Shown: positions 1 to 64,000 of the stretch, in pieces
How positions within the stretch are numbered: the stretch's first letter is position 1
Layout of the letters: each line of letters opens with the position of its first letter
Assembly (NCBI RefSeq): GCF_000422485.1
Contig: NZ_KE383857.1
Coordinates: forward strand, 37,519-101,518
Source: Paenibacillus pasadenensis DSM 19293
Lineage (GTDB): Bacteria; Bacillota; Bacilli; Paenibacillales; Paenibacillaceae
Direction of reading: 5' to 3'
DNA: 64,000 bases
Made by a program: the position numbers and the translations under genes
The notes under the pieces: generated by a model
The model's input: the letters and a program-made list of their open reading frames with translations, nothing else
Told to the model about the DNA's origin: nothing
Database searches by the model: none

Positions 1-2874
1 GCGGCGAGCGTCAGCGTGACGGTGGCGGCGGGAGCGGACAGCGGCGGCTCGGGCGTCAGCCGGACGGAGTACCGGCTGACGGGAGCGACGACGCGAGTCT
101 GGACCGCCTACAGCGGCGGCCCGGTGGCGGTGAGCGCGGAAGGCGAGACGACCGTCGAGGCGCGCACGGTGGACGGAGCGGGGAATGTCGGACCGTCGTC
201 ATCCGCCGTCGTGCGGATCGACCGCACGGCGCCGGGTATTGCGACGATCAGCCAGAGCGTCGTCGGCTGGACTCGCGAGGCGGAAGTTCAGGTCAGCATC
301 GCGCCGGGAACGGACGCGGCTTCGGGCGTTGCTCGCGTCGAATATCGACTTACGGCGGCAACCGTTCAAGATTGGACGACTTACACCGGCCCATTTGCCG
401 TGACGGCTCCCGGCCAGACGACGGTGCATGCCCGGACCGTCGACCGGGCGGGCAATGTCGGGTCGCTCGTACTGGAGCCGATCCTCATCGACCGCGCCGC
501 GCCGACCGCGCCGACGGTGACGCCGAGCGCGGTCGGCTGGACGAACGCGGCCAGCGTGAGCGTGACGGTAGCGGCCGGCACGGACAGCGGCGGCTCCGGC
601 GTCAGCCGGACGGAGTACCGTTTGACGGGAGCGACGATGATGGGCTGGACAACCTACAGCGGCCCGCTGACGGTAAGCGCGGAAGGCGAGACGACCATCG
701 AGGCGCGGACGGTGGACCGGGCGGGCAACACCAGCCCGGCCGCATCGGCCGTTGTGAAGATCGACCGTACGGCCCCTGCGGCTCCACAGCTTCAGTCTCC
801 GGCGGATGGCGCAAGCCTGAGCACGGGCGAGATCGTGCTGGAAGGGATCGCCGAGCCGATGGCGATCGTCCAGGTGACGGTGAGCGGAGAATTGTGGGGA
901 GAGGATGCGGCGGATGCGGAAGGCCGCTGGTCGCTCGCCGCTCCTGCGGCTTTGGCAGACGGCAGCTACTCGGTCGTGCTGCATGCTGCGGATGCGCTCG
1001 GCAACCGCAGCGGTCCGAGCGCGGCAAGAAGCTTCTCCGTAGACACGGAGGCTCCGGCGGCGCCGATCGTCCTCGATCCTGACCCGGATGCCTGGCTCCC
1101 CGCAGCGCCGGCATGCTTCTCCGGAACAGCGGAGCCGGGCGCTCGAGTAACCGTTCTGCTGAACGATACGGTCGTTGGCGTCACTTACGCTGTTTACAAC
1201 GGAATTCCCGGCGCATGGAGCCTGCCGGCTCCGAGTCCGCTCGCCGACGGAACATATCGGCTGAGCGCCGTGGCGGCGGATGCGGCAGGCAATGCCAGTC
1301 CGGAGTCCGAGCCTTCGGCGTGGACGGTGGATACAAGGCCTCCTGATGCGCCGTCCATTCTGCTGCCAGCAGCGGACAGCAGCTCGTCGATTGCCAGGCC
1401 GCTGCTCAGCGGCGTCGCGGAAAGCTTCGCGCAGGTCCGGCTGTATCTGGACGGCGAGAGCATCGGCACGATCAAAGCCGACGAAGACGGAAGCTGGCGC
1501 TACGTCCCTGATCGCTCGCTCGAGCTGGGGACCTACGCCGTGCAAGCCCAGGCCGTCGATCGGGCCGGACACGCCAGCCCGCTGTCCGTGCCGCTGCGAT
1601 TCACCGTCGTGTCGGGGAACTCCGGCTTGCGCGCGCTGGCCGTGACGGGACTGAAGCTGAACGAGACGGTGACGGAAACGACCTACCGCTACACAGCGAA
1701 TGCTCCTTTTGAGATGGAGGAGGCGTACATCGAGGCTGAGCCGGCTCATGCCGGCGCATCGGTGCGGCTCGAGATCGGAGGCGCGCCTGCTCCGAATCCG
1801 CTGCTCCTCCGTGTCGGAGAGCAGACGGTGAGCCTTGTCGTGACGGCAGAGGACGGGACAACCGTCCAGGCTTATGAGCTGACGATCTACCGCGCCGAAC
1901 CGCCGCCGACGCCGGAGCCCCCGGCAACGCCGACGCCGGAGCCTCCGAAAACGCCGACACCGGAACCTCCGGCAACGCCGACGCCGGAGCCTCCGAAAAC
2001 GCCGACGCCGGAACCTCCGGCAACGCCGACGCCGGAAGTGCCGGCAACGCCGACACCGGAACCCACGGGAACGCCGACGCCGGAGCCTCCCGCGACACCG
2101 AGCCCGGAGCAGCCAGGTACGCCTGCCCCGCCTGCGACAGCGACACCGAGTCCGCAGCCGGTTCCGACGGAGCCGCCGGACACGCCGGCGCCCAGTACGG
2201 CGCCTGCCGGACCGGCAGAGCCGACGCCAGGCGGCATGCCTGCCGAGACTCCTGCGCCGCCGCGCTGCGCTTCCGGCAACGCGGCGCCCTTTACGGATCT
2301 GAAAGGCCACTGGGCCTCGCAGGCGATTGCCGAAGCGTTCGGCTGCGGCATCGTGAGCGGCTTCGCGGACGGAACGTTCCGTCCGAACAACGGGCTGACG
2401 CGAGCGCAGTTCGCAGTCATGCTCCTGAACGCGCTGGAACCGCTGCCGGACGGCGCCGATCCGCGATCCGGCGCCGACGTCGCGGCATCTTTCCGCGATG
2501 CGGCCCGAATTCCGGATTGGGCGCTGCAGGCGGTCGGTGAAGCTCGAGCGCGCGGCATCGTGCGCGGCTACGAGGACGGCACCTTCCGCCCGGACGCGGT
2601 CGTCACGCGCGCGGAAATGCTCGTCATGGCCGGCAACGCGCTGCGGCTGGAGCCGCTCGCTCAAGAGGCCGCCGCTTCGGCGCTGCGCAATGTGGCCGAC
2701 CGCTCCCGCATTCCAGCCTGGGCGGCGGGCTACGTTTCCGCAGCGATCGAACGCGGCTTGGCTGGCGGCCGGCCGGACGGAAGCTTCGGCCCGGCTGCCG
2801 CGGCCACGCGTGCCGAAGCGGCGGTTCTGCTCATGCGGATGATGGATGCGCGCGACGGCTCTCCGTCGCTATAG
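1..2874 (+). CDS. SLH-domain cell-surface protein with Ig-like repeats (5' truncated)
   Basis: The frame is already open at base 1 and the first residues (AASVSVTVAAG) match the middle of a repeat, so the gene starts outside the window; the GTG at 16 is not a real start. In order: three roughly 90-residue repeats of the YRLTGAT / TYSGP / ARTVDRAGN type (OmpL47/Ig-like, about residues 1-255), three bacterial Ig-like domains (about 257-530, each opening near an AP.AP motif), a cadherin-like beta-sandwich domain (about 533-625), a Pro/Thr/Glu-rich linker, and three SLH domains (about 755-950, with motifs such as FTDLKGHWA and GFADGTFRPN). SLH domains anchor proteins to pyruvylated secondary wall polymer, so this is a secreted wall-bound protein. 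Adhesion or wall function is inference; no catalytic domain is visible in the part present. It ends at a strong bidirectional terminator. Confidence 0.9.
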   Translation, partial: AASVSVTVAAGADSGGSGVSRTEYRLTGATTRVWTAYSGGPVAVSAEGETTVEARTVDGAGNVGPSSSAVVRIDRTAPGIATISQSVVGWTREAEVQVSIAPGTDAASGVARVEYRLTAATVQDWTTYTGPFAVTAPGQTTVHARTVDRAGNVGSLVLEPILIDRAAPTAPTVTPSAVGWTNAASVSVTVAAGTDSGGSGVSRTEYRLTGATMMGWTTYSGPLTVSAEGETTIEARTVDRAGNTSPAASAVVKIDRTAPAAPQLQSPADGASLSTGEIVLEGIAEPMAIVQVTVSGELWGEDAADAEGRWSLAAPAALADGSYSVVLHAADALGNRSGPSAARSFSVDTEAPAAPIVLDPDPDAWLPAAPACFSGTAEPGARVTVLLNDTVVGVTYAVYNGIPGAWSLPAPSPLADGTYRLSAVAADAAGNASPESEPSAWTVDTRPPDAPSILLPAADSSSSIARPLLSGVAESFAQVRLYLDGESIGTIKADEDGSWRYVPDRSLELGTYAVQAQAVDRAGHASPLSVPLRFTVVSGNSGLRALAVTGLKLNETVTETTYRYTANAPFEMEEAYIEAEPAHAGASVRLEIGGAPAPNPLLLRVGEQTVSLVVTAEDGTTVQAYELTIYRAEPPPTPEPPATPTPEPPKTPTPEPPATPTPEPPKTPTPEPPATPTPEVPATPTPEPTGTPTPEPPATPSPEQPGTPAPPATATPSPQPVPTEPPDTPAPSTAPAGPAEPTPGGMPAETPAPPRCASGNAAPFTDLKGHWASQAIAEAFGCGIVSGFADGTFRPNNGLTRAQFAVMLLNALEPLPDGADPRSGADVAASFRDAARIPDWALQAVGEARARGIVRGYEDGTFRPDAVVTRAEMLVMAGNALRLEPLAQEAAASALRNVADRSRIPAWAAGYVSAAIERGLAGGRPDGSFGPAAAATRAEAAVLLMRMMDARDGSPSL
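1903..2125 (+). repeat. In-frame 24-nt tandem repeat encoding a TPTPEPPA/K linker
   Basis: Within the SLH protein gene, a unit of about 24 nt encoding variants of TPTPEPPA or TPTPEPPK is repeated in tandem. Length in multiples of three keeps the frame. It forms a rigid, probably wall-spanning linker between the beta-sandwich domains and the SLH anchor. Such arrays commonly vary in copy number between strains. Confidence 0.8.
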
Positions 2875-2951
2875 CCGACCCGCTGACAGCAGAATGCCGA
2901 ATCATACTGGCAAGCCCCGCCGCCGGGCTGCCTGAACGAGCCTCTTTCGCC

Positions 2952-3002
2952 AAAAAAAGGCTGTCCCTCCGTCGACTTCATCGACGGGAGACAGCCTTTT
3001 TC
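2952..3002. terminator. Bidirectional rho-independent terminator
   Basis: An A-run, then GGCTGTC and CCGTCGA pairing across a CTTC loop with TCGACGG and GACAGCC, then a T-run. It serves the SLH gene on the plus strand and the ABC operon on the minus strand, which converge here. Confidence 0.85.
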
Positions 3003-3023
3003 CTGTTGCGGCGATGCGCCGCG

Positions 3024-4013
3024 CTAATTCGCGTACAGCCGCTGGACGGCATCCTCGAAATCGGCTTCGCGCATGCGCGCGTCCTCGAGCTCTCCGTACG
3101 CCTCCAGCTTGCGCAGCACGTCCATGAAGCGGCTTTGCTCCAGGCTGCACTGGACGGTGAGCGTCCGCTCCTGGAGGCCGACTGCGGCGAGGCTTGCGGA
3201 GTCCAGCCGCTGCAGGGCGCTCCACGCCGCCTGCGCCTGCTCGAGCGTCCGGTACGTCGCCTCGATCGACGCCGGCATGCCGATGCGCGAGCGCAATCCG
3301 CCGATCGGCCCGTCGTAGCTGAGCGTGCCGTCCGTGAGCACGAGCACGCGGCCGCACAGCTGCTCGATGTCGTCCATGTCGTGGGTCGTCAGCAGGATCG
3401 TCGTGCCGAGCTCCTCGTTGATGCCGCGCAGCAGGGAGCGGATATCCCGCTTGGCGGAAACGTCGAGGCCGATCGTCGGCTCGTCGAGAATGAGGATGGG
3501 CGGCTCATGCAGCAGCGCGGCAGCGAGGTCGCCGCGCATGCGCTGGCCGAGCGACAGCTTGCGCACCGGCGTGTCGAGGAATTCGCCAAGCCGCAGCAGG
3601 CCGTCGAGCTCGGCAAGCCGCGCTCGGCGGCGCTGCGGATCCATGCGGTACATCGCGCCGAGCACCTCGAACGAGTCCCGCAGCGGCAGGTCCCACCACA
3701 GCTGCGTGCGCTGCCCGAACAGCACGCCGAGCGTGCGCGCGGTCTCGACCCGGCGGCGATGGGGATCGATGCCGCCGAGCCGGACCGAGCCCGAGCTCGG
3801 ATGCAGGATGCCCGACAGCATCTTGATCGTCGTCGACTTGCCGGCGCCGTTCGGGCCGATGAAGCCGGTGAACTCGCCGGAGGCGATCGTGAAGCTGACG
3901 TCGCGCACCGCTTCCTTGACGAAGGTCGGTCCGCCGATCAGCGAGCGTAGTCCTTTGCGCGGACCGGGCTTTCGCAGCTTGAAGGACTTATGCAGATGGG
4001 CGGCTTCGATCAT
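3024..4013 (-). CDS. ABC-2 type exporter, ATP-binding protein
   Basis: A 329-residue ATPase. Walker A GPNGAGKST, signature LSLGQRMRGD and Walker B ILILDEPTIGLD are all present, followed by a C-terminal regulatory extension. The ATG at 4013 is preceded by AAGGAGG at a normal distance; the open frame runs further upstream but lacks homology there. It is the last gene of a three-gene minus-strand operon after two membrane subunits, so it energises that exporter. Substrate unknown; the family includes drug and polysaccharide exporters. Confidence 0.88.
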   Translation of the reverse strand: MIEAAHLHKSFKLRKPGPRKGLRSLIGGPTFVKEAVRDVSFTIASGEFTGFIGPNGAGKSTTIKMLSGILHPSSGSVRLGGIDPHRRRVETARTLGVLFGQRTQLWWDLPLRDSFEVLGAMYRMDPQRRRARLAELDGLLRLGEFLDTPVRKLSLGQRMRGDLAAALLHEPPILILDEPTIGLDVSAKRDIRSLLRGINEELGTTILLTTHDMDDIEQLCGRVLVLTDGTLSYDGPIGGLRSRIGMPASIEATYRTLEQAQAAWSALQRLDSASLAAVGLQERTLTVQCSLEQSRFMDVLRKLEAYGELEDARMREADFEDAVQRLYAN

Positions 4014-4033
4014 GAGAGACAGGCCTCCTTGTT

Positions 4034-4066
4034 TGAATTGGAATCGGAATTGGATTGGAATTGGAA
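4034..4066. repeat. Degenerate GGAATTGGATTGG-type short repeat
   Basis: The gap between the second permease and the ATPase gene holds a string of near-copies of a 6-12-nt GGAATT/GGATTGG motif, giving a locally AT-richer stretch in GC-rich surroundings. No clear function; replication slippage is the simplest explanation. Confidence 0.5.
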
Positions 4067-4078
4067 GCGAAAGCGCTG

Positions 4079-4894
4079 TTACGAGCCGGTGCTCTGATAG
4101 CTGCGCAGGCCGCGGCTCCACAGCCAGCCGCCTGCGGCCAGCGCCGCGGCGGAGGCAGCTGCGCTCAGCGCGAGCGTCCAGCCGCCGACAGCGCCTTTGA
4201 GAATGAACATCGCCGGCCAGTAATTGACGAAGGCGACGGGAAGGGCAGTCGAAAGCAGCGCTTTCAGCCATCCCGGATAGATCGACAGCGGATAGCGCAC
4301 CGCCGTGTGGGCGGCATCCTCCGTCATGTTCTGCAGCACCTCGATCCGCGTCATCCAGAAGCCCATGGCCGCGGTCGCGAGCCCGATGCCGAACAGCAGC
4401 AGCGCTCCGTTCACGACGGCCGCCAGCGTAAGCGGCAGCGCGACCCACAGCTCGATCGCGCCGTCCCGCGCGAGCGCGGCCAAGCTGTAGGCGAGCATCG
4501 AGGCGCCGAGCAGCGTCTCTCCGACGCGGACCGAGAAGTTCCTCGTCATGAGCGCCAGCAGCACGGGCACGGGCCGCAGCAGCAGACCGTCGAGATCGCC
4601 GCTGACCAGGTATTTCTCCAGATGATGCACGTCGGAGGCCAATGAGCGGTACAGCGCCTTGGCCAGCACCAGCACCGCGTACAGGTAGGCGGACTCGGTC
4701 AGCGTCCAGCCCTGGATCGCGCCGAAGCGCGCGAGGATGACGGCGAGCAAGGAAAACTCCACCGACGCGATGACGGCGGAGGCGATCGTGCCGAACCAGA
4801 AGTTGAAGCGGTACTGCATGCTGCTGCGGAAGCTGAAGCGGATCAGCAGCAGGTGCATGGCGATCAGGCCGCGCACGGAGCGGAGCGTCGTCAT
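4079..4894 (-). CDS. ABC-2 family permease subunit
   Basis: A 271-residue membrane protein with about six hydrophobic segments, opening MTTLRSVRGLIAMHL. It resembles the ABC-2 permeases of the DUF990/PF06182 type, which come as pairs with one ATPase. Its ATG overlaps the stop of the preceding permease by four bases (ATGA, 4891-4894), indicating translational coupling. Partner of the 4891-5667 permease and of the 3024-4013 ATPase. Substrate not deducible. Confidence 0.82.
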   Translation of the reverse strand: MTTLRSVRGLIAMHLLLIRFSFRSSMQYRFNFWFGTIASAVIASVEFSLLAVILARFGAIQGWTLTESAYLYAVLVLAKALYRSLASDVHHLEKYLVSGDLDGLLLRPVPVLLALMTRNFSVRVGETLLGASMLAYSLAALARDGAIELWVALPLTLAAVVNGALLLFGIGLATAAMGFWMTRIEVLQNMTEDAAHTAVRYPLSIYPGWLKALLSTALPVAFVNYWPAMFILKGAVGGWTLALSAAASAAALAAGGWLWSRGLRSYQSTGS

Positions 4895-5667
4895 CCTCCC
4901 TGCACCTCCGTTCGGCGGCGCATCGCGCCGGTGGCGGCGAAGCAGAGCGCGGTGAGCGCCGCGCACCAGGCCAGCGAGGGCAGCACGGCGGCGATGCCGT
5001 CCATCCCGAGATAGATGCGGGTCGGTATGTACTGCAGGGACGGGTAAAACGACCAGCGGCTCAGCCAGGCGAGCCAGCCGGGCAGCCATTCGATCGGGAC
5101 GAGGAAGCCGGAGAACAGCATCAGCAGCGCGTTGTTGACCCAGTGCAGCCACATCGCCTCGGTCGTCCAGAGCGAGACGGCCCCGATCAGATACTGGATG
5201 CAGAGTGCCAGGTAGGCGGCGCATAGAAGCGCGGCGAAAAATGCGGCCGTCTCGGCGAGGCCGGCGGGCAGGCGCAGCGGGACAAGGAATACGTACAGCA
5301 AGTAGATCGGCAAGCTTTTGTACAGCAGCTGGTAGGCGATCGTGCCCCACTCGCGGCTCATCATGCTGTAGAACAGATGCACGGGACGAGCAAGCTCGAT
5401 GGCGATCGCGCCGGTTCTCACCAGCTGCGGCATGCCAAGGCCGAACGTCGTGAACGAGGTGACCCAGAGCAGGCATTGGTTGAGGGCGACGTAGGAGACG
5501 AGCCCGCTGAGGCCGTACTCGCCGAGATCGCGGCCTTCGCCGATGCCGATCCAGATCGACAGGTAGATGAAGCCGAACATGGCGCTTGCTCCATTATGGA
5601 GCAGATGGGAAGCCCGATACTGCAGGTTGCGGGAAAAGCTGGCGCGCGCAAGCGCGAAAAAGACCAT
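4891..5667 (-). CDS. ABC-2 family permease subunit
   Basis: First gene of the exporter operon, about 258 residues with roughly six membrane spans, same family as its downstream neighbour. Two starts are possible: an ATG at 5679 (MRCLMVFF) and one at 5667 (MVFFALARASF). The second has a TGAGGTG ribosome site just ahead, so I use it; the first would add four residues. The pair of dissimilar permeases plus one ATPase suggests a heterodimeric exporter. Confidence 0.82.
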   Translation of the reverse strand: MVFFALARASFSRNLQYRASHLLHNGASAMFGFIYLSIWIGIGEGRDLGEYGLSGLVSYVALNQCLLWVTSFTTFGLGMPQLVRTGAIAIELARPVHLFYSMMSREWGTIAYQLLYKSLPIYLLYVFLVPLRLPAGLAETAAFFAALLCAAYLALCIQYLIGAVSLWTTEAMWLHWVNNALLMLFSGFLVPIEWLPGWLAWLSRWSFYPSLQYIPTRIYLGMDGIAAVLPSLAWCAALTALCFAATGAMRRRTEVQGG

Positions 5668-5847
5668 GAGGCACCTCATTTCGAAAGATCATCCTGAAAT
5701 GTCCGGAAAATAAGGTGAAATGCGGCAGAGAGCGGAAAAATATCCTACCATCTTGAAGGTGAGGATGGCAACAACTTTTTTTCGCGCGCATGGACGTAAG
5801 GGGATTGGAGCAGATTAGGAAACATACGGAAGGAAGGAGGAGCCTGA

Positions 5848-6711
5848 ATGTCGTTATGGCTCGAGATTATTCTGCGAACGCTGAGCTCGGTCGTCGTCCT
5901 GTTCCTCGTGACGAAGCTGCTCGGCAAGCGGCAGATCTCCCAGCTGTCCCTGTTCGAATACATTACCGGCATCACGATCGGCAACATCGCCGGCTACATC
6001 TCGCTCGACACCGATACAGAGTGGTACCTGGGGTTCGTCGCCATCGGCACCTGGACGATCGTATCCGTCGGCATCGAGTTCTGGACGCTCAAGAGCCGCT
6101 GGGTTCGCGGCATCGCGGACGGGCAAGGCACGGTGCTCATCAAGAACGGGTCCATCCTGGAGACGAATCTGTTCAAGGAGCGGATCACGCTCGACGAGCT
6201 GCTCGAGCAGCTGCGCAAGAAGAGCGTATTCAAGGTGGCGGAGGTCGAATTCGCCGTCATGGAGAAGAGCGGAGAGATCAACCTTCTGCTGAAAAAGGAG
6301 AACCAGCCGCTCACGCCCGCCATGCTCGGCTGGAAGATGTCGAAGGAGACGGAGCCGCAGACCGTCATGATGGACGGCGAGGTTCTTCAGGAGCCGCTCC
6401 GCAGCACCGGCAAGGACGAGCAGTGGCTGCGCCATGAGCTGGCGAAGCTCAAGGTGAAGCCGGAGAGCGTATTCCTCGCCCAGATCGACGATCAGGGCCA
6501 GCTGGACGTGCAGACCGGCTCGCAGGACGGATCGCTCGCTCCGGCCAAGCAGACCGCGCGCCAGCAGCTGCTGCAGACGCTGCAGCAATGCGAGTCGGAC
6601 TTCGAGCAGTTCGGCCGGTTCGCCCGCAGCGAAGAAGAGCGGGAGGCGCTTCTCTCCTGCTCGCGCCAGCTGAAGCAAGTGATTCGCCAGGCGCAGCCGG
6701 AGCTGAAGTGA
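5848..6711 (+). CDS. DUF421 family membrane protein (YetF/YcaP-like)
   Basis: A 287-residue protein. Three membrane spans lie in the first 90 residues, including the family motif around KLLGKRQISQLSLFEY and the FEYITGITIGNIA segment, followed by the soluble DUF421 domain and a Gln/Glu-rich C-terminal extension. The ATG follows AGGAAGGAGGAG. It is divergent from the ABC exporter operon and converges on the spore lipoprotein gene. Bacillus relatives are linked to sporulation or membrane stress, but the biochemical role of the family is unclear. Confidence 0.85.
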   Translation: MSLWLEIILRTLSSVVVLFLVTKLLGKRQISQLSLFEYITGITIGNIAGYISLDTDTEWYLGFVAIGTWTIVSVGIEFWTLKSRWVRGIADGQGTVLIKNGSILETNLFKERITLDELLEQLRKKSVFKVAEVEFAVMEKSGEINLLLKKENQPLTPAMLGWKMSKETEPQTVMMDGEVLQEPLRSTGKDEQWLRHELAKLKVKPESVFLAQIDDQGQLDVQTGSQDGSLAPAKQTARQQLLQTLQQCESDFEQFGRFARSEEEREALLSCSRQLKQVIRQAQPELK

Positions 6712-6762
6712 CCTCCCGCTCGAATAGCTACTATATAATATGAAGAAACAGAACGAGGGCTG

Positions 6763-7596
6763 TCAGCGCCGCGGCTTCTCGCCGCGCGCCAGTCCCGGAC
6801 TGCCGAAGCTGCCGCTGCTCGGGTTGCTGCCGGCATGGCCGCTCTGCGAGATCGAGGTTCCTTCGACGCTCTTGCCCTTCGCGGCGCGTTCCTTGATGAG
6901 GTTGAGCGGCACCGGCATGGCGGCTCCGCCGGCAAAATGCTTCTGCACGAGCACGTTGAAGGGCTTGACGTAGCGGTTCAGATCGCGGCCGCCCCATGAC
7001 TCGCGCGCGTACTCGACGAACTGGTTGACGACGTCGCGATTGGCCGTGATATGGACCTCCTGCACGGATGGAGCGAGCTTGCGCACGCGGATGGCGATCG
7101 TCTGCTTCAGCTTGGACGACAGCTCGTTGTGGTCGTTGACGGAGAAGTAGGAATTATAAGGCGTGACGAGCTGGCGGTTGGTCCAGGTGTCGCTGCCGGT
7201 CTTGTTGTCGTAGACGCCTTCCATCCAGCCGCCGTTGTCTTGCTCGCGCATGATCTTGCTGCCGCTCTTGACGGGCTGGGTCGCGGTCCAGTCGAGCACG
7301 ATGCCGACGTAGGCGTTGCGGTCCGTCAGCATGACGATGCCTTGGGCGACGCCGTTCAGGCCCGTCACCTCGCGCGACAGATGGGCGCTGTATTCCATGA
7401 AGCGGTTGTCGTGCTGGCCGGGGGTGGAGCCGGACTTGCCGTACATCTTGCTGCCGTACGCTTTCGGATCGTTCTTCTGGCGGGTGCCGTAGTTCTGGTC
7501 GCTGTCCTGCACGAGCTGCTTGTAGCCGCAGCCCGAAGCGGCGATCGACAGGACGAGCAGCGAGTGGAGCAGGGCGGTCTTGCGCGGGATTGGCAT
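6763..7596 (-). CDS. YhcN/YlaJ-family sporulation lipoprotein
   Basis: A 277-residue protein with a lipoprotein signal peptide (hydrophobic stretch then ASGC near residue 23). The middle shows the YhcN/YlaJ features: an ITANRDVVNQF-like segment and a run related to VALDKEHT-type modules, ending in a Ser/Gly-rich tail. The family is found in the spore inner membrane or cortex of Bacilli. AAGGAGG lies 11-12 bases ahead of the ATG. A weak sigma-F/G-like pair (GCATT, then CATATTT about 20 bases on) lies upstream, but is only suggestive. Forespore expression is inferred from the family. Confidence 0.75.
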   Translation of the reverse strand: MPIPRKTALLHSLLVLSIAASGCGYKQLVQDSDQNYGTRQKNDPKAYGSKMYGKSGSTPGQHDNRFMEYSAHLSREVTGLNGVAQGIVMLTDRNAYVGIVLDWTATQPVKSGSKIMREQDNGGWMEGVYDNKTGSDTWTNRQLVTPYNSYFSVNDHNELSSKLKQTIAIRVRKLAPSVQEVHITANRDVVNQFVEYARESWGGRDLNRYVKPFNVLVQKHFAGGAAMPVPLNLIKERAAKGKSVEGTSISQSGHAGSNPSSGSFGSPGLARGEKPRR

Positions 7597-7788
7597 CGGT
7601 CATCAGGCCTCCTTCAGAGTTTCGAGCCATGCCGTTAGGGTTCGCTCCAGAGCTTCAAATATGCGTCCTCGGGAGCATACATAAATGCCCACGGCTTTGG
7701 TTAAAAATGATAAGGAGCCGGCGGGAGAAACATCCGTCAAGACCGGTCAAATCGCGCGAAATCGCTTTTTTGACAGCTTTGAGAACAA

Positions 7789-7797
7789 TTTGTGAAC
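7789..7797 (+). promoter_or_regulatory. Possible ResD site
   Basis: TTTGTGAAC matches the Bacillus ResD consensus TTTGTGAAT at eight of nine positions and sits 13 bases ahead of the -35 box of ctaC. ResD controls respiratory genes in Bacillus. A single short match is weak evidence. Confidence 0.35.
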
Positions 7798-7810
7798 TCT
7801 CTGTGGAACA

Positions 7811-7839
7811 TTGACAATCAAGGGCTTCAACTTTATATT
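7811..7839 (+). promoter_or_regulatory. Sigma-A promoter for ctaCDEF
   Basis: A perfect -35 TTGACA (7811-7816), exactly 17 bases, then TATATT (7834-7839). Predicted transcription start near 7846 leaves an untranslated leader of about 210 bases before ctaC. Such a strong promoter suits a highly expressed terminal oxidase. Confidence 0.7.
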
Positions 7840-7977
7840 TAATAAAGTGTAATTGACATGCAGGAGTTGCCATTTTACAGCTGTGCATGAAGCATTTGCC
7901 GCAAGCCGTACATAAGGAAGAGAAAGCGTTTAACCGGCTTTTGCCGGCGGGTTTTCCAACTTCTAAATTGATTCCGT

Positions 7978-8013
7978 AAACGGATAGCCGCCCTCCGGCG
8001 GTTCTCCGTTTTT
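7978..8013 (+). terminator. Terminator-like hairpin in the ctaC leader (possible attenuator)
   Basis: AAACGGA and GCCGCC pair with GGCGGT and TCCGTTT across a short loop, followed by five Ts. It lies downstream of the ctaC promoter and upstream of the ATG, so read-through must be regulated or the hairpin is only weakly active. A smaller hairpin (CCGGC-TTTT-GCCGG) lies at 7934-7947. Confidence 0.5.
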
Positions 8014-8054
8014 GCTTGGGCAAATGGCTAAAATGTCAAAAGTGGGGTTGATGA

Positions 8055-9101
8055 ATGATGAAAAGGTGGCACCTTGCACGACGTCTCCTGCCGCTGCTCG
8101 CAGGGATGGCCTTGCTCTTGTCCGCTTGCGGACGGGAGGATTTGTCCACTCTAAATCCGCAAGGTCCGGTGGCGGAAGCTCAATTTGGATTGATGAAGCT
8201 GTCCATTCTGATCATGGTGCTCGTCGTCATCGTCGTATTCGCGCTGGCGTTCTACGTCATCGTCAAGTTCCGTCGGCGTCCGAACGACAAGATTCCGGTG
8301 CAGGTGGAAGGCAACCACAAGCTGGAGATCATCTGGACGGTCGTTCCGATCGTGCTGCTGCTGATCCTCGCCGTGCCTACGGTCAAGCATGTATTCGGCC
8401 TAGCCAAGGACTACACGAAAGATCCCGATGCGGTTCAAGTCATCGTAACCGCTCATCAATACTGGTGGGAATTCGAATACCCGCAATACGGAATCAAGAC
8501 CTCCCAGGAGCTCATGATCCCGACGGGCAAGACGGTATCGGTGCAGGCGAAGTCTGCCGACGTCATCCACTCGTTCTGGATTCCGGCGCTCGCGGGCAAG
8601 ATCGACACGAACCCGGGCGCGAACGTCAATACGATGTTCTTCAGCGCCGATCACGACGGCGTCTACCTCGGCAAATGCGCCGAGCTTTGCGGACCTTCCC
8701 ATGCTCTGATGGACTTCAAGGTCAAGTCCGTCAACGAAGGCGCCTTCGACCGCTGGGTAGCGGCGATGAAGGAGCCGGGCAAGCTGCCGGCCGATCCGGC
8801 GATCGCCGAAGTGTTCGAGAAGCAATGCCTCACTTGCCACGCCGTCGGCGACAAGGGCTTGCAGCTGTATCCGAACCTGACCGGCATCGGCGACAAGGAG
8901 ACCATCGCAGGCATCCTCGTCAATACGGACGACCCGCAGTACAAGAACGAAGGCACGACGCATGACAACTTGAAGCGCTGGATCGAAGATCCGCAAGCGG
9001 TTAAGCCTGGCAACTCCATGCCGAAGGTTGACCTGACTCCGGAACAGATCGAAGGCATCGCCAAGTATCTGTCGGAATACAAGCTGAACGTGGAGCAATA
9101 A
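8055..9101 (+). CDS. ctaC: Cytochrome c oxidase subunit II (caa3 type)
   Basis: A 348-residue lipoprotein: signal peptide with LLSAC lipobox near residue 25, two membrane spans, then the CuA domain with the CAELCGPSH motif and a C-terminal cytochrome c domain with heme-binding CLTCH. The fused cytochrome c marks it as a caa3-type oxidase that takes electrons from cytochrome c or menaquinol-derived donors. It passes electrons to subunit I at the outer face of the membrane. First gene of ctaCDEF. Two adjacent ATGs (8055, 8058) are possible. Confidence 0.96.
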   Translation: MMKRWHLARRLLPLLAGMALLLSACGREDLSTLNPQGPVAEAQFGLMKLSILIMVLVVIVVFALAFYVIVKFRRRPNDKIPVQVEGNHKLEIIWTVVPIVLLLILAVPTVKHVFGLAKDYTKDPDAVQVIVTAHQYWWEFEYPQYGIKTSQELMIPTGKTVSVQAKSADVIHSFWIPALAGKIDTNPGANVNTMFFSADHDGVYLGKCAELCGPSHALMDFKVKSVNEGAFDRWVAAMKEPGKLPADPAIAEVFEKQCLTCHAVGDKGLQLYPNLTGIGDKETIAGILVNTDDPQYKNEGTTHDNLKRWIEDPQAVKPGNSMPKVDLTPEQIEGIAKYLSEYKLNVEQ

Positions 9102-9129
9102 CCTATCGGTAATGAAGGGGGTACCAGCC

Positions 9130-11016
9130 TTGGCTCATGCACATCCGGTCAAGCGTTATACCGGTCTTATGGACTGGCTTACGACTGTTGACCACAAAAA
9201 AATCGGCATCCTTTACCTGATTGCCGGTGGATTCTTCTTCCTGATCGGCGGCCTCGAGGCGCTGCTGATCCGGGTCCAGCTCTGGAAGCCGCTCAACGAC
9301 TTTGTCGGAGCGGATACATACAACGAGCTGCTGACGATGCACGGCACGACGATGATCTTCCTCGCGGCGATGCCGGTCATCTTCGCGATGATGAACGCCA
9401 TCGTGCCGCTGCAGATCGGAGCGCGCGACGTCGCGTTTCCGTTCCTCAACGCGCTCGGCTTCTGGACGTTCCTGTTCGGCGGCCTGCTGCTGAACCTCAG
9501 CTGGATCGCCCAGGCGGTGCCGGATGCAGGCTGGACCTCTTACCTGCCGCTGGCGAGCCCGACCTACAGCACGCACAAAGGCGTCGACTACTACGTCCTC
9601 GGCTTGCAGATCGCGGGCATCGGCACGCTGATCGGCGGCATCAACTTCCTCGTCACGATCATCAACATGCGCGCTCCGGGCATGAGCTTCATGCGCATGC
9701 CGATGTTCACCTGGACCGTGTTCATCACCTCGGCGCTGATCCTGTTCGCCTTCCCGGCGCTGACGGTCGGCCTGGTCGCGCTGATGTTCGACCGCTTGTT
9801 CTCCGCAAACTTCTTCGAAGTCAGCGGCGGCGGCAATACCGTCCTCTGGGAGCATATCTTCTGGATCTTCGGTCACCCTGAGGTCTATATCCTGATCCTT
9901 CCGGCCTTCGGCATCATTTCCGAGGTCATCAGCACCTTCTCGCGCAAGCGCCTGTTCGGCTACAGCTCGATGGTGTTCGCGACGGTGCTGATCGGCTTCC
10001 TCGGCTTCATGGTATGGGCCCACCATATGTTCACGGTCGGCCTCGGTCCTGTAGCCAACGCGCTGTTCTCCATCGCGACGATGCTGATCGCCGTGCCGAC
10101 CGGCATCAAGATCTTCAACTGGATCTTCACGATGTGGGGCGGCTCGATCAAATTCACGGCTGCCAACCTGTTCGCGGTCGGCTTCGTCCCGACGTTCGTC
10201 ATGGGCGGCGTCACCGGCGTCATGCTGGCGGCCGCTCCGGCGGACTTCCAATATCATGACAGCTACTTCGTCGTCGCCCACTTCCACTACGTCATCGTCG
10301 GCGGCCTCGTGCTCGGCCTGTTCGCCGGCCTCCACTACTGGTGGCCGAAGATGTTCGGCCGCATGCTGAATGAGGGTCTCGCCAAGCTGACGTTCTGGAC
10401 GTTCTTCATCGGCTTCCACCTGACGTTCTTCGTGCAGCACTTCCTCGGCCTGCTCGGCATGCCGCGCCGTGTCTGGACGTATCTGGACGGACTGGGCTTC
10501 AACACGATGAACCTGATCAGCACGATCGGCGCGTTCCTGATGGGCGTCGGCACGATCCTGTTCATCATCAACATCATCGTCACGGCCGCCAAGCCGAAAA
10601 CGGCAGGCGACGATCCGTGGGAAGACGGCCGCACGCTCGAATGGTCCATTCCTTCCCCGGCTCCGGAATACAACTTCGCGCAGACTCCGCTCGTCCGCGG
10701 CTACGACGCGCTTTGGAAAGAAAAAATGGATGGCAACGACGCGATGACGCCGGCCGAGCCGATCGGACCGATCCATATGCCGTCCCCGTCGATCCTGCCG
10801 TTCCTGATGTCGCTCGGTCTGTTCATCGCCGGCTACGGCTTCATGTACGCCGAGAACGAATGGACCGGCATCATGCACGACCTGTTCGCCTCGCATGCGG
10901 TAGCAGGCGCCGGCCTGCTCATTACGCTGGGCTGCATGGTGGTCCGTTCCCTCAAGGACGACCACGGCTTCCACATCGAGCCGGATGAAATTACGGGCAA
11001 GGGGGTTAAGGCATGA
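9130..11016 (+). CDS. ctaD: Cytochrome c oxidase subunit I
   Basis: Heme-copper oxidase catalytic subunit, about 628 residues, twelve or more membrane spans, with WTTVDHKKIGILYL-type N-terminus, the WIFGHPEVYI motif (CuB ligands and the cross-linked Tyr) and the HFHYV motif of the heme ligands. The best start is TTG at 9130: the ATG at 9112 lies inside the AAGGGGG ribosome site itself. Reduces oxygen to water with proton pumping. Stop overlaps the ctaE start (ATGA). Confidence 0.96.
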   Translation: MAHAHPVKRYTGLMDWLTTVDHKKIGILYLIAGGFFFLIGGLEALLIRVQLWKPLNDFVGADTYNELLTMHGTTMIFLAAMPVIFAMMNAIVPLQIGARDVAFPFLNALGFWTFLFGGLLLNLSWIAQAVPDAGWTSYLPLASPTYSTHKGVDYYVLGLQIAGIGTLIGGINFLVTIINMRAPGMSFMRMPMFTWTVFITSALILFAFPALTVGLVALMFDRLFSANFFEVSGGGNTVLWEHIFWIFGHPEVYILILPAFGIISEVISTFSRKRLFGYSSMVFATVLIGFLGFMVWAHHMFTVGLGPVANALFSIATMLIAVPTGIKIFNWIFTMWGGSIKFTAANLFAVGFVPTFVMGGVTGVMLAAAPADFQYHDSYFVVAHFHYVIVGGLVLGLFAGLHYWWPKMFGRMLNEGLAKLTFWTFFIGFHLTFFVQHFLGLLGMPRRVWTYLDGLGFNTMNLISTIGAFLMGVGTILFIINIIVTAAKPKTAGDDPWEDGRTLEWSIPSPAPEYNFAQTPLVRGYDALWKEKMDGNDAMTPAEPIGPIHMPSPSILPFLMSLGLFIAGYGFMYAENEWTGIMHDLFASHAVAGAGLLITLGCMVVRSLKDDHGFHIEPDEITGKGVKA

Positions 11017-11633
11017 GCGCACATTCGCATCTAGACGGCCAGCTGCCTCATGAGCCGGAACGCGCGACCCTGGAAGGACGCAACAAGGTTCTCGGATTCT
11101 GGCTGTTCCTCGGAGGCGAGACGGTGCTGTTCGGCACCCTCTTCTCCGCCTTCCTGGCGCTCCGCGACCAGGTCGGCGACGGCAACCCGACTAGCCAGGA
11201 GCTGTTCAAGCTCTCGCTCGTCGCGATCGCGACGGTGCTGCTCCTGACCTCCTCCCTGACGAGCGTGTTCGCCATCCAGGCGATGCACCGCAATCAGGTG
11301 AAGTCGATGCAGCTGTGGCTGATCGTGACGGTCGTGCTCGGCCTCGGCTTCCTCGGCCTCGAGATCTACGAGTTCTTCCATTACGTCCATGAGGGACATA
11401 AGTTCAGCACGAGCGCCTTCAGCTCGTCGTTCTATACGCTCGTCGGCTTCCACGGCGCGCACGTCCTGTTCGGCATCGTGTGGATCTCGCTCCTGATCGG
11501 GCAGGTCTACCGCAAGGGACTGACGGTCGTGACGGCTCCGAAGGTATACGTCGCCGGCATGTACTGGCACTTCATCGACGTCGTATGGGTATTCATCTTC
11601 ACCGTCGTCTATCTGATGGGAAAGGTGGGGTAA
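11013..11633 (+). CDS. ctaE: Cytochrome c oxidase subunit III
   Basis: A 206-residue membrane protein with about five spans, ending in the conserved GMYWHFIDVVWVFIF segment typical of subunit III. Overlaps ctaD by four bases and is followed three bases later by ctaF. Structural subunit of the caa3 oxidase. Confidence 0.95.
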   Translation: MSAHSHLDGQLPHEPERATLEGRNKVLGFWLFLGGETVLFGTLFSAFLALRDQVGDGNPTSQELFKLSLVAIATVLLLTSSLTSVFAIQAMHRNQVKSMQLWLIVTVVLGLGFLGLEIYEFFHYVHEGHKFSTSAFSSSFYTLVGFHGAHVLFGIVWISLLIGQVYRKGLTVVTAPKVYVAGMYWHFIDVVWVFIFTVVYLMGKVG

Positions 11634-11636
11634 CGA

Positions 11637-11957
11637 ATGGCAGCCAATCATACGACCCATTCCGAAGAACCCGCCAAGCGGCATAAGCACGAAGGCCCGC
11701 GCAAGCATATCGTCGCCTACATCTTCTCGATGCTGCTGACGCTCGTCGCCTTCGCGACGGTCATCGGCGGAGAGATCAACGCCTCCTTCACGTACATCCT
11801 GCTGCTCGTCATGGCCGTGCTGCAGGTCATCATCCAGATGGGCTTCTGGATGCATATGAAGGACCGGGGACATCTGTTCCCGATCGTCGGCATTCTCACC
11901 GGAGTGTTCGTCGTGTTTACGATTGTCATCATGGCGGAATACTGGACTTGGTGGTAA
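11637..11957 (+). CDS. ctaF: Cytochrome c oxidase subunit IV
   Basis: A 106-residue protein with three membrane spans, including the QMGFWMHMKDRGH segment conserved in Bacillus CtaF/QoxD-type small subunits. Last gene of the operon, closed by a strong terminator. Confidence 0.93.
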   Translation: MAANHTTHSEEPAKRHKHEGPRKHIVAYIFSMLLTLVAFATVIGGEINASFTYILLLVMAVLQVIIQMGFWMHMKDRGHLFPIVGILTGVFVVFTIVIMAEYWTWW

Positions 11958-11972
11958 GCCGCGCATGACCAT

Positions 11973-12010
11973 AGAGGAGCGTCTGCCCGCAGACCTCCTC
12001 TTTTTTATTT
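11973..12010 (+). terminator. Rho-independent terminator of ctaCDEF
   Basis: AGAGGAG-C-GTCTG pairs with CAGAC-CTCCTCT across CCCG, followed by TTTTTT. It separates ctaF from ctaG, so ctaG needs its own promoter or read-through. Confidence 0.88.
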
Positions 12011-12098
12011 TGGCGGCGGGCATGACAGCGTTCGCAATATTGCCCTTTGCCTTGGCTGTCCGCATCCGGTAAAGTAAGCTTGAAGGAGATGAATCGTT

Positions 12099-12995
12099 AT
12101 GCTTGGACTCGAATACTTCAGCTTCAAGGCGCTCTGGAGCCCTTGGCTGCTCTTCATTATGCTGGCGATGCTGATCGGCTACTTCTACCTGATCGGACCG
12201 TGGAGGCAAAAGCATCATCCGCTGGAGAAACGGCCGAGCTTCTGGCAGCAGGTGATGGCCGTATCCGGCCTCGTGCTGCTTTATCTCGCCCAGGGCGGAC
12301 CGCTCAATCTGCTCGGCCATCTCATGTTCAGCTTCCATATGGCGAACATGTCGATCAGCTATCTGATCGCGCCACCGCTCCTTATCCTGGGCACGCCCGC
12401 GTACATATGGCGCTCGGCCTTCGGCGCTCCGTTCTGGAAGCGGCTGAGCCCGGTCATGAACCCGATCTTTTCGCTGCTGCTGTTCAATGTCCTGTTCTCG
12501 CTCTACCATCTGCCAGACATCCATGACTATGTGATGACGCGCTACTGGCTGCATGAGGCGTATTATCTGGCGCTCTTCATCGCCGCGATGATCATGTGGT
12601 GGCAGATCACCTCTCCGGTGCCGGAGTGGACGCGCCTGAACGGCCTGCGCAAGATGGCCTACGTATTCGCGAGCGGCGTGCTGCTGACGCCGGCCTGCGC
12701 GCTCATCATCTTCGCCGGAGAGTCCATGTACGCGGTGTACAACGATCCGAACGTCTGGGCGCAAGCGATGAGCTTCTGCGTCTCCGGCGACACAAAATGG
12801 CTGCTGGACAATTTCCAGGGGCCGATGTTCTTCAACCTCATGAGCGCCAAGGAAGACCAGCAGCTCGGCGGCATCCTGATGAAGCTCGTGCAGGAGATCA
12901 TGTACGGCTGCATCCTGGGCATCATCTTCGCCCAGTGGTACCGCCACGAAAATGCCGGCAACGACAGCGACGTGCGCGGAGCCGATCCGGTCTGA
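12099..12995 (+). CDS. ctaG: Cytochrome c oxidase assembly factor CtaG (caa3 type)
   Basis: A 298-residue protein with about seven membrane spans. It carries the GHLMFSFHMANMSISYLIAP-like and NVLFSLYHLP segments typical of the Bacillus caa3_CtaG family, which is required for making active caa3 oxidase and probably helps copper insertion. It is unrelated in sequence to the proteobacterial Cox11/CtaG. Preceded by AAGGAGATG and placed right after the ctaCDEF terminator. Confidence 0.93.
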   Translation: MLGLEYFSFKALWSPWLLFIMLAMLIGYFYLIGPWRQKHHPLEKRPSFWQQVMAVSGLVLLYLAQGGPLNLLGHLMFSFHMANMSISYLIAPPLLILGTPAYIWRSAFGAPFWKRLSPVMNPIFSLLLFNVLFSLYHLPDIHDYVMTRYWLHEAYYLALFIAAMIMWWQITSPVPEWTRLNGLRKMAYVFASGVLLTPACALIIFAGESMYAVYNDPNVWAQAMSFCVSGDTKWLLDNFQGPMFFNLMSAKEDQQLGGILMKLVQEIMYGCILGIIFAQWYRHENAGNDSDVRGADPV

Positions 12996-13038
12996 CCGGA
13001 CGGCTCGCGCGCCTACATCCCGAAGCGGAGGAATCAGC

Positions 13039-13503
13039 TTGGATCTGTACACGTTATTTCCGACCATCAGCACATTCTTCATCGTCGTCAGCGCCATTCT
13101 GGTCGCCATCGGCTGGAGCTTGGCGATCAAGCGCCGGCTCGAGGCCCACAAAAAAATGATGATCGCCGGCGCCATCGCCGCGATCGTGTTCTTCATCATC
13201 TATTCGTCCCGTACGCTGCTTGTCGGCAATACGGATTGGGGCGGCCCGGATAGCCTCGCCCCGTACTATTACGTCTTCCTGATCTTCCACATCGTGCTGG
13301 CGACGGTCGCAGCCGTATTCGGCATCACGACGCTCACGCTCGGCTTCAAGGAGAAGTTCGCCAAGCACCGCCGGCTCGGACGCGTCACCTCGGTCATCTG
13401 GTTCATCACCGCGATCACCGGCGTGGCGGTCTACATCATGCTGTACATCATGTATCCGGGCGGACATACGAAGCCGGTATTCGACATCCTGTTCCGGCTG
13501 TAA
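13039..13503 (+). CDS. DUF420 family membrane protein (YozB-like)
   Basis: A 154-residue protein with four to five membrane spans and conserved His residues (LIFHIVLATVA, KFAKHRRLGR). Start is TTG at 13039, preceded by GGAGGAATCAGC; the in-frame ATG at 12952 lies inside ctaG. DUF420 proteins sit beside cytochrome oxidase genes in Bacilli and are thought to take part in oxidase assembly or heme handling. The context here agrees. Confidence 0.88.
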   Translation: MDLYTLFPTISTFFIVVSAILVAIGWSLAIKRRLEAHKKMMIAGAIAAIVFFIIYSSRTLLVGNTDWGGPDSLAPYYYVFLIFHIVLATVAAVFGITTLTLGFKEKFAKHRRLGRVTSVIWFITAITGVAVYIMLYIMYPGGHTKPVFDILFRL

Positions 13504-13515
13504 GGAGCGCTGCGC

Positions 13516-14493
13516 ATGGCGACCATCCATGATGTCGCGGCCCGAGCGGGCGTGTCCGTGACGACGGTATCCCGGGTCATGAACGACCGGGGCTATATCA
13601 GCGAGGCGACGAGAGCGAAGGTGCGGCGGGCGATGGACGAGCTCGGCTACGAGCCGAGCGAGATCGCCCGCTCGCTGCTGCGCAAGCAGTCGCATGTGTT
13701 CGGCCTGATCGTGCCGACGACGGCGCATCCCTTTTTCGGCGAGCTGACCCATCATGTCGAGGCCGCGGCCTGCGAGCGCGGCTACAAGCTCATGCTCTGC
13801 CACTCCGGGTTCGACGCATCCAAGGAAAGGGAGCTGCTCGGGCTGCTGGCGCGCAACCGCGTCGACGGCATCATCCTCGGCAGCCATGAGCTGGACGTCG
13901 AGGAATACCGCAAGCTGAAGGCGCCGATGGCAAGCTTCGACCGCAGGCTCTCGCCCGACATTCCGTGGTTCACCTCGGACAACGAGCAGGGAGGGCGCCT
14001 CGCGGCCGAGCATCTGATCGAGAGAGGCTGCTCCAGGCTCATCATGGTCAGCGGCCGCTACAAGCCGGACATGTTCACGGCCGGGCGCGCGAGCGGCTTC
14101 CTGCAAGCCGCTCGCGCAGCCGGCGTGCAGGCCGACATCGTCGAGACGGTCGGGGACGCGCTGGACGAGACCGGCTATCCGAAGCTGATGGCGCGCGTGC
14201 TCAAGCAGCATCCCCGGGCGGACGGACTGTTCTTTACGAGCGATCTGATGGCGGCCTATGCGCTGCGAGCCTGCGCCGAGGCGGGCTGGCGCGTGCCGGA
14301 ACGGATCAAGCTCGTCGGTTATGACGACTCCGGCGTCAGCCGCTGGCTGCAGCCCGGCTTGACGACGATCCGCCAGCCGCTTGCGGACATGGCGGCGCTG
14401 GCGGTCGACTGCCTGGTGCGGCAGCTGGAGGGGATTCCGCTCGAGCCGGCGAGGCCGCTGCCGGTCACGCTGGTCCAGCGCGGCACGACCTGA
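13516..14493 (+). CDS. LacI-family transcriptional repressor (sugar-responsive)
   Basis: A 325-residue regulator: N-terminal helix-turn-helix starting MATIHDVAARAGVSVTTVSR, then a periplasmic-binding-protein-like effector domain ending with the usual GYDDSG and TTIRQP motifs. A 16-bp perfect palindrome just after the gene overlaps the promoter of the fructokinase gene, so the likely role is repression of fructokinase, relieved by a sugar such as fructose, fructose phosphate or sucrose (ScrR-like). It starts 12 bases after the DUF420 gene, yet is probably functionally unrelated to it. Confidence 0.9.
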   Translation: MATIHDVAARAGVSVTTVSRVMNDRGYISEATRAKVRRAMDELGYEPSEIARSLLRKQSHVFGLIVPTTAHPFFGELTHHVEAAACERGYKLMLCHSGFDASKERELLGLLARNRVDGIILGSHELDVEEYRKLKAPMASFDRRLSPDIPWFTSDNEQGGRLAAEHLIERGCSRLIMVSGRYKPDMFTAGRASGFLQAARAAGVQADIVETVGDALDETGYPKLMARVLKQHPRADGLFFTSDLMAAYALRACAEAGWRVPERIKLVGYDDSGVSRWLQPGLTTIRQPLADMAALAVDCLVRQLEGIPLEPARPLPVTLVQRGTT

Positions 14494-14545
14494 TGCTCTC
14501 CGAGGCGGCTTCGGCCGCGCGGGAGAGCTTATTTTTCAGCTGTCA

Positions 14546-14585
14546 TGTCAAACGTTTGACACATGATGCCGGCTCATCCTATAAT
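14546..14585 (+). promoter_or_regulatory. Fructokinase promoter with LacI operator over the -35 box
   Basis: TGTCAAACGTTTGACA (14546-14561) is a perfect 16-bp palindrome with the central CG typical of LacI/ScrR operators. Its right end is itself the -35 TTGACA (14556-14561); TATAAT follows after 18 bases (14580-14585). Repressor binding would block RNA polymerase directly. Confidence 0.8.
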
Positions 14586-14640
14586 GCGCATATCAAGGGT
14601 GATGGCCGAGCATCGGAAGCATCGAGAGGAGAGGCGAAGG

Positions 14641-15603
14641 ATGAGTCGCGTGTTCACAATCGGAGAAGCGCTGATCGACTGGATTCCGGCGGAGAAGGGA
14701 GTCGGACTGAAGGAGGTGACGGCCTTCTCGAAAGCGGCGGGCGGCGCTCCGGCCAACGTCGCCTGCGCGGTCGCCCGCCTCGGCGGAGCCAGCGCCTTCA
14801 TCGGCAAGCTCGGAGAGGATGCGTTCGGAGACTTCCTCGTAGAGACGATGGACGAGGTCGGCGTCGACACGACGCGCGTCCTTCGCACACGCGAGGCGAA
14901 TACGGCGTTGGCGTTCGTCAGCCTCAAGGAAGACGGCAACCGGGACTTCAGCTTCTACCGCAGCCCGAGCGCGGACATGCTGCTGCGGCCGGAGGAGATC
15001 GGCGACTGGTTCGCGGCAGGAGACGTGCTCCACTTCTGCTCGGTCGACCTCATCGACGCTCCGGTCAAGGAGGCCCATCGAGCGGCCATCGCCAGGTGCC
15101 GCGAGGCGGGAGGCATCGTCAGCTTCGATCCGAACGTGCGGCTGCCGCTCTGGCCGTCGCCGGAAGCTTGCCGCCAGGCGATCCTGGAGTTCCTGCCGCT
15201 CGCGCGGATCGTCAAGATCAGCGACGAGGAGCTCGCGTTCATCACGGGCATCGACGACGAGGAGGAGGCGCTGAGCTCGCTGCTGGCCGGAGACGTCGAG
15301 CATGTCATCTACACGCGCGGCCCGGCGGGCGCGACGTGGCTGAGCCGCGGCTTCCGCGCGGACGTGCCCGGCCATGCCGTGAAGGCGGTCGATACGACGG
15401 CGGCGGGCGACTCGTTCATCGGAGCGCTGCTGTACGGCGTGCAGCGGCGGCCGGATTTCCGCTCCGGCATCGACGAGCGGGCGGCGCGCGAGCTGCTCGC
15501 CTACGCCAACGCGGCGGCGGCGATTACGACGACGCGGCCGGGCGCGATCGCGGCGCTGCCGAGGCCGCATGAGGTCGAGGAGCTGCTCGCCGGCAGCCGC
15601 TGA
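14641..15603 (+). CDS. PfkB-family carbohydrate kinase, probable fructokinase
   Basis: A 320-residue sugar kinase of the ribokinase fold. The N-terminal motif [16 protein letters not shown] and the C-terminal [15 protein letters not shown] motif (anion hole and catalytic Asp) are both intact. Closest in style to fructokinases of sucrose operons, phosphorylating D-fructose with ATP to fructose 6-phosphate. The ATG at 14641 follows a GGAGAGGCGAAGG ribosome site; the frame opens earlier but there the promoter is found. No sucrose transporter or invertase accompanies it. Confidence 0.88.
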
Positions 15604-15628
15604 GCGCGTCCGGCAGCAGGAGGCAGGA

Positions 15629-15660
15629 GCGTCCGCCTGGCGGCGGACGCCCTTCATTTT
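15629..15660 (+). terminator. Terminator after fructokinase
   Basis: GCGTCCGCC and GGCGGACGC form a nine-pair stem around TGGC, followed by a rather loose pyrimidine tract (CCTTCATTTT). Strong stem, modest U-tract. Confidence 0.65.
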
Positions 15661-15722
15661 CCCGGATCGCAATCCGATATGAGTCAGATGGTACTACATC
15701 GCGCAACAAGGAGATGGACACG

Positions 15723-16748
15723 GTGATCGCCTTATCCGAAGCAAGGCAGAAACAGCTGGACTACATCGGACTGAAGGAAGAGGACTTGCAGCTCCTGCGG
15801 GGAGCGGCGCCCGTCTTCGAGGAGGCGGCCGACGGCATCGTGGAGGCGCTTTACGGGCAGATCGTGCGGCAGCCCGAGCTGAAGGCGCTGATCGAGCGGC
15901 ACAGCTCGCTGGACCGGCTCATGGGGGCGCAGAAGCGCTATTTCCTGTCGATGACGGAGGGCGCGATCGATGAACGCTACTTCGAGGAGAGGCTGAAGAT
16001 TGGCGCGATCCACTCGCGGATCGGACTGACGAGCCAGTGGTATCTCGGCACGTACATGATCTATCTCGACCTCGCCTCCGCGCATCTGGCGGCGGCGCTG
16101 CCGGACCGCTGGCGGCCGGTGCTGCATGCGCTGACCAAGATGTTCAACCTCGACTCCCAGCTCGTGCTGGAGGCGTACGAGCGGGACGAAAAGGCGAAGC
16201 TGCAGCGCATCAGCGACAGCCAGAGCGACATCCTGCACGGAGTCAACGCCGCCGTGCAGGAGCTGGCCGCCGGCATGGAGCAGGTCGGCCGCAGCGCCGA
16301 TACGGTCGGCCGCCTGGCGGTGCGGACCGTAGAATCGCAGGAGCAGACGATGGCGCAGCTGGATCTGCTCGGCGAGCAGATCGGCGGCATCGAATCGATG
16401 GGCTCGGTCATGAACGGCATCTCCGAGCAGACCCATCTGCTCGGGCTCAACGCCGCCATCGAGGCGGCTCGGGCCGGCGAGGCCGGGCGAGGCTTCGAGG
16501 TCGTCGCCGGCGAGGTGCGCAAGCTTGCCCGGCACTCCAAGGAGTCGCTCGACCTCATCCAGGACAAGCTGGAGGCGATCACGGCCGCGCTGTCCCGCGT
16601 GCAGGCGCTCTCCGCCGAAACGTCGGGAGCGGCGCAGGAGCAGGCGGCGAGCTCCACGGAGCTCGGCTTGTTCATCGGCATGATCGAAAAGGTGTCGAAG
16701 GAGCTGGAGCGGCTGAAGGAAAAGGCCGAGGCGGCCGAATCCGTCTAG
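15723..16748 (+). CDS. hemAT: HemAT-type globin-coupled aerotaxis receptor
   Basis: About 341 residues. The N-terminal sensor globin (about 1-175) carries the proximal heme His at about residue 97 in the motif GAIHSRIGL, followed by [11 protein letters not shown] as in globin-coupled sensors. The C-terminal methyl-accepting signalling domain contains the hairpin [20 protein letters not shown]. No membrane span, so it is a soluble oxygen receptor that signals to CheA. The GTG at 15723 is the likely start: AAGGAG lies nine bases ahead, whereas the ATG at 15714 directly abuts AAGGAG. It sits alone between two terminators. Confidence 0.92.
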
Positions 16749-16870
16749 TCGGGGCGAGCCGGTCCGTGGCGGATAGCGCCGCCGCTCCGCCTCTTGGCCG
16801 AGCTGGCCGAACGATTGAATTGCGCCGCGTCCAAGCGATCGCTTGTGACCAGCGCCGCCGCATGCGGCAG

Positions 16871-16916
16871 CCCGCATCGAACCCGCCGAGGAGGCGGGGC
16901 GATGCGGGTTTTTTAT
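16871..16916 (+). terminator. Terminator after hemAT
   Basis: CCCGCATCG and CGATGCGGG pair, enclosing an inner CCCGCC/GGCGGG stem, followed by six Ts. Strong. Confidence 0.85.
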
Positions 16917-16928
16917 CGTCTCGACCTA

Positions 16929-16977
16929 TTGACAGAAGCAGGAAACGCTGTGTATAGTGTATATAAAGATATATACA
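16929..16977 (+). promoter_or_regulatory. Promoter and GntR(YtrA-like) operator of the ABC operon
   Basis: TTGACA (16929-16934), 18 bases, then TATAGT (16953-16958). Overlapping its end is a perfect inverted repeat TGTATATA-AAGA-TATATACA (16958-16977), in an AT island within GC-rich DNA. Placed right ahead of an operon that encodes a GntR regulator, it is the obvious autoregulatory operator. Confidence 0.75.
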
Positions 16978-17033
16978 TTATATAGACCGAATAGGGCCGC
17001 TTGGCGGCCGGGGCGCACAGGGAGGCTACGCAA

Positions 17034-17759
17034 GTGAGCACGTGGAAAGGGGCCGTCAGGCTGGCCCGATACGAATGGAGCCTGGCCGGACACGGATCCT
17101 GGTTCAACCTGATCCTGGTGCTGTACTTCACGCTGATGACCATTCCGCTGCTCGGCGATGTGACCGAGCCGCAGGCGAGGGACGGCGCCTGGTACCCGGG
17201 CGGCGCGGCCAATTTCATCATGCTGGCGCTTCTGCCTTGCTTCGGCTTTTTCCTGAACCGGGCGACGCTGGGCGGATGGCGGCTGAACTATATGTCCGGC
17301 AAGCTCGCCGCATGGAGGCAGCTGCCGATCACCGGCAGCCAGATCGCGGCCGGCCGGCTGCTGACGATGCTGTCGCTGCTCGTGCCGTCGCTGCTGCTGC
17401 TGCTGGTCCTTCAATACGCGATGGTGCTGAGGCATGAGGTCGATCCAGCCGGGATGGCGCTCTACTCGCTGTTCTGGATCGGCTATGCGGCGGCGGGAGG
17501 GAGCCTGTACGCCTGGATGGAGATCGTGATGGACGGCAAGCGCTACCTGTTCTTCTGCTCCGTCGTCACGGTCGTCCTCATCGGCGTCGGCGTGGTCCTC
17601 TCCGTGAGCGGCTTCGAGATCATGCGCTGGGCGCTGGAGCAGGCCGCGGCCGGCCGCTGGCTGCCGATGCTGGCGACGGCAGCCGCGGGAGCGGCGGTCA
17701 CGCTCGTCGTCCAGCGGCTGATGGCGCGCTCGATCGGCAGGCGCAGCCTGCACGCCTGA
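17034..17759 (+). CDS. ABC-2 type membrane protein of a YtrA-like operon
   Basis: A 241-residue hydrophobic protein with six predicted membrane spans, no recognisable catalytic motif. Start GTG at 17034 follows GGGAGG. It is the first gene of an operon with a GntR regulator and an ATPase, the arrangement seen in ytrABCDEF-like systems of Bacillus that respond to wall-active antibiotics. Probable permease partner of the 18203-19174 ATPase. Role in peptide resistance or export is inference. Confidence 0.7.
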   Translation: MSTWKGAVRLARYEWSLAGHGSWFNLILVLYFTLMTIPLLGDVTEPQARDGAWYPGGAANFIMLALLPCFGFFLNRATLGGWRLNYMSGKLAAWRQLPITGSQIAAGRLLTMLSLLVPSLLLLLVLQYAMVLRHEVDPAGMALYSLFWIGYAAAGGSLYAWMEIVMDGKRYLFFCSVVTVVLIGVGVVLSVSGFEIMRWALEQAAAGRWLPMLATAAAGAAVTLVVQRLMARSIGRRSLHA

Positions 17760-17789
17760 GGGCGATAACGAACGAAACGAGGTGCGGCC

Positions 17790-18206
17790 GTGCGGCTTCC
17801 CATCCAAATCAACGACAACAGCGCGGAACCGCTGTATCATCAGATCGAATCGCAGCTGCGGGCGCTCATCGTCAGCGGGCAGCTGACCGAAAATACGCTG
17901 CTCCCGTCCAATCGGGAGCTGGCCCAGTCGCTCGGCTGCAGCCTCATCACGATCCGGCGGGTGTATCAGGATCTCGAGGCCGAGGGGCTGCTGCGCTCTC
18001 GCCAGGGCAGCGGCACCTTTGTCGCCAAGGTCGATTCCGAGGCGGGCACGAGGCAGCTGCGGCAATCGGCCGAGGAAGCGATCCGCGCGGCCGTCGACGC
18101 CGGACTGGCCGCCGGGCTGGAGCGGGCGGAGCTGGAGCGGCTGTTCGCCGTCGAGCTGGACCGGCGCTGCGGACCGAAGACAGGCGATAGGCAGGACCCA
18201 TCATGA
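17790..18206 (+). CDS. GntR-family regulator, YtrA subfamily
   Basis: A short (138-residue) GntR protein: N-terminal winged helix (AEPLYHQIESQLRALIVSG, then LPSNRELAQSLGCSLITIRR and GSGTFV), and only about 50 helical residues behind it, which is diagnostic of the YtrA subfamily. These regulators control neighbouring ABC genes and bind palindromes at their own promoter. It begins at GTG and its stop overlaps the next ATPase start (ATGA). Confidence 0.9.
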   Translation: MRLPIQINDNSAEPLYHQIESQLRALIVSGQLTENTLLPSNRELAQSLGCSLITIRRVYQDLEAEGLLRSRQGSGTFVAKVDSEAGTRQLRQSAEEAIRAAVDAGLAAGLERAELERLFAVELDRRCGPKTGDRQDPS

Positions 18207-19174
18207 CGGAGAAGGGAGAGGCTGGCATGCGGGAGATGAACACGGAAGCGAGAGCCGCCGAGCGGGAAACGGCGGGAGCGGCGGTATGGCTCCACGGGGC
18301 GGTCCAGCTGCGCAAGGCGTTCCGGCTCGGGCCGCTGAACCTGGAAGCGCCGGTCGGCTGCGTCACCGCGATCGTCGGCCCGAACGGCAGCGGCAAGAGC
18401 TCGACGTTCCGGCTGCTGCTCGGCCTGACGGCGGCGGACGAGGGGGAGATCCGCCTGCTCGGAGAGCGCGTCGGCGATGGCCTCGACGATACGGAGCTCA
18501 AGCGGCGGATGGCCTATGTGCCGGAGGAGGACAGCAAGATCGAAGCCTCGCTCCGCGGCACGAGCCAGGCGGAGTTCGTCTCCGCCTGGTACCCGGCCTG
18601 GAATCAAGGCGAGTTCGAGCGGCTGCTGCGGGAATTCGAGGTGGAGCCGTCCAAGCGGCTCGGCAAGATGTCCAAGGGCATGCGGCGCAAGTTCGAGCTG
18701 GCGCTGGCGCTCGCCCGCGAGCCGGAGCTGCTGCTGCTCGACGAGCCTTCCTCGGGGCTCGATCCGCTGTCCTGGCGCAAGCTGGTCGGCGAGCTGCACC
18801 GCTATATGGAGCGGGGGCGGCATACGATCCTGATGGCCACGCATATTCTGGACGAGGTCAAGCGGCTGGCCGACTACATCGCGATCATGGCGGACGGCCG
18901 GATCATCGGCGTGTACGAGAAGGATGAGCTGCTCTCCTCCTGGCACCGGTTCTACGTCGGTCCGGGACTCGGGGGCGCCGTGTCGGAAGGCGATGTCGCC
19001 GACCTGCCCGGCCTTGTCCGGGCCGAGGAGTCGGGAGGCGGCACCTGCCGGGTCGTGACGAGCCGGGCCTGGGAGGCGGAAGGCTGGTGCCGGGAGCGAG
19101 GGCTGCCGATCACCGGCCAGCGCGCCCTCGAGCTCGACGAGATCATGGAGCAGCTGATCCGGCAGGCGCGATGA
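18203..19174 (+). CDS. ABC transporter ATP-binding protein (YtrB-like)
   Basis: A 323-residue ATPase with Walker A GPNGSGKSS, signature MSKGMRRKFELALALA and Walker B LLLLDEPSSGLD, followed by a C-terminal extension of about 100 residues. It overlaps the GntR gene by four bases and is clearly in the same transcription unit. The natural partner is the membrane protein at 17034-17759. The first 30 residues are polar and not part of the fold; an internal ATG (residue 9) may be the true start. Confidence 0.88.
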   Translation: MTEKGEAGMREMNTEARAAERETAGAAVWLHGAVQLRKAFRLGPLNLEAPVGCVTAIVGPNGSGKSSTFRLLLGLTAADEGEIRLLGERVGDGLDDTELKRRMAYVPEEDSKIEASLRGTSQAEFVSAWYPAWNQGEFERLLREFEVEPSKRLGKMSKGMRRKFELALALAREPELLLLDEPSSGLDPLSWRKLVGELHRYMERGRHTILMATHILDEVKRLADYIAIMADGRIIGVYEKDELLSSWHRFYVGPGLGGAVSEGDVADLPGLVRAEESGGGTCRVVTSRAWEAEGWCRERGLPITGQRALELDEIMEQLIRQAR

Positions 19175-19208
19175 GCTTTTTTTACCAACGAATGGGGGAA
19201 TGCGAACG

Positions 19209-20114
19209 ATGAAGCCGCTAGTAGTCGACCAGGTCGTCAAGCAGTACGGAGACAAGACCGCCGTGAACGGCATCAGCCTGGAGGTGGACCGCGGGGAGAT
19301 CTACGGCTTGCTCGGTGCGAACGGCGCCGGCAAGACGACGACGATGCGCATGGTGCTCGGACTGATCTTCCCGGACGAAGGAAAGATCCTGTACGACGGC
19401 AAGCCTTACTCCAAGGAGCAGCTGCGCCGCATCGGCTACCTGCCGGAGGAGCGGGGCCTCTACCCGAAGGTGAAGGTGAGCGACCAGCTCGTCTATCTCG
19501 CCCGCCTCAAGGGCATGTCGGCGGCCGACGCCGACAGGAGCCTCAAGCAGTGGCTGGAGCGCTTCGGCGTGCCGGAGTATTACGGCAAGCGGGTGGAGGA
19601 GCTGTCCAAGGGCAACCAGCAGAAGATCCAGTTCATCGCGACGATCATCCACCAGCCGCAGCTGCTCATCCTCGACGAGGCGTTCAGCGGCCTCGACCCC
19701 GTCAACGTCGAGCTGCTCAAGGCGACGGTCAAGGAGCTGCGCGACAACGGCTCGACGATCCTGTTCTCGACGCACCGCATGGAGCATGTCGAGGAGCTGT
19801 GCCGCCAGATCACGATCCTGCGGTACGGCAATGAGGTGCTGGGGGGCAGCCTCAAGGAGATCAAGGGCCGCTTCCCGCGAGAAAAGGTGCGGCTTGCCGC
19901 CGACGGCGACATCGACGGACTGGAGCGGCTGCCGGGCGTGCTCGGCGTAAAGGCGCTCGAGCAGGGAGGCTGGGAGATCCGGATCGCCGACGAGGCGTCC
20001 GGCAGGGGCATCCTGCGCCATGCGATGGCGCAGGCGGAAGTGAGCCGGTTCGAGATCCTCGAGCCGACGCTCAACGAAATCTTCATCAAGACGGTAGGTG
20101 AGACGCATGAATGA
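19209..20114 (+). CDS. NatA-like ABC exporter ATP-binding protein
   Basis: A 301-residue ATPase with Walker A GANGAGKTT, signature LSKGNQQKIQF, Walker B LLILDEAFSGLD and a C-terminal DUF4162-type domain, as in Bacillus NatA/YhaQ. The ATG at 19209 has GGGGGAA at proper spacing; the ATG at 19200 sits too close to it. It overlaps the following permease gene. Likely exports sodium or a toxic compound. Confidence 0.88.
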   Translation: MKPLVVDQVVKQYGDKTAVNGISLEVDRGEIYGLLGANGAGKTTTMRMVLGLIFPDEGKILYDGKPYSKEQLRRIGYLPEERGLYPKVKVSDQLVYLARLKGMSAADADRSLKQWLERFGVPEYYGKRVEELSKGNQQKIQFIATIIHQPQLLILDEAFSGLDPVNVELLKATVKELRDNGSTILFSTHRMEHVEELCRQITILRYGNEVLGGSLKEIKGRFPREKVRLAADGDIDGLERLPGVLGVKALEQGGWEIRIADEASGRGILRHAMAQAEVSRFEILEPTLNEIFIKTVGETHE

Positions 20115-21423
20115 TTTCCTGAACGTAACCGGATTCACGTTCCGCAACAAGACGAGAGGCAAGGCGTTCATCGTTACGACGATCATCCTCGTCGCCATCC
20201 TCTCGCTCGTCATCAACCTGCCCTACATCATCTCCTTGTTCAAAGGAGAGGGCGGCTCCAGCGCCAAGCAGGTCGGCTACGCGTCCGTTCAGGCCGAAGC
20301 GGCGGAGAGCCGCGTCACGCCGACGCTCGTCGGCGGCTGGCTGGAGGAGTATTTCGCTTCCCAGCCGGAGGAGGCGCGCAGCCTCGCGATGGTGCCGATC
20401 GACGCCTCCGGCGATGCGGCCGCGGATGAAGCCGCGCTGAAGGCTGCGATCGCGGACGGCCGCATCGACGGCTATATCCAGCTCCAGCCGAACGCGGACA
20501 CGGGCTTTTACGACGCCGTCTACAAGTCCGAGAAGATGATGGACGGCTCTTCCGCCGAGGAGCTGCGGGCCGGACTGCAGCTCGTCAAGGCGAACGCCGC
20601 CGGCCTGACGCCCGAGCAGAAGCAGCTGCTCTACTCGCCGGTCGACGTCAAGTCGGTGCAGATTAACGCCGGCACCGGCGAGGAGGACGGACGCTCCGCT
20701 ACCCAGCAGGGCATCAACATGGGCCTCGTCTACGCGATCCTGTTCCTGCTGTTCATGTCGATCATGGCGACGGGACAGATCATCGCCAGCGAGGTGACGA
20801 CGGAGAAGAGCTCGCGCATCATGGAGGTGCTCATCACGAGCGTATCGCCGCTGAACAGCATGTTCGGCAAAATCTTCGGCATGTTCCTCGTCGGCCTGCT
20901 GCAGATCGCGATCTACGTGCTGGCCGTCTTCGTCAACGTCAGCCTGCCGACGAACAAGGGAGCGCTCGGGGACATGAACATCCATCTGTCCGAGGTCAGC
21001 CCTGACCTGCTGATCGTGGCGCTGCTGTTCTACCTGACCGGCTATTTCCTGTACGCGACGCTGTACGCGGCCGTCGGCTCGCTCGTCAGCCGCACCGAGG
21101 ATCTCGGCCAGGCGGTCATGCCGCTCACGTTCCTGTCGCTCGGCGGCTTCTACCTTGGCATGTTCAACCTGGCCGCTCCAGACAGCATGCTGGTGAAGAT
21201 CACCTCGTTCATCCCGTTCTTCTCGCCGTACGTCATGGTGCTGCGCTCCGGCGTCGGCAGCGTCGAATACTGGGAGATCGGCCTCTCGCTGCTCATCATG
21301 CTCGTCAGCATCTACGTCTTTGGCTGGCTGTCGGCCAAGATCTACCGCACCGGCGTGCTGCTCTACGGCAAGCGCCCGAGCTTCAAGGAGCTGCGCAAGG
21401 CGATGAAGGCCTATAAAATCTGA
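20107..21423 (+). CDS. NatB/YhaP-like ABC exporter permease
   Basis: About 438 residues: one N-terminal membrane span, a large extracellular domain (about 45-195), then five or six spans, with the conserved SEVTTEKSSRIMEVLITSVSP loop of the ABC2_membrane_3 / NatB family. It overlaps the ATPase gene by eight bases. Starts at GTG 20098 or ATG 20107; the latter is chosen for its AGGTGAG site. Forms the exporter with the 19209-20114 ATPase. Confidence 0.88.
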   Translation: MNDFLNVTGFTFRNKTRGKAFIVTTIILVAILSLVINLPYIISLFKGEGGSSAKQVGYASVQAEAAESRVTPTLVGGWLEEYFASQPEEARSLAMVPIDASGDAAADEAALKAAIADGRIDGYIQLQPNADTGFYDAVYKSEKMMDGSSAEELRAGLQLVKANAAGLTPEQKQLLYSPVDVKSVQINAGTGEEDGRSATQQGINMGLVYAILFLLFMSIMATGQIIASEVTTEKSSRIMEVLITSVSPLNSMFGKIFGMFLVGLLQIAIYVLAVFVNVSLPTNKGALGDMNIHLSEVSPDLLIVALLFYLTGYFLYATLYAAVGSLVSRTEDLGQAVMPLTFLSLGGFYLGMFNLAAPDSMLVKITSFIPFFSPYVMVLRSGVGSVEYWEIGLSLLIMLVSIYVFGWLSAKIYRTGVLLYGKRPSFKELRKAMKAYKI

Positions 21424-21443
21424 TCTCAAGGGGAGTAAATTCG

Positions 21444-21935
21444 TTGGAATTCGAATCGTTTTTTGAACAGCTTAGAGAATCCAATCCGCTGGTTCAATTT
21501 TTCGGGGTCATGGTCGTCGCGATGATTCCGTTTCTCGAGGGCTACTTCGCGGTCCCGCTCGGGATCGCCGTAGGCTTCCCGGCGCTGCTGACGATCGGCG
21601 CGGCCATCGTCGGCAACTGGGTGTCCGTGATGGCCGTCATCCTGGCCAGCGACCGGTTCCGCCAGTGGATGCAGGGGCGGAGCAAGTCGCAGCGGACGCA
21701 GGAAAAAGAAAACAAGCGCTGGCAGAAAGGCCAGAAGCTGTTTCATAAATACGGCGTGCCCGGAGTATCCCTCCTCGGGCCGCTGCTGATCGGCGATCAT
21801 ATCGCCGCTCTCATCTGCATCGCCTCCGGCGCGCCCAAGCGGTCCGTCGTCCTATGGCAGACCGTCGCCATCGTCGTGTGGGCGGTCGGGACGGGAGCCC
21901 TCGTCTTGCTCGGCATCAACGCCATCAACGCTTGA
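21444..21935 (+). CDS. Small multidrug export family membrane protein
   Basis: A 163-residue protein with four membrane spans and a charged central loop (KSQRTQEKENKRWQKGQK), matching the COG2426/PF06695 'small multidrug export' family. The name is historical; transport has not been well shown, and it is distantly like DedA proteins (GPLLIGDHIAALICIASG). TTG start follows AAGGGGAG. It lies 20 bases after the NatB-like gene and may be in its operon. Confidence 0.75.
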   Translation: MEFESFFEQLRESNPLVQFFGVMVVAMIPFLEGYFAVPLGIAVGFPALLTIGAAIVGNWVSVMAVILASDRFRQWMQGRSKSQRTQEKENKRWQKGQKLFHKYGVPGVSLLGPLLIGDHIAALICIASGAPKRSVVLWQTVAIVVWAVGTGALVLLGINAINA

Positions 21936-21978
21936 GGATATTTGGAACGCCATCTTTTATCGGACAGGAGAGAATGCC

Positions 21979-22152
21979 ATGAAATTGATCGTTCCTATCG
22001 CTACGCTCGTGCTCGTCGTCGCCAGCCTGCTCGTCCATCGCCTCGGCACGCCGCTGAGCGACTTCTGGCAGGGCCTGATCACAGGCCTGGCCATCACGGG
22101 GCTGATCTACAGCCTGGCGGCGTTCTGGAAAAAGCCTGGCGCCAGACGCTAG
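21979..22152 (+). CDS. 57-residue small membrane protein
   Basis: Begins ATGAAATTGATCGTT after GGACAGGAGAG and ends at a TAG just ahead of a strong terminator. It has two hydrophobic segments (IVPIATLVLVVASLLVH, LITGLAITGLIYSLAAF) and a basic tail. No family recognised. Good ribosome site, codon use like its neighbours and position before the terminator support a real gene. Confidence 0.65.
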   Translation: MKLIVPIATLVLVVASLLVHRLGTPLSDFWQGLITGLAITGLIYSLAAFWKKPGARR

Positions 22153-22167
22153 AACAATCGCATGATG

Positions 22168-22212
22168 AAAAAGCCTCCCCTCCTGCCGGATGCAGGAGGC
22201 GGAGGCTTTTTG
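22168..22212. terminator. Bidirectional terminator
   Basis: AAAAAGCCTCC and CCTCCTGC pair with GCAGGAGG and GGAGGCTTTTT. It closes the plus-strand run ending at 22152 and the minus-strand yesMN-like operon. Confidence 0.9.
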
Positions 22213-22230
22213 TTGCGGAGCCGGCGCCGC

Positions 22231-23577
22231 TCACCCCAGCTGCAGCCTGCGGTACTGGTGGGGCGTGATGCCGTACTCGTCCTTGAACAGCTTGATGAAA
22301 TACTGCGGCTTCTTGTACCCGACCATCCGGGAGATGTCGGCGACATGCAGGCTCGATTCCTTCAGGAGGCGGGAAGCCTTCTCCAGCCGTCTCAGCGCGA
22401 TATAGGCCGACAGGTTCTGGCCGGTCTCCTGCTTGTAAAGCTTGGACAGATAGACCGGATGCAGATGGACATGCTCGCCGAGCTCCTCCAGGCTCAGGCC
22501 GCAGGCCAGATGCTCGTCGACGTAGTCGCGGACCATCCGCACGACGTTCGCGTTGCAGTGCCGGCTGCTCTTTTCCGTCTCGCTCCTGTCGCGCACGATC
22601 GCTTGAAAGGCGAGCTGCGGATCGGGCAGCAGATCGAAGATCCATTCGGCGGCATCGGCCGTCCGGTCGGGCCCGCTGCCTGCATGCAGGCTCGCGATGA
22701 TTTCCATGACGTAGATCTTTTGCTGCTTGGCCCCGTCGAGCTGGTCGTACCGCTTGCTCCACAGCTTCCCTCGCGGCTCCTTCTCGCCGATGCTCGGCAG
22801 GTCCTTGGAGATGCGCTCCACCTCGGCGAAGCTCACGTTCTCCTGGAGGAAGAACGAATAGAAGCGATGCCGGACTTGATGCGGATGGGCGAACGAGAAC
22901 GGCTCGGAAAAAGCGAGCGATCCGATCCGTCCGGCCAGCGCCTCGGCCGCGGCATGAGGCATCGCTCCGGAGAGCGCGGACTCCGTCCTCCAGGCGAAGC
23001 GGTCGAATTTGCCCAGACGGTCCCGCACGGACGCCTCCTCCATGTCCGAAGGCTCCGGCAGCCTGAAGAAGCAGAACGGCTCCTCCCCGAGCAGGCGGAG
23101 GGCGGGCTCGTCCTCCCTCGCCATGCTTCGGCTCTCGGCGACGATCGACAGCAGGAAGCGCAAGCCGTCGAACCGCTCCCACACGAGCGGACGCGTCCGT
23201 TCGTGCTCGCGCACGGATTCGGTCGCATGCCGAACCGCTTTTTCCATGTCGTCCTTGTCGACCGGCTTGAGCAGATAGTCCAGGAGGCCGAGGCGGATCG
23301 CTTTCTGCGCGTAGTCGAACTGGGAGTATCCGGACAAAAAGATGACCTTCGTCTTCAGCTTGGAGCGGTCGATATGCTCCAGCAAGTCGATGCCCGATAC
23401 CTCCGGCATCCGGATATCGGTAATGAGCAGGTCGATGCCGTTCCCGTCCAGCAGCTCCCTGGCTTCGATCGAATTCGTGCTCGTCTCCACGCGGTTGATG
23501 CCGAAGCTTTTCCAATCGAGCAGATGCTTCAAATACTCCACGACATAATGCCCGTCATCTACGATCAGTACCCGCAT
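22231..23577 (-). CDS. YesN-type AraC-family response regulator
   Basis: A 448-residue regulator: receiver domain at the N-terminus with the phospho-acceptor Asp in LLITDIRMPEV and a conserved Lys in YLLKPV, a long middle region, and a C-terminal AraC double helix-turn-helix ending MVGYKKPQYFIKLFKDEYG. One base separates it from the kinase gene upstream, whose end supplies its ribosome site (GGAGGAGG). With the kinase it should sense an extracellular oligosaccharide and switch on the divergent ABC importer and hydrolases. Confidence 0.92.
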   Translation of the reverse strand: MRVLIVDDGHYVVEYLKHLLDWKSFGINRVETSTNSIEARELLDGNGIDLLITDIRMPEVSGIDLLEHIDRSKLKTKVIFLSGYSQFDYAQKAIRLGLLDYLLKPVDKDDMEKAVRHATESVREHERTRPLVWERFDGLRFLLSIVAESRSMAREDEPALRLLGEEPFCFFRLPEPSDMEEASVRDRLGKFDRFAWRTESALSGAMPHAAAEALAGRIGSLAFSEPFSFAHPHQVRHRFYSFFLQENVSFAEVERISKDLPSIGEKEPRGKLWSKRYDQLDGAKQQKIYVMEIIASLHAGSGPDRTADAAEWIFDLLPDPQLAFQAIVRDRSETEKSSRHCNANVVRMVRDYVDEHLACGLSLEELGEHVHLHPVYLSKLYKQETGQNLSAYIALRRLEKASRLLKESSLHVADISRMVGYKKPQYFIKLFKDEYGITPHQYRRLQLG

Positions 23578-23578
23578 C

Positions 23579-25309
23579 TTATCCTCCTCCTTCCGTCGGC
23601 GAAGCGATCGTCATGAGCACGGACAGCCCGCCCCGGCTGTTGGCGACGAAGCGCAAGCCGCTCGACTCGCCGTACGTATTCTTCAATCGGCGGCTGACGT
23701 TCCACAGCCCGATGCCGCGATCTCCCTCCGGAGGCTCGCTGCGCTCGATCCGCTCCGCCAGCAGCTGGATCTCGGCCGGCTCGAGTCCCTTGCCGTCGTC
23801 GGAGACGGCGATGACGACGCCCCCTTCCTCGTCATGCCGGACCTGGATCGACACCTCGCAGGCGCCTTGCCGTCCTTCGATGCCGTGCTGGATCGCGTTC
23901 TCCACGAGCGGCTGGATCATCAGCGGCTTGACGGGCTGATCCGCCAGCTCGGGCGGCAGGTCGATCTCGTAGCGGATCTGCTTGCTGAGAGACATGATCG
24001 CCAGGTAGTGCTCCGCCAGCTGGAGCTCCGAAGCGAGGGAGGCCGGCCTTGTGTCCAGTCTCGTCATATACCGGTAATATTCGGCGAGGTGCTTGCTCAT
24101 CCTAATAATGGCATCGGGAGACGAATGGGCGACCGACATGATGTAGAAGAGGCTGTTGTACAGGAAATGCGGATTGATCTGGGCCTGCAGCTGCTTGAAC
24201 TCGGCCGTCCGCCTCAGCTCCGTCTCCGTCTCGAGGGAGGCGAACAGCCCCTGGATCTCTCCCATCATATGGTTGAAGCCGTTGAACAGGCTCGAGAATT
24301 CATTGTCGTTCTTGTGCGGGATCCGGGTATTGTAGTTCCCTTGCTCGACCAGCTGGAACTTTTTGCGCAGCAGATGGACATGCCGATAGAAATTGCGGTA
24401 GAACATCTGGATCACGAACAGTCCGAGCAAGACGACGGCCGCGATGCTGAGCAGAAAGGCCTGCCGGTTGCGGTCGAGCGGGAGCAGGAAATCGCTCATG
24501 CGCGTGTAGGTGACGAGATAGGTGTCGATCTGCGCGATGTATTGGGCGAGGATGTAGAAGTCGCCTTCGCTCGACTTGTAGTCGAACTTCCGAATCTCGC
24601 CGTCTTGGATGCCGTCTCCGATGCCTTCGACGAGCAGCTCCGGCATGGCGGCGGCGATTTGCTCATCCACCTTCCGGTTGCTCCACAGCTCCTTTCCGTT
24701 CACGACATAAAAGGCATTCGAGCTGGCGGCATCGCTGACCGCTTTGCCGAGCAGGCTTCGGAGGTAGTCCGTCTTCAGCTGGACGCCGACGATATACGGT
24801 TCAGGAAACGCTCCGGCATCCGTCTGGATATAAGGATATTTGGCGAAATAGTACAGGCTGCCGCCGACCGTCTGCCACCCTTTGGCATGGACCTTTTGGT
24901 AGATCTGGCTGGCGAGCAAGTCATGGCTTGTCGTAATGAAGGTGCCGTCGGATGGCCAATAGATGCCGATGGACTCGACGACATGGCTGGAGATGAGGAT
25001 GTCCTCCAGGCGGCGCAGAATCTCGTTTTTCTTCATCTGATAGTCATAATTGCCGAGCTCTCGCCGCTGCTGCGGATAGAAGCGGACGTCGATGTCGGAG
25101 ACGAAGCGGGTTCCATACAGGGCGGCTTCCGAAATGATGCCGTCCAGAATTTCGTCCGCATACTCCATCTGGTTTTTGGACGAATGGATCAGGCTCGACT
25201 CGACCGTGCGGGAGCTGAGCTGGTTCATGACGATGAACAGGGCGAGCGTAAGCAGGAAATAAATGATGAAGAAATAGATGAACTGCTTCATCGTGACTTT
25301 TCTTCTCAT
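23579..25309 (-). CDS. YesM-type sensor histidine kinase
   Basis: A 576-residue membrane kinase: membrane span near residues 12-31, an extracellular cache-type sensor of about 250 residues, a second span near 285-305, a HAMP domain, a His_kinase domain with INPHFLYNSLFYI, and an ATPase domain with DDGKGLEP and GIGLWNVSRRL. It phosphorylates the YesN-like partner. Divergent from the sugar importer operon with cre-like sites between. Confidence 0.92.
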   Translation of the reverse strand: MRRKVTMKQFIYFFIIYFLLTLALFIVMNQLSSRTVESSLIHSSKNQMEYADEILDGIISEAALYGTRFVSDIDVRFYPQQRRELGNYDYQMKKNEILRRLEDILISSHVVESIGIYWPSDGTFITTSHDLLASQIYQKVHAKGWQTVGGSLYYFAKYPYIQTDAGAFPEPYIVGVQLKTDYLRSLLGKAVSDAASSNAFYVVNGKELWSNRKVDEQIAAAMPELLVEGIGDGIQDGEIRKFDYKSSEGDFYILAQYIAQIDTYLVTYTRMSDFLLPLDRNRQAFLLSIAAVVLLGLFVIQMFYRNFYRHVHLLRKKFQLVEQGNYNTRIPHKNDNEFSSLFNGFNHMMGEIQGLFASLETETELRRTAEFKQLQAQINPHFLYNSLFYIMSVAHSSPDAIIRMSKHLAEYYRYMTRLDTRPASLASELQLAEHYLAIMSLSKQIRYEIDLPPELADQPVKPLMIQPLVENAIQHGIEGRQGACEVSIQVRHDEEGGVVIAVSDDGKGLEPAEIQLLAERIERSEPPEGDRGIGLWNVSRRLKNTYGESSGLRFVANSRGGLSVLMTIASPTEGGG

Positions 25310-25405
25310 GGTAGCGTTCCTTTCCGCGGCGCAGAGCTAGATCGGTTCCGTTCCCTTTATCATAAGCTCGATTTCCAAAAAGAAAAAGCCGTTTCCAGCA
25401 ATTGA

Positions 25406-25419
25406 TGAAAGCGCTCTTA
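25406..25419. promoter_or_regulatory. Possible cre (CcpA) site
   Basis: TGAAAGCGCTCTTA resembles the CcpA consensus TGWAANCGNTNWCA with the last bases off. It lies in the divergent region between the YesM-like kinase and the importer. Confidence 0.45.
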
Positions 25420-25467
25420 AAATGATTCAGATTATAGCCATGATGTTGAAATCGGGACATTTCGAAG

Positions 25468-25481
25468 TGAAAGCGCTTTTG
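25468..25481. promoter_or_regulatory. Possible cre (CcpA) site upstream of the sugar importer
   Basis: TGAAAGCGCTTTTG keeps the TGAAAGCGCT core of cre sites and lies about 40 bases ahead of the first permease gene. It suggests carbon catabolite control of the importer operon. Confidence 0.5.
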
Positions 25482-25518
25482 CTAAGATGATTGCAGAAAC
25501 CGGTTACATGAGGAGGGG

Positions 25519-26493
25519 ATGACCATCGACAGCGCGACGCAACCCGTGCCCGGCACGACGAAAAAGGTCCGCTCCGTCAGGAGCAGCAAGAAGCCATGGA
25601 GCAAGGAAATCCGAGCCAGCTGGCCGCTTTACTTGATGTGCCTGCCCGCATTAGTCTTTGTGCTTACCTTTGCCTACGGTCCGATGGTCGGCTTGATCAT
25701 GGCCTTTCAGGACTACAAGCCGTGGCTCGGCCTCACAGGATCGAGCTGGATCGGGCTGGAGAACTTCCGCAGGATCTTCCAGTACGAAGAGGCCTCTCAG
25801 GCCATCTATAATACGCTGATCATCGCGGTGTCCAAAATCTCGGTCGGCATCGTCGTTCCGATCGTGACGGCCATCCTGCTCAGCGAGATCCGGAGCATGG
25901 GGCTCAAGAAGAGCATCCAGACGCTCGTCTACTTGCCGCATTTCCTGTCCTGGGTGACGGTGGCCGGCATGATGATCGACATCCTGGGCTTGGAAGGCGG
26001 CATCAACCACATCCTGACAAGCGTTTTCGGATCCGAGCCGATCTATTTCCTCGGCGATCCGTCTCTGTTCCGGCCGACGGTCGTCCTGAGCGACCTGTGG
26101 AAAAACTTCGGGTTCGGCATGATCGTCTATCTCGCCACCATTGCCGGAATCGATCCCTCTTATTATGAAGCGGCCGAGATCGACGGCGCGACGAGGCGCC
26201 AGCAGATCTGGCATGTGACGCTGCCGTCGATGCTGCCGATGATCATCGTCATCGCCACGCTGAGCCTGGGAGGCATCCTGGACGCGGGCTTCGACCAGAT
26301 CTTCAACCTGTACAATCCGCTTGTGTACAGCACCGGGGACATCATCGACACCTACGTCTACCGCTCCTCGCTGCTGAACGGACAATACGGCTTCGGCACG
26401 GCGGTCGGATTGTTCAAGTCCGTCATCAGCCTCATCCTGATCGTCCTATCGTACCGCTTCGCCTACAAGTTCGCCAACTACAGGATCTTTTAA
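25519..26493 (+). CDS. LplB/YteP-type sugar ABC permease
   Basis: A 324-residue permease with six membrane spans and the EAA loop YYEAAEIDGATRRQQIWHVT. The Paenibacillus-style N-terminal charged extension precedes the first span. The ATG at 25519 directly abuts its GAGGAGGGG site, which is unusually close; no better start was found. CUT1 oligosaccharide importer, first gene of an operon with a second permease and a lipoprotein. The pectin-related neighbours suggest rhamnogalacturonan-derived oligosaccharides as substrate. Confidence 0.9.
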   Translation: MTIDSATQPVPGTTKKVRSVRSSKKPWSKEIRASWPLYLMCLPALVFVLTFAYGPMVGLIMAFQDYKPWLGLTGSSWIGLENFRRIFQYEEASQAIYNTLIIAVSKISVGIVVPIVTAILLSEIRSMGLKKSIQTLVYLPHFLSWVTVAGMMIDILGLEGGINHILTSVFGSEPIYFLGDPSLFRPTVVLSDLWKNFGFGMIVYLATIAGIDPSYYEAAEIDGATRRQQIWHVTLPSMLPMIIVIATLSLGGILDAGFDQIFNLYNPLVYSTGDIIDTYVYRSSLLNGQYGFGTAVGLFKSVISLILIVLSYRFAYKFANYRIF

Positions 26494-26508
26494 AAAGGAG
26501 GGTGCGAA

Positions 26509-27378
26509 TTGTACCATAAAACGACGGGATACAAGGTATTCTCGATCTTCAATCATCTCCTTCTCATCGTGATCGCACTGTCTTGCTTCTTGCCGCTCCT
26601 CCATTTGTTGGCCCAGTCATTCAGCAGTAAAGCGGCCATCAACGGGAATATGGTTTCGTTCTGGCCCGTGTCCTTCCAGATCGACGCCTACGTCAAGACG
26701 TTCAACAACTCCAATTTCACCGGCTCGATGATGATCTCGATCATCCGGACGATTCTGGGCACCGCGATCAGCATGGCCATCTTGACGACGGCCGGCTACG
26801 CGCTGTCCAAGGAGTTCCGCGGCAGGAACGCGCTGATGTGGATCTTCGTCTTCACGATGCTCTTCTCCGGCGGCCTGATCCCGTCGTATCTGCTCGTGAC
26901 CGGCCTCGGCATGAAGGATACGATCTGGGCGCTCGTGCTGCCGGGAGCGTTCGGAGCGTACAACCTGATCCTGCTCATGAACTTCTTCCGCACGATTCCG
27001 AAGGCGCTCGAGGAAGCGGCGTTCATCGACGGAGCCTCCTTCTTCGTGATCTTCCGAAGCGTCTATCTGCCGCTGTCCCTGCCCGGACTGGCGACGGTCG
27101 CGCTGTTCATCATGGTGGGCCACTGGAACTCCTGGTTCGACGGCCTCCTCTACATGTCCGACACCTCGCGGTATCCGCTGGCGTCGTTCCTGCAGACGGT
27201 CGTCGTCCAGAACACGATGCAGAACCTGGCGATGAGCCAGGCGGAAGTCGACGCGATGGCCGAGCAGAGCATCAAGGCGGCGCAGATCTTCATCAGCACG
27301 CTGCCGATCATCCTGGTGTATCCGTTCCTCCAGCGGTATTTTGTCAAAGGGATCGTGCTGGGCGCGGTAAAAGAATAG
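26509..27378 (+). CDS. LplC/YtcP-type sugar ABC permease
   Basis: A 289-residue permease with six membrane spans and the EAA loop ALEEAAFIDGASFFVIFRSV. TTG start preceded by AAAGGAGGG. Pairs with the LplB-like protein; the ATPase (an MsmX-type shared subunit) is not encoded here, as is usual for this class. Confidence 0.9.
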   Translation: MYHKTTGYKVFSIFNHLLLIVIALSCFLPLLHLLAQSFSSKAAINGNMVSFWPVSFQIDAYVKTFNNSNFTGSMMISIIRTILGTAISMAILTTAGYALSKEFRGRNALMWIFVFTMLFSGGLIPSYLLVTGLGMKDTIWALVLPGAFGAYNLILLMNFFRTIPKALEEAAFIDGASFFVIFRSVYLPLSLPGLATVALFIMVGHWNSWFDGLLYMSDTSRYPLASFLQTVVVQNTMQNLAMSQAEVDAMAEQSIKAAQIFISTLPIILVYPFLQRYFVKGIVLGAVKE

Positions 27379-27431
27379 CGGCTTCAATGACTCAACCCAT
27401 ATAAAGCAAACAACGAAAAGGGGACAGAACG

Positions 27432-29108
27432 ATGAAAAAAGCCAGCTCGATTCTGATGACGGCCCTTCTGTCGGCAGGCCTCCTCGCCGGCTGCAGCGGC
27501 GGCGACCAGCCTTCCTCCGAAAAGGGAAGCACCCTGAAAGACGGCAAGTTCGATCCTCCGATTACATTGAAGATCGCCAAGCAGCAGGACGAGAACGCAG
27601 GCAAGTACCTGCCGGGCGAAAGCCTGAACGACAACGTGCTGACTCGCTGGGGAGTCGAGAAGCTCGGCATCAAGGTCGAGACGACGCTGCTCGGCGGAGA
27701 CGGGGCTCAATACAACAACAAGCTGCGGCTGGCTCTGACCGGCTCCGAGCAGCTGCCGGACATCATCCCGGTCTACGATACGATGCTGGCCAACGACCTG
27801 ATCCAGTCGGGACGCGTGAAGGAAATCACGGAGGACATCAAGTCCTACATGCCGGAGCGGCTGAAAAAGATCTACAAGGAATATCCGATGACGTTCAATC
27901 CGGTCATCCGGGACGGCAAGGTGTACGGCATGGCAATCGCGCCCAACCTGACCGAAGGCGAAGTCATGCTGATCCGCCAAGACTGGCTGGACAACCTGAA
28001 GCTGAAGGCACCGACGACGATCGAGGAGTTCGAGCAGGTCATCGCCGCCTTTACGGACGGAGATCCGGACGGCAACGGCAAGAAAGACACGTACGGCTTC
28101 ACGCTGTCCGGCAAGGATTCCTACAATACCGGCTGGGTCAGCGATCCGGTCATGATCTTCAGCGCCTTTACGGGCAAGAACATCCCGCGCCAGTGGCATG
28201 AGGACAGCAGCGGCAAGCTCGTCTACGGCTCGGTCGATCCGAGCAACAAGGAAGCGCTGGCCAAGCTGAGGGACTGGTACAGCAAGGGTTATTTGAAAAA
28301 GGAGCTGGCGACGAAAGGCGCTTGGGACGCGCTGGCCGACTTCACGGAAGGCAAGGCCGGCATCATCATAGGCCGTCCTTGGCTGTACGGCTCGGTCAAA
28401 GACGTGGAGAAGAACGTTCAAGGCGCCAAGATCGAGGCCTATCCGACGATCAACGGAATCGACGGAGGCAAGACGTACCAGTCGGGCCAGCTCAATGACG
28501 GCGTATTCATGTTCAACAAGGATTTCAACCAGATGGATGCCTTCTTCCTTTACTACGACAAGCTGTACGATGCGGCGTTCGGCACCGGAGACTTCGTGTA
28601 CGGCTATGCCCAAGGATACGACTACGATATTGTGAACGGCGAGGTCACCTTCGATCCGCAGAAGTTCAACAAGCCGCTGGATGCGGTGCAGAGCGTCGGA
28701 AAGATGTCCTTCACGAAAAATATGCCGACCGCCGACGGTCCCGGCAAATCATTCTATGATCTCGCGCAAGGAGTGAAGCCGGACAACGGCGTTCTGATGA
28801 GATCGAACTCGAATGATGCGACGACTCAAAAAGGCTACGTCATCTCCTACGAGAACGCGGATGTGCTGCTGCCGAACGCGTTCAACGGGCCTCCGACGAA
28901 AACGATGCAAAGCACTTTGGAGCAGCTCAACACGATGGAGCAGGAGACCTATACGAAGATCATCTACAGCAAGGAGCCTCTCGAGGCGTTCGACACCTTC
29001 GTCAAGCAATGGTATGCGAAAGGCGGAGAGCAGATCACCAAGGAAGCGAACGAGTGGTACAGCGACGTCAAGAAAGTCGATACGATGGCTAATATGGGAC
29101 TGAACTAG
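27432..29108 (+). CDS. LplA-type extracellular sugar-binding lipoprotein
   Basis: A 558-residue lipoprotein with signal peptide and lipobox LLAGC near residue 21. The long two-domain form and the DPDGNGKKDTYGF calcium-binding-like loop are typical of LplA/YtcQ proteins of Paenibacillus. Captures oligosaccharides outside the cell for the two permeases upstream. Confidence 0.92.
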   Translation: MKKASSILMTALLSAGLLAGCSGGDQPSSEKGSTLKDGKFDPPITLKIAKQQDENAGKYLPGESLNDNVLTRWGVEKLGIKVETTLLGGDGAQYNNKLRLALTGSEQLPDIIPVYDTMLANDLIQSGRVKEITEDIKSYMPERLKKIYKEYPMTFNPVIRDGKVYGMAIAPNLTEGEVMLIRQDWLDNLKLKAPTTIEEFEQVIAAFTDGDPDGNGKKDTYGFTLSGKDSYNTGWVSDPVMIFSAFTGKNIPRQWHEDSSGKLVYGSVDPSNKEALAKLRDWYSKGYLKKELATKGAWDALADFTEGKAGIIIGRPWLYGSVKDVEKNVQGAKIEAYPTINGIDGGKTYQSGQLNDGVFMFNKDFNQMDAFFLYYDKLYDAAFGTGDFVYGYAQGYDYDIVNGEVTFDPQKFNKPLDAVQSVGKMSFTKNMPTADGPGKSFYDLAQGVKPDNGVLMRSNSNDATTQKGYVISYENADVLLPNAFNGPPTKTMQSTLEQLNTMEQETYTKIIYSKEPLEAFDTFVKQWYAKGGEQITKEANEWYSDVKKVDTMANMGLN

Positions 29109-29131
29109 CGCTTAACGGAGGGGAAGCAAGC

Positions 29132-30541
29132 ATGAGCCGAACGAAGATCATCCAAAACCAAAACGGTGCGCCGTGGCTGGACCAAGACGGGGAGCCGCTC
29201 CATGCGCATGGCGGAGGCATCCTGTACGACAACGGCTTCTATTATTTGTTCGGCGAGAACCGGACCGGCCGCCGCAAAGTGAGCTGCTACCGGTCCCGGA
29301 CGCTGTCGGACTGGGAATGGCGAGGCGATGTCCTGACGCTGGATTCCGACGTCGAGCCGCTCTATTGCCGGTCCTCGCTCGACCTGAATCCGTATTCGAC
29401 GGACATCGGGGCCAATATCGAAAGGCCGAAGGTGCTGTTCAACGCCAAGACGGGGCAATACGTCATGTGGATGCATTGGGAGAACGGCAACGACTATCGG
29501 GATGCCCGCTGCGCGGTCGCGACTTGCGACACGGTCGACGGCGACTATACGTATCGCGGCAGCTTCAATCCGATCGGCCACATGTCCCGGGACTGCACGC
29601 TGTTCCAAGACGACGACGGCACGGCTTACTTCCTGTCGGCGGCCAGGGAAAATGCGGATCTGCTCGTCTACCGGCTGTCGGACGACTACCTGGTCATCGA
29701 CGAGCTCGTCAAGACGCTGTGGCCGGGCCAATACCGGGAGGCCCCGGCGGTGATGAAGCGCGACGGCGTCTACTTCATGACGACCTCGGCCTGCACGGGC
29801 TGGCATCCCAATCCCGGAGCCTATGCGTACGCGGACAGCCTGACCGGCCGCTGGTCGCCGCTGCTGCCGCTTGGCGACGCGACGACCTATGATACGCAGC
29901 CGACGTTCATCGTGCCGATACGCGGCACGGAGACGACCTCCTATCTCTACCTGGGAGACCGCTGGGATCCGACCGACTACCAGCAGTCCGGCTATGCGCT
30001 GCTTCTGCTGGAGTTCCCGGACGACCGGACGATGGAGATGCGCTGGGCGGATACGCTGGAGATCGATTTCGAGACGGGGCGGGTCGAGGCTGTCGTCCAA
30101 GAGCCGGAGGAGCAGCGGATCCGAATCCGCGACGTAGGCGAGCGGCTGTACCTCGCAGCGGACGGCGAAGCGGCGATCGTCACGAATCTCCATTATCAGG
30201 CTGACGAGCAGATCTGGGCGGTCGAGCCCGCCGCCGAGGGAAGCATGCGCCTTCGGAATGTCCGTACGGGACGCTACCTTGGAGCGGACTCCGAACAGAG
30301 GAAGGTCATGCTGGCCGCCGCCGAAGCGGCCGGCGAGCATGAATGGAGCCTGCTGCCGATCGACGAGGAGAGGGGCATGCTGATCCACCGGCAATCGGGA
30401 CTGGCGCTGGCGATGGCGGAGGATCGCCAGAGCGGCGAGCTGATTCTGGCGGAAGGCAGCGAATTCAAGCATGACCGGAGGCTCGGTTCCGATCCGCGCT
30501 GGTTCCTGCTCGCGCCGGTCCGCGGCGGAGCAGCGGGCTAG
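29132..30541 (+). CDS. GH43-like glycosidase with C-terminal ricin-like domain
   Basis: A 469-residue protein without a signal peptide, so probably intracellular. The N-terminal 330 residues look like a five-bladed GH43 fold (DGEPLHAHGGGILYDNGFYY, NIERPKVLFN, SRDCTLFQDDDGTAYF, YREAPAVMKRDGVYFM), most like the exo-beta-1,3-galactanase-type subfamily. About 130 C-terminal residues show ricin/beta-trefoil style repeats (RIRDVGERLYLAADGE, RLRNVRTGRYLGAD). It would trim imported side-chain oligosaccharides. Exact bond specificity is inference. Confidence 0.75.
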   Translation: MSRTKIIQNQNGAPWLDQDGEPLHAHGGGILYDNGFYYLFGENRTGRRKVSCYRSRTLSDWEWRGDVLTLDSDVEPLYCRSSLDLNPYSTDIGANIERPKVLFNAKTGQYVMWMHWENGNDYRDARCAVATCDTVDGDYTYRGSFNPIGHMSRDCTLFQDDDGTAYFLSAARENADLLVYRLSDDYLVIDELVKTLWPGQYREAPAVMKRDGVYFMTTSACTGWHPNPGAYAYADSLTGRWSPLLPLGDATTYDTQPTFIVPIRGTETTSYLYLGDRWDPTDYQQSGYALLLLEFPDDRTMEMRWADTLEIDFETGRVEAVVQEPEEQRIRIRDVGERLYLAADGEAAIVTNLHYQADEQIWAVEPAAEGSMRLRNVRTGRYLGADSEQRKVMLAAAEAAGEHEWSLLPIDEERGMLIHRQSGLALAMAEDRQSGELILAEGSEFKHDRRLGSDPRWFLLAPVRGGAAG

Positions 30542-30557
30542 CTAAAAGGAATGGCTG

Positions 30558-30617
30558 CCCCCTGAATCGGCTTTGGAGGCTTTTCAGCTCCAAGGACGGT
30601 TCAGGGGGTCTGTTTTG
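30558..30617 (+). terminator. Terminator after the glycosidase gene
   Basis: CCCCCTGAA and TTCAGGGGG pair, enclosing an inner TTTGGAG/CTCCAA stem, followed by a T-rich TCTGTTTTG. Long and imperfect but convincing. Confidence 0.7.
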
Positions 30618-30732
30618 CAACCGTTTTTCACTGATTTCAGCCGGGTTTTTGGACCATGGGCATTGTAAAATGAAGATGCTGCGCGTCTTCTGTATGAGAT
30701 GGCGAGTCTGCAGCGGGAAGGAGAATGGGCAG

Positions 30733-31569
30733 ATGGGTTATGGCACATTGGCGCATACGGTCGGCCGGCTGCCGCTGCGCGAGCTGACCGGCAAGCTTGC
30801 CGGCCGGGGCATCGACTTCGTGCAGCTGGCGCTCTCCAAGGCGATTGCGGATATCGACACGAGCCCGGGCAAGCTCAGTCCGGCGCTTGCCAACCATATC
30901 GCGGAACAATTTGAGCGCGTCGGCGTGCGAATCGGAGTGCTGGGCTGCTACATCGATCCGATCCATCCCGATCCGGAGGCGCGCAGGCGCGAAATCGGGA
31001 GGTTCAAGGAGCATCTGCGGTTCGCCAGAGACTTCGGCGCGCCGATCGTGGCGACGGAGACGGCATCGCTCCAGACGTATGCGAGCCGGCGTCCGGACGA
31101 TTACGAAGCGTTCGGCTGGAGCGTCCTCAAGGAGACGGTAGAGGAGCTGGCCGAGGAAGCGGAGCGCTGGGGAGTGACGATCGGGCTGGAGCCGGTCAGT
31201 TACCATACGCTGTCCAGCGCAGCCAAGATGGAGCGGCTGCTGGGCGAGGTGCCTTCGTCGACGCTTGGCGTCGTGTTCGATCCGGTCAACCTGCTGACTG
31301 TCAGCCTCATGGATGATCAGGAAGCGTTTCTCGACGAGGCGTTCGAGCGGTTCGGCAGCCGGATCGTGCTCGCGCATCTCAAGGATGCGGCTATCGTCGG
31401 CTCCGAGCTGCGCCACCTGCCTCCAGGCCAGGGACAGTTCGCGACGGAGCCGTTTCTCGCGCGGCTGCATGCGGCCAAGCCGCTCCTCGACCTGTCGTTG
31501 GAAGAAGTGGACGGAGACAGCCTGGACTCCGCGCTGGCCTGGGTACGCGGATTGCAGCAGCCGCGCTGA
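30733..31569 (+). CDS. Sugar phosphate isomerase/epimerase family TIM-barrel protein
   Basis: About 278 residues. AP-endonuclease-2-like TIM barrel with metal-site motifs TVEELAEEAERWGVTIGLEPV (Glu), VVFDPVNLLT (Asp) and IVLAHLKDA (His). The ATG at 30733 follows GGAAGGAG; upstream in-frame ATGs lack a ribosome site. Members isomerise or dehydrate sugars and sugar acids. Its place in a pectin locus suggests a role in catabolism of rhamnose or uronic-acid derivatives. Specific reaction unknown. Confidence 0.8.
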   Translation: MGYGTLAHTVGRLPLRELTGKLAGRGIDFVQLALSKAIADIDTSPGKLSPALANHIAEQFERVGVRIGVLGCYIDPIHPDPEARRREIGRFKEHLRFARDFGAPIVATETASLQTYASRRPDDYEAFGWSVLKETVEELAEEAERWGVTIGLEPVSYHTLSSAAKMERLLGEVPSSTLGVVFDPVNLLTVSLMDDQEAFLDEAFERFGSRIVLAHLKDAAIVGSELRHLPPGQGQFATEPFLARLHAAKPLLDLSLEEVDGDSLDSALAWVRGLQQPR

Positions 31570-31635
31570 CGGCGCTGCTCTGCGGCGAGCGCCGCCCGGG
31601 GAAGTATCGCGGGCTTGCAAGCCGCGTCACGTGAT

Positions 31636-31677
31636 GAAGCCTCTGTTCCTGCCATGCGCAGAAGACGGAGGCTTTTC
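31636..31677 (+). terminator. Terminator after the isomerase-like gene
   Basis: AAGCCTC and an inner GTTC pair with GAA and GGAGGCTTTT across a CATGCGC loop. Confidence 0.65.
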
Positions 31678-31799
31678 CATGCCGATCGGACGGCAGGCAA
31701 GTCGAATATACGGAAAAAATAAACCTGTTTTTCTTGAAAAAGGCAAAAAACGCCCTGTTTCCGTGAACCTTTCGATGCTACACTAAGGGCGAAAATAAA

Positions 31800-31813
31800 T
31801 GATAGCGTTTACA
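31800..31813. promoter_or_regulatory. cre (CcpA) site upstream of the lyase gene
   Basis: TGATAGCGTTTACA fits the CcpA consensus TGWNANCGNTNWCA at every constrained position. It lies just after a possible -10 (TACACT), a position from which CcpA would repress as a roadblock. Confidence 0.7.
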
Positions 31814-31896
31814 TTAAGAGGGGAGGCGAGAATGCAACCCGTCGGAACGCATAGCCGACGCCATCGCTATTTTAATGAAACAAGGAGGAGAAATTG

Positions 31897-33783
31897 ATGA
31901 ACTCATGGTACCGCAAGCCGCTGAAATGGGCTGTAATCGCCCTGTCCAGCGCTATCTTGGGCACGGCCTTGCTGACGAGCGCTCCCGCTCAGGCCGCCGC
32001 GGCCAGGCAGATGGAGAAGCTCGACCGCGGCCTGACGGCGGTCAAGATCAATGGAGGCGTGCTGGTGAGCTGGAGGCTGCTCGGCACAGACGCCGGCTCG
32101 GTCAGCTTCAATCTGTACCGCGGAAGCACGAAGGTGAACGCCAGTCCGATCACCTCCAAGACGAACTACCTCGATGCGGCCGGCACGACCTCTTCGAGCT
32201 ACACGGTTCGCGCCATCGTCGGAGGCGTAGAGCAGGCGGCATCGCCGCCGGCGTCGGTGTGGGCGAACAACTACCTGGACGTGCCGCTCCAGATCCCTGC
32301 CGGGGGAACGACTCCGGACGGCGTCAGCTACACGTATCAGCCGAATGACGCGAGCGTCGGCGATCTGGACGGAGATGGAAGCTACGAGATCGTCGTGAAA
32401 TGGGACCCGACCAATGCGAAGGACAATTCGCAAGGCGGCTATACCGGCAACGTGTATCTGGACGCCTACGAGCTGAACGGCACCCGCCTCTGGCGGATCA
32501 ATCTCGGCAGGAACATCCGCGCTGGCGCGCATTATACGCAGTTCCTCGTCTATGACTTCAATGGAGACGGCAAGGCGGAGGTCGTCTGCAAGACAGCCGA
32601 CGGCACGGTGGACGGCACAAATGTAACGATCGGAAGCGCCACAGCCGATCATCGCAACAGCGGCGGCTACATTTTGGCCGGGCCGGAATATTTGACCGTA
32701 TTCGCAGGCAATACGGGAGCTGCGCTATCCACGGTCAGCTATGACCCGCCGCGCGGCAACGTGAGCGATTGGGGCGACGGCTACGGCAACCGGGTGGACC
32801 GCTTCCTCGCCGGCGTCGCCTACCTGGACGGAGTCCGGCCGAGCATCGTCATGGCCAGAGGCTATTACACCCGCGCCGTGCTGGTCGCCTACGACTGGCG
32901 CAACGGCGCCCTCACTAAGCGCTGGACGTTCGACAGCAACAGCTCGGCCAATGCGGGAACGGCCGGACAGGGCAATCATCAGCTGGCCGTCGCCGACGTC
33001 GACGGCGACAGCAAGGATGAGATCGTATACGGCGCGTTCGTCGTCGATGACAACGGAACGAAGCTGGTCAACACGAGCAGAGGGCATGGCGATGCGCTGC
33101 ATGTCGGCGATCTCGATCCGTCCCGTCCCGGCCTCGAGGTGTTCAAGGTCAACGAAAGCTCGCCTTACGGCGCCTATTCCTACGATCCGAAAACGGGCTC
33201 GATCCTATGGAGCGTCACGGCCAGCGCGGATACCGGACGCGGCATGACGGCGGACATCGATCCGCGCTACTTGGGCGAGGAGATGTGGGCCACGAACGGG
33301 GTCGGCTTGCGGACGGCCAAAGGGGTCCTGATTACGAATTCGTCCCCAGCCTCGGTCAACTTCGGCATCTGGTGGGACGGCGATCTGCAGCGCGAGCTGC
33401 TGGATCATACGTGGAGCGGCAGCACGAGCACGGGCGTCGGCAAGATCGAGAAGTGGAACTACGCGACCTCGAGCGTGACCAATCTGCTGACCGCCTCCGG
33501 CACGCTGTCGAACAACCATACGAAGGGCACGCCGAGCCTGCAGGCCGATCTATTCGGCGACTGGCGGGAAGAAGTCATCTGGCGCAAGAGCGACAACTCG
33601 GCGCTGCGCATCTACACGACGCCGTACGAGACGAGCCATCGCTTCTATACGCTGATGCACGATCCGGTCTATCGGCTGTCGATCGCCTGGCAGAACGTCG
33701 CCTACAACCAGCCTCCCCATACGGGCTTCTACTTGGGAGAAGGGATGGCGGCTCAGCCCGTTCCCGACCTGTATACGCCATAA
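31897..33783 (+). CDS. yesW: Secreted rhamnogalacturonan endolyase (PL11, YesW-like)
   Basis: About 628 residues with a signal peptide ending near APAQAAAA (residue 34). The rest is an eight-bladed PL11 fold: QMEKLDRGLTAVKINGGVLVSW at the start, calcium-binding blades with DLDGDGSYEIVV, DFNGDGKAEVV and DVDGDSKDEIVY, and the end segment QNVAYNQPPHTGFYLG. PL11 enzymes cut the rhamnose-galacturonate backbone of rhamnogalacturonan I by beta-elimination. Secreted product feeds the importer upstream. ATG at 31897 is best spaced to AAGGAGGAG. Confidence 0.93.
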   Translation: MNSWYRKPLKWAVIALSSAILGTALLTSAPAQAAAARQMEKLDRGLTAVKINGGVLVSWRLLGTDAGSVSFNLYRGSTKVNASPITSKTNYLDAAGTTSSSYTVRAIVGGVEQAASPPASVWANNYLDVPLQIPAGGTTPDGVSYTYQPNDASVGDLDGDGSYEIVVKWDPTNAKDNSQGGYTGNVYLDAYELNGTRLWRINLGRNIRAGAHYTQFLVYDFNGDGKAEVVCKTADGTVDGTNVTIGSATADHRNSGGYILAGPEYLTVFAGNTGAALSTVSYDPPRGNVSDWGDGYGNRVDRFLAGVAYLDGVRPSIVMARGYYTRAVLVAYDWRNGALTKRWTFDSNSSANAGTAGQGNHQLAVADVDGDSKDEIVYGAFVVDDNGTKLVNTSRGHGDALHVGDLDPSRPGLEVFKVNESSPYGAYSYDPKTGSILWSVTASADTGRGMTADIDPRYLGEEMWATNGVGLRTAKGVLITNSSPASVNFGIWWDGDLQRELLDHTWSGSTSTGVGKIEKWNYATSSVTNLLTASGTLSNNHTKGTPSLQADLFGDWREEVIWRKSDNSALRIYTTPYETSHRFYTLMHDPVYRLSIAWQNVAYNQPPHTGFYLGEGMAAQPVPDLYTP

Positions 33784-33792
33784 GCCATGACC

Positions 33793-33830
33793 AAAAAAGC
33801 ATCCCGCGCCCGCCGCGGGATGCTTTTTTT
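33793..33830. terminator. Bidirectional terminator
   Basis: AAAAAAGCATCCCGCG and CGCGGGATGCTTTTTTT form a near-perfect stem, serving the lyase gene and the convergent AraC gene. Confidence 0.92.
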
Positions 33831-33832
33831 GG

Positions 33833-34267
33833 TCAGCTCCGGCCTTGAGCCGGGAAGCGAAGCGGGTCCTTCCGGTGCTTTTTGCGATACTGCAGAGGCG
33901 TGCACTCGGTCTGCGCCTTGAACGTCTTGCCGAAGCGAGCCGGATCGCGAAAGCCGACCTTCTCGGCGATGAGGCTGACCTTCCAAGGCGTCTCGCGCAG
34001 CAGCTGCTGCGCCTTCATGATGCGGACCGTGGCGAGATAATCCCGATAGGTGAGCCGGACCGTCCGTTTGAACAGCTTGCTGAGATAAAACGGGCTGAAA
34101 TGGAATTCCTTGGCGAGCAGCGACAGGGAAAGCGGCTGCGCGTAGTTTTCGTGAATATAGCGGACGACCCGAGCCAACCGCTCGTCGGCCGCCGGCGCGG
34201 AACCGAAGGCCGGCCTGCTTCTGCTGGCGCAGCCCAGCTCGTCCGATAGGCATTCGACATCTGCCAT
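33833..34267 (-). CDS. Small AraC-family regulator
   Basis: A 144-residue protein that is essentially just the AraC DNA-binding domain (PLSLSLLAKEFHFSPFYLSKLFKR, then EKVGFRDPARFGKTFKAQ) with a 35-residue N-terminal lead and no effector domain. The ATG follows AAAGGAGGG. Convergent with the lyase gene, it may regulate the pectin locus or the next operon. The short form may be natural or a remnant of a longer regulator. Confidence 0.85.
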   Translation of the reverse strand: MADVECLSDELGCASRSRPAFGSAPAADERLARVVRYIHENYAQPLSLSLLAKEFHFSPFYLSKLFKRTVRLTYRDYLATVRIMKAQQLLRETPWKVSLIAEKVGFRDPARFGKTFKAQTECTPLQYRKKHRKDPLRFPAQGRS

Positions 34268-34512
34268 TCCTTGATTCCCTCCTTTCTTGTGCGGCGCTGC
34301 CAGTTTAGGCTGAAAAGCGTTTTTCTGCCAGAGAGAAAGCAGAGGAGTTCTTGTCGGAATCCGATTCGTTGCCGTCGCAGGCGCTCCGAAAGATGAAATT
34401 TAATGTCACTTGATCCGATATAACATGACATGCGGCATTCTCGAGGAGGTGGGCACGGAGTCTTGTGAAACGCGAAGCATCCAGTTTAGTCGCGAAGATG
34501 GAGGAGAAATCG

Positions 34513-35610
34513 TTGAAAACGAAAGCAACATGGCCGCGCTGGCTGAAGGTCCTTCCGGAGCGCTGGCGCAGCGGCATGAGCCGCGAGGAGAAGAACGGCC
34601 GGGAGCAGGAGCGGCCGGGAGCGGGGCTGCCGCCTCATCGGCAAGACGAGGCTTCGGCCCGGGAGCGCGCGGCGCTGGAGGGCATCCGCGGCTTGTCCGA
34701 GGAGATGGCGGCGACGTCCTCCAAGCTGGTGAAGGAAGCGGAATTCACGATTGAAATGGCGGAGGGCATCGCGCTCTCGATCGAGCAGGTGTCGCAGGGC
34801 AGCGAGTCGATCGCCGCCGGAGCGTTGTCCAACCGCGCGATGCTCGAGGAGGTGTCGCTCGGGATGAGCCATATCGCCGACTCTTCCTATGCGCTGGCTC
34901 AGGAGACGGCGGACGTGACGGGCAGGGCGGAAGTCGGCCTCGGCACGATCGACCGCGCGGTGGAGCAGATGGAGCGGGTATCCCGTTATGCCGAGCTGCA
35001 GATCGAGTCGATGACCCGCATGAACCGGCTGAACGAGGAGATCGAGCAGATCGCGCTCATCGTAGGCCAGATTTCCAGCCAGATCAATCTGCTGAGCCTC
35101 AACGCGGCGATCGAGGCGGCTCATGCCGGAGAGTACGGACGAGGCTTCTCGGTCGTCGCCGACGAGATCCGCAAGCTGGCCGAGCAGTCCGCGGCGTCGG
35201 CCCGCGACATCGGCAAGACGGCGGCGGACATCCGCAGCAATTCCAAGCAGTCGGCGGAAGCGATGAACCGCTTCGGAGGCGAGCTGCGCTCCGGCGTGGA
35301 GCATGTCGGCGAAGCCGGCCAAGCGTTCCACCACATCGTGCAGATGACGGCGCGGGTTTCGGAGAAGGTGCAGGAGATTTCCAGCGTGACGGAGCAGGTG
35401 AACGCAGGCACGTCGGAGATTCTCGTCTCCGTGCGCCAGACGTCGGACAGCACCGAGGTGTCGATGGCCAGCTCCAAGGAGATCGCCTTGTGCGTGGACG
35501 ACCAGCTGCAATCCATCCAGCAGACGCTGAATCATGCGCGCCAGCTGCGCGAGCAGGCCGCGCGCCTGCAGGAGCTGGCGGTTCTGGAAGAGGCGGGAGA
35601 GGCTCGATGA
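34513..35610 (+). CDS. Soluble methyl-accepting chemotaxis-type protein
   Basis: About 365 residues (381 if the GTG at 34465 is used). TTG at 34513 has GGAGGAG six bases ahead and is the better start. No membrane span and no recognisable ligand domain: a short basic and polar N-terminus, then a methyl-accepting signalling domain with [23 protein letters not shown] hairpin (only part quoted here: [15 protein letters not shown]) and long coiled-coil arms. It overlaps the GAF gene by four bases, so a separate GAF protein may act as its sensor. First gene of a five-gene block with TPP- and KASIII-type enzymes. Confidence 0.85.
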
Positions 35611-36041
35611 CGGAGGATCTTTCGCTGATCGCCGACGTGATGGACCGGCTGAGGGCCGCGACCGGAGTGAAGGACATCGCCTGCCATCGGATCGCGGACG
35701 GCAAGCTGATCCCGCTGCTCAAGACCGAGACGGATCGGCTCGGCATGGAGCGCTGGAAGCAGGTGCACGCCGACAACCCGGTGTACATCCGCAACGATTC
35801 GCTGCTGACGGCGCTATTGGAGCGTCCGGAAGTCGTGCGGCTGGACGATGTAGCCAACGATCCGCGCTCGCAGGAGGAGTTTTTCCTGTTCGGCATCGAC
35901 AGCCTGATGATCGCCCCGGTACGGCGCGGCGACGAGGTCGAAGGGCTGCTGATCGCCGCTTCCATCGGCGAGCTGCACACGTTCACGGACGAGGAGGCGG
36001 CTGCGGCCGAAGAGCTCGCGGCGCTGCTGGGGGACAGATAA
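35607..36041 (+). CDS. Stand-alone GAF-domain protein
   Basis: A 144-residue single GAF domain ([20 protein letters not shown] start; [20 protein letters not shown] core; [15 protein letters not shown] end). The ATG overlaps the methyl-accepting protein stop (ATGA), so they are translated together. GAF domains bind small molecules or redox cofactors; the ligand is unknown. I infer it supplies the sensing part missing from its partner. Confidence 0.82.
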
Positions 36042-36100
36042 AGAGCTGAAGACAGAGATAGAGACAGAGATCGATCTAGATCAACCAAGGAGTGGATTCC

Positions 36101-37732
36101 ATGATCGTCGCAGAAGCCATGCTTCGTTATTTGAAGGACCAGGGCGTCGAGCATCTGTTCGGCATTCCCGCAGGCATCATCGGACCGATCTACGACTCGC
36201 TCATCGATGTCGGCATCAAGCCGGTCATCACGAAAAACGAGGCGGGATCGGCCTATATGGCGGCCCGCTTCTCCAGCACGACCGGCCGGCTCTCCGTATG
36301 CGCGGGGGCGGGCGCGGTCGGCGTCAGCAACATGATGAACGGCATCGCCGACGCCAAGCGAGCCAAAGCTCCGATGCTCGTCATCGCCGGCGCGGTCAAC
36401 CGCTGGCAGATGGGCAAGGGAGCGATCCAGGAGCTGGACGGCGAGCAGATGGTCAAGGTCGTGACCAAATACAGCGCGACCGTGCTGCGCGAGGAGGATG
36501 TGCTGACGGAGCTCGATCGCGCCGTGCGGGCGGCCTTGACGCCGCCCTGCGGACCGGTGTACCTGTCGATCCCGATCGACATCCAGCGCGCGGCGTTCAA
36601 CGGTCCGCTCCCGCAGCCGCCGGCGCTCGCTCCGCTGCCGGAGCGCAGGCGGCCTGATCCGCAGCTGCTGCAGCAGGCGGCCGCGGCGCTGCAGGCGGCC
36701 AGCCGGGGGCTCATCTTCGTCGGCCGCGGCGGCAGAGGCTTCGGCGCCGACATCGAGCGCCTGGCCGAGCGGCTCGGCTGGCCGATCATCACGACGCCTG
36801 CGGGCAAGGGAGCCGTCGCCTCGGATCATCCGCTCTATCTCGGCAATTATGGCTTTTCGAGCTCGGACGCAGCCTTCCGCTATGTGAACGGCAGCGAGCC
36901 GGAATGCCTGCTCGTGCTCGGCACGAGCCTCGGCGAGGCGTCGACCTGCAACTTCAACGAGGTGCTCGTGAAGGGCCGCAAGGTCATCCATGTCGACCGC
37001 GACTCGTCCGAGCTCGGCAAGGTGTTCCCGACCGACATCCCGATCGAGGCCGATCTGGGCGACGTGCTGCCGCATCTGCTCGAGCAGGCCGGATCGGCCC
37101 GCGAGCCCTATGCCGCGGAGCGTCCGATCAACGATCCGTACGTGCGCGATCATACGGGACTGTCGCTGCGGCTGTTCCTGGAGGAGCTCGGCGAAGCGCT
37201 GCCAGCCGACACCCGCTATGCCTGCGACATCGGCGAGTTCACCAACTTCGCGCTGAAGTACCTGACCGTTCCGGCCGCCGGCGACTTCGAGATCAACCTC
37301 GACTACGGAGCGATGGGCTCTGCGATCGCCGGAGCGGCAGGCCTGGCCGTGGCCGAGCCGGAGCGGCCGATCGCGGTGCTGGCCGGCGACGGCTGCTTCT
37401 TCATGAACGGCATGGACATTCTCACGGCCAAGGAATATGGCTATAAAATCATCTATGTCATCATCAACAACGCCATGTTAAGCTATGTCGAGAGAGGACA
37501 GCAGTTCCTGTTCAAGCGCACGCTGCCGGACTACAAGCAGGAGCGGATCTCGATCGCCGCGATGATGGAGGCGGCCGGCGTCCGCTCGATGACCGTCCGG
37601 CAGCTGGAGCAGATGGACGAGGTCCGCTCCTTCGTGGACGGACTCGACGGTCCCTGCGTCATCGAGGTCGTCACGGACGGCAGCGAGCCGGCTCCGATTC
37701 TCGATCGGCTCAAGGCGCTTGTCAGCAGCTGA
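36101..37732 (+). CDS. Thiamine-diphosphate enzyme, acetolactate-synthase-like
   Basis: A 543-residue three-domain ThDP enzyme. The catalytic Glu of the Pyr domain lies in TKNEAGSAYMAA, and the Mg-ThDP motif is GDGCFFMNGMD then VIINNAMLSYV. The central Rossmann domain (GLIFVGRGGRGFGADIERLA) is intact. It belongs with acetolactate synthase, benzoylformate decarboxylase and similar enzymes, but not clearly with any characterised one. Expected chemistry: decarboxylation of a 2-oxo acid, then carboligation or release of an aldehyde. ATG 36101 follows AAGGAG. No ilvN-like regulatory subunit nearby; instead it sits with a KASIII-like gene. Confidence 0.85.
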   Translation: MIVAEAMLRYLKDQGVEHLFGIPAGIIGPIYDSLIDVGIKPVITKNEAGSAYMAARFSSTTGRLSVCAGAGAVGVSNMMNGIADAKRAKAPMLVIAGAVNRWQMGKGAIQELDGEQMVKVVTKYSATVLREEDVLTELDRAVRAALTPPCGPVYLSIPIDIQRAAFNGPLPQPPALAPLPERRRPDPQLLQQAAAALQAASRGLIFVGRGGRGFGADIERLAERLGWPIITTPAGKGAVASDHPLYLGNYGFSSSDAAFRYVNGSEPECLLVLGTSLGEASTCNFNEVLVKGRKVIHVDRDSSELGKVFPTDIPIEADLGDVLPHLLEQAGSAREPYAAERPINDPYVRDHTGLSLRLFLEELGEALPADTRYACDIGEFTNFALKYLTVPAAGDFEINLDYGAMGSAIAGAAGLAVAEPERPIAVLAGDGCFFMNGMDILTAKEYGYKIIYVIINNAMLSYVERGQQFLFKRTLPDYKQERISIAAMMEAAGVRSMTVRQLEQMDEVRSFVDGLDGPCVIEVVTDGSEPAPILDRLKALVSS

Positions 37733-37776
37733 GCGTCTTCCCGCTTTATTTTCAACCAACACGAGGAGGAATCATG

Positions 37777-38118
37777 ATGGGCAGCTTCAACATCAACGTA
37801 GATCGCACAAACCAGGTATTCCATGCCGTAGTAGAGGGCACGTTCACGCCGGAGGAGGGCATGGCGTCCGTACAAGCCTATCAAAAAGAGATCGCCACGA
37901 TCGCCGTGCCGGAGTACGAGATCCATATCGACTGCACGGAGCTGAACGTCTCTTCGCCGTCGGCGCTGCCGATTCTGGAAGGCTGCTTCCAGATGTACAA
38001 GCAGGACGGCTTCAAGAAGGTCGTGCTGACGCTCGCCCGCAACCCGATCCTGAAAATGCAGCTCGGACGCGTCGCCCGCACGGTCGGCCTGGAAAACTGC
38101 GAGATCATCGAAAAATAA
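37777..38118 (+). CDS. STAS-like small protein of unknown function
   Basis: A 113-residue alpha/beta protein. The pattern of strands and helices, with YEIHIDCTELNVSSPSALPIL in the place of the D-S-S-G-L loop of SpoIIAA-type STAS domains, suggests a STAS-like fold; the phospho-acceptor Ser would lie in SSPSAL. It lies between the TPP enzyme (gap about 40 bases) and the KASIII-like gene (gap 23). ATG at 37774 is an alternative start. Function not known. Confidence 0.65.
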   Translation: MGSFNINVDRTNQVFHAVVEGTFTPEEGMASVQAYQKEIATIAVPEYEIHIDCTELNVSSPSALPILEGCFQMYKQDGFKKVVLTLARNPILKMQLGRVARTVGLENCEIIEK

Positions 38119-38141
38119 GAAGATTCCGAGGGGGAAGTTCC

Positions 38142-39131
38142 ATGACAGCGGTTCGCATTCGTGGCATCGAGATCTATCATCCTGAGCTGGAGGTCGGCAA
38201 CGACTATTACATCGATCGCTTCTCCGCTGCCGGCGTGCCGGTATCCGGGCTGCTGAAGGCGCTCGGCCGGGAGAAGCGTTTCGTCATCGACAATGCGGAT
38301 GAAAATACGTACACGATGTCGGTCGAGGCTTCCCGCAAGGTGCTGGAAGCGACCGGACAGCAGGGCTCGGAGCTCGACCTGATCCTGTTCGCGTCCCAGA
38401 CTCCGGAATATCTGCTGCCGAGCATGGCGCTCAAGCTGCATCATGCGCTGGGCGGAGGCAAGCAGACGAGATGCTTCGACGTGAACGCCAACTGCGCCGG
38501 CATGCTCGTCGCGATCGAGCAGGCGAGCTGCTTGATGCAGGGCGATGTCCGCATCCGCAAGGCGCTGGTCGTCGGAGCGGACCACTTCTCCGTCCATAGC
38601 CCGGACAATCCGGTCTACCATTCCACCTTCGCCGATTCGGCCGCAGCCGTGCTGCTCGTAGCGGAAGAAGGAGAAGGCGGCTTCATCGACTCGGTCTACC
38701 AGACCGACACGCATGTCATCGACAACTCCCTCTTCCCGGGCACGGGCTTGTCCCGCATTTACGGCGAAGGCGTTTCGGCGGCGGACATCCAGGTCCAGTT
38801 CACGCCGTTCGACGATTCGGTCTGCGTCGACTCGGCGGTCGACTCGCTGCGCGAGCTGATGGAGCGCAGCGGCGTCCAGCCTTCGCAGGTCGGCGCTTAT
38901 CTGTTCTCCCAGTTCTCGATCGGCAACAACCGGCTCGTGGCGGAGCGCCTCGGACTCGACGAGTCCAAAATCCATTTTGTCGGCGACAAGTACGGCTACA
39001 CGGCGAGCAACAGCCCGATTCTGGCGCTGCATGACGCCATCAAGGCCGGGCGCATCGAGCGCGGCGACTACCTGGTGTTCTGGACCGTCGGAGCGGGCTG
39101 GCAAAACGTATCCTTGCTGATGCAATATTGA
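38142..39131 (+). CDS. KASIII-like (thiolase-fold) protein with non-canonical active site
   Basis: A 329-residue thiolase-fold protein with FabH layout. The nucleophilic Cys118 is kept (FDVNANCAGM). The KASIII His in the HQAN motif is replaced: the aligned stretch is FSQFS near residues 255-259. The Asn of GNT is replaced by Tyr286 (KYGYTASNS). Loss of both residues argues against ordinary decarboxylative condensation with malonyl-ACP; acyl transfer or another Cys-only reaction is possible. ATG 38142 follows GAGGGGGAAG. Last gene of the block. Confidence 0.82.
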   Translation: MTAVRIRGIEIYHPELEVGNDYYIDRFSAAGVPVSGLLKALGREKRFVIDNADENTYTMSVEASRKVLEATGQQGSELDLILFASQTPEYLLPSMALKLHHALGGGKQTRCFDVNANCAGMLVAIEQASCLMQGDVRIRKALVVGADHFSVHSPDNPVYHSTFADSAAAVLLVAEEGEGGFIDSVYQTDTHVIDNSLFPGTGLSRIYGEGVSAADIQVQFTPFDDSVCVDSAVDSLRELMERSGVQPSQVGAYLFSQFSIGNNRLVAERLGLDESKIHFVGDKYGYTASNSPILALHDAIKAGRIERGDYLVFWTVGAGWQNVSLLMQY

Positions 39132-39196
39132 TCTAGGCCCGCCGCCGGAATCCGCTCTATAATGAAGGCAAGCGCAAAGGAGAAAGGCGGGAGGGC

Positions 39197-39817
39197 ATGG
39201 ATCGAGAAGCGGCAAGGATCATTGAAAGCCTGGGCGAAGGAGCGGAGGGCATTGCCCTGACGTTCGACGACGGACCGGACCCGGAGTTCACCCCGCGGGT
39301 GCTGGAGCTGCTCGCCCGTTACGGTGCCAAGGCGACGTTTTTCCTGCTCGGCATGCGGGCGGCGGAGCAGCCGGAGCTGGCGGCGCGCATCGCGGCCGAA
39401 GGACATGAGATCGGCAATCATACGTGGCTGCATCCCGACTTGACGGCCGAGCCGGAGGAAACGGCGCGGCGCGAGATCGGACAAGCCCAGCAGCTGCTGG
39501 AGCGGCTGTCCGGGCGCGCTCCCGTCCTGTTCCGCAGCCCTTACGGCACCTATGACGACCGCTTGCTCGAGCTGGCCGGAGAGCTCGGATTCGGCTTTTG
39601 CCTCTGGTCGGTCGACACCGAGGACTGGCGGTTGCCGGGAGCCGATGCGCTGACGGAGCGGCTCTCCCGCGCCAGGCCGGGAGACGTCGTGCTCATGCAT
39701 GACGCGGGCGGCGACCGCAGCCAGACGGTGGAGGCGCTCGAGCGCGCGCTGCCGGAGCTGGCGGCGCGCTTCCGGCTGGACACCGTCAGCTCGCTGCTGC
39801 GCCGTCCGGGAGGATGA
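39197..39817 (+). CDS. Polysaccharide deacetylase (NodB family)
   Basis: A 206-residue NodB-domain protein with TFDDGPD (catalytic Asp and metal Asp), NHTWLHPDL (two metal His) and FRSPYGTYDD. The usual late His motif appears as LMHDAGGDRSQT. No signal peptide, so it may be cytoplasmic or the start may be internal. Has its own TATAAT at 39158-39163. Removes N-acetyl groups from a chitin- or peptidoglycan-like polymer. Confidence 0.87.
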   Translation: MDREAARIIESLGEGAEGIALTFDDGPDPEFTPRVLELLARYGAKATFFLLGMRAAEQPELAARIAAEGHEIGNHTWLHPDLTAEPEETARREIGQAQQLLERLSGRAPVLFRSPYGTYDDRLLELAGELGFGFCLWSVDTEDWRLPGADALTERLSRARPGDVVLMHDAGGDRSQTVEALERALPELAARFRLDTVSSLLRRPGG

Positions 39818-39877
39818 CGGGGGCTTCGGCCCCCGCCTCCCCCGCTTTCGCCTTTATACGGAACGAAGCTGCAAAAA

Positions 39878-39917
39878 AACAAGCTGATGCCGGTTATCCA
39901 CCGGCGTCAGCTTGTTT
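39878..39917. terminator. Bidirectional terminator
   Basis: AAACAAGCTGATGCCGG and CCGGCGTCAGCTTGTTT pair over a short loop. Serves the deacetylase gene and the convergent MerR gene. Confidence 0.88.
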
Positions 39918-39928
39918 GCTTTTGCTCC

Positions 39929-40666
39929 CTAATCCCCGTCTTTTTCGGATGCGTAAGCTAGGCTTTTTTCCACAAACTCCAGCACTTCATTGGATACGGG
40001 ATAGAGGCCCGACTGCTCGGCAGGCAGCTTCCTTACCTCCCAGAACTTGCTCATCAATTGTTCGTCCCCTTGGAAGGTCTCGAGCGACAGCTTCATCAGC
40101 TCGCTCGCGATGCGGAGGCCTTCTTCCGATTCCGGCGGAATGGATTGCCGCACGCACCATTCGATCCGGCGCAGCAAGGAAACATAGTGTTGAGAAGTCT
40201 TGTCGCCGCGGTTGAGGCTCGGAAGGGCGTCCTGCAGGAAGGAGCTTTCGTCATCGTTGAAATAATCGATCCATTGCTTCGACTTGGGCTGGACGGTCCG
40301 GACCAGATGAGACACCCGGTCCCAGGAGAGCGTGCCTTCCAGATCCATCATGTTGATCAAGGAAGTCGTATTTTCCATGCTGCTCTGCAGAGCGGCGAGC
40401 TGCTCCTGCAGATGATTGTGATGGGCAACCAGAACATGGCGGAAGGACAGCTTGTCCATGACATGCTGGATCTCCTCGAGCGGCAGCGAGAGGGATTTGA
40501 GCAAGGTGATCTTTTCGAGCGTGAACAGATCCTCCTCCGAATAATACCTGCGGCCGTTCTCTTCCTTCTCGCTGGGCGTCAAAAGACCGATCTGATCGTA
40601 GTACCGCAAGGTTCGAACGGAAATGTTCCGCTGCTTGGATACTTGCCCTGTCGTCCATCTAGACAT
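39929..40666 (-). CDS. MerR-family regulator with long effector domain
   Basis: A 245-residue protein: N-terminal winged helix (WTTGQVSKQRNISVRTLRYYDQIGLL), dimerisation helix, then a helical domain of about 130 residues reminiscent of the drug- or ligand-binding half of long MerR proteins. No conserved metal-binding cysteines. Divergent from the CPBP gene, whose promoter has the MerR architecture, so it most likely activates that gene. Its ATG follows AGGAAGGAAACG. Confidence 0.88.
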   Translation of the reverse strand: MSRWTTGQVSKQRNISVRTLRYYDQIGLLTPSEKEENGRRYYSEEDLFTLEKITLLKSLSLPLEEIQHVMDKLSFRHVLVAHHNHLQEQLAALQSSMENTTSLINMMDLEGTLSWDRVSHLVRTVQPKSKQWIDYFNDDESSFLQDALPSLNRGDKTSQHYVSLLRRIEWCVRQSIPPESEEGLRIASELMKLSLETFQGDEQLMSKFWEVRKLPAEQSGLYPVSNEVLEFVEKSLAYASEKDGD

Positions 40667-40691
40667 CGTTTCCTTCCTCCCGAAAAAAAGC

Positions 40692-40722
40692 TTGCAGGTG
40701 ACGTTGCGTCACCGTCTATCCT
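40692..40722 (+). promoter_or_regulatory. MerR-type promoter of the CPBP gene
   Basis: -35 TTGCAG (40692-40697) and -10 TATCCT (40717-40722) are 19 bases apart. The spacer contains the perfect inverted repeat GTGACG-TTG-CGTCAC (40698-40712). The over-long spacer with a dyad inside is the hallmark of MerR-activated promoters. Confidence 0.85.
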
Positions 40723-40758
40723 GAGTACAAGGATATCACAGAGTACGGAGGGAACGGG

Positions 40759-41460
40759 ATGAAAGGAACGGTTATCGAGTGGAAGAGGGATGAGTGGACT
40801 TGGCGTGAATTCGCCGCCTTGCTCGCGCTGGAATTCTTCTTTGTCATGGTCGCGGTCAAGTACGGCATGCAGTCGATCTACGAGGAATGGCTCGGAAATA
40901 CGCTGTACTCAGGAACGCTTACAGGGGCGACGATTGCGATTGTTTTGCTGGCCGGGGTGTATGTGGTCGCTCTGCGGCCGAAACGGGCGTCATGGGAGGA
41001 AGTCGGTCTGAAACGGTTTCCGGCGAAGGCATGGTGGAAAATTCTGCTCTGGCTGCTCGTATTGATTGCAGGAAGCGTAGCGGTCGTTTATTTGACGAGC
41101 TTTTTCGGAAATACGGTGGACAACAGCAAGACCGAGAGCTTGAAGCAGAACGCCTCTCTCGTCGCGGTGCTGATCGGCATCGTATCCGCCGGCATCGTGT
41201 CGCCGGTGTATGAAGAGATTTTCTATCGCGGATTCATGTATCGCTGGTTAAGGACCCGCATGGGAAGGATGGGGGCGATCGCGGTCAGCTCTTTGATCTT
41301 CACGCTTGCCCATTACCCGACCCTGAATGCGATGCCTGTCAATTTCGTAAGCGGAATCGTGTTTGCATGGGCCTATGAGCGGACGGGATCGGTCATACCC
41401 GGCATGATCATCCACGGGGCGTTCAATACGATCGCCGTGCTGCTCACGGCAATGAGCTGA
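40759..41460 (+). CDS. CPBP-family intramembrane metalloprotease
   Basis: A 233-residue protein with six to seven membrane spans and all CPBP (CAAX/bacteriocin-processing) motifs: EEIFYRGFMYR, FTLAHYP and HGAFN. Members cleave within or near the membrane; many protect against self-made peptides or mature prenylated products. Controlled by the divergent MerR regulator through the 19-bp-spacer promoter. Confidence 0.9.
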   Translation: MKGTVIEWKRDEWTWREFAALLALEFFFVMVAVKYGMQSIYEEWLGNTLYSGTLTGATIAIVLLAGVYVVALRPKRASWEEVGLKRFPAKAWWKILLWLLVLIAGSVAVVYLTSFFGNTVDNSKTESLKQNASLVAVLIGIVSAGIVSPVYEEIFYRGFMYRWLRTRMGRMGAIAVSSLIFTLAHYPTLNAMPVNFVSGIVFAWAYERTGSVIPGMIIHGAFNTIAVLLTAMS

Positions 41461-41471
41461 TCGACACAGGG

Positions 41472-41513
41472 AAACAGCCTCCGCTCCATCGTCTGATGGG
41501 GCGGAGGCTGTTT
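41472..41513. terminator. Bidirectional terminator
   Basis: AAACAGCCTCCGC and GCGGAGGCTGTTT form a perfect 13-pair stem with an inner CCATC/GATGG pairing. Between the convergent CPBP and fnr genes. Confidence 0.88.
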
Positions 41514-41551
41514 GGCCGCGCGGACGCGGAGCGGGAAGCCGGGCCTGCGCT

Positions 41552-42310
41552 TCAGATGCGGCATACTTCCTTGGGACAAGCGGGGCAGCTCGGGCAGCCG
41601 CACAGCCGCCGCAGGGCGGGCAGGTCGGCGATCGTGATGAGGCCGCCTTTGACCGAGACGATGCCCTCGTCCTTCATCGACGCGAGCATGCGGTTGACGC
41701 TCTCGCGCGTCGTGCCGATGAATTCGGCCAACTCGGCGTTGGTCAGGCGCAGCCCGATCTCGAGGCCGTTCGGCCGCAGCCGGCCGTAGCTGTTGGACAG
41801 GCGGATCAGCGTGCTGGCGAGCGCGCCCGGCTTGCCGTACAGCAGCAGGTCGCGGAACTTCGACTCGGCGATGCGCTGCTGGAGCGCCATTCCGTTCATC
41901 CAGCGCACGGCGAGCTCTCCGCTGCTCAGCAGCAGCGCCTCGAGCTCCTTCCAGGCGATGACGCCGATGCGCGCTTCCCGCGCGGCCTCGGCGCTGAAGC
42001 CGTACACCGACTGCCGCCCGGCCTCGGGGCCGCCCGTCAGGTCGCCTTCCTGAAGGATGGACAGGATGAATTCCTTGCCGTCCTCGGTCGACTTGCGCAG
42101 CTTCACCTTGCCCGAAAGGATGAAATAAAGCTTGTCGGCGGGCTCGCCTTCCCAGAACAGGAAGCTGCCCTCTTCGACGCGGCGCTCCGTCATGAGCGCC
42201 TCGATGCTCCTCCACTGCTCCGCCGTGAAAAAGGCGGAAAATCCGCTCCGCTGAGCCTCTGCCGCTTCCTTCGCATAGGCGGATCCCGCCGCCGGCTGCC
42301 TCATCGCCAT
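41552..42310 (-). CDS. fnr: Fnr-type anaerobic regulator (Crp/Fnr family)
   Basis: A 252-residue Crp-fold protein: cyclic-nucleotide-like sensor domain (FLFWEGEPADKLYFILSG), long dimer helix, and a winged helix with recognition helix TRESVNRML, whose Glu and Arg suit TGTGA boxes. The C-terminus carries a Cys cluster (LCGCPSCPACPKEVC), as in Bacillus Fnr where C-terminal cysteines hold an oxygen-labile 4Fe-4S cluster. The ATG follows GGGAG at nine bases. It lies next to FNR-box-controlled genes. A paralogue is at 63144-63869. Confidence 0.92.
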   Translation of the reverse strand: MAMRQPAAGSAYAKEAAEAQRSGFSAFFTAEQWRSIEALMTERRVEEGSFLFWEGEPADKLYFILSGKVKLRKSTEDGKEFILSILQEGDLTGGPEAGRQSVYGFSAEAAREARIGVIAWKELEALLLSSGELAVRWMNGMALQQRIAESKFRDLLLYGKPGALASTLIRLSNSYGRLRPNGLEIGLRLTNAELAEFIGTTRESVNRMLASMKDEGIVSVKGGLITIADLPALRRLCGCPSCPACPKEVCRI

Positions 42311-42417
42311 GTCCGCTCGCTCCCTTGCTTCTTTTCTGATTCCATCATACGGGATGCGGCCGGCTGCCGTTATCAGGGAACCGCCTGAACCGAGGGGGAG
42401 GAATTCCCCTATTTGTT

Positions 42418-42433
42418 GGTGAGATTGATCACA
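42418..42433. promoter_or_regulatory. FNR-like box between fnr and the GAF gene
   Basis: GGTGA-GATTGA-TCACA differs by one base from TGTGA-N6-TCACA. It lies in the divergent region between fnr and the GAF/regulator/kinase operon. No good -10 sits at the class II distance; the closest -10 (TACACT at 42509-42514) would put the box near -95. A second dyad (GGGAGTT...AACTCCC) lies at 42448-42482. Confidence 0.5.
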
Positions 42434-42593
42434 TCCGAAGGGCAGTTCGGGGAGTTTTCCCGGATCGAATCAGGGAACTCCCGGACTTACTTGCGCGCTC
42501 GGGCATCGTACACTGGATCATAGGGAAGTCATCGGCGCATGGGGTAGGCGGATCGAGCCGCAGCCTGCGGATGCGCCAGAGGAGGGAACGGCA

Positions 42594-43160
42594 ATGACGG
42601 AGGGGGAAAGGGGCGGCCGCGAGGAGCTGGAGCGGCTGCGGCGCGAGCTGGGCTGCGACCTGGCGATCGCGGGGCTCGCCTTGGCTGGAGGCGGATTGCG
42701 TTGGCGGGTCGCGTCCGGCGCGGTGAGCGAGCGCTACCGCATCATGGCGGAGCGGCCGGGCCGCGGCTTGGCGGGCACGGTGCTGAAGGTCGGGCGGCCG
42801 ATGACGCTGCAGGCGGCGGAGCTGCGGGCCGGGCGGCAGCTGCAGGACTATCCGCTGCTTATCGCGGAGGGCATCTGCTCGGCGTATGCCGTGCCGCTGC
42901 TGGCGTCCGGCCGGCCGAGAGGCGTGCTGCTCGTCGGCTGCCGCGGTCCGAAAGCGTTTTCCGCTGCGGACCGGAGCGCGGCGGATGCCGGAGCGAGACG
43001 GCTGGAGGCGATGCTGGAGGAGCGCCCCGTCCGCGGGCGCGGATCGGATCTTGAACCCGATCTCGGATCGGATCTCGGATCGGATCGAGGCGGGGGCCGC
43101 GAGCCGCATGCGTCAGGGATCGCGGCGCCGCCGGGCGAGCCGCGGAGCGGACAGCTGTGA
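42594..43160 (+). CDS. GAF-domain protein (NreA-like)
   Basis: A 188-residue protein: one GAF domain (about 10-145), then a low-complexity tail with repeated SDLGSD-type units. Followed by a NarL-type regulator and a PAS kinase, the content of the staphylococcal nreABC nitrate/oxygen system, in which NreA is a nitrate-binding GAF protein. The likeness is by architecture; ligand residues cannot be judged by eye. Preceded by GAGGGAACGGCA. Confidence 0.7.
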   Translation: MTEGERGGREELERLRRELGCDLAIAGLALAGGGLRWRVASGAVSERYRIMAERPGRGLAGTVLKVGRPMTLQAAELRAGRQLQDYPLLIAEGICSAYAVPLLASGRPRGVLLVGCRGPKAFSAADRSAADAGARRLEAMLEERPVRGRGSDLEPDLGSDLGSDRGGGREPHASGIAAPPGEPRSGQL

Positions 43161-43166
43161 TACACT
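43161..43166 (+). promoter_or_regulatory. Possible extended -10 promoter ahead of the regulator gene
   Basis: TGATACACT (TG at 43158-43159, TACACT at 43161-43166) is an extended -10 overlapping the stop of the GAF gene, with no clear -35. It could drive the regulator and kinase separately. Confidence 0.35.
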
Positions 43167-43200
43167 GGAAAAAAATGCGCAAGGTCAAGGAGGCGGGCGT

Positions 43201-43854
43201 TTGATACGGGTATTGGTCGTAGACGATCATGCGGTCGTCCGGTCCGGCCTCGTCCAGCTGATGGACGGCCGGGACGGGCTGGAGGCGGCGGGCGAGGCGG
43301 CGGACGGAGACGAGGCGATCGCGAGGGCGCTGGAGCTGCGGCCGGACGTCGTGCTGATGGACCTCAGCATGCCGCACGGCAAGGACGGCTTGAGCGCGAC
43401 GTCGGAGCTCAAGAAGCTGCTGCCGGATGTCGCCGTTCTCATTCTGACGATGCACGACGACGAGGAGTATTTGTTCCGCGCGATCCATTCGGGGGCGTCG
43501 GGGTATGTGCTGAAGAGCGCTCCTTACGAGGAGCTGCTCGGCGCGGTGCGCCATGTGGCGGACGGCCAGGCATATCTGTCCCCGGCGGCGACGAAGCGGC
43601 TCATGAGCGACTATCTCGACAAGGCGCGCAGCGGCGAGTTCGCCGGCAGCTTCGAGTCGCTGTCCGACCGGGAGCGCGAGATTCTCGCCAAGGTCGCGCA
43701 GGGCTACTCCAACAAGGAGATCGCCGAGCAGCTGTTCATCAGCGTCAAGACGGTCGAGAGCCACAAGAGCAACCTGATGGATAAGCTCGACCTGCGCACG
43801 AGGCCGGACCTGGTGAAATACGCGGCCAAGAAGGGACTGTTGAATTTTGACTGA
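43201..43854 (+). CDS. NarL/NreC-type response regulator
   Basis: A 217-residue regulator: receiver domain with VVDDH, phospho-Asp in VVLMDLSMPHG and Lys in YVLKSA, and a LuxR-type helix-turn-helix (LSDREREILAKVAQGYSNKEIAEQL, in part). TTG start at 43201 follows AAGGAGG; the longer frame runs into the GAF gene. Overlaps the kinase gene by eight bases. Likely activates nitrate/nitrite or anaerobic genes with its kinase. Confidence 0.9.
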   Translation: MIRVLVVDDHAVVRSGLVQLMDGRDGLEAAGEAADGDEAIARALELRPDVVLMDLSMPHGKDGLSATSELKKLLPDVAVLILTMHDDEEYLFRAIHSGASGYVLKSAPYEELLGAVRHVADGQAYLSPAATKRLMSDYLDKARSGEFAGSFESLSDREREILAKVAQGYSNKEIAEQLFISVKTVESHKSNLMDKLDLRTRPDLVKYAAKKGLLNFD

Positions 43855-45148
43855 GACAGGTCGGGAAAAGGAAGGCGAGCCGCGTCCGGAGTCCGGAGCG
43901 GCAGGAGCGTCTGCGGCGGAGGAGGGAGCGGGAGCGTCTGCGCCGGAGCAGGCCGCCGGAGCGGCAGGAGCATGTGCGGAGCATGCGGAAGCGGCCTCGA
44001 CCGCGCTGGAGCAGGCTGCCGAAGTGGCAGGAGCGTCCGCGTCCTCCCCTGCTCCCGGCGAGATCGGGGCGAACGTGGAGCTGCTGCTGGAGGGCATCGG
44101 CTCGCGGATGGACGATCCGCGGTTCCGGGAGCTGCTGCGCCAGTCGCTGCGGCAGCTGTCGAATGTCAAGTTCGCGCTCGACGAGGCTTCGATCGTGGCG
44201 GTCACCGACGCGGCGGGGCGCATCCGCTACGTCAACGACCGCTTCTGCGCGATCTCGGGCTACGCGCGCGAGGAGCTGATCGGCCAGACGCATCGCATCG
44301 TCAAGTCGGGCCATCATGATCCGGCTTTTTTTCGCGAGCTATGGAGCCGCATCTCCTCCGGACAGGTATGGAAAGGCGAGATCCGCAACCGCTCCAAAAA
44401 CGGCCGCCTGTATTGGGTCGATACAACCATCGTACCGTTCGCCGACGAGTCGGGCCGGCCGTACCAGTATCTGGCGATCCGCCACGAGGTGACGGAGCTC
44501 AAGGAGACGCAGGACCAGCTGCAGCAGGCGATGGCGGGCATGATGCAGATCCAGGAGGAGGAGCGGCGGCGCTTCTCGCGCGAGCTGCATGACGGGATCG
44601 GACAAAGCCTGTTCTCGCTCAAGATCTCGCTCGACCGCATGCTGCTGGAGGGCGCCGATACGCGACTCGAGTCGCTGCGGACCGATGTGTCGCAGCTCAT
44701 GGAGGAGGTGCGCGGCATGGCCTGGGAGCTGCGTCCGTCCGTGCTGGACGATCTTGGCGTCGTGCCGGCGCTGCGCACCTACATCCAGAGCTTCGAGCGT
44801 CATTACGGCATCCGCGTCCGCTTCGTCTCGACGCTGTCCCGGCGGCCCGAGCTCGGCGCGGAGACGGCGCTTTACCGCGTCGTGCAGGAGGCGCTGACCA
44901 ATCTGGCCAAGTACGCGGGCGTGTCCGAGGCTTCCGTCTCCCTGAAGGAGGAGGAGGGCCGGCTCGAGGCGCTCGTCCGCGACGACGGCGCCGGCTTCGA
45001 GCCGCTGCAGCCGCGCGGCGGAGGCGTCGGGCTGTTCAGCATGGAGGAGCGGGCCCGCGCCGCCGGCGGCGTGCTCGAGGTGCGGTCGGCCCCGGGCCTC
45101 GGCACCGAGGTGAAGCTGACGCTGCCCGCGGAGCGGAAGCAGCCGTGA
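43847..45148 (+). CDS. PAS-domain sensor histidine kinase (NreB-like)
   Basis: A 433-residue soluble kinase: an Ala/Glu/Gly-rich low-complexity N-terminus (about 1-70), a PAS domain (about 105-225: VAVTDAAGRIRYVNDRFCAISGY), a HisKA_3 helix with phospho-His in EEERRRFSRELHDGIGQSLF, and an ATPase domain (VQEALTNLAKYAG, DDGAGFEP, GVGLFSMEERA). Staphylococcal NreB holds a 4Fe-4S cluster with four PAS cysteines; here the PAS has only one Cys, so that sensing mode is unlikely. TTG start overlaps the regulator gene. Confidence 0.87.
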   Translation: MTETGREKEGEPRPESGAAGASAAEEGAGASAPEQAAGAAGACAEHAEAASTALEQAAEVAGASASSPAPGEIGANVELLLEGIGSRMDDPRFRELLRQSLRQLSNVKFALDEASIVAVTDAAGRIRYVNDRFCAISGYAREELIGQTHRIVKSGHHDPAFFRELWSRISSGQVWKGEIRNRSKNGRLYWVDTTIVPFADESGRPYQYLAIRHEVTELKETQDQLQQAMAGMMQIQEEERRRFSRELHDGIGQSLFSLKISLDRMLLEGADTRLESLRTDVSQLMEEVRGMAWELRPSVLDDLGVVPALRTYIQSFERHYGIRVRFVSTLSRRPELGAETALYRVVQEALTNLAKYAGVSEASVSLKEEEGRLEALVRDDGAGFEPLQPRGGGVGLFSMEERARAAGGVLEVRSAPGLGTEVKLTLPAERKQP

Positions 45149-45179
45149 AGCTGCGCTGGGCTTAGCTGATGCAGAGAGG

Positions 45180-45358
45180 GAGCTGCGCGGAAAAACCGAG
45201 CAGCTCGGGTGCGGAGGCGGCGAATGAGGGGAGTTGCGCGGAAAAACCGAGCAGCTCGGGTATGGAGGCGGACGAACGAGCGGAGTTGCGCGGAAAAACC
45301 GAGTAACTGGGTAGCGGAGACGGAAGAACGAGGGGAGCTGCGCGGAAAAACCGGGTGT
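45180..45358. repeat. 52-nt tandem repeat, about 3.5 copies
   Basis: Units start near 45180, 45231, 45283 and 45335. Each opens with GAGYTGCGCGGAAAAACCG, followed by an AGCAGCTCGGG-like stretch and a GGAGRCGG...GAAYGAG stretch. The GCGCGGAAAAACCG core is nearly identical in all copies. AGCTGCGC and internal GCAGCT segments could form hairpins. Confidence 0.8.
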
Positions 45359-45437
45359 GCAGGAGCAATCACATGCCTCTGCTCGAAGCTAGCGATACTC
45401 ACGAGCTCTATTCGTTCTGATTTGTGCTGGTTTAACC

Positions 45438-45580
45438 GGCTAACGAAACGGACACGCCTTATTGCTGTCCAAACCGCTCCCAAAGCCGCCTTTCCAACTA
45501 AATAGCGATCCTCCGTTTCGTTAGCGGAAAAAAAGCCTGCAAAACCGCCGAATAGCGTTTCCTAGTATCGTTAGCGCCGA
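45438..45580. repeat. CGTTAGC-type inverted/dispersed repeats
   Basis: GCTAACGAAACGGA (about 45438-45451) is repeated inverted as TCCGTTTCGTTAGC (45513-45526), and a diverged third copy (ATCGTTAGCG) follows near 45567. Two copies are preceded by AATAGCG. It looks like an extragenic palindromic repeat family. Confidence 0.6.
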
Positions 45581-45599
45581 GGATGCCTCCGTAGTGAGA

Positions 45600-45800
45600 A
45601 CGCGTCGCCCCGCCCAGCACCCGCGCCCCGCCCAACGCCAGCGCCCCGTCCCAGTGCCCGCGCCCCGTCCCGGCGGCAGCGCCCCGTCCCGGCGGGAGCG
45701 CCCCGCCCAGCACCCGCGCCCCGCCCAGCGGCAGCGCCTCGCCCCGGCGGGAGCGCCCCGTCCCGGCGGCAACGCCCCCTGCTCCGCCCCTGCTCCGCCC
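45600..45800. repeat. C-rich low-complexity repeats
   Basis: Imperfect tandem CGCCCCGCCCAGC / CGCCCCGTCCCGGCGG units cover about 200 bases with a strongly C-biased plus strand. Strand asymmetry suggests slippage expansion. Not coding. Confidence 0.7.
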
Positions 45801-45830
45801 CGCCCGATGGGCGAGGCGGGCTTTCTTTTC
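45795..45830 (+). terminator. Terminator-like hairpin downstream of the kinase operon
   Basis: CCGCCCCGCCC pairs with GGGCGAGGCGG around GAT (one mismatch), followed by CTTTCTTTTC. Moderate strength. Confidence 0.55.
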
Positions 45831-45837
45831 TCTATAA

Positions 45838-45880
45838 TGTGATTTATTTCACATACATACCGTGAGAAGCAGGATACACT
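45838..45880 (+). promoter_or_regulatory. FNR box and class II promoter of the hemerythrin-like gene
   Basis: Perfect TGTGA-TTTATT-TCACA (45838-45853). A -10 TACACT lies at 45875-45880, placing the transcription start near 45887 and the box centre at -41.5, the standard distance for FNR class II activation. A TATAAT (45833-45838) overlapping the box is probably incidental. Confidence 0.8.
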
Positions 45881-45909
45881 AAAGCCATGAAACAAGGAGG
45901 TTGATGGAG

Positions 45910-46422
45910 ATGAGAACCATGGCCCCGCAAGAGGAAAGGCTCTCGACGCTGACGCATCCCGCTCCCGACATCGCAGTCGAGCGGGCATCCCGGGAGCAGG
46001 AGCGGCTGCACGCCGAGCTGCAGGCGCTCGTCCGGCAGACCTGCTCCGTCCGTCAGGCGGAAGAGCCGGTGAGGCTGAGCCGGGAATTCCGCAAGCTGAC
46101 GAGCCAGGTGCTGAAGCTGCAGGAGGACTGGCAGGCGCACAGCCGCTGGGTGGAGACGGAGTTTCTGCCGTATGTGACGTGGTACTGGGGAGAGGAGCCC
46201 GATCTGTTCGCGCTCATGGACCATGAATACGAGCTCGCCGAACGGTGCCTGGAGCGCTTCAACGAACGGCTCGGCCAGGCAGCCGTGCCGCTGGAGCCGG
46301 AGGATGCCCGCAAGCTGACCTCCCATCTGCTCCAAGCGTATGCGATCCTCAAAAACCGCATGCTGGAGGAAGAGGAGCTCGTGCAGCAGCTGAAGGACCG
46401 GTCCAACCGGTACGATTTCTAG
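45910..46422 (+). CDS. Hemerythrin-like helical protein, FNR-controlled
   Basis: About 170 helical residues. Helix segments AHSRWVETEFLPYV, LMDHEYELAERCLERF and SHLLQAYAILKNRMLEEEELV resemble the His/Glu di-iron ligands of the hemerythrin HHE family. Ribosome site AAGGAGG suits the ATG at 45910 best (TTG 45901 and ATG 45904 are too close). Oxygen, NO or di-iron repair roles are known in the family. The gene is under a perfect FNR box. Its TAG stop coincides with the left end of a MITE-like element. Confidence 0.65.
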   Translation: MRTMAPQEERLSTLTHPAPDIAVERASREQERLHAELQALVRQTCSVRQAEEPVRLSREFRKLTSQVLKLQEDWQAHSRWVETEFLPYVTWYWGEEPDLFALMDHEYELAERCLERFNERLGQAAVPLEPEDARKLTSHLLQAYAILKNRMLEEEELVQQLKDRSNRYDF

Positions 46423-46584
46423 GGCGTGTTTGCAACCCCGCTCAGGAGCGTCTATCACCGCCTTTTTGCCCCCTGCTTCGTCACGCAGACTCGACGTACC
46501 CCCGGTACGCCTTCGCCTACGTTCCTCGCAGGGATCAAAAATTCGGCCCTATCTGCTTCCTTCGAAGGATGCAAACACACCCTA
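46420..46584. mobile_element. MITE-like element with terminal inverted repeats and TA ends
   Basis: GGGCGTGTTTGCA (46422-46434) and TGCAAACACACCC (46570-46582) are inverted copies with one mismatch, each flanked by TA, as in TA-duplicating Tc1/mariner or IS630 derivatives. The interior of about 135 bases holds a smaller palindrome (CGTACCCCCGGTACG) and no ORF. It touches the stop codon of the hemerythrin-like gene. Confidence 0.65.
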
Positions 46585-46733
46585 GCCGCGCCGAACTAAG
46601 TGAAAATATTCACAATAAAATACGGCAAACGTGACAAACCGCACATCCGAGCCTTCCGGCAAGAAGCATAATGAAGGAGCAAGGAAGAAACAGCCAGGCA
46701 AGCAAGTCTAATCCACGAAAGGGGTTGACCGTC
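46423..46733. other. Intergenic region ahead of the doxX-adhE-pfl run
   Basis: About 310 bases: the MITE-like element (to 46584), an FNR/Rex-like box (46599-46614), a possible -10 CATAAT (46668-46673) and the ribosome site of the DoxX gene. The frame open from the ATG at 46671 is not used because it lacks DoxX homology. Confidence 0.65.
46599..46614. promoter_or_regulatory. FNR- or Rex-type box upstream of doxX-adhE-pflBA
   Basis: AGTGA-AAATAT-TCACA differs by one base from the FNR consensus. Equally, AGTGAA-AATA-TTCACA differs by one base from the Rex consensus TGTGAA-N4-TTCACA. adhE is a classic Rex target and pfl a classic FNR target. With -10 CATAAT at 46668-46673 the box would be near -73. 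Confidence 0.6.
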
Positions 46734-47279
46734 ATGGTCGCCAAATTTTTCAGAGAAAACGCATGGGTAGGGGCAGCGATCCTGCTGCTGAGGGTATATG
46801 TAGGCTGGGATTGGATGACGCACGGGTGGGAGAAGATGAGGGACGGCTTCGATGCCGGAGGCTTCCTCCAGAACGCGGTCGCCAAGCCGGTCGCCGATCG
46901 GGCGACGCAGGAGGTGCTGTTCCCGACCTACACCTGGTTCATCGAGCATGTCGCCCTGCCGAACGTGAAGATCATCAACTTCCTCATCCCGGTCGGCGAG
47001 TTCCTGATCGGCCTTGGCCTCATCGTCGGCGGACTGACGCTGACGGCAGCCTTCTTCGGCATGATGCTCAACTTCCTCTTCCTCTTCGCCGGCACCGTAA
47101 GCACGAACCCGTGGCTGCTGCTGATCGGCACGATCATCTTCTTCGCCGGCGCCAACGCCGGACGGTTCGGACTGGACGGCCTGCTGAAGCCGCATCTGCG
47201 CAAGTGGTGGAACGAGCGCGGCGGCGAGGACGCCGGCGCCGGACGCGGACTGTTCGCCAAGAAAGCCGCCAAGCACTGA
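46734..47279 (+). CDS. DoxX-family membrane protein
   Basis: About 181 residues, four membrane spans, with RVYVGWDWMTHGWEKM at the start and GRFGLDGLLKPHLRKWW at the end, typical of the DoxX family. The ATG at 46734 is preceded by AAAGGGG. Family members are linked to quinone-dependent or thiosulfate redox chemistry and to redox stress; the exact role is unknown. It is the first gene after the FNR/Rex-like box and leads into adhE-pflBA. Confidence 0.85.
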   Translation: MVAKFFRENAWVGAAILLLRVYVGWDWMTHGWEKMRDGFDAGGFLQNAVAKPVADRATQEVLFPTYTWFIEHVALPNVKIINFLIPVGEFLIGLGLIVGGLTLTAAFFGMMLNFLFLFAGTVSTNPWLLLIGTIIFFAGANAGRFGLDGLLKPHLRKWWNERGGEDAGAGRGLFAKKAAKH

Positions 47280-47349
47280 ACCGGCGCGAGTCCAGCGCCA
47301 GCAAGACGCTCATCCAGGCAGCACCTCATAGACAGCTCCACGAAGATCC

Positions 47350-47417
47350 GAGCCGAATCTGATCCAGATCCGGCTCGCCGGGGCATGAGGGGTCGGCGGT
47401 CCGCCGGCTCCTCATGC
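47350..47417 (+). other. Two stem-loops in the adhE leader
   Basis: First: GAGCCG-AATCTG and CAGAT-CCGGCTC (47350-47376). Second: GCATGAGG and CCTCATGC (47383-47417) enclosing CGGCGG/CCGCCG. No T-run follows, so they are not terminators. They may mark an RNA-processing or stability element ahead of adhE. Confidence 0.55.
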
Positions 47418-47470
47418 GATCGGCATCCATAGAAACGGTCCGCAAAGGACCGACAGGAGGCAGGAGAGTC

Positions 47471-50077
47471 ATGGCGATGAAGGAAAAAGCCCAGCAGCAG
47501 GTCGTTTCCGCGCAGGATGAAGTGAACCGGCTGGCCGCAAGGGCCAAAAAAGCCCAGGCGGCCTACATGAAGCTGGACCAGGAGCAGGTCGACCGGATCG
47601 TGCAGGCGATGGCGCTGGCCGGCCTCGACCGGCACATGCCGCTCGCCAAGCTTGCGGTCGAGGAGACCGGGCGCGGCGTCTACGAGGACAAGATCACCAA
47701 GAATATTTTCGCCACGGAATACATCTACCACAGCATCAAGAACGAGAAAACGGTCGGCGTCATCGAGGAGAACGTCCACGAAAGCTACCGCAAGGTCGCC
47801 GAGCCCGTCGGCGTCATCGCCGGCATCACGCCGGTGACCAACCCGACGTCCACGACGATGTTCAAGGCTCTGATCGCGGCCAAGACCCGCAACCCGATCG
47901 TGTTCGCGTTCCACCCGTCGGCGCAGCGCTCCAGCTCGGAGGCGGCCCGCACGCTGCTGCAGGCGGCCGTCGCCGCCGGCGCTCCCGAGCACTGCATCCA
48001 GTGGATCGAGCATCCGTCCGTCGAAGCGACGCAGCTGCTCATGAACCACAAGGACATCGCGCTCGTGCTCGCCACCGGCGGCTCGGCGATGGTCAAGTCC
48101 GCGTACAGCACCGGCAAGCCGGCGCTCGGCGTCGGTCCCGGCAACGTGCCTTGCTTCATCGAGCGCACGGCGAACCTGGAGCAGGCGGTCACCGACCTGA
48201 TCCTGTCCAAGACGTTCGACAACGGCATGATCTGCGCCTCCGAGCAGGCGGTCATCCTCGACGAGCCGATCTATGCCGAGGCGAAGCGGCTCATGAGCGA
48301 GAAGGGCTGCCATTTCCTGAACGAGGAGGAAAAGGCCGCCGTCTCCAAGCTCGTCATCCAGACGGACAAATGCGCGGTCAACGCCGTCATCGTCGGCCAG
48401 TCCGCGGCCAAGATCGCCGAGATGGCCGGCATCTCCGTCCCGGCCGGCACGAAGGTGCTCGTCGCCGAGCTCGAAGGCGTCGGCGAGAAATACCCGCTGT
48501 CGGCCGAGAAGCTGAGCCCCGTGCTCGCCTGCTACAAGGTCAAGACGGCGCAGGACGGCATCGAGCGGGCCGCGCAGGTCGTCGCCTTCGGCGGCATGGG
48601 CCACTCCTCGGTCGTGCACTCGCACGACGACGCGGTCATCGCGGCGTTCGCGGGGCGGCTGCAGACCGGCCGCATCATCGTCAACTCCCCTTCGACGCAC
48701 GGCGCGATCGGCGACATCTACAACACGAACCTGCCGTCGCTGACGCTCGGCTGCGGCTCGTACGGCAGCAACTCGACGACGAACAACGTATCGGCGGTGA
48801 ACCTCATCAACATCAAGCGCGTGGCGACCCGGACGAACAACATGCAGTGGTTCAAGCTCCCGCCGAAGATCTACTTCGAGCGCGGCGCGACCCAGTACCT
48901 CGAGAAAATGCCCGACATCACCCGCGTGGCGATCATCACCGACGAGGCGATGGTGAAGCTCGGCTACGTCGAGAAGGTCGAGTACTACCTGCGCAAGCGC
49001 CGGCTGCCGGTCGCCGTCGAGATCTTCTCCGACGTCGAGCCCGACCCGTCGGTCGAGACGGTCGAGCGCGGCACGCGCATGCTGGCGGCGTTCAAGCCGG
49101 ACTGCATCATCGCGCTCGGCGGCGGCTCCCCGATGGACGCGGCCAAGGCGATGTGGCTGTTCTACGAGTACCCGGACACGAGCTTCGACTCGCTGAAAAT
49201 GAAGTTCCTGGACATCCGCAAGCGCATCTACAAGTACCCGCGCCTCGGCAGCAAGGCCCAGTTCGTCGCCATCCCGACGACGTCGGGCACCGGCTCGGAG
49301 GTGACCTCGTTCGCCGTCATCACCGACAAGAACAAGGGCAACACGAAGTACCCGCTCGCCGACTACGAGCTGACGCCGGACGTCGCCATCGTCGATCCGG
49401 ACTACGTGTACACGCTGCCGAAGACGGCGGTCGCCGACACCGGCATGGACGTGCTGACGCATGCGATCGAAGCGTACGTCTCGGTCATGGCGAGCGACTA
49501 CACGGACGGCCTCGCGCTCAAGGCGATCCAGCTCGTGTTCGAGAACCTGGAGGCGTCGTACCATCAGGCCGATCCGAGAGCCCGCGAGAAAATGCACAAC
49601 GCCTCGACGATCGCCGGCATGGCGTTCGCGAACGCCTTCCTCGGCATCAACCACAGCCTGGCGCACAAGTGGGGCGGCCAGTACCATACGGCCCACGGCC
49701 GCACGAACGCGATTCTGATGCCGCATGTCATCAAGTACAACGCGTCGGCGCCGTCGAAGTTCGCTTCGTTCCCGAAATACGACCACTTCGTCGCCGACAA
49801 GCGCTACGCGGACATCGCCCGCCTGCTCGGCCTGCCGGCCCGCACGACGGAGGAAGCCGTCGCCAGCCTGATCGAGGCGATCCGCGGCCTGAACCGCTCG
49901 CTCGGCATTCCGGAGTCGTTCCAGGCGCTCGGCTTTGACGAGAGCGACTTCGAGGCCCGCGTCGACGAGCTCGCCGACCGCGCCTTCGAGGACCAGTGCA
50001 CGACCGCCAACCCGCGCATGCCGCTCGTGACCGAGCTGGCGGACGTCTATCGCAACGCTTTCTACGGACGGTTCTAG
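47471..50077 (+). CDS. adhE: Bifunctional acetaldehyde-CoA / alcohol dehydrogenase
   Basis: 868 residues, the normal AdhE length. The N-terminal half is a CoA-acylating aldehyde dehydrogenase with the catalytic Cys in [10 protein letters not shown]. The C-terminal half is an iron-dependent alcohol dehydrogenase with [19 protein letters not shown] and iron-ligand histidines in HSLAHKWGG and HGRTNAI. It turns acetyl-CoA to ethanol, regenerating two NAD+ during anaerobic growth. ATG 47471 follows CAGGAGGCAGGAG. It is followed by pflB and pflA, so fermentation of pyruvate is encoded as a unit. Confidence 0.97.
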
Positions 50078-50084
50078 GAGGAAG

Positions 50085-50122
50085 GCCGCGCTGCGGCGAT
50101 CAAGCGATCGTCGCGGCGCGGC
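50085..50122 (+). other. Intercistronic stem-loop between adhE and pflB
   Basis: GCCGCGCTGCGGCGATC and GATCGTCGCGGCGCGGC pair (15 of 17) across AAGC. No T-run. Probably an mRNA stability or processing element between the two genes. Confidence 0.6.
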
Positions 50123-50147
50123 GACCAAGCGAAGGAGGAGTACAGCT

Positions 50148-52415
50148 ATGGCCATCAATGAAAAGGACATCCGAGCGGCTGAAGGACAGGAGGCCTGGAG
50201 AGGCTTTCGTCCCGGCAAATGGCAGCGCGCCATCGACGTCAATGCCTTCATCGGCGCCAATCTGACCCCGTACGAGGGCGACGAGGCATTCCTCGCCGAG
50301 CCGACGGAAGCGACGCGCGCGCTGTGGGAGGAGGTGCTGCGGCTCATGAAGCAGGAGCGCGAGCGCGGCGGCGTGCTCGACGTCTCCACGGACGTCGTCT
50401 CGACGATCGTCTCGCACGGCCCCGGCTACATCGACCGGCCGCTGGAGCAGATCGTCGGCCTGCAGACGGACGCGCCGCTGAAGCGCTCCGTGCAGCCTTT
50501 CGGCGGCATCCGCATGGTGATCGACGCCTGCGAGGCGTACGGCTACAAGGCGGACGAGGCGATGGTGAAGACGTTCACCGACATCCGCAAGACGCATAAC
50601 CAGGGCGTGTTCGACGCCTACACGGCCGACATGCGCCTGGCGCGCAAGGCCGGCATCATCACCGGCCTGCCGGACGCCTACGGCCGCGGCCGCATCATCG
50701 GCGACTACCGCCGCGTGGCGCTGTACGGCATCGACCGGCTCGTCGCCGACAAGAAGGCCGAGCTGAAGCAGCGCGAGGGCGCGCCGATGAGCGAGAGCCT
50801 CATCCGCCAGCGCGAGGAGCTGTCCGAGCAGATCCGGGCGCTCGGCGAGCTGAAGCAGATGGCGGCCTCGTACGGCTTCGACCTGTCGGAGCCGGCCGCG
50901 ACGGCCAAGGAAGCGGTGCAGTGGCTGTATTTCGCCTACCTCGCGGCCATCAAGGAGCAGAACGGCGCGGCGATGAGCATCGGGCGCATCTCCAGCTTCC
51001 TCGACATCTACATCGAGCGCGACCTGGCCGAAGGACGCCTCGACGAGGCGCAGGCGCAGGAGCTGGTCGACCATCTCGTCATGAAGCTGCGGCTGGTGAA
51101 GTTCCTGCGCACGCCGGACTACAACGAGCTGTTCAGCGGCGATCCGACGTGGGTGACGGAATCGATCGGCGGCATGGGGCTGGACGGGCGCTCGCGGGTG
51201 ACCAAGAGCAGCTTCCGCTTCCTGCACACGCTGTACAATCTCGGACCCGCGCCGGAGCCGAACCTGACGGTGCTCTGGTCGAGGCAGCTGCCGCAAGGGT
51301 TCAAGGAATACTGCGCCAAGGTGTCGATCGACACGAGCTCGATCCAGTATGAGAACGACGATCTGATGCGTCCGCTGTACGGCGACGACTACGGCATCGC
51401 GTGCTGCGTGTCGGCGATGCGGATCGGCAAGCAGATGCAGTTTTTCGGCGCGCGGGCGAACCTGGCCAAGGCGCTGCTGTATGCGATCAACGGCGGCGTC
51501 GACGAGAAGCTCGGCGAGCAGGTCGGACCGGCGTACGCGCCGATCACGGCGGACGTGCTTGATTACAAGGAAGTGCTCAAGCGCTACGACAGCATGCTCG
51601 ACTGGCTGGCGGGGCTGTACATCGACACGCTCAACGTCATCCACTACATGCACGACAAGTACAGCTACGAGCGCATCGAGATGGCGCTGCACGACACCGA
51701 CCTCGTGCGCACGATGGCCTGCGGCATCGCCGGCCTGTCGGTCGTCGCCGACTCGTTGAGCGCGATCAAGCACGCCAAGGTGCGTCCGATCCGCGACGAG
51801 CGCGGGCTGGCGGTCGACTTCGAGATCGAGGGCGACTACCCGCAGTACGGCAACAACGACGACCGCGTCGACCGCATCGCCGTGGAGCTGACGGAGCGCT
51901 TCATGAACAAGCTGAGGCGGCATGAGACGTACCGCGGAGCGGTGCATACGCAGTCGGTGCTGACGATCACGTCGAACGTCGTCTACGGCAAAAAGACCGG
52001 CAGCACGCCGGACGGCCGCAAGGCCGGCGAGCCTTTCGCCCCCGGCGCGAACCCGATGCACGGCCGCGACCGCAAGGGCGCGCTCGCCTCGCTGAACTCG
52101 GTCGCCAAGCTGCCGTACGACAGCAGCCTCGACGGCATCTCCAACACGTTCTCGATCGTGCCGAAGGCGCTCGGCAAGGAGGCCGACGTCCGCGTGAGGA
52201 ACCTCGTCTCGCTGCTCGACGGCTACAGCGCCAAGGGCGGGCACCATCTGAACGTGAACGTGTTCAACCGCGAGCAGCTGATGGACGCGATGGAGCATCC
52301 GGAGCAGTACCCGCAGCTGACGATCCGCGTGTCGGGGTATGCGGTGAACTTCATCAAGCTGACGCGCGAGCAGCAGCTGGACGTGATCAACCGGACGTTC
52401 CACGGCTCGGTGTGA
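50148..52415 (+). CDS. pflB: Pyruvate formate-lyase (formate C-acetyltransferase)
   Basis: 755 residues. Both active cysteines are present (Cys419-Cys420 in [10 protein letters not shown]) and the glycyl-radical site is Gly730 in RVSGYAVNF. It splits pyruvate with CoA to acetyl-CoA and formate, without oxygen. The ATG follows AAGGAGGAG. Acetyl-CoA feeds the upstream AdhE, and activation comes from the downstream PflA. The oxygen-labile radical fits FNR or Rex control. Confidence 0.97.
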
Positions 52416-52440
52416 CGGAGCGGCGCTGGCGATAGGTGGG

Positions 52441-52476
52441 AGCGGATTGGAGCGGATTGGAGCGGATTGGAGCGGG
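52441..52476. repeat. 10-nt tandem repeat AGCGGATTGG
   Basis: Three exact copies in a row plus a partial fourth, just after the pflB stop codon. Confidence 0.9.
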
Positions 52477-52562
52477 CGCATGGCAGCCGGGCCGGCGCGA
52501 GGCGCTCGGAGCCCGACAACCGCTCCGCGAAGGGAAGGGCCCTCCGATCGCTCTTGAACGCA

Positions 52563-52599
52563 GGAATCCCCGATCCCCTTTTCCAAAAAGGTGGATTCC
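52563..52599. other. Hairpin in the pflB-pflA gap
   Basis: GGAATCC and CCTTTT pair with AAAAGG and GGATTCC around a very short loop. No T-run follows in either direction except the internal one. Possibly part of an extragenic repeat. Confidence 0.5.
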
Positions 52600-52861
52600 C
52601 GCCTTCAAAGGCGAACGCGTCCGCTTCTCCAGGCTCCTTCCCTTCGCTCCGCTGGCGGGTCCTTGAAGAGGATGCCGCTGAGCCCCGGAGCTTAAAGGGC
52701 GCTGCGCGAAAGGAAAAAGACATTCAAGCATTCAAGCCGATAGCCGCTGCGCGGAGGAACACCTGCGTGGCTGTCGCAGAGCGGCAAGCTGCTGCTCTGA
52801 ACGCCGACGGTTAGCAGTCCGATGCTCCCCTTTTCAATAGCACCCTCCTGCAAGAATCGAA

Positions 52862-53061
52862 AGAGCCGGTTGGCCGGAAGCAGGGAGCCGAGAGTGCCTT
52901 GGATGCGAGGAAAGAGCCGGTCAGCTGGAAGCAGGGAGCCGAGAGTGCCTTGGATGCGAGGAGAGAGCCGGTCAGCTGGAAGCAGGGAGTCGAGAGTGCC
53001 TTGGATGCGGGGAGAGAGCCGGTTGGCTGGACCCAGGGAGTCGAGAGTGCCTTGGATGTGA
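52862..53061. repeat. 51-nt tandem repeat, four copies
   Basis: Units begin AGAGCCGGT at 52862, 52913, 52964 and 53015, with a constant 51-nt period and mostly single-base differences. The best-kept part is CGAGAGTGCCTTGGATG. It ends about 70 bases ahead of the pflA start. Confidence 0.92.
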
Positions 53062-53129
53062 AGGTAGTACTTGGTAAGAGAAGAAAAGGGCGGACGAGAG
53101 CTGCGAAACGGTAGAGGGAGGGAACCATC

Positions 53130-54101
53130 ATGCACACCGGGAGAATCCACTCTCTCGAAACGTTCGGAACGCTCGACGGTCCGGGAATCCGCTTCGTGCT
53201 GTTCATGCAGGGCTGCGCCTTGCAGTGCCGCTATTGCCATAACCCGGACAGCTGGGATACGGCCGCGGGACAGCCGCGCACGGTCGAGGAGGTGCTGGCC
53301 GAAATCGAACCGTACGTCGACTATTACAAAAGCTCCGGCGGCGGCATCACGGTCACCGGCGGCGAGCCGACGCTGCAGGCGCCGTTTGTCGCCGAGCTGT
53401 TCCGCGAGTGCAAGAGGCGCTGGGGGCTGCACACGGCGCTCGACTCCTCTGGCTTCTGCGATCCGCATCACGCGGAGGCGCTGCTCGAGGCGACGGATCT
53501 GGTGCTGCTCGATCTGAAATACATGGATTCGGAAGGACACCGCAAGCTGACGACGCAGCCCAACGAGCGAATCCTGACGTTCGCCTGCCACTTGTCGCGC
53601 ATGGGCATCCCGATGTGGATCCGCCGCGTGCTCGTGCCGGGACTGACGGACAACGCTGCCGATCTGATGAAGCTAGGACGCTTCATCTCCGGCCTGCGCA
53701 CGGTCGAGAAGGTGGAGGTGCTGCCTTATCACCGGATGGGCGTGTTCAAATGGCAGCAGCTCGGACGTCCCTACTCGCTGGAAGGCTACCGCGAACCGGA
53801 CGCCAAAGAAGTCGATCGCGCCGTGAAATGGATCGAGCAAGGCCGCCGGGAAGGGGCCGCCGAGCAAGGGCGCAGAGAAGGAACGGCCGCCGAGCAAGGG
53901 CGCCGAAGCAGGGAGGCCGCCGATCAAGGACGCCAAGACGGGACGGCCGCGGCGAATGGCGGCATGGCCGAGACGGTGCGAGGCGCCGCCGGGCCGGAGG
54001 ACGTGGGCAGCGCAGGCAGGCCTTGCAAGCAGAGCTTCGATGGCAGAACAGCCCCCGCACCAGGTCAGGAGCTGCGGTGCGCGGGCGGCAGCGGCGTCTA
54101 A
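53130..54101 (+). CDS. pflA: Pyruvate formate-lyase activating enzyme with repeat-rich tail
   Basis: 323 residues. The radical-SAM cluster motif is MQGCALQCRYCHNP; glycine-rich SAM motif SGGGITVTGGEPTLQ; later IRRVLVPGLTDN. It uses SAM to place the glycyl radical on PflB. Normal family length is about 245; here about 80 extra residues follow, with repeats such as EQGRREGAA and EQGRREGTAA and a Gly/Ala-rich end. The tail is probably disordered and looks like repeat expansion. ATG follows AGGGAGGG. Confidence 0.94.
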   Translation: MHTGRIHSLETFGTLDGPGIRFVLFMQGCALQCRYCHNPDSWDTAAGQPRTVEEVLAEIEPYVDYYKSSGGGITVTGGEPTLQAPFVAELFRECKRRWGLHTALDSSGFCDPHHAEALLEATDLVLLDLKYMDSEGHRKLTTQPNERILTFACHLSRMGIPMWIRRVLVPGLTDNAADLMKLGRFISGLRTVEKVEVLPYHRMGVFKWQQLGRPYSLEGYREPDAKEVDRAVKWIEQGRREGAAEQGRREGTAAEQGRRSREAADQGRQDGTAAANGGMAETVRGAAGPEDVGSAGRPCKQSFDGRTAPAPGQELRCAGGSGV

Positions 54102-54133
54102 ATCGGCAAAACGGCAGATGAGAAGAACGAATG

Positions 54134-54165
54134 AATCCAAGGCGCTTGGGCGCCTTGGATTTTTG
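54134..54165 (+). terminator. Terminator after pflA
   Basis: AATCCAAGGCGC and GCGCCTTGGATT form a perfect 12-pair stem around TTGG, followed by TTTTG. Confidence 0.9.
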
Positions 54166-54375
54166 TATATCTGCGCAGGTTGCCGAGATCGGAATGGAGG
54201 CGAACAGGGGAGGCTGTGGCCCAATTATTGGGTGACATTCCTAGCCTCGCGCTCTCGGAGAGTCTACTGCCCGGTTTTTCCGCGTAAAAGAACTCCTCGA
54301 GCGGATTCAGAGTCCGTCTCACTGTCCATGCGGCTAGACGAGGTGATGTCGCATCGGCGGAGAGAGAGCTCGTAT

Positions 54376-54391
54376 GTGGTAAATGTACCAC
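54376..54391. promoter_or_regulatory. Possible operator upstream of the VanX-like gene
   Basis: GTGGTA-AATG-TACCAC is a perfect inverted repeat. No matching regulator is encoded next to it. Confidence 0.4.
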
Positions 54392-54507
54392 TGGTGGAGG
54401 CGCATCGGTGGAAAGGGACGGTACGGGGCGTTTTGTTTTGTATGATTTTTCGTCCGACTCCGATAGAATCGTAGGAGTAGAAGCGAGAGCGAAGGAGGAG
54501 AGAGTCG

Positions 54508-55494
54508 ATGAGTCGAACGCGAAAAGCCGCCATGCTTGCAGCCGCCGCCGCGCTGCTGCTGAGCGCCTGCGACGCAGGCGGCCAAGGTGCCGCCAGCGGC
54601 AGCCTTGAAGCGGCCGGCGGCAGCGCGAATGCCGCTGCGCTAAGCGCCGCCGCATCGCCAAGCCCCGCCGCATCGCCGGGCAACGGCGCTGAGCCGGCCG
54701 CTTCCGCTGCGCTAAGCGCCGCCGCATCGCCGGGCAACGGCGCTGAGCCGGCTGCTTCCGCTGCGCCAAGCGCCGCCGCATCGCCGGCTCCGGCCGAGCC
54801 GGCCGCTTCGCCGGCTCCGGCGATGTCGCCGAAGCCCGCCTCGCCCAGGGAGGAGAAGAAGCCCGTGCCCGAACGCAAGCGCAAGCTGCCGTCCGGCTTC
54901 GTCTATGTGGACGAAGTCATTCCGACGGCGCAATACGAGATCCGCTATTTCACGGACTATAACTTCGTCGGAGCGCGGCTGGACGGCTACAATGCCCCCT
55001 ACGCGATCCTCACGAAGCAGGCGGCCGAGGCGCTCAAGGAAGCCCATGACTTCCTGGCGCCCAAGGGCTACGGCCTGAAAATCTTCGACGCCTACCGTCC
55101 GGCCAAGGCGGTGCGGCAGTTCGTCGCCTGGTCCAAGGACGCCTCCGACCAGCGGATGAAGGAGGAGTTCTACCCCGAGGTGGACAAGGCGAAGGCGTTC
55201 AAGCTCGGCTATATCTCCTCGCGCTCCGGCCATTCGCGGGGAAGCACGGTCGATCTGACGCTGTTCGAGCGGAAGACGGGCAAGGAGGCCGACATGGGCT
55301 CGCCGTTCGATTTTTTCGGGGACATCTCGAGCCACGGCACCCCCGAGATCGGCAAGGCGCCGGCGGAGCGGCGCGCGCTGCTCAAGCGGGCGATGGAGCT
55401 GGCGGGCTTCAAGCCGTACAGCAAGGAATGGTGGCATTACACGTTGGAGAAGGAGCCGTTTCCTAAGAAATACTTCGATTTCGATATCGAATAA
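54508..55494 (+). CDS. VanX-type D-Ala-D-Ala dipeptidase, lipoprotein
   Basis: 328 residues. Signal peptide with lipobox LLLSAC near residue 21, an Ala/Pro/Ser-rich linker of about 95 residues with 18-residue repeats, then a VanX/DdpX-like domain with FDAYRP, the zinc motif [13 protein letters not shown] and EWWHY. It cleaves D-alanyl-D-alanine or trims related peptides outside the cell. Vancomycin-operon VanX is cytoplasmic; here the lipoprotein signal and absence of vanHA suggest wall turnover or peptide scavenging. Confidence 0.88.
54636..54790 (+). repeat. In-frame 54-nt repeat in the VanX-like linker
   Basis: Two nearly identical copies plus partial copies of a 54-nt unit encode [18 protein letters not shown]-like sequence. 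In-frame expansion lengthens the spacer between membrane anchor and enzyme. Confidence 0.75.
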
Positions 55495-55522
55495 ATCTAT
55501 GATTCCATCCAATTTTATCGAA

Positions 55523-55578
55523 TTTATTTAATAAAACCTTACCCTGACGTTGACGGATCCCTGACACAGGTCTTCTAT
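55523..55578 (+). promoter_or_regulatory. Promoter with LysR-like box for the ABC importer operon
   Basis: TTTATT-T-AATAAA (55523-55535) is a perfect palindrome of the LysR T-N11-A form. Downstream TTGACG (55550-55555), 17 bases, then a weak -10 TTCTAT (55573-55578). A LysR gene ends this operon, so it is the natural candidate regulator. Confidence 0.45.
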
Positions 55579-55615
55579 GCTTGTAGCATCAAGACATTGA
55601 TCAGGAGGTTTCGAT

Positions 55616-56731
55616 ATGCCAGCTATGGTCCGCCGCAAGACCGTTACCGCCCTTCTCGCCCTGTCGCTTTCCCTCGCCGTATCCGCGTGCGGAGCCCAGA
55701 ACGCGTCCCAGAATGCAGCCGGTCCCGCTGCAGAAGGACAGGCTCCGGCCGGCACGGAAGCATCAACTGCTCCGGAGGCATCGACGGCGCCGTCCAAATC
55801 GGACGAGCCGCTCGTCGTCTACCTGAACGACTTCGACGAAATCATCCAGCCGATGTTCGAGCAGGCGACCGGCTACAAGCTGGAGCTCGTATCCGGCAAC
55901 GGCGCCGAGCTGGCCTCCCGCATCGAAGCGGAGAAGGGTAATCCGCACTGGGATGTCGTCTGGATGGATTCCATGCCGTTGATCGACCAGTTGGGCAAAA
56001 CCGGCCGACTACTGGAGGGCTGGACGCCGGCGGACATCGGCAACCTGACCGACTTCGCCAGCGGACTCGTGCCGGCGAACGGAACCTATTACCCGACCGG
56101 CGCCCATGCTGCCGCCGTCATCGCCTACAACACGAAAGCCTTCACGAAGGACACGGCTCCGAAGACATGGGCCGATCTGGCCGATGCGAAGTTCAAGAAT
56201 GCGCTGGGCATGGCTGATCCTGCCGTCGCCGCCCCGGCCTATCCGTTCGTCTCCTATTTCTTCCAGAGCCAAGGCATGGATGCCGCTAAAGGGTATTTCG
56301 ACAGCCTGTTCAAAAACGGCATGCATGTGTACCCGAAAAATCCGAACGTCGCCAAAGCGCTGACCGGCGGGGAAATCAAGGCAGCCGCCCTTCAGGAAAG
56401 CAACGCCTACGCGCTGAAAAACAAAGGCGAGCCGGTCGATATCATCTGGCCTGCCGAAGGAGCCCCTGCGTCGGTGCGCGTCGCCGCGATCCAGAAAGAG
56501 ACGAAGCATCTGGAAGCCGCCAAGGCGTTTGTCGAGTTCCTGCTGGATCCCGCGACGCAGCAGGCGCTGATCGACAAGGGCGAGGAGAGCTACTTCGAGC
56601 CTTCCGCCAAAGGCGTGAACGCCAAGGCCGACCGCGCGGGAGATGCCAAGCTTGTTTTGGCTGAAGCGGCTTGGGCCGGCGAGCATGAAGGCGAGATCAA
56701 GCAATGGTTCGCGGACAAAGCGGTGAAGTGA
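55616..56731 (+). CDS. ABC importer substrate-binding lipoprotein (iron/phosphonate class)
   Basis: 371 residues. Lipobox AVSAC near residue 25, an Ala/Thr linker, then a type II periplasmic-binding fold (VVYLNDFDEIIQPMFEQATGYK; WDVVWMDSM; PTGAHAAAVIAYNTKAF) like Fe(III)- or 2-aminoethylphosphonate-binding proteins. The metallophosphoesterase in the operon favours a phosphorus compound; iron remains possible. ATG follows CAGGAGG. Confidence 0.85.
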   Translation: MPAMVRRKTVTALLALSLSLAVSACGAQNASQNAAGPAAEGQAPAGTEASTAPEASTAPSKSDEPLVVYLNDFDEIIQPMFEQATGYKLELVSGNGAELASRIEAEKGNPHWDVVWMDSMPLIDQLGKTGRLLEGWTPADIGNLTDFASGLVPANGTYYPTGAHAAAVIAYNTKAFTKDTAPKTWADLADAKFKNALGMADPAVAAPAYPFVSYFFQSQGMDAAKGYFDSLFKNGMHVYPKNPNVAKALTGGEIKAAALQESNAYALKNKGEPVDIIWPAEGAPASVRVAAIQKETKHLEAAKAFVEFLLDPATQQALIDKGEESYFEPSAKGVNAKADRAGDAKLVLAEAAWAGEHEGEIKQWFADKAVK

Positions 56732-56735
56732 CGGA

Positions 56736-58427
56736 ATGAAGCTCCTGCCGAGTCAAGGCAACAGGACGGGCTGGCTGATGCTGGCCGTCCTGTTCGTCCT
56801 CATTCTGCTGCCGCTGCTCGCCGTCGTCATCCAGGTGCTCTTTCCCGGCATTTTCTTCGGCACCCTGAAGACCGGCGATCTTTCCTTGCTGCTCGACATC
56901 TTCAGACGGCCGCTATGGTATGCCTCGCTCAAAAATTCGGTCCTGCTCGGCCTGGGCACGACGGTTCTGGCCACGCTCCTCGGCGGAGCGCTGGCTTTTG
57001 CCCGTTCCCGCTGGGCCTTTCCGACGGCCAGACTGCTGGACATCTCGGTCTGGCTGCTGCTGATCACCCCTTCCTTCATTCTGGCGCAGGGATGGGTCAT
57101 GTTCGCGGCTCCGGACGGCCTCGCCGCCCAGCGGCTGGGCTGGGACGGAGCGTCCGCGCTGGTGTTCCAGCCAGCGGGGCTGATCGCCGTCATGACGCTG
57201 AGCAAGTTCCCGCTGGCCTATTTGACGGTGAAGGCGGCGCTGCAGTGGAGGGTCGAGAGGCTGAGCGACGCGGCGCGGCTGTCGGGCGCCTCTCCATGGA
57301 CGGTGCTGCGCACCGTGGAGCTGCCGCTGCTGCTGCCCGCGATCGCTTCGGGAGCGATGCTGGTGTTCATGGACACGGTCGGCGACTTCGGCCTGCCCGC
57401 CTCCATCGCAGCCGTGTTCCGCTTTCCGACGCTGCCTTATTCCATCTACTCCGCGCTGTACACATCCCCGATCCGCTTCGACATGGCAGGGGCGCTGTCG
57501 TTCTATCTCGTGCTGCTGATCGCGCTCGCGATGAGTGTCCAGCTGTATGCCATGCGCAAGTCGCGCTTCGACTTTCTCTCCTCGCGCGCGGTGGAGTCGC
57601 AGCCTCGCCGTCCGGCAAGGGGCGGCTCGCTGCTGGCGCTGGCCAACTCGGCCTTTCTGGCGATCGCCATCGGCATCCCGCTTGGCTCCAATCTGCTGAT
57701 GTCGCTGCAGGGCGACTCCGCCGGCGGCGGGTTCACGCTGGACCATTACCGCGCTCTATTCCAGGGGGACAGCCGCCTCGCGCAGGGTCTGGCGCATAGC
57801 CTGGAAATTGCGCTGACCGCGGCGGCAATCGGACTTGTCGTCGGCTTCCTGACGGCGTATGTCCTGACCTATACCTCCTTCAGGCTGAAGAAGACGATCG
57901 ACGTCCTGTCCCTCGTCTCGCTGGCGGTGCCGGGCATCGTGCTCGGCATCGGCTATATCTTCATCTGGAACCAGGCCTGGCTGCAGCACATCGGGCTGCT
58001 TCTGTACGGCACGCCGTGGATTCTCGCGCTCGGCGGCGTAGCCGGCGCCATCCCGGTCATCACCCGCATCATGGCGGGAGCGATGGCCCAGGTGCCGGAA
58101 CGACTGCTGGCCGCGGCGCAGCTGCAAGGGGCCGGCTTCTTCTCTCGGCTGCGGACGGTGCTGGCGCCGCTCGTGAAGGGCGCTCTCCTCTCGGCCGGAC
58201 TGACGGCGTTCGGCTCCAGCGTATTCGACCTGGCGCTGTCCTCCGTGCTGTATCCGCCCAACTATATGACACTGCCGGTCGTCATCAACAAAGCCTTCGA
58301 GGACCTCCGGTTCGGCTACGCATCGGCGGCGACGCTGACGGGAGCCGGACTGGTCGTCCTGATCATTCTGAGCGTGGACCTGCTGGCCCGGGGGACGCGC
58401 CGACGTTCAAGGAGAACGACTTCATGA
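56736..58427 (+). CDS. Two-domain ABC importer permease (FbpB/PhnUV-like fused)
   Basis: 563 residues with about twelve membrane spans in two homologous halves, each with an EAA-type loop (DAARLSGASPWTVLRTVELP; AAAQLQGAGFFSRLRTVLAP). This fused form is typical of the iron/phosphonate/thiamine family. Starts four bases after the binding-protein stop and overlaps the ATPase start (ATGA). Confidence 0.9.
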   Translation: MKLLPSQGNRTGWLMLAVLFVLILLPLLAVVIQVLFPGIFFGTLKTGDLSLLLDIFRRPLWYASLKNSVLLGLGTTVLATLLGGALAFARSRWAFPTARLLDISVWLLLITPSFILAQGWVMFAAPDGLAAQRLGWDGASALVFQPAGLIAVMTLSKFPLAYLTVKAALQWRVERLSDAARLSGASPWTVLRTVELPLLLPAIASGAMLVFMDTVGDFGLPASIAAVFRFPTLPYSIYSALYTSPIRFDMAGALSFYLVLLIALAMSVQLYAMRKSRFDFLSSRAVESQPRRPARGGSLLALANSAFLAIAIGIPLGSNLLMSLQGDSAGGGFTLDHYRALFQGDSRLAQGLAHSLEIALTAAAIGLVVGFLTAYVLTYTSFRLKKTIDVLSLVSLAVPGIVLGIGYIFIWNQAWLQHIGLLLYGTPWILALGGVAGAIPVITRIMAGAMAQVPERLLAAAQLQGAGFFSRLRTVLAPLVKGALLSAGLTAFGSSVFDLALSSVLYPPNYMTLPVVINKAFEDLRFGYASAATLTGAGLVVLIILSVDLLARGTRRRSRRTTS

Positions 58428-59551
58428 CAGCGATGCTGGAGATCAAGCAAGTAGGCAAATCGTACGGCAAGCAGGAGGTGCTGGGGAGCGTCGATCTGAG
58501 CGTGCAGACTGGAGAGATCATCAGCGTGCTCGGTCCGTCCGGCTGCGGCAAGTCGACGCTGCTGCAGCTGATCGCCGGCCTGCAGCAGCCGGACCGCGGC
58601 GAGATCCTGCTGCGCGGCAAGCTGGCCGCTTCCCGGTCCGCCATGCTGGCGCCGGAGAAGCGCGGCATCAACATGGTATTCCAGGATTATGCCTTGTGGC
58701 CCCATATGACGGTGTTCGAAAATATCGCCTACGGCATGCGCCGGAGCAGGCAGGACCAGGCCGGCATCAAGGCCTCCGTGGCGGAGCTGGCTGCGCTGCT
58801 CAGGCTGGAAGGACTGGAGCAGCGCCTGCCGCCGCAGCTGTCCGGCGGCCAGCAGCAGCGCGTCGCCATCGCGCGGGCGCTCGCGACCAAGCCGGATCTG
58901 ATGCTGCTCGACGAGCCGCTCTCGAACCTCGACATGCAGCTGCGCGTCGAGATGCGCACGGAGATGGCCTATCTGTTCAAAAAGCTGGGCACGACGGTCT
59001 TCCATGTGACCCACGATCCGGAAGAAGCCTTCTCCATGGCCGACCGTCTGGTCATCATGCGCGAAGGCGCGATCGACCAGATCGGCACGCCTCAGGAATG
59101 CTGGCGCCGGCCGGCATCCGCATCGGCGGCCAAGCTGCTGGGAGCGGGCAATCGGCTGGAGGTCATGGGCAGGATCGGCGGGGGCGTATCGGTCGGAGAG
59201 GCGAAGCTGGCCGGGGTGTGGCCCGGCCAGCTGGCTGCGTCCAACGCAGAAGGACCCGCTCAGCTGCTCTTCCGTCCGGATGCGGCGGATTTTCAGCCGC
59301 ATGTCGTCTGCACCTCGGGCGAGGCCGCTGAATCAGCGGCTTCGCTGGAGCCGGCCTGGGAGCGGAACCGTCTGCCCGTGCATGTCGTGCACAGCGTCTT
59401 TGAGGGCAAGGGCTGGAGAGTGCTGGCCCGCACGTCCGACGGACAGCCGCTGACGTTCCTGCATCATCGGCCGCTCGCAGCCGGCGACGAGGGCCTGCTG
59501 ACGATATCCCCGACCGATCTGTACCTTTATCCCATACTGGAGGCCAACTGA
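58424..59551 (+). CDS. ABC importer ATP-binding protein (PotA/PhnT/FbpC-like)
   Basis: 375 residues: Walker A GPSGCGKST, signature LSGGQQQRVAIARAL, Walker B LMLLDEPLSNLD, H-loop VFHVTHDPEEA, and a C-terminal TOBE-like domain. Overlaps the permease gene by four bases. Energises the importer; six bases before the phosphoesterase. Confidence 0.92.
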   Translation: MTAMLEIKQVGKSYGKQEVLGSVDLSVQTGEIISVLGPSGCGKSTLLQLIAGLQQPDRGEILLRGKLAASRSAMLAPEKRGINMVFQDYALWPHMTVFENIAYGMRRSRQDQAGIKASVAELAALLRLEGLEQRLPPQLSGGQQQRVAIARALATKPDLMLLDEPLSNLDMQLRVEMRTEMAYLFKKLGTTVFHVTHDPEEAFSMADRLVIMREGAIDQIGTPQECWRRPASASAAKLLGAGNRLEVMGRIGGGVSVGEAKLAGVWPGQLAASNAEGPAQLLFRPDAADFQPHVVCTSGEAAESAASLEPAWERNRLPVHVVHSVFEGKGWRVLARTSDGQPLTFLHHRPLAAGDEGLLTISPTDLYLYPILEAN

Positions 59552-59556
59552 TCCTC

Positions 59557-60273
59557 ATGTCCCGAATACTCGCGTTGTCCGACATCCATGGCTTCACCGC
59601 CGAGGCTCGCCGGCTGCTGCAAGCGGCCGCCTACGAGCCGGGCCGGGACAAGCTCTTTCTGCTGGGCGATTATATCGATTACGAGCCGTGTACATGGAGT
59701 TCTCTGGACGAAATCATGGAGCTGACGGCCGGCGGCGCCGTCGCGCTCGCCGGCAACATGGAGCGGCATCTGCAGCGGCAGCTGGAGCAGGAGCTGGAGA
59801 GCCGCGGGAGCCTGGATCACGGCAGCTCCGTTCAGCTGCAGTTTCTGAAGCGCCTGCCGCTGCATGCCGCGGCTGGCGGATGGCTGTTCGTGCATGCCGG
59901 CATCCGTCCCGGAGTGCCTCTGGAGCGGCAGGCGGAGCGCGATCTCATCGGCATCCGGGAAGAATTCTGGGGGGCCGCGGAGGCCGCAGAGGCGCCGCCG
60001 ATGCATGGCGGCGGGACGTTGGAGACAAGCGGCGAATGGCTGCCGCAAGTACAAATCGTGTTCGGGCATACGCCGACGCACAAGATCGGAGCGCCGCCGG
60101 GAGAGCTGTGGCGTGGTCCCGGCAAGCTCGGCATCGATACCGGGGCCAAGCATGGCCTGCGGCTGACGCTCGTCGATCTGACCGGACGCAAGGACTATTC
60201 CTGTCCGACTTCTCCCGCTGGTCCTGGTCAGGTGCAAGCCGCTGTCGCCATCAACGATTGGGAGGCGGGATAG
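59557..60273 (+). CDS. Metallophosphoesterase (calcineurin-like, PP1-type)
   Basis: 238 residues with all metal-site blocks: LSDIHG, GDYIDYEP, GNME, FVHAGI and FGHTPTH. Resembles bacterial Ser/Thr phosphatases and Ap4A hydrolase-like enzymes. No signal peptide. Its position inside an importer operon suggests that it removes phosphate from the imported compound. Confidence 0.85.
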   Translation: MSRILALSDIHGFTAEARRLLQAAAYEPGRDKLFLLGDYIDYEPCTWSSLDEIMELTAGGAVALAGNMERHLQRQLEQELESRGSLDHGSSVQLQFLKRLPLHAAAGGWLFVHAGIRPGVPLERQAERDLIGIREEFWGAAEAAEAPPMHGGGTLETSGEWLPQVQIVFGHTPTHKIGAPPGELWRGPGKLGIDTGAKHGLRLTLVDLTGRKDYSCPTSPAGPGQVQAAVAINDWEAG

Positions 60274-60277
60274 GGAG

Positions 60278-61171
60278 ATGAACCTGCTTAAATTCCAGAT
60301 CGTCGAGCTGCTCGACAAGCACCGCAAAGTAACCGCCGTGGCAGAGGTGCTGGGCCTCAAGCAGCCTACGGTCACCTACCATATGAAGTCGCTGGAGCAG
60401 GAGTACGGCGTGAAGCTGTTCGAGCCTCGGATGGACAAGGTGATTCTGACCGAGGCTGGACGCGCCTTGCTGCATTTTGCCGGCAAAATCAACTGCCTGG
60501 CCTCCGAGGCGAAGCGGACCGTCCAGGAATACGGAACTCCTGGTAGAGGGACCCTCCGCGTCGGAGCCAGCTACGTCCCGGCTACCTATATGCTGCCGCG
60601 CCTGCTCAAGGAGTTTGCAGCGCGCCATCCCAAGGTGACGGTCACGCTGGCGGTCAAGCCCTCTGCCGTGATCAAGGAGATGCTGCTGAATCACGAGATC
60701 GATCTCGGCGTCCTGTCGGCGGAGCCGTTCCGCCTGCCGATGCTGGACGTGCGCGAGCTCTGCGACGACGAGCTGGTGCTGGCGCATGCTCCGAGCCATT
60801 ATCTGGCCGCGAGCTCTGAGCTGACCCCGGGCCTCCTCTGCACGGCTGATTTTGTTCTCCATGGACGGCATTCCAGCACGCGCGAGCTGACGGACCGCTG
60901 GCTGGAGCAGCATGGAGTCCAGCTGGAGCAGCACCTGGAGCTGGATTCGCTGGAAGCGATCAAGCAGATGGTCATTCAGGGCGGGCATGTTACATTCGCA
61001 TCGGGACTCGCGATCCAGGCAGAGGTGGCCAGAGGCCAGCTGCTGGCAAGAGCGATCCCGGAATTCCGCTATCGGCGCAAGATCAGCTGCACCACCAACC
61101 GCGACCGCCATCACTCCGGCCTGCTGGATAGCATGATGGAGCTGCTGCAGGACTGGGAGCATATTCAATAA
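60278..61171 (+). CDS. LysR-family transcriptional regulator
   Basis: 297 residues: winged helix at the N-terminus (FQIVELLDKHRKVTAVAEVLGLKQPTVTYHMKSLEQ, in part KQPTVTYHMKSLE) and a two-lobed effector domain. It starts four bases after the phosphoesterase stop, so it is the last gene of the importer operon. Probably controls the operon from the T-N11-A palindrome near 55523. Confidence 0.9.
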   Translation: MNLLKFQIVELLDKHRKVTAVAEVLGLKQPTVTYHMKSLEQEYGVKLFEPRMDKVILTEAGRALLHFAGKINCLASEAKRTVQEYGTPGRGTLRVGASYVPATYMLPRLLKEFAARHPKVTVTLAVKPSAVIKEMLLNHEIDLGVLSAEPFRLPMLDVRELCDDELVLAHAPSHYLAASSELTPGLLCTADFVLHGRHSSTRELTDRWLEQHGVQLEQHLELDSLEAIKQMVIQGGHVTFASGLAIQAEVARGQLLARAIPEFRYRRKISCTTNRDRHHSGLLDSMMELLQDWEHIQ

Positions 61172-61300
61172 ACCTTGGGCGGCATTCAACTTTTAACGGC
61201 GGATTTAACGCACTCGCCGACCCCTCTTGATGCTGCCTGGACAAGCCGGAGCTACAGTAAAGAAGCCGGAAGGCGAAAATCAGGCAGGGGAGCGGATGAG

Positions 61301-62161
61301 ATGAGAAGCATATGGAAAAAAGCGGCTGCGGCAGTATTGGCGGGTGGGCTATTGATGTCGATCAGCATGCAGCCGGGGCAGCGGGCCGAGGCGGCAAGCT
61401 CCGTCATGGTTCCTGGTTACGAAGTCAAGCTGCTGCTCAGCCCGTCAGCCACGCTCGGCGGAGACGGCAAGCCGTCCGCTGCGCTGGCGAGCGCTTTTGG
61501 GCTCGGTTCCGCGCAGAGCATCGGCGTGGAGTATTTCGACACCAGCTCCCTGGATTTGAATGCAAAGGGATGGGATGTGCGCTTCCGCAAGAAAGCCGAC
61601 AAATCCAATTTTGAAATCAGCTACAAGAAGCGTTATCCCATCGTGAACGGGAATATCAACGCGGCGCTGGAGCAAGCCAGGCAGGAGGGCTTCACTTCTG
61701 CGGACGACAACTACGAGGCCGAGATCGACTGGAACTACAGCAAGCAGACGCTGAGCATTTCCACGGAGAAGAAGAAAAGCGCCTCGGGGTACAGCGGCAC
61801 GGCTCTGCCGGCAGAAAGCAAGGCGCTCGGCATGGCGGTGGATGAAATTCCCGGCAAGCTGGACAACTGGAGCGCAACCGGCTGGGGCAAGAAAACGCTG
61901 TCGGCTTCAAGGGCGCATGGACCGGTAGCGGTAAGCAAATACGCCGGCGTCTTCAATGGGCTGGAGACGGATGTGGAGATCTGGCCCATCCGCAGCTCGT
62001 CCGGTACGGGTACGGAGACGATCGTGGAAGTTTCCTTCAAGACGGACGATGCTGCCGAGGCCGCGGCGGAACGGGATAAGCTGATCGCCTTCCTGCAGGG
62101 CAAGGGCTGGCTGACGCCGCAGGATTCCCTCAAGACGCAGCTGATCCTGGAGCGTTGCTAG
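61301..62161 (+). CDS. Secreted CYTH-like protein
   Basis: 286 residues. ATG 61301 begins a signal peptide (MRSIWKKAAAAVLAGGLLMS, cleavage near AEAASS). The mature part begins YEVKLLLSP and continues VEYFDTSSLDLNAKGWDVRFRKK, features of the CYTH triphosphate tunnel fold; CYTH proteins are normally cytoplasmic. The ExExK metal motif is reduced here to VPGYEVK. Function unknown; secreted polyphosphate or nucleotide binding is only a guess. Confidence 0.7.
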   Translation: MRSIWKKAAAAVLAGGLLMSISMQPGQRAEAASSVMVPGYEVKLLLSPSATLGGDGKPSAALASAFGLGSAQSIGVEYFDTSSLDLNAKGWDVRFRKKADKSNFEISYKKRYPIVNGNINAALEQARQEGFTSADDNYEAEIDWNYSKQTLSISTEKKKSASGYSGTALPAESKALGMAVDEIPGKLDNWSATGWGKKTLSASRAHGPVAVSKYAGVFNGLETDVEIWPIRSSSGTGTETIVEVSFKTDDAAEAAAERDKLIAFLQGKGWLTPQDSLKTQLILERC

Positions 62162-62180
62162 GCGGCGGAACGGAATTCAA

Positions 62181-62206
62181 GGCCTTCCTGCGGGAAGGTC
62201 TTTTTT
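62181..62206 (+). terminator. Terminator after the CYTH-like gene
   Basis: GGCCTTCC and GGAAGGTC pair around TGCG-like loop, followed by six Ts. Confidence 0.8.
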
Positions 62207-62346
62207 GCGATGCTCATGCGGCCTGCAGCGCCCCGCGTGCAAGCGCCCCGAGCGCCGGCGCCATTGCGGCTGACGGCTTGCGCGGCTGCGGCGCGATGCG
62301 CTATGCTGGAACGGATGTTCTTATTTCTAATGAAGAAGGTGAGCCG

Positions 62347-62997
62347 ATGAGCGAGACGCGAAAGAGGCTGAAGCTGGAGGCGCCGCGGCTGCCGGCGGAG
62401 CTGGAAAGGCTGTCGCTGCCGGCGCGGCTGGGCACGCGGGATGCGTTCGAGCACGGGCTCGTCGAAGGCGAGCGGCTGGAAGAGCTGGACGCCGACAAGG
62501 TCGTGTTCGACGGCGTCGTGTTCCGAGGCGTCACATTCGACTCGGCCAAGCTGCGGAGCCTGGAGCTCACGGACGTGCTGTTCGACCGCTGCGATCTGTC
62601 CAACGCCGATCTGAGCCGAGCGGTCGTCCACCGCGCGCAGTTCCGCTCCTGCAAGCTCGTCGGAGCCGATCTGAGCGAAGCGATGCTGCGCAACGTGCTC
62701 GTCGAGGACTGCCAGCTCGACTATGCCAACCTGCGCGCTGCCGACCTCAAGGGGGTCGTGTTCGCCGACAGCTCGCTGAACCGCGCGGACTTCTGCATGG
62801 CGAAGCTCGCCAAGACGGAATTCCACCGCTGCAAGCTGGACGGCGCGCTGCTCGGCACGCCGCTGAGGGGCATCGACCTGAGCGACAGCGAGTTCACGGG
62901 ACTGTCCTGCAATCCGGACGATCTGCGGGGCTGCATCATCTCGCGCGAGCAGGCGTTCATCTTCGCCGCGCTGTTCGGCATGGTGCTGAAGGACTAG
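62347..62997 (+). CDS. Pentapeptide-repeat protein
   Basis: 216 residues. From about residue 50 a run of A(D/N)LXX-type pentapeptides forms a right-handed quadrilateral helix (CDLSNADLSRA, ADLSEAMLRN, ANLRAADLKG, CNPDDLRG). The ATG at 62347 is preceded by GAAGGTGAG. Some family members mimic DNA and protect gyrase from quinolones (Qnr, MfpA); sequence alone cannot assign that here. It ends in a hydrophobic IFAALFGMV segment, as in Qnr-like dimerisation ends. Confidence 0.87.
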   Translation: MSETRKRLKLEAPRLPAELERLSLPARLGTRDAFEHGLVEGERLEELDADKVVFDGVVFRGVTFDSAKLRSLELTDVLFDRCDLSNADLSRAVVHRAQFRSCKLVGADLSEAMLRNVLVEDCQLDYANLRAADLKGVVFADSSLNRADFCMAKLAKTEFHRCKLDGALLGTPLRGIDLSDSEFTGLSCNPDDLRGCIISREQAFIFAALFGMVLKD

Positions 62998-63027
62998 CCA
63001 GCGCCTGGCGTCCCCCCGCCCCGCAGC

Positions 63028-63056
63028 AAAAAGCCGTCCTCTCGGACGGCTTCTTT
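63028..63056. terminator. Terminator between the pentapeptide gene and fnr2
   Basis: AAAAAGCCGTCC and GGACGGCTTCTTT around TCTC. Works best on the plus strand; an A-run allows action on the minus strand too. Confidence 0.8.
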
Positions 63057-63143
63057 GCGATCGACGCCGCGGCTCTGCGCCCCTTTGCGGCCGCCGGCCG
63101 TGCCGCTGGCTGCGGTCCGGTCCCGGGCCGGCCAGCGCATGCG

Positions 63144-63869
63144 CTACATGCGGCAGATTTCCTTCGGGCAGCCCTCGCAGCGGCAGTGCTGCATGAGCTG
63201 CTCCAGGTCGTGGACGACGATATGGCCCTGGCGCATCGACAGCGCGCCCGCGCGGCGGTAATCGGCAAGCAGCCGATTGACGCTCTCGCGCGCGGCTCCG
63301 ATCGTCTCGGCCAGCTCGGAGTTGGTGATGCGCTGCGTGATCAGGATGCCGTCGTCGACGGGCATGCCGTACGTATTGGCCATGCGGATGAGCGTGGAGC
63401 AGAGCGCGCCGGGCTTGCCGTAGAGCATCAGGTCGCGCAGCTTCGTCTGCGTGTGCCGGTTCATCTGGCTCATCCAGCCGATGCACTCCAGCGCCAGGCC
63501 GCCGAACCGCCACAGCGCGAACTCCAGCTCGCCGCGCGGGATGAAGCTGATGACGCAGTCGGTCTGCGCGACGGCGCTGAAGCTTTGCGACGGCTCGCCG
63601 TCGAAGCCGAGCTGGCCGAAGAAATCGCCCTGCTTGTAGCGGTAAATCGTGAATTCCTTGCCCTCGGCGCTCGTCTTCATGCCTTTGACATGGCCGTGCT
63701 CGAGGTAGTACCAGTACTCCGCCGGCTCGCCCTCCCAAAATACGTGGCCGCCCGCAGGGATCCGATGCTTGCGCATGAGCGCCGACAGCTTCGCGAGGCT
63801 GTCCGCAGAAAAGGCGGCCGAGTTGCCCGGAGCCGTCTCCGGCTTGGTGACGCCGCTTGCTGCATCCAT
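63144..63869 (-). CDS. Second Fnr-type regulator (Crp/Fnr family)
   Basis: 241 residues, paralogous to the fnr at 41552-42310: sensor domain (GGHVFWEGEPAEYWYYLEHG), recognition helix AARESVNRLL, and a C-terminal Cys motif HCRCEGCPKEIC, one Cys pair fewer than the first Fnr. The ATG at 63869 follows GGAAGGAGGG. Its promoter carries a perfect FNR box at -41.5, so it is FNR-activated or autoregulated. Confidence 0.9.
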   Translation of the reverse strand: MDAASGVTKPETAPGNSAAFSADSLAKLSALMRKHRIPAGGHVFWEGEPAEYWYYLEHGHVKGMKTSAEGKEFTIYRYKQGDFFGQLGFDGEPSQSFSAVAQTDCVISFIPRGELEFALWRFGGLALECIGWMSQMNRHTQTKLRDLMLYGKPGALCSTLIRMANTYGMPVDDGILITQRITNSELAETIGAARESVNRLLADYRRAGALSMRQGHIVVHDLEQLMQHCRCEGCPKEICRM

Positions 63870-63898
63870 GATCGTGCCCTCCTTCCGATGATGCCCTA

Positions 63899-63941
63899 AC
63901 TGTAGCAAATACCGCACGGAAGGGATGTGACCGTCCTCACA
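63899..63941 (-). promoter_or_regulatory. FNR box and class II promoter of fnr2
   Basis: Perfect TGTGA-CCGTCC-TCACA (63926-63941). On the minus strand the -10 TACAGT occupies 63904-63899, giving a start near 63892 and the box centre at -41.5. Confidence 0.78.
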
Positions 63942-63955
63942 GAGGACCCGGGAGC

Positions 63956-64000
63956 TCAGCTTATCAACATTCCTCCTGCGGCACTTGCCGCGACGACGAT
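63956..64000 (-). CDS. Possible 3' end of a minus-strand gene (partial)
   Basis: On the minus strand the last 45 bases read as 14 sense codons (IVVAASAAGGMLIS) and a TGA at 63956-63958. The composition is hydrophobic, as at the end of a membrane protein. Too short to identify; it could also be chance. Confidence 0.3.
   Translation of the reverse strand: MVVAASAAGGMLIS

Follow-up and report, generated by a model that had tools for sequence, protein, structure and literature searches.

A five-gene operon of Paenibacillus pasadenensis DSM 19293 is interpreted here, with a probability of roughly 0.4, as a carboligase-sensor module: a ThDP enzyme would form a product of the acyloin type, a KASIII-like protein would perhaps modify it, and a GAF protein would read it and pass the input on to a sensor-less MCP. 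The operon lies on the + strand at positions 34513..39131 of the window, i.e., the whole stretch of 64,000 nt of contig NZ_KE383857.1 that was analysed. The reading is based on (i) the gene order and its conservation, (ii) the protein families, (iii) the catalytic residues of the ThDP enzyme, (iv) the changed His and Asn positions of the KASIII-like protein, (v) the MCP without a sensor domain, and (vi) the recurrent link between related ThDP enzymes and sensor genes.

Gene organization and conservation of the operon

The first gene, encoding a soluble MCP without a sensor domain (34498..35610; PF00015, MCPsignal, 1.1e-36), overlaps by 4 nt (ATGA) with that of a solo GAF-domain protein of 144 aa (35607..36041; PF01590, 9.6e-9). 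After gaps of 59, 44, and 23 bases, respectively, these are followed on the same + strand by the genes for a ThDP carboligase of the CsmA clade (36101..37732; 543 aa; three TPP_enzyme Pfam domains, 2.2e-27 to 8.8e-31), a STAS-like protein (37777..38118, or from a possible ATG 3 nt earlier at 37774; 113-114 aa; predicted STAS fold), and a KASIII-like protein (38142..39131; 329 aa; ACP_syn_III/III_C, PF08545 and PF08541, 6.6e-15 and 3.3e-18). Start candidates for the MCP were GTG 34465, ATG 34498, and TTG 34513, the last giving a protein of 365 aa; the MCP of one relative begins with MEENSLNT, corresponding to the residues at ATG 34498. Inspection of the + strand from 34200 up to the MCP gene revealed no promoter-like site. 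The five reading frames of the initial annotation were confirmed by an ORF check, and its labels were borne out by Pfam for the MCP, GAF, TPP enzyme, and KASIII-like proteins and by predicted structure and Foldseek for the STAS-like protein. The next gene encodes a polysaccharide deacetylase (39197-39817), for which no tblastn match was obtained in 14 KASIII loci, 5 of them with the window-type ThDP-STAS-KASIII arrangement.

A search of 394 genomes of the host's family identified 22 with a window-type ThDP enzyme, and the ThDP, STAS, and KASIII genes were adjacent and on the same strand in all of them (22/22). An arrangement kept to this extent is far beyond chance. Scattering of the homologous genes in other genomes had been named beforehand as a possible refutation of a joint system; the genes were not scattered and their order was kept. 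The GAF gene was present in 18 of the 21 testable window-type loci and missing in 3, and the MCP gene was present in 16 of 20 and missing in 4, so that neither is indispensable.

Identity of the ThDP enzyme

The best PDB match of the ThDP enzyme was CsmA (8x3z, 5.4e-113), with an amino acid identity of 38.6%, compared with 31.3% for BbmA and 27-31% for four Nannocystales enzymes. In a phylogenetic tree of 63 rows, in which CybE itself is absent, the enzyme grouped with CsmA in a clade of 38 rows with 100/100 support. The catalytic Glu47 and the GDG and NN motifs are kept in the window enzyme, and every tree-alignment row of the two sensor-linked ThDP clades described below shares these residues. 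Identification as a housekeeping acetolactate synthase was rejected by the TIGR00118 score (247.5 bits, below the cut-off of 538.35) and by the tree. The window enzyme carries Gly466 at a position occupied by Trp in three acetolactate synthase rows (L255, L257, and L261). Position 466 of the enzyme may correspond to the residue mutated in PDB entry 8xod (BbmA-G484F), the chain numbering of which is unsure.

A class-wide search with BbmA gave matches in 325 of 398 genomes, with 34-38% identity among the matches listed. These were taken to be mostly ordinary acetolactate synthases, and except for L254 the search was uninformative about the partners of BbmA. L254, obtained in this search and labelled in advance as an acetolactate synthase, is one of the 38 rows of the CsmA clade; it was placed in the GAF-kinase subclade, and its upstream frame holds GAF and kinase domains.

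Sensor genes beside related ThDP enzymes

At CsmA-clade loci outside the window type, a GAF sensor gene adjoined the enzyme gene in 60 of the 62 distinct loci examined, comprising 48 GAF-PAS-GGDEF-EAL genes and 12 GAF histidine kinase genes (one divergent); the named loci behind these counts are those among the matches listed, and figures for named loci are to be read as at least. The exceptions were two Planococcus loci (L085 and L100), where no sensor gene was found nearby. Under a stricter control rule a GAF sensor adjoined 59 of 62 CsmA-clade loci vs. 2 of 46 other ThDP loci, and none was found beside the nine presumed ordinary acetolactate synthases (L255-L263). CsmA's own subclade is mostly located behind GAF-PAS-GGDEF-EAL genes, and the nearest named relative of CsmA among the matches listed was that of Chryseomicrobium aureum (86%). 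This sensor link of CsmA-clade loci is a new finding, and it strengthens the suggestion, made in the initial annotation, of a connection between an acyloin-type enzyme and sensing. Given that relatives of the ThDP enzyme stand beside several kinds of sensor gene, the product of this enzyme might serve as a signal instead of a common nutrient.

STAS or KASIII genes were found in none of 27 named CsmA-clade loci, among the matches listed and within the local sequence around each. Since 40 host-family loci span only 247-809 bases downstream, whole-genome coordinates were used for the host family, and no KASIII gene was nearby in any of 43 matches of the 40% type. The KASIII step is thus not part of the common core of the CsmA clade.

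A second ThDP clade adjoins genes for PAS kinases, PAS-GGDEF-EAL proteins, or chemoreceptors. Twenty of its 40 host-family loci were examined: PAS kinases were found in 7, PAS-GGDEF-EAL proteins in 12, and no same-strand upstream sensor gene in 1 (L244). Such a gene was also not found in the named loci L122 and L158, among the matches listed, and 9 of 21 STAS-carrying loci of this clade were without an MCP in the local sequence examined. Among 107 second-clade genes at 72% or higher, 94 have a KASIII gene within 4 kb downstream and 13 do not. Where present, KASIII lies 766-2895 bases from the enzyme gene, and as 25 of 26 second-clade loci cover at least 1500 bases downstream, a distant KASIII gene may be missed. 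Because the KASIII-STAS pair is attached to both ThDP clades, its function appears to be linked to carboligase products.

KASIII-like, STAS-like, MCP, and GAF proteins

The KASIII-like protein shares the fold family and the active-site Cys (Cys118) with FabH but has Ser256 and Tyr286 where FabH has His and Asn. These substitutions occur in all 15 rows of the KASIII-like alignment, whereas the Cys-His-Asn triad is present in all seven FabH-type proteins compared. A FabH paralogue was ruled out by these changed columns. Adjacent ThDP-KASIII pairs were also found in Deltaproteobacteria MAGs and in the order that includes Nannocystis. At two of the MAG loci (L109 and L132) they stand alongside two-component genes; the L109 kinase has no GAF or PAS match, and the L132 KASIII has Ser in place of Cys. 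Six KASIII-like proteins from other ThDP-KASIII pairs scored 54-77 bits against the subfamily profile.

The 113-aa STAS-like protein gave no Pfam match at 1e-3. In a Foldseek search with its predicted structure (pLDDT 86.7), the top four matches (E 5.4e-4 to 2.0e-3; query TM 0.49-0.67) included chains of RsbV, SpoIIAA, and RsbS, and hence the label STAS-like holds. SpoIIAA and RsbV form a phosphoswitch with the phosphosite motif DSSG. The operon protein has their fold but differs in that the motif is absent from all 11 STAS-like alignment rows and that no partner kinase is encoded among the five genes. A STAS phosphoswitch was ruled out by the missing motif.

The window MCP has the MCP signalling domain and lacks hydrophobic stretches (the mean over 19 residues reaches 1.27 at most), and CheW had two matches in the genome. 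Among 16 MCPs of window-type units 5 were soluble and 11 had either a single hydrophobic stretch or two, separated by at most 40 residues, from which an internal or membrane-borne input is suggested. The predicted structure of the GAF protein (pLDDT 89.4) matches GAF domains.

Proposed function and alternative explanations

In the proposed mechanism the ThDP enzyme would couple a pair of alpha-keto acids, and the resulting alpha-hydroxy-beta-keto acid can decarboxylate to an alpha-hydroxyketone (acyloin). An acyl group would probably be transferred to this product by the KASIII-like protein through O-acylation or lactonisation, by analogy with what is reported for CybF; acyl transfer is proposed because the acyl-accepting Cys is kept and the His and Asn of decarboxylative condensation are absent. 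No gene for an acyl donor (CoA ligase or other) was found in the unit. The STAS-like protein may be a structural or regulatory partner of the KASIII-like protein. The solo GAF protein would bind the product or a keto-acid precursor inside the cell and act on the sensor-less MCP, which presumably feeds the CheA/CheW pathway and may thereby affect motility. A small diffusible signal sensed by the GAF/MCP pair had been put forward as a possibility in the initial annotation.

Metabolites are common inputs of GAF and PAS domains. The GAF protein could instead sense a keto-acid substrate, the redox state, or another metabolite, the co-expressed enzyme consuming or buffering it with no product acting as a signal. 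The linkage to both chemotaxis and c-di-GMP outputs, as expected of a general metabolic input, is in favor of such feedback sensing, as is the observation that none of the five genes resembles an exporter or an extracellular receptor according to Pfam and hydrophobicity. We nevertheless consider it rather unlikely, as the nine presumed ordinary acetolactate synthases lack the sensor link and the KASIII-STAS addition suggests that the product is processed further. The tight coupling of the ThDP gene to very different outputs could also mean that the ThDP protein is a protein partner or ligand sensor of the neighbouring signalling protein, with catalysis being incidental. This is highly improbable given the catalytic residues kept throughout both sensor-linked clades and the description of CybE homologues as biocatalysts in PMC12395478.

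According to the initial annotation, an acetolactate-synthase-like enzyme and a KASIII-like protein do not occur together in any described pathway. This was wrong, since furanolide biosynthesis pairs the ThDP enzyme CybE with the 3-oxoacyl-ACP-synthase-like protein CybF (PMC8777810 and PMC12395478). The operon could accordingly encode a specialised-metabolite pathway of the furanolide type for a butenolide-like compound, with GAF and MCP as accessory regulators, and the ThDP-KASIII pairs of the order of Nannocystis and of Deltaproteobacteria MAGs fit this explanation. It is nonetheless unlikely: the unit includes neither a CoA ligase nor an ammonia lyase gene, CsmA resembles the window's ThDP enzyme more than BbmA or the Nannocystales enzymes do, and the residues of the window KASIII at the His and Asn columns are shared with none of the six proteins from other ThDP-KASIII pairs.

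The carboligase-sensor reading may be extended, with considerable doubt, to both Bacillota ThDP carboligase clades as signal synthases, each with its own reader (GAF/PAS) and interchangeable outputs (chemoreceptor, GGDEF-EAL, or histidine kinase with c-di-GMP partners). Acyloin-type signals might then be widespread in the choice between moving and settling, the STAS-KASIII tailoring module marking the chemotaxis branch. If true, a ThDP route with sensor genes in the same operon would constitute a new signal source in many Gram-positive soil bacteria, and a handle would be gained on what the GAF domains ahead of GGDEF-EAL proteins sense. The operon also places CsmA, described only as a biocatalyst in the literature consulted, in a native context that can be tested.

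Comparison with known systems

No description of ThDP-GAF, ThDP-GGDEF, or ThDP-MCP operons was found in the excerpts available from the open-licence PMC literature, and CsmA's own paper may mention the neighbouring genes. CsmA, a CybE homologue, has in common with the window enzyme the GDG, NN, and Glu residues and the 100/100 clade; it differs by its 38.6% identity and by a subclade without STAS-KASIII in the local sequence examined, among the matches listed. With the CybE/CybF system of cyanobacterin (furanolide) biosynthesis the operon shares the pairing of a ThDP carboligase with a KASIII-like protein, the STAS gene lying between the two in the operon. It differs from this system in the additional STAS, GAF, and MCP genes and in the lack of CoA ligase and ammonia lyase genes, which were also not found among eight window proteins scanned with Pfam. 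A scan of genome contigs gave no cyanobacterial CybF among the matches listed.

AcoR of Bacillus is a GAF-containing activator that controls an acetoin-induced pathway (PMC4428206). Acetoin is an acyloin, and AcoR is offered as a parallel to a link between GAF domains and acyloins. As noted in the initial annotation, no PLP-dependent autoinducer synthase of the CqsA/LqsA type is encoded among the five genes (Pfam). Alpha-hydroxyketone signals such as LAI-1 of Legionella are known from a few Gram-negative bacteria, in which they are made by PLP synthases, LqsA and CqsA being PLP enzymes. The Lqs and Cqs systems differ from the operon in these synthases and in their other receptor types, and have in common with it the proposed product class and the coupling of enzyme and signal transduction genes.

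Organization and conservation of the operon

Re-examination of the open reading frames reproduced the five genes and the spacing of the initial annotation at 34513..39131 on the forward strand, with an ambiguous start of the chemoreceptor (MCP) gene (34465, 34498 or 34513). Pfam backed the identities assigned to the MCP, the GAF protein, the ThDP enzyme and the KASIII-like protein. The fourth protein, described as STAS-like, was without a match in the Pfam scan; its predicted structure (pLDDT 86.7) supports a STAS fold, since RsbV, SpoIIAA and RsbS chains were within the top four structure matches. DSSG, the phosphosite motif of SpoIIAA/RsbV STAS proteins, was absent from the STAS-like proteins in 11 of 11 alignment rows. 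The predicted structure of the GAF protein (pLDDT 89.4) matched GAF domains of several sensors.

The searched set comprised 394 genomes of one family, taken as Paenibacillaceae, and yielded the ThDP enzyme in 63 genomes (E 1e-80) and the KASIII subfamily in 176 (E 1e-30). ThDP enzymes of the window type (65-100% identity) occurred in 22 genomes, the same 22 that carried KASIII proteins of at least 60% identity, and 43 matches were near 40% (37-42%; "40% type"), with both types in two genomes (G112 and G131). The operon is a real and conserved unit: the gene-order check found the ThDP, STAS and KASIII genes adjacent and on one strand in all 22 window-type loci (the window and 21 others). Gap figures for these 21 loci use the first-possible start codons, hence the negative gap in three of them. 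The GAF gene was present in 18 of 21 loci (absent from L033-L035; L045 is cut by a contig end) and the MCP gene in 16 of 20 (absent from L053, L054, L059 and L060; L045 and L056 are cut by contig ends). By hydropathy the window MCP and 4 of 15 window-type relatives were soluble, and the remaining 11 had one or two hydrophobic stretches at most 40 residues apart, which precludes an extracytoplasmic sensor domain. CheW had two matches in the P. pasadenensis genome.

A second STAS-like gene followed the KASIII-like gene in L057, L059 and L060. The polysaccharide deacetylase gene after the operon was unmatched in 14 loci, among which five belong to the window type; 3' of it lies a strong terminator-like hairpin (39877-39917, 18 pairs). 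A further solo GAF protein (Pfam) is encoded at 42594-43160, immediately before a frame resembling a response regulator.

Phylogeny of the ThDP enzyme and its sensor genes

The nearest solved structures to the window enzyme were CsmA (5.4e-113) and then BbmA (3.5e-73). In a midpoint-rooted tree of 63 rows, the window type, the group of CsmA and a GAF-kinase group formed one clade of 38 rows (support 100/100; with this rooting, a bipartition of the tree); CsmA was sister to the enzyme of Chryseomicrobium aureum (86% identity). The catalytic Glu47, GDG and NN were present in every row of the sensor-linked groups. Column 466 held Trp in three of four rows labelled acetolactate synthase and Gly, as in the CsmA clade, in the fourth (L254). 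L254 is itself a member of that clade; retrieved with another query, it fell in the GAF-kinase group of the tree, and GAF and kinase domains were afterwards found in its upstream frame. In Neobacillus (L105, 8001-9644) a CsmA-like gene is broken into two open frames.

A GAF signalling gene lay immediately upstream on the same strand in all 40 family loci of the 40% type that were examined (40 of 43; G360, G361 and G367 left out), encoding GAF-PAS-GGDEF-EAL proteins in 31 and GAF-kinases in nine; in these nine, response regulator-GGDEF and HD-GYP genes precede the kinase gene. Among the matches listed, 27 CsmA-clade loci came from named contigs, with 19 GAF-PAS-GGDEF-EAL genes, five GAF-kinases and one divergent GAF-kinase (L123); no GAF sensor gene was found at the two Planococcus loci (L085 and L100). 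These two keep the CsmA-like enzyme, but a counterpart of the GAF-GGDEF-EAL gene upstream of the enzyme in their sister row L107 was not found at either. Five named loci are apparently family loci, as their contigs are equal in length, giving 62 distinct loci outside the window type, 60 of which had a GAF sensor gene (named ones among the matches listed); Pfam confirmed the domains on samples.

As a control, 46 further ThDP loci with 1000 bases or more of upstream sequence were scored for a signalling gene on the same strand no more than 800 bases away. Two had one (L109 and L120), compared with 59 of 62 CsmA-clade loci under the same rule (named ones among the matches listed); the 46 included nine BbmA-search rows taken as acetolactate synthases, none of which had one, and L122 and L158, which score like the second clade and had none either. 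Because CsmA-clade loci are related by descent, the 60 loci are not 60 independent events; more independent evidence is that the output switches (MCP, GGDEF-EAL, kinase) while GAF stays.

The second ThDP clade and the distribution of the STAS-KASIII pair

The second clade, 29% identical to the window enzyme, was found in 144 of the 394 genomes (147 matches, E 1e-120) and repeats the sensor-gene theme. Below 60% identity, 20 of 40 matches were examined: a PAS histidine kinase gene lay directly upstream of the ThDP gene in seven (L234-L240, about 50% identity), a PAS-GGDEF-EAL gene upstream in 12, and neither in one. A carboxymuconolactone-decarboxylase-like gene followed the ThDP gene in 13, namely the 12 PAS-GGDEF-EAL loci and the sensor-free one. 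Among named loci without STAS, PAS-GGDEF-EAL genes were upstream in L133, L149 and L157 and absent upstream on the same strand in L122 and L158; the upstream sequence of L152 was too short to judge.

Second-clade matches of at least 72% had a KASIII-like gene within 4 kb downstream in 94 of 107 cases (absent in 13), and KASIII rows of 48-52% identity had a second-clade enzyme upstream in 94 of 97. At 21 STAS-carrying second-clade loci, a sensor-less MCP resembling the window-type MCPs in hydropathy lay within about 720 bases upstream in nine (L038, L039, L081, L082, L147, L148, L153-L155), a CHASE3-type or farther MCP was present in three (L036, L146, L150), and the remaining nine yielded no MCP in the stretch covered (L037, L061, L078-L080, L083, L084, L137, L141; L037 and L137 are apparently one record).

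Both the window type and the main second-clade type carried the STAS-KASIII pair. Neither gene was found at the 27 named CsmA-clade loci among the matches listed (1372 to 7988 bases downstream covered), and most of the 40%-type matches in the family (40 of 43) were in genomes without any KASIII of the subfamily (E 1e-30); in the other three (G002, G112, G131) it was far from the ThDP gene of this type. At 26 second-clade loci there was no pair within the downstream stretch covered (at least 1486 bases). From this distribution, and within the stretches covered, the pair accompanies those versions of the two ThDP clades that have an MCP or a solo GAF gene. L062, L063 and L064 have KASIII-like genes (51% identity) with no STAS match in the stretch covered.

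Putative function and comparison with known systems

Gene order, phylogeny and domain content suggest, with a probability of roughly two in five, a carboligase-sensor module in which the ThDP product, perhaps modified by the KASIII-like protein, would be a signal, read by the GAF protein and passed to the sensor-less MCP. That the five genes form one functional unit is far more likely than this full mechanism. No description of this carboligase-sensor gene association was found in searches of the open-licence literature.

In the KASIII-like proteins Cys118, Ser256-Gln257 and Gly285-Tyr286-Thr287 were invariant (alignment A1, 15 rows). FabH-type proteins of relatives had Cys, His and Asn in the corresponding columns (7 of 7); the Cys is thus common to FabH and the window protein, and the FabH His and Asn are replaced by Ser256 and Tyr286. 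These changed active-site columns make decarboxylative condensation by the window protein unlikely, and acyl transfer may be its reaction. Six proteins from ThDP-KASIII pairs in the order of Nannocystis and in Deltaproteobacteria MAGs had Cys in five, His in four and Asn in three. Two MAG loci combine such pairs with signalling genes: kinase-ThDP-KASIII among two-component genes (L109, 6184-10804), the kinase having no GAF or PAS match, and regulator-ThDP-KASIII-kinase (L132, 7279-13896), with Ser in place of the KASIII Cys. A pair from the order of Nannocystis (L189) may represent the furanolide type, since its ThDP enzyme shares 47% identity with BbmA and the ThDP and KASIII genes overlap by 4 nt.

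The initial annotation knew of no pathway pairing an acetolactate-synthase-like enzyme with a KASIII-like protein. This does not hold: three papers describe such a pairing for furanolides, in which CybE provides an acyloin-type acid and CybF then performs O-acylation and cyclisation (PMC12395478, PMC8777810, PMC13288894).
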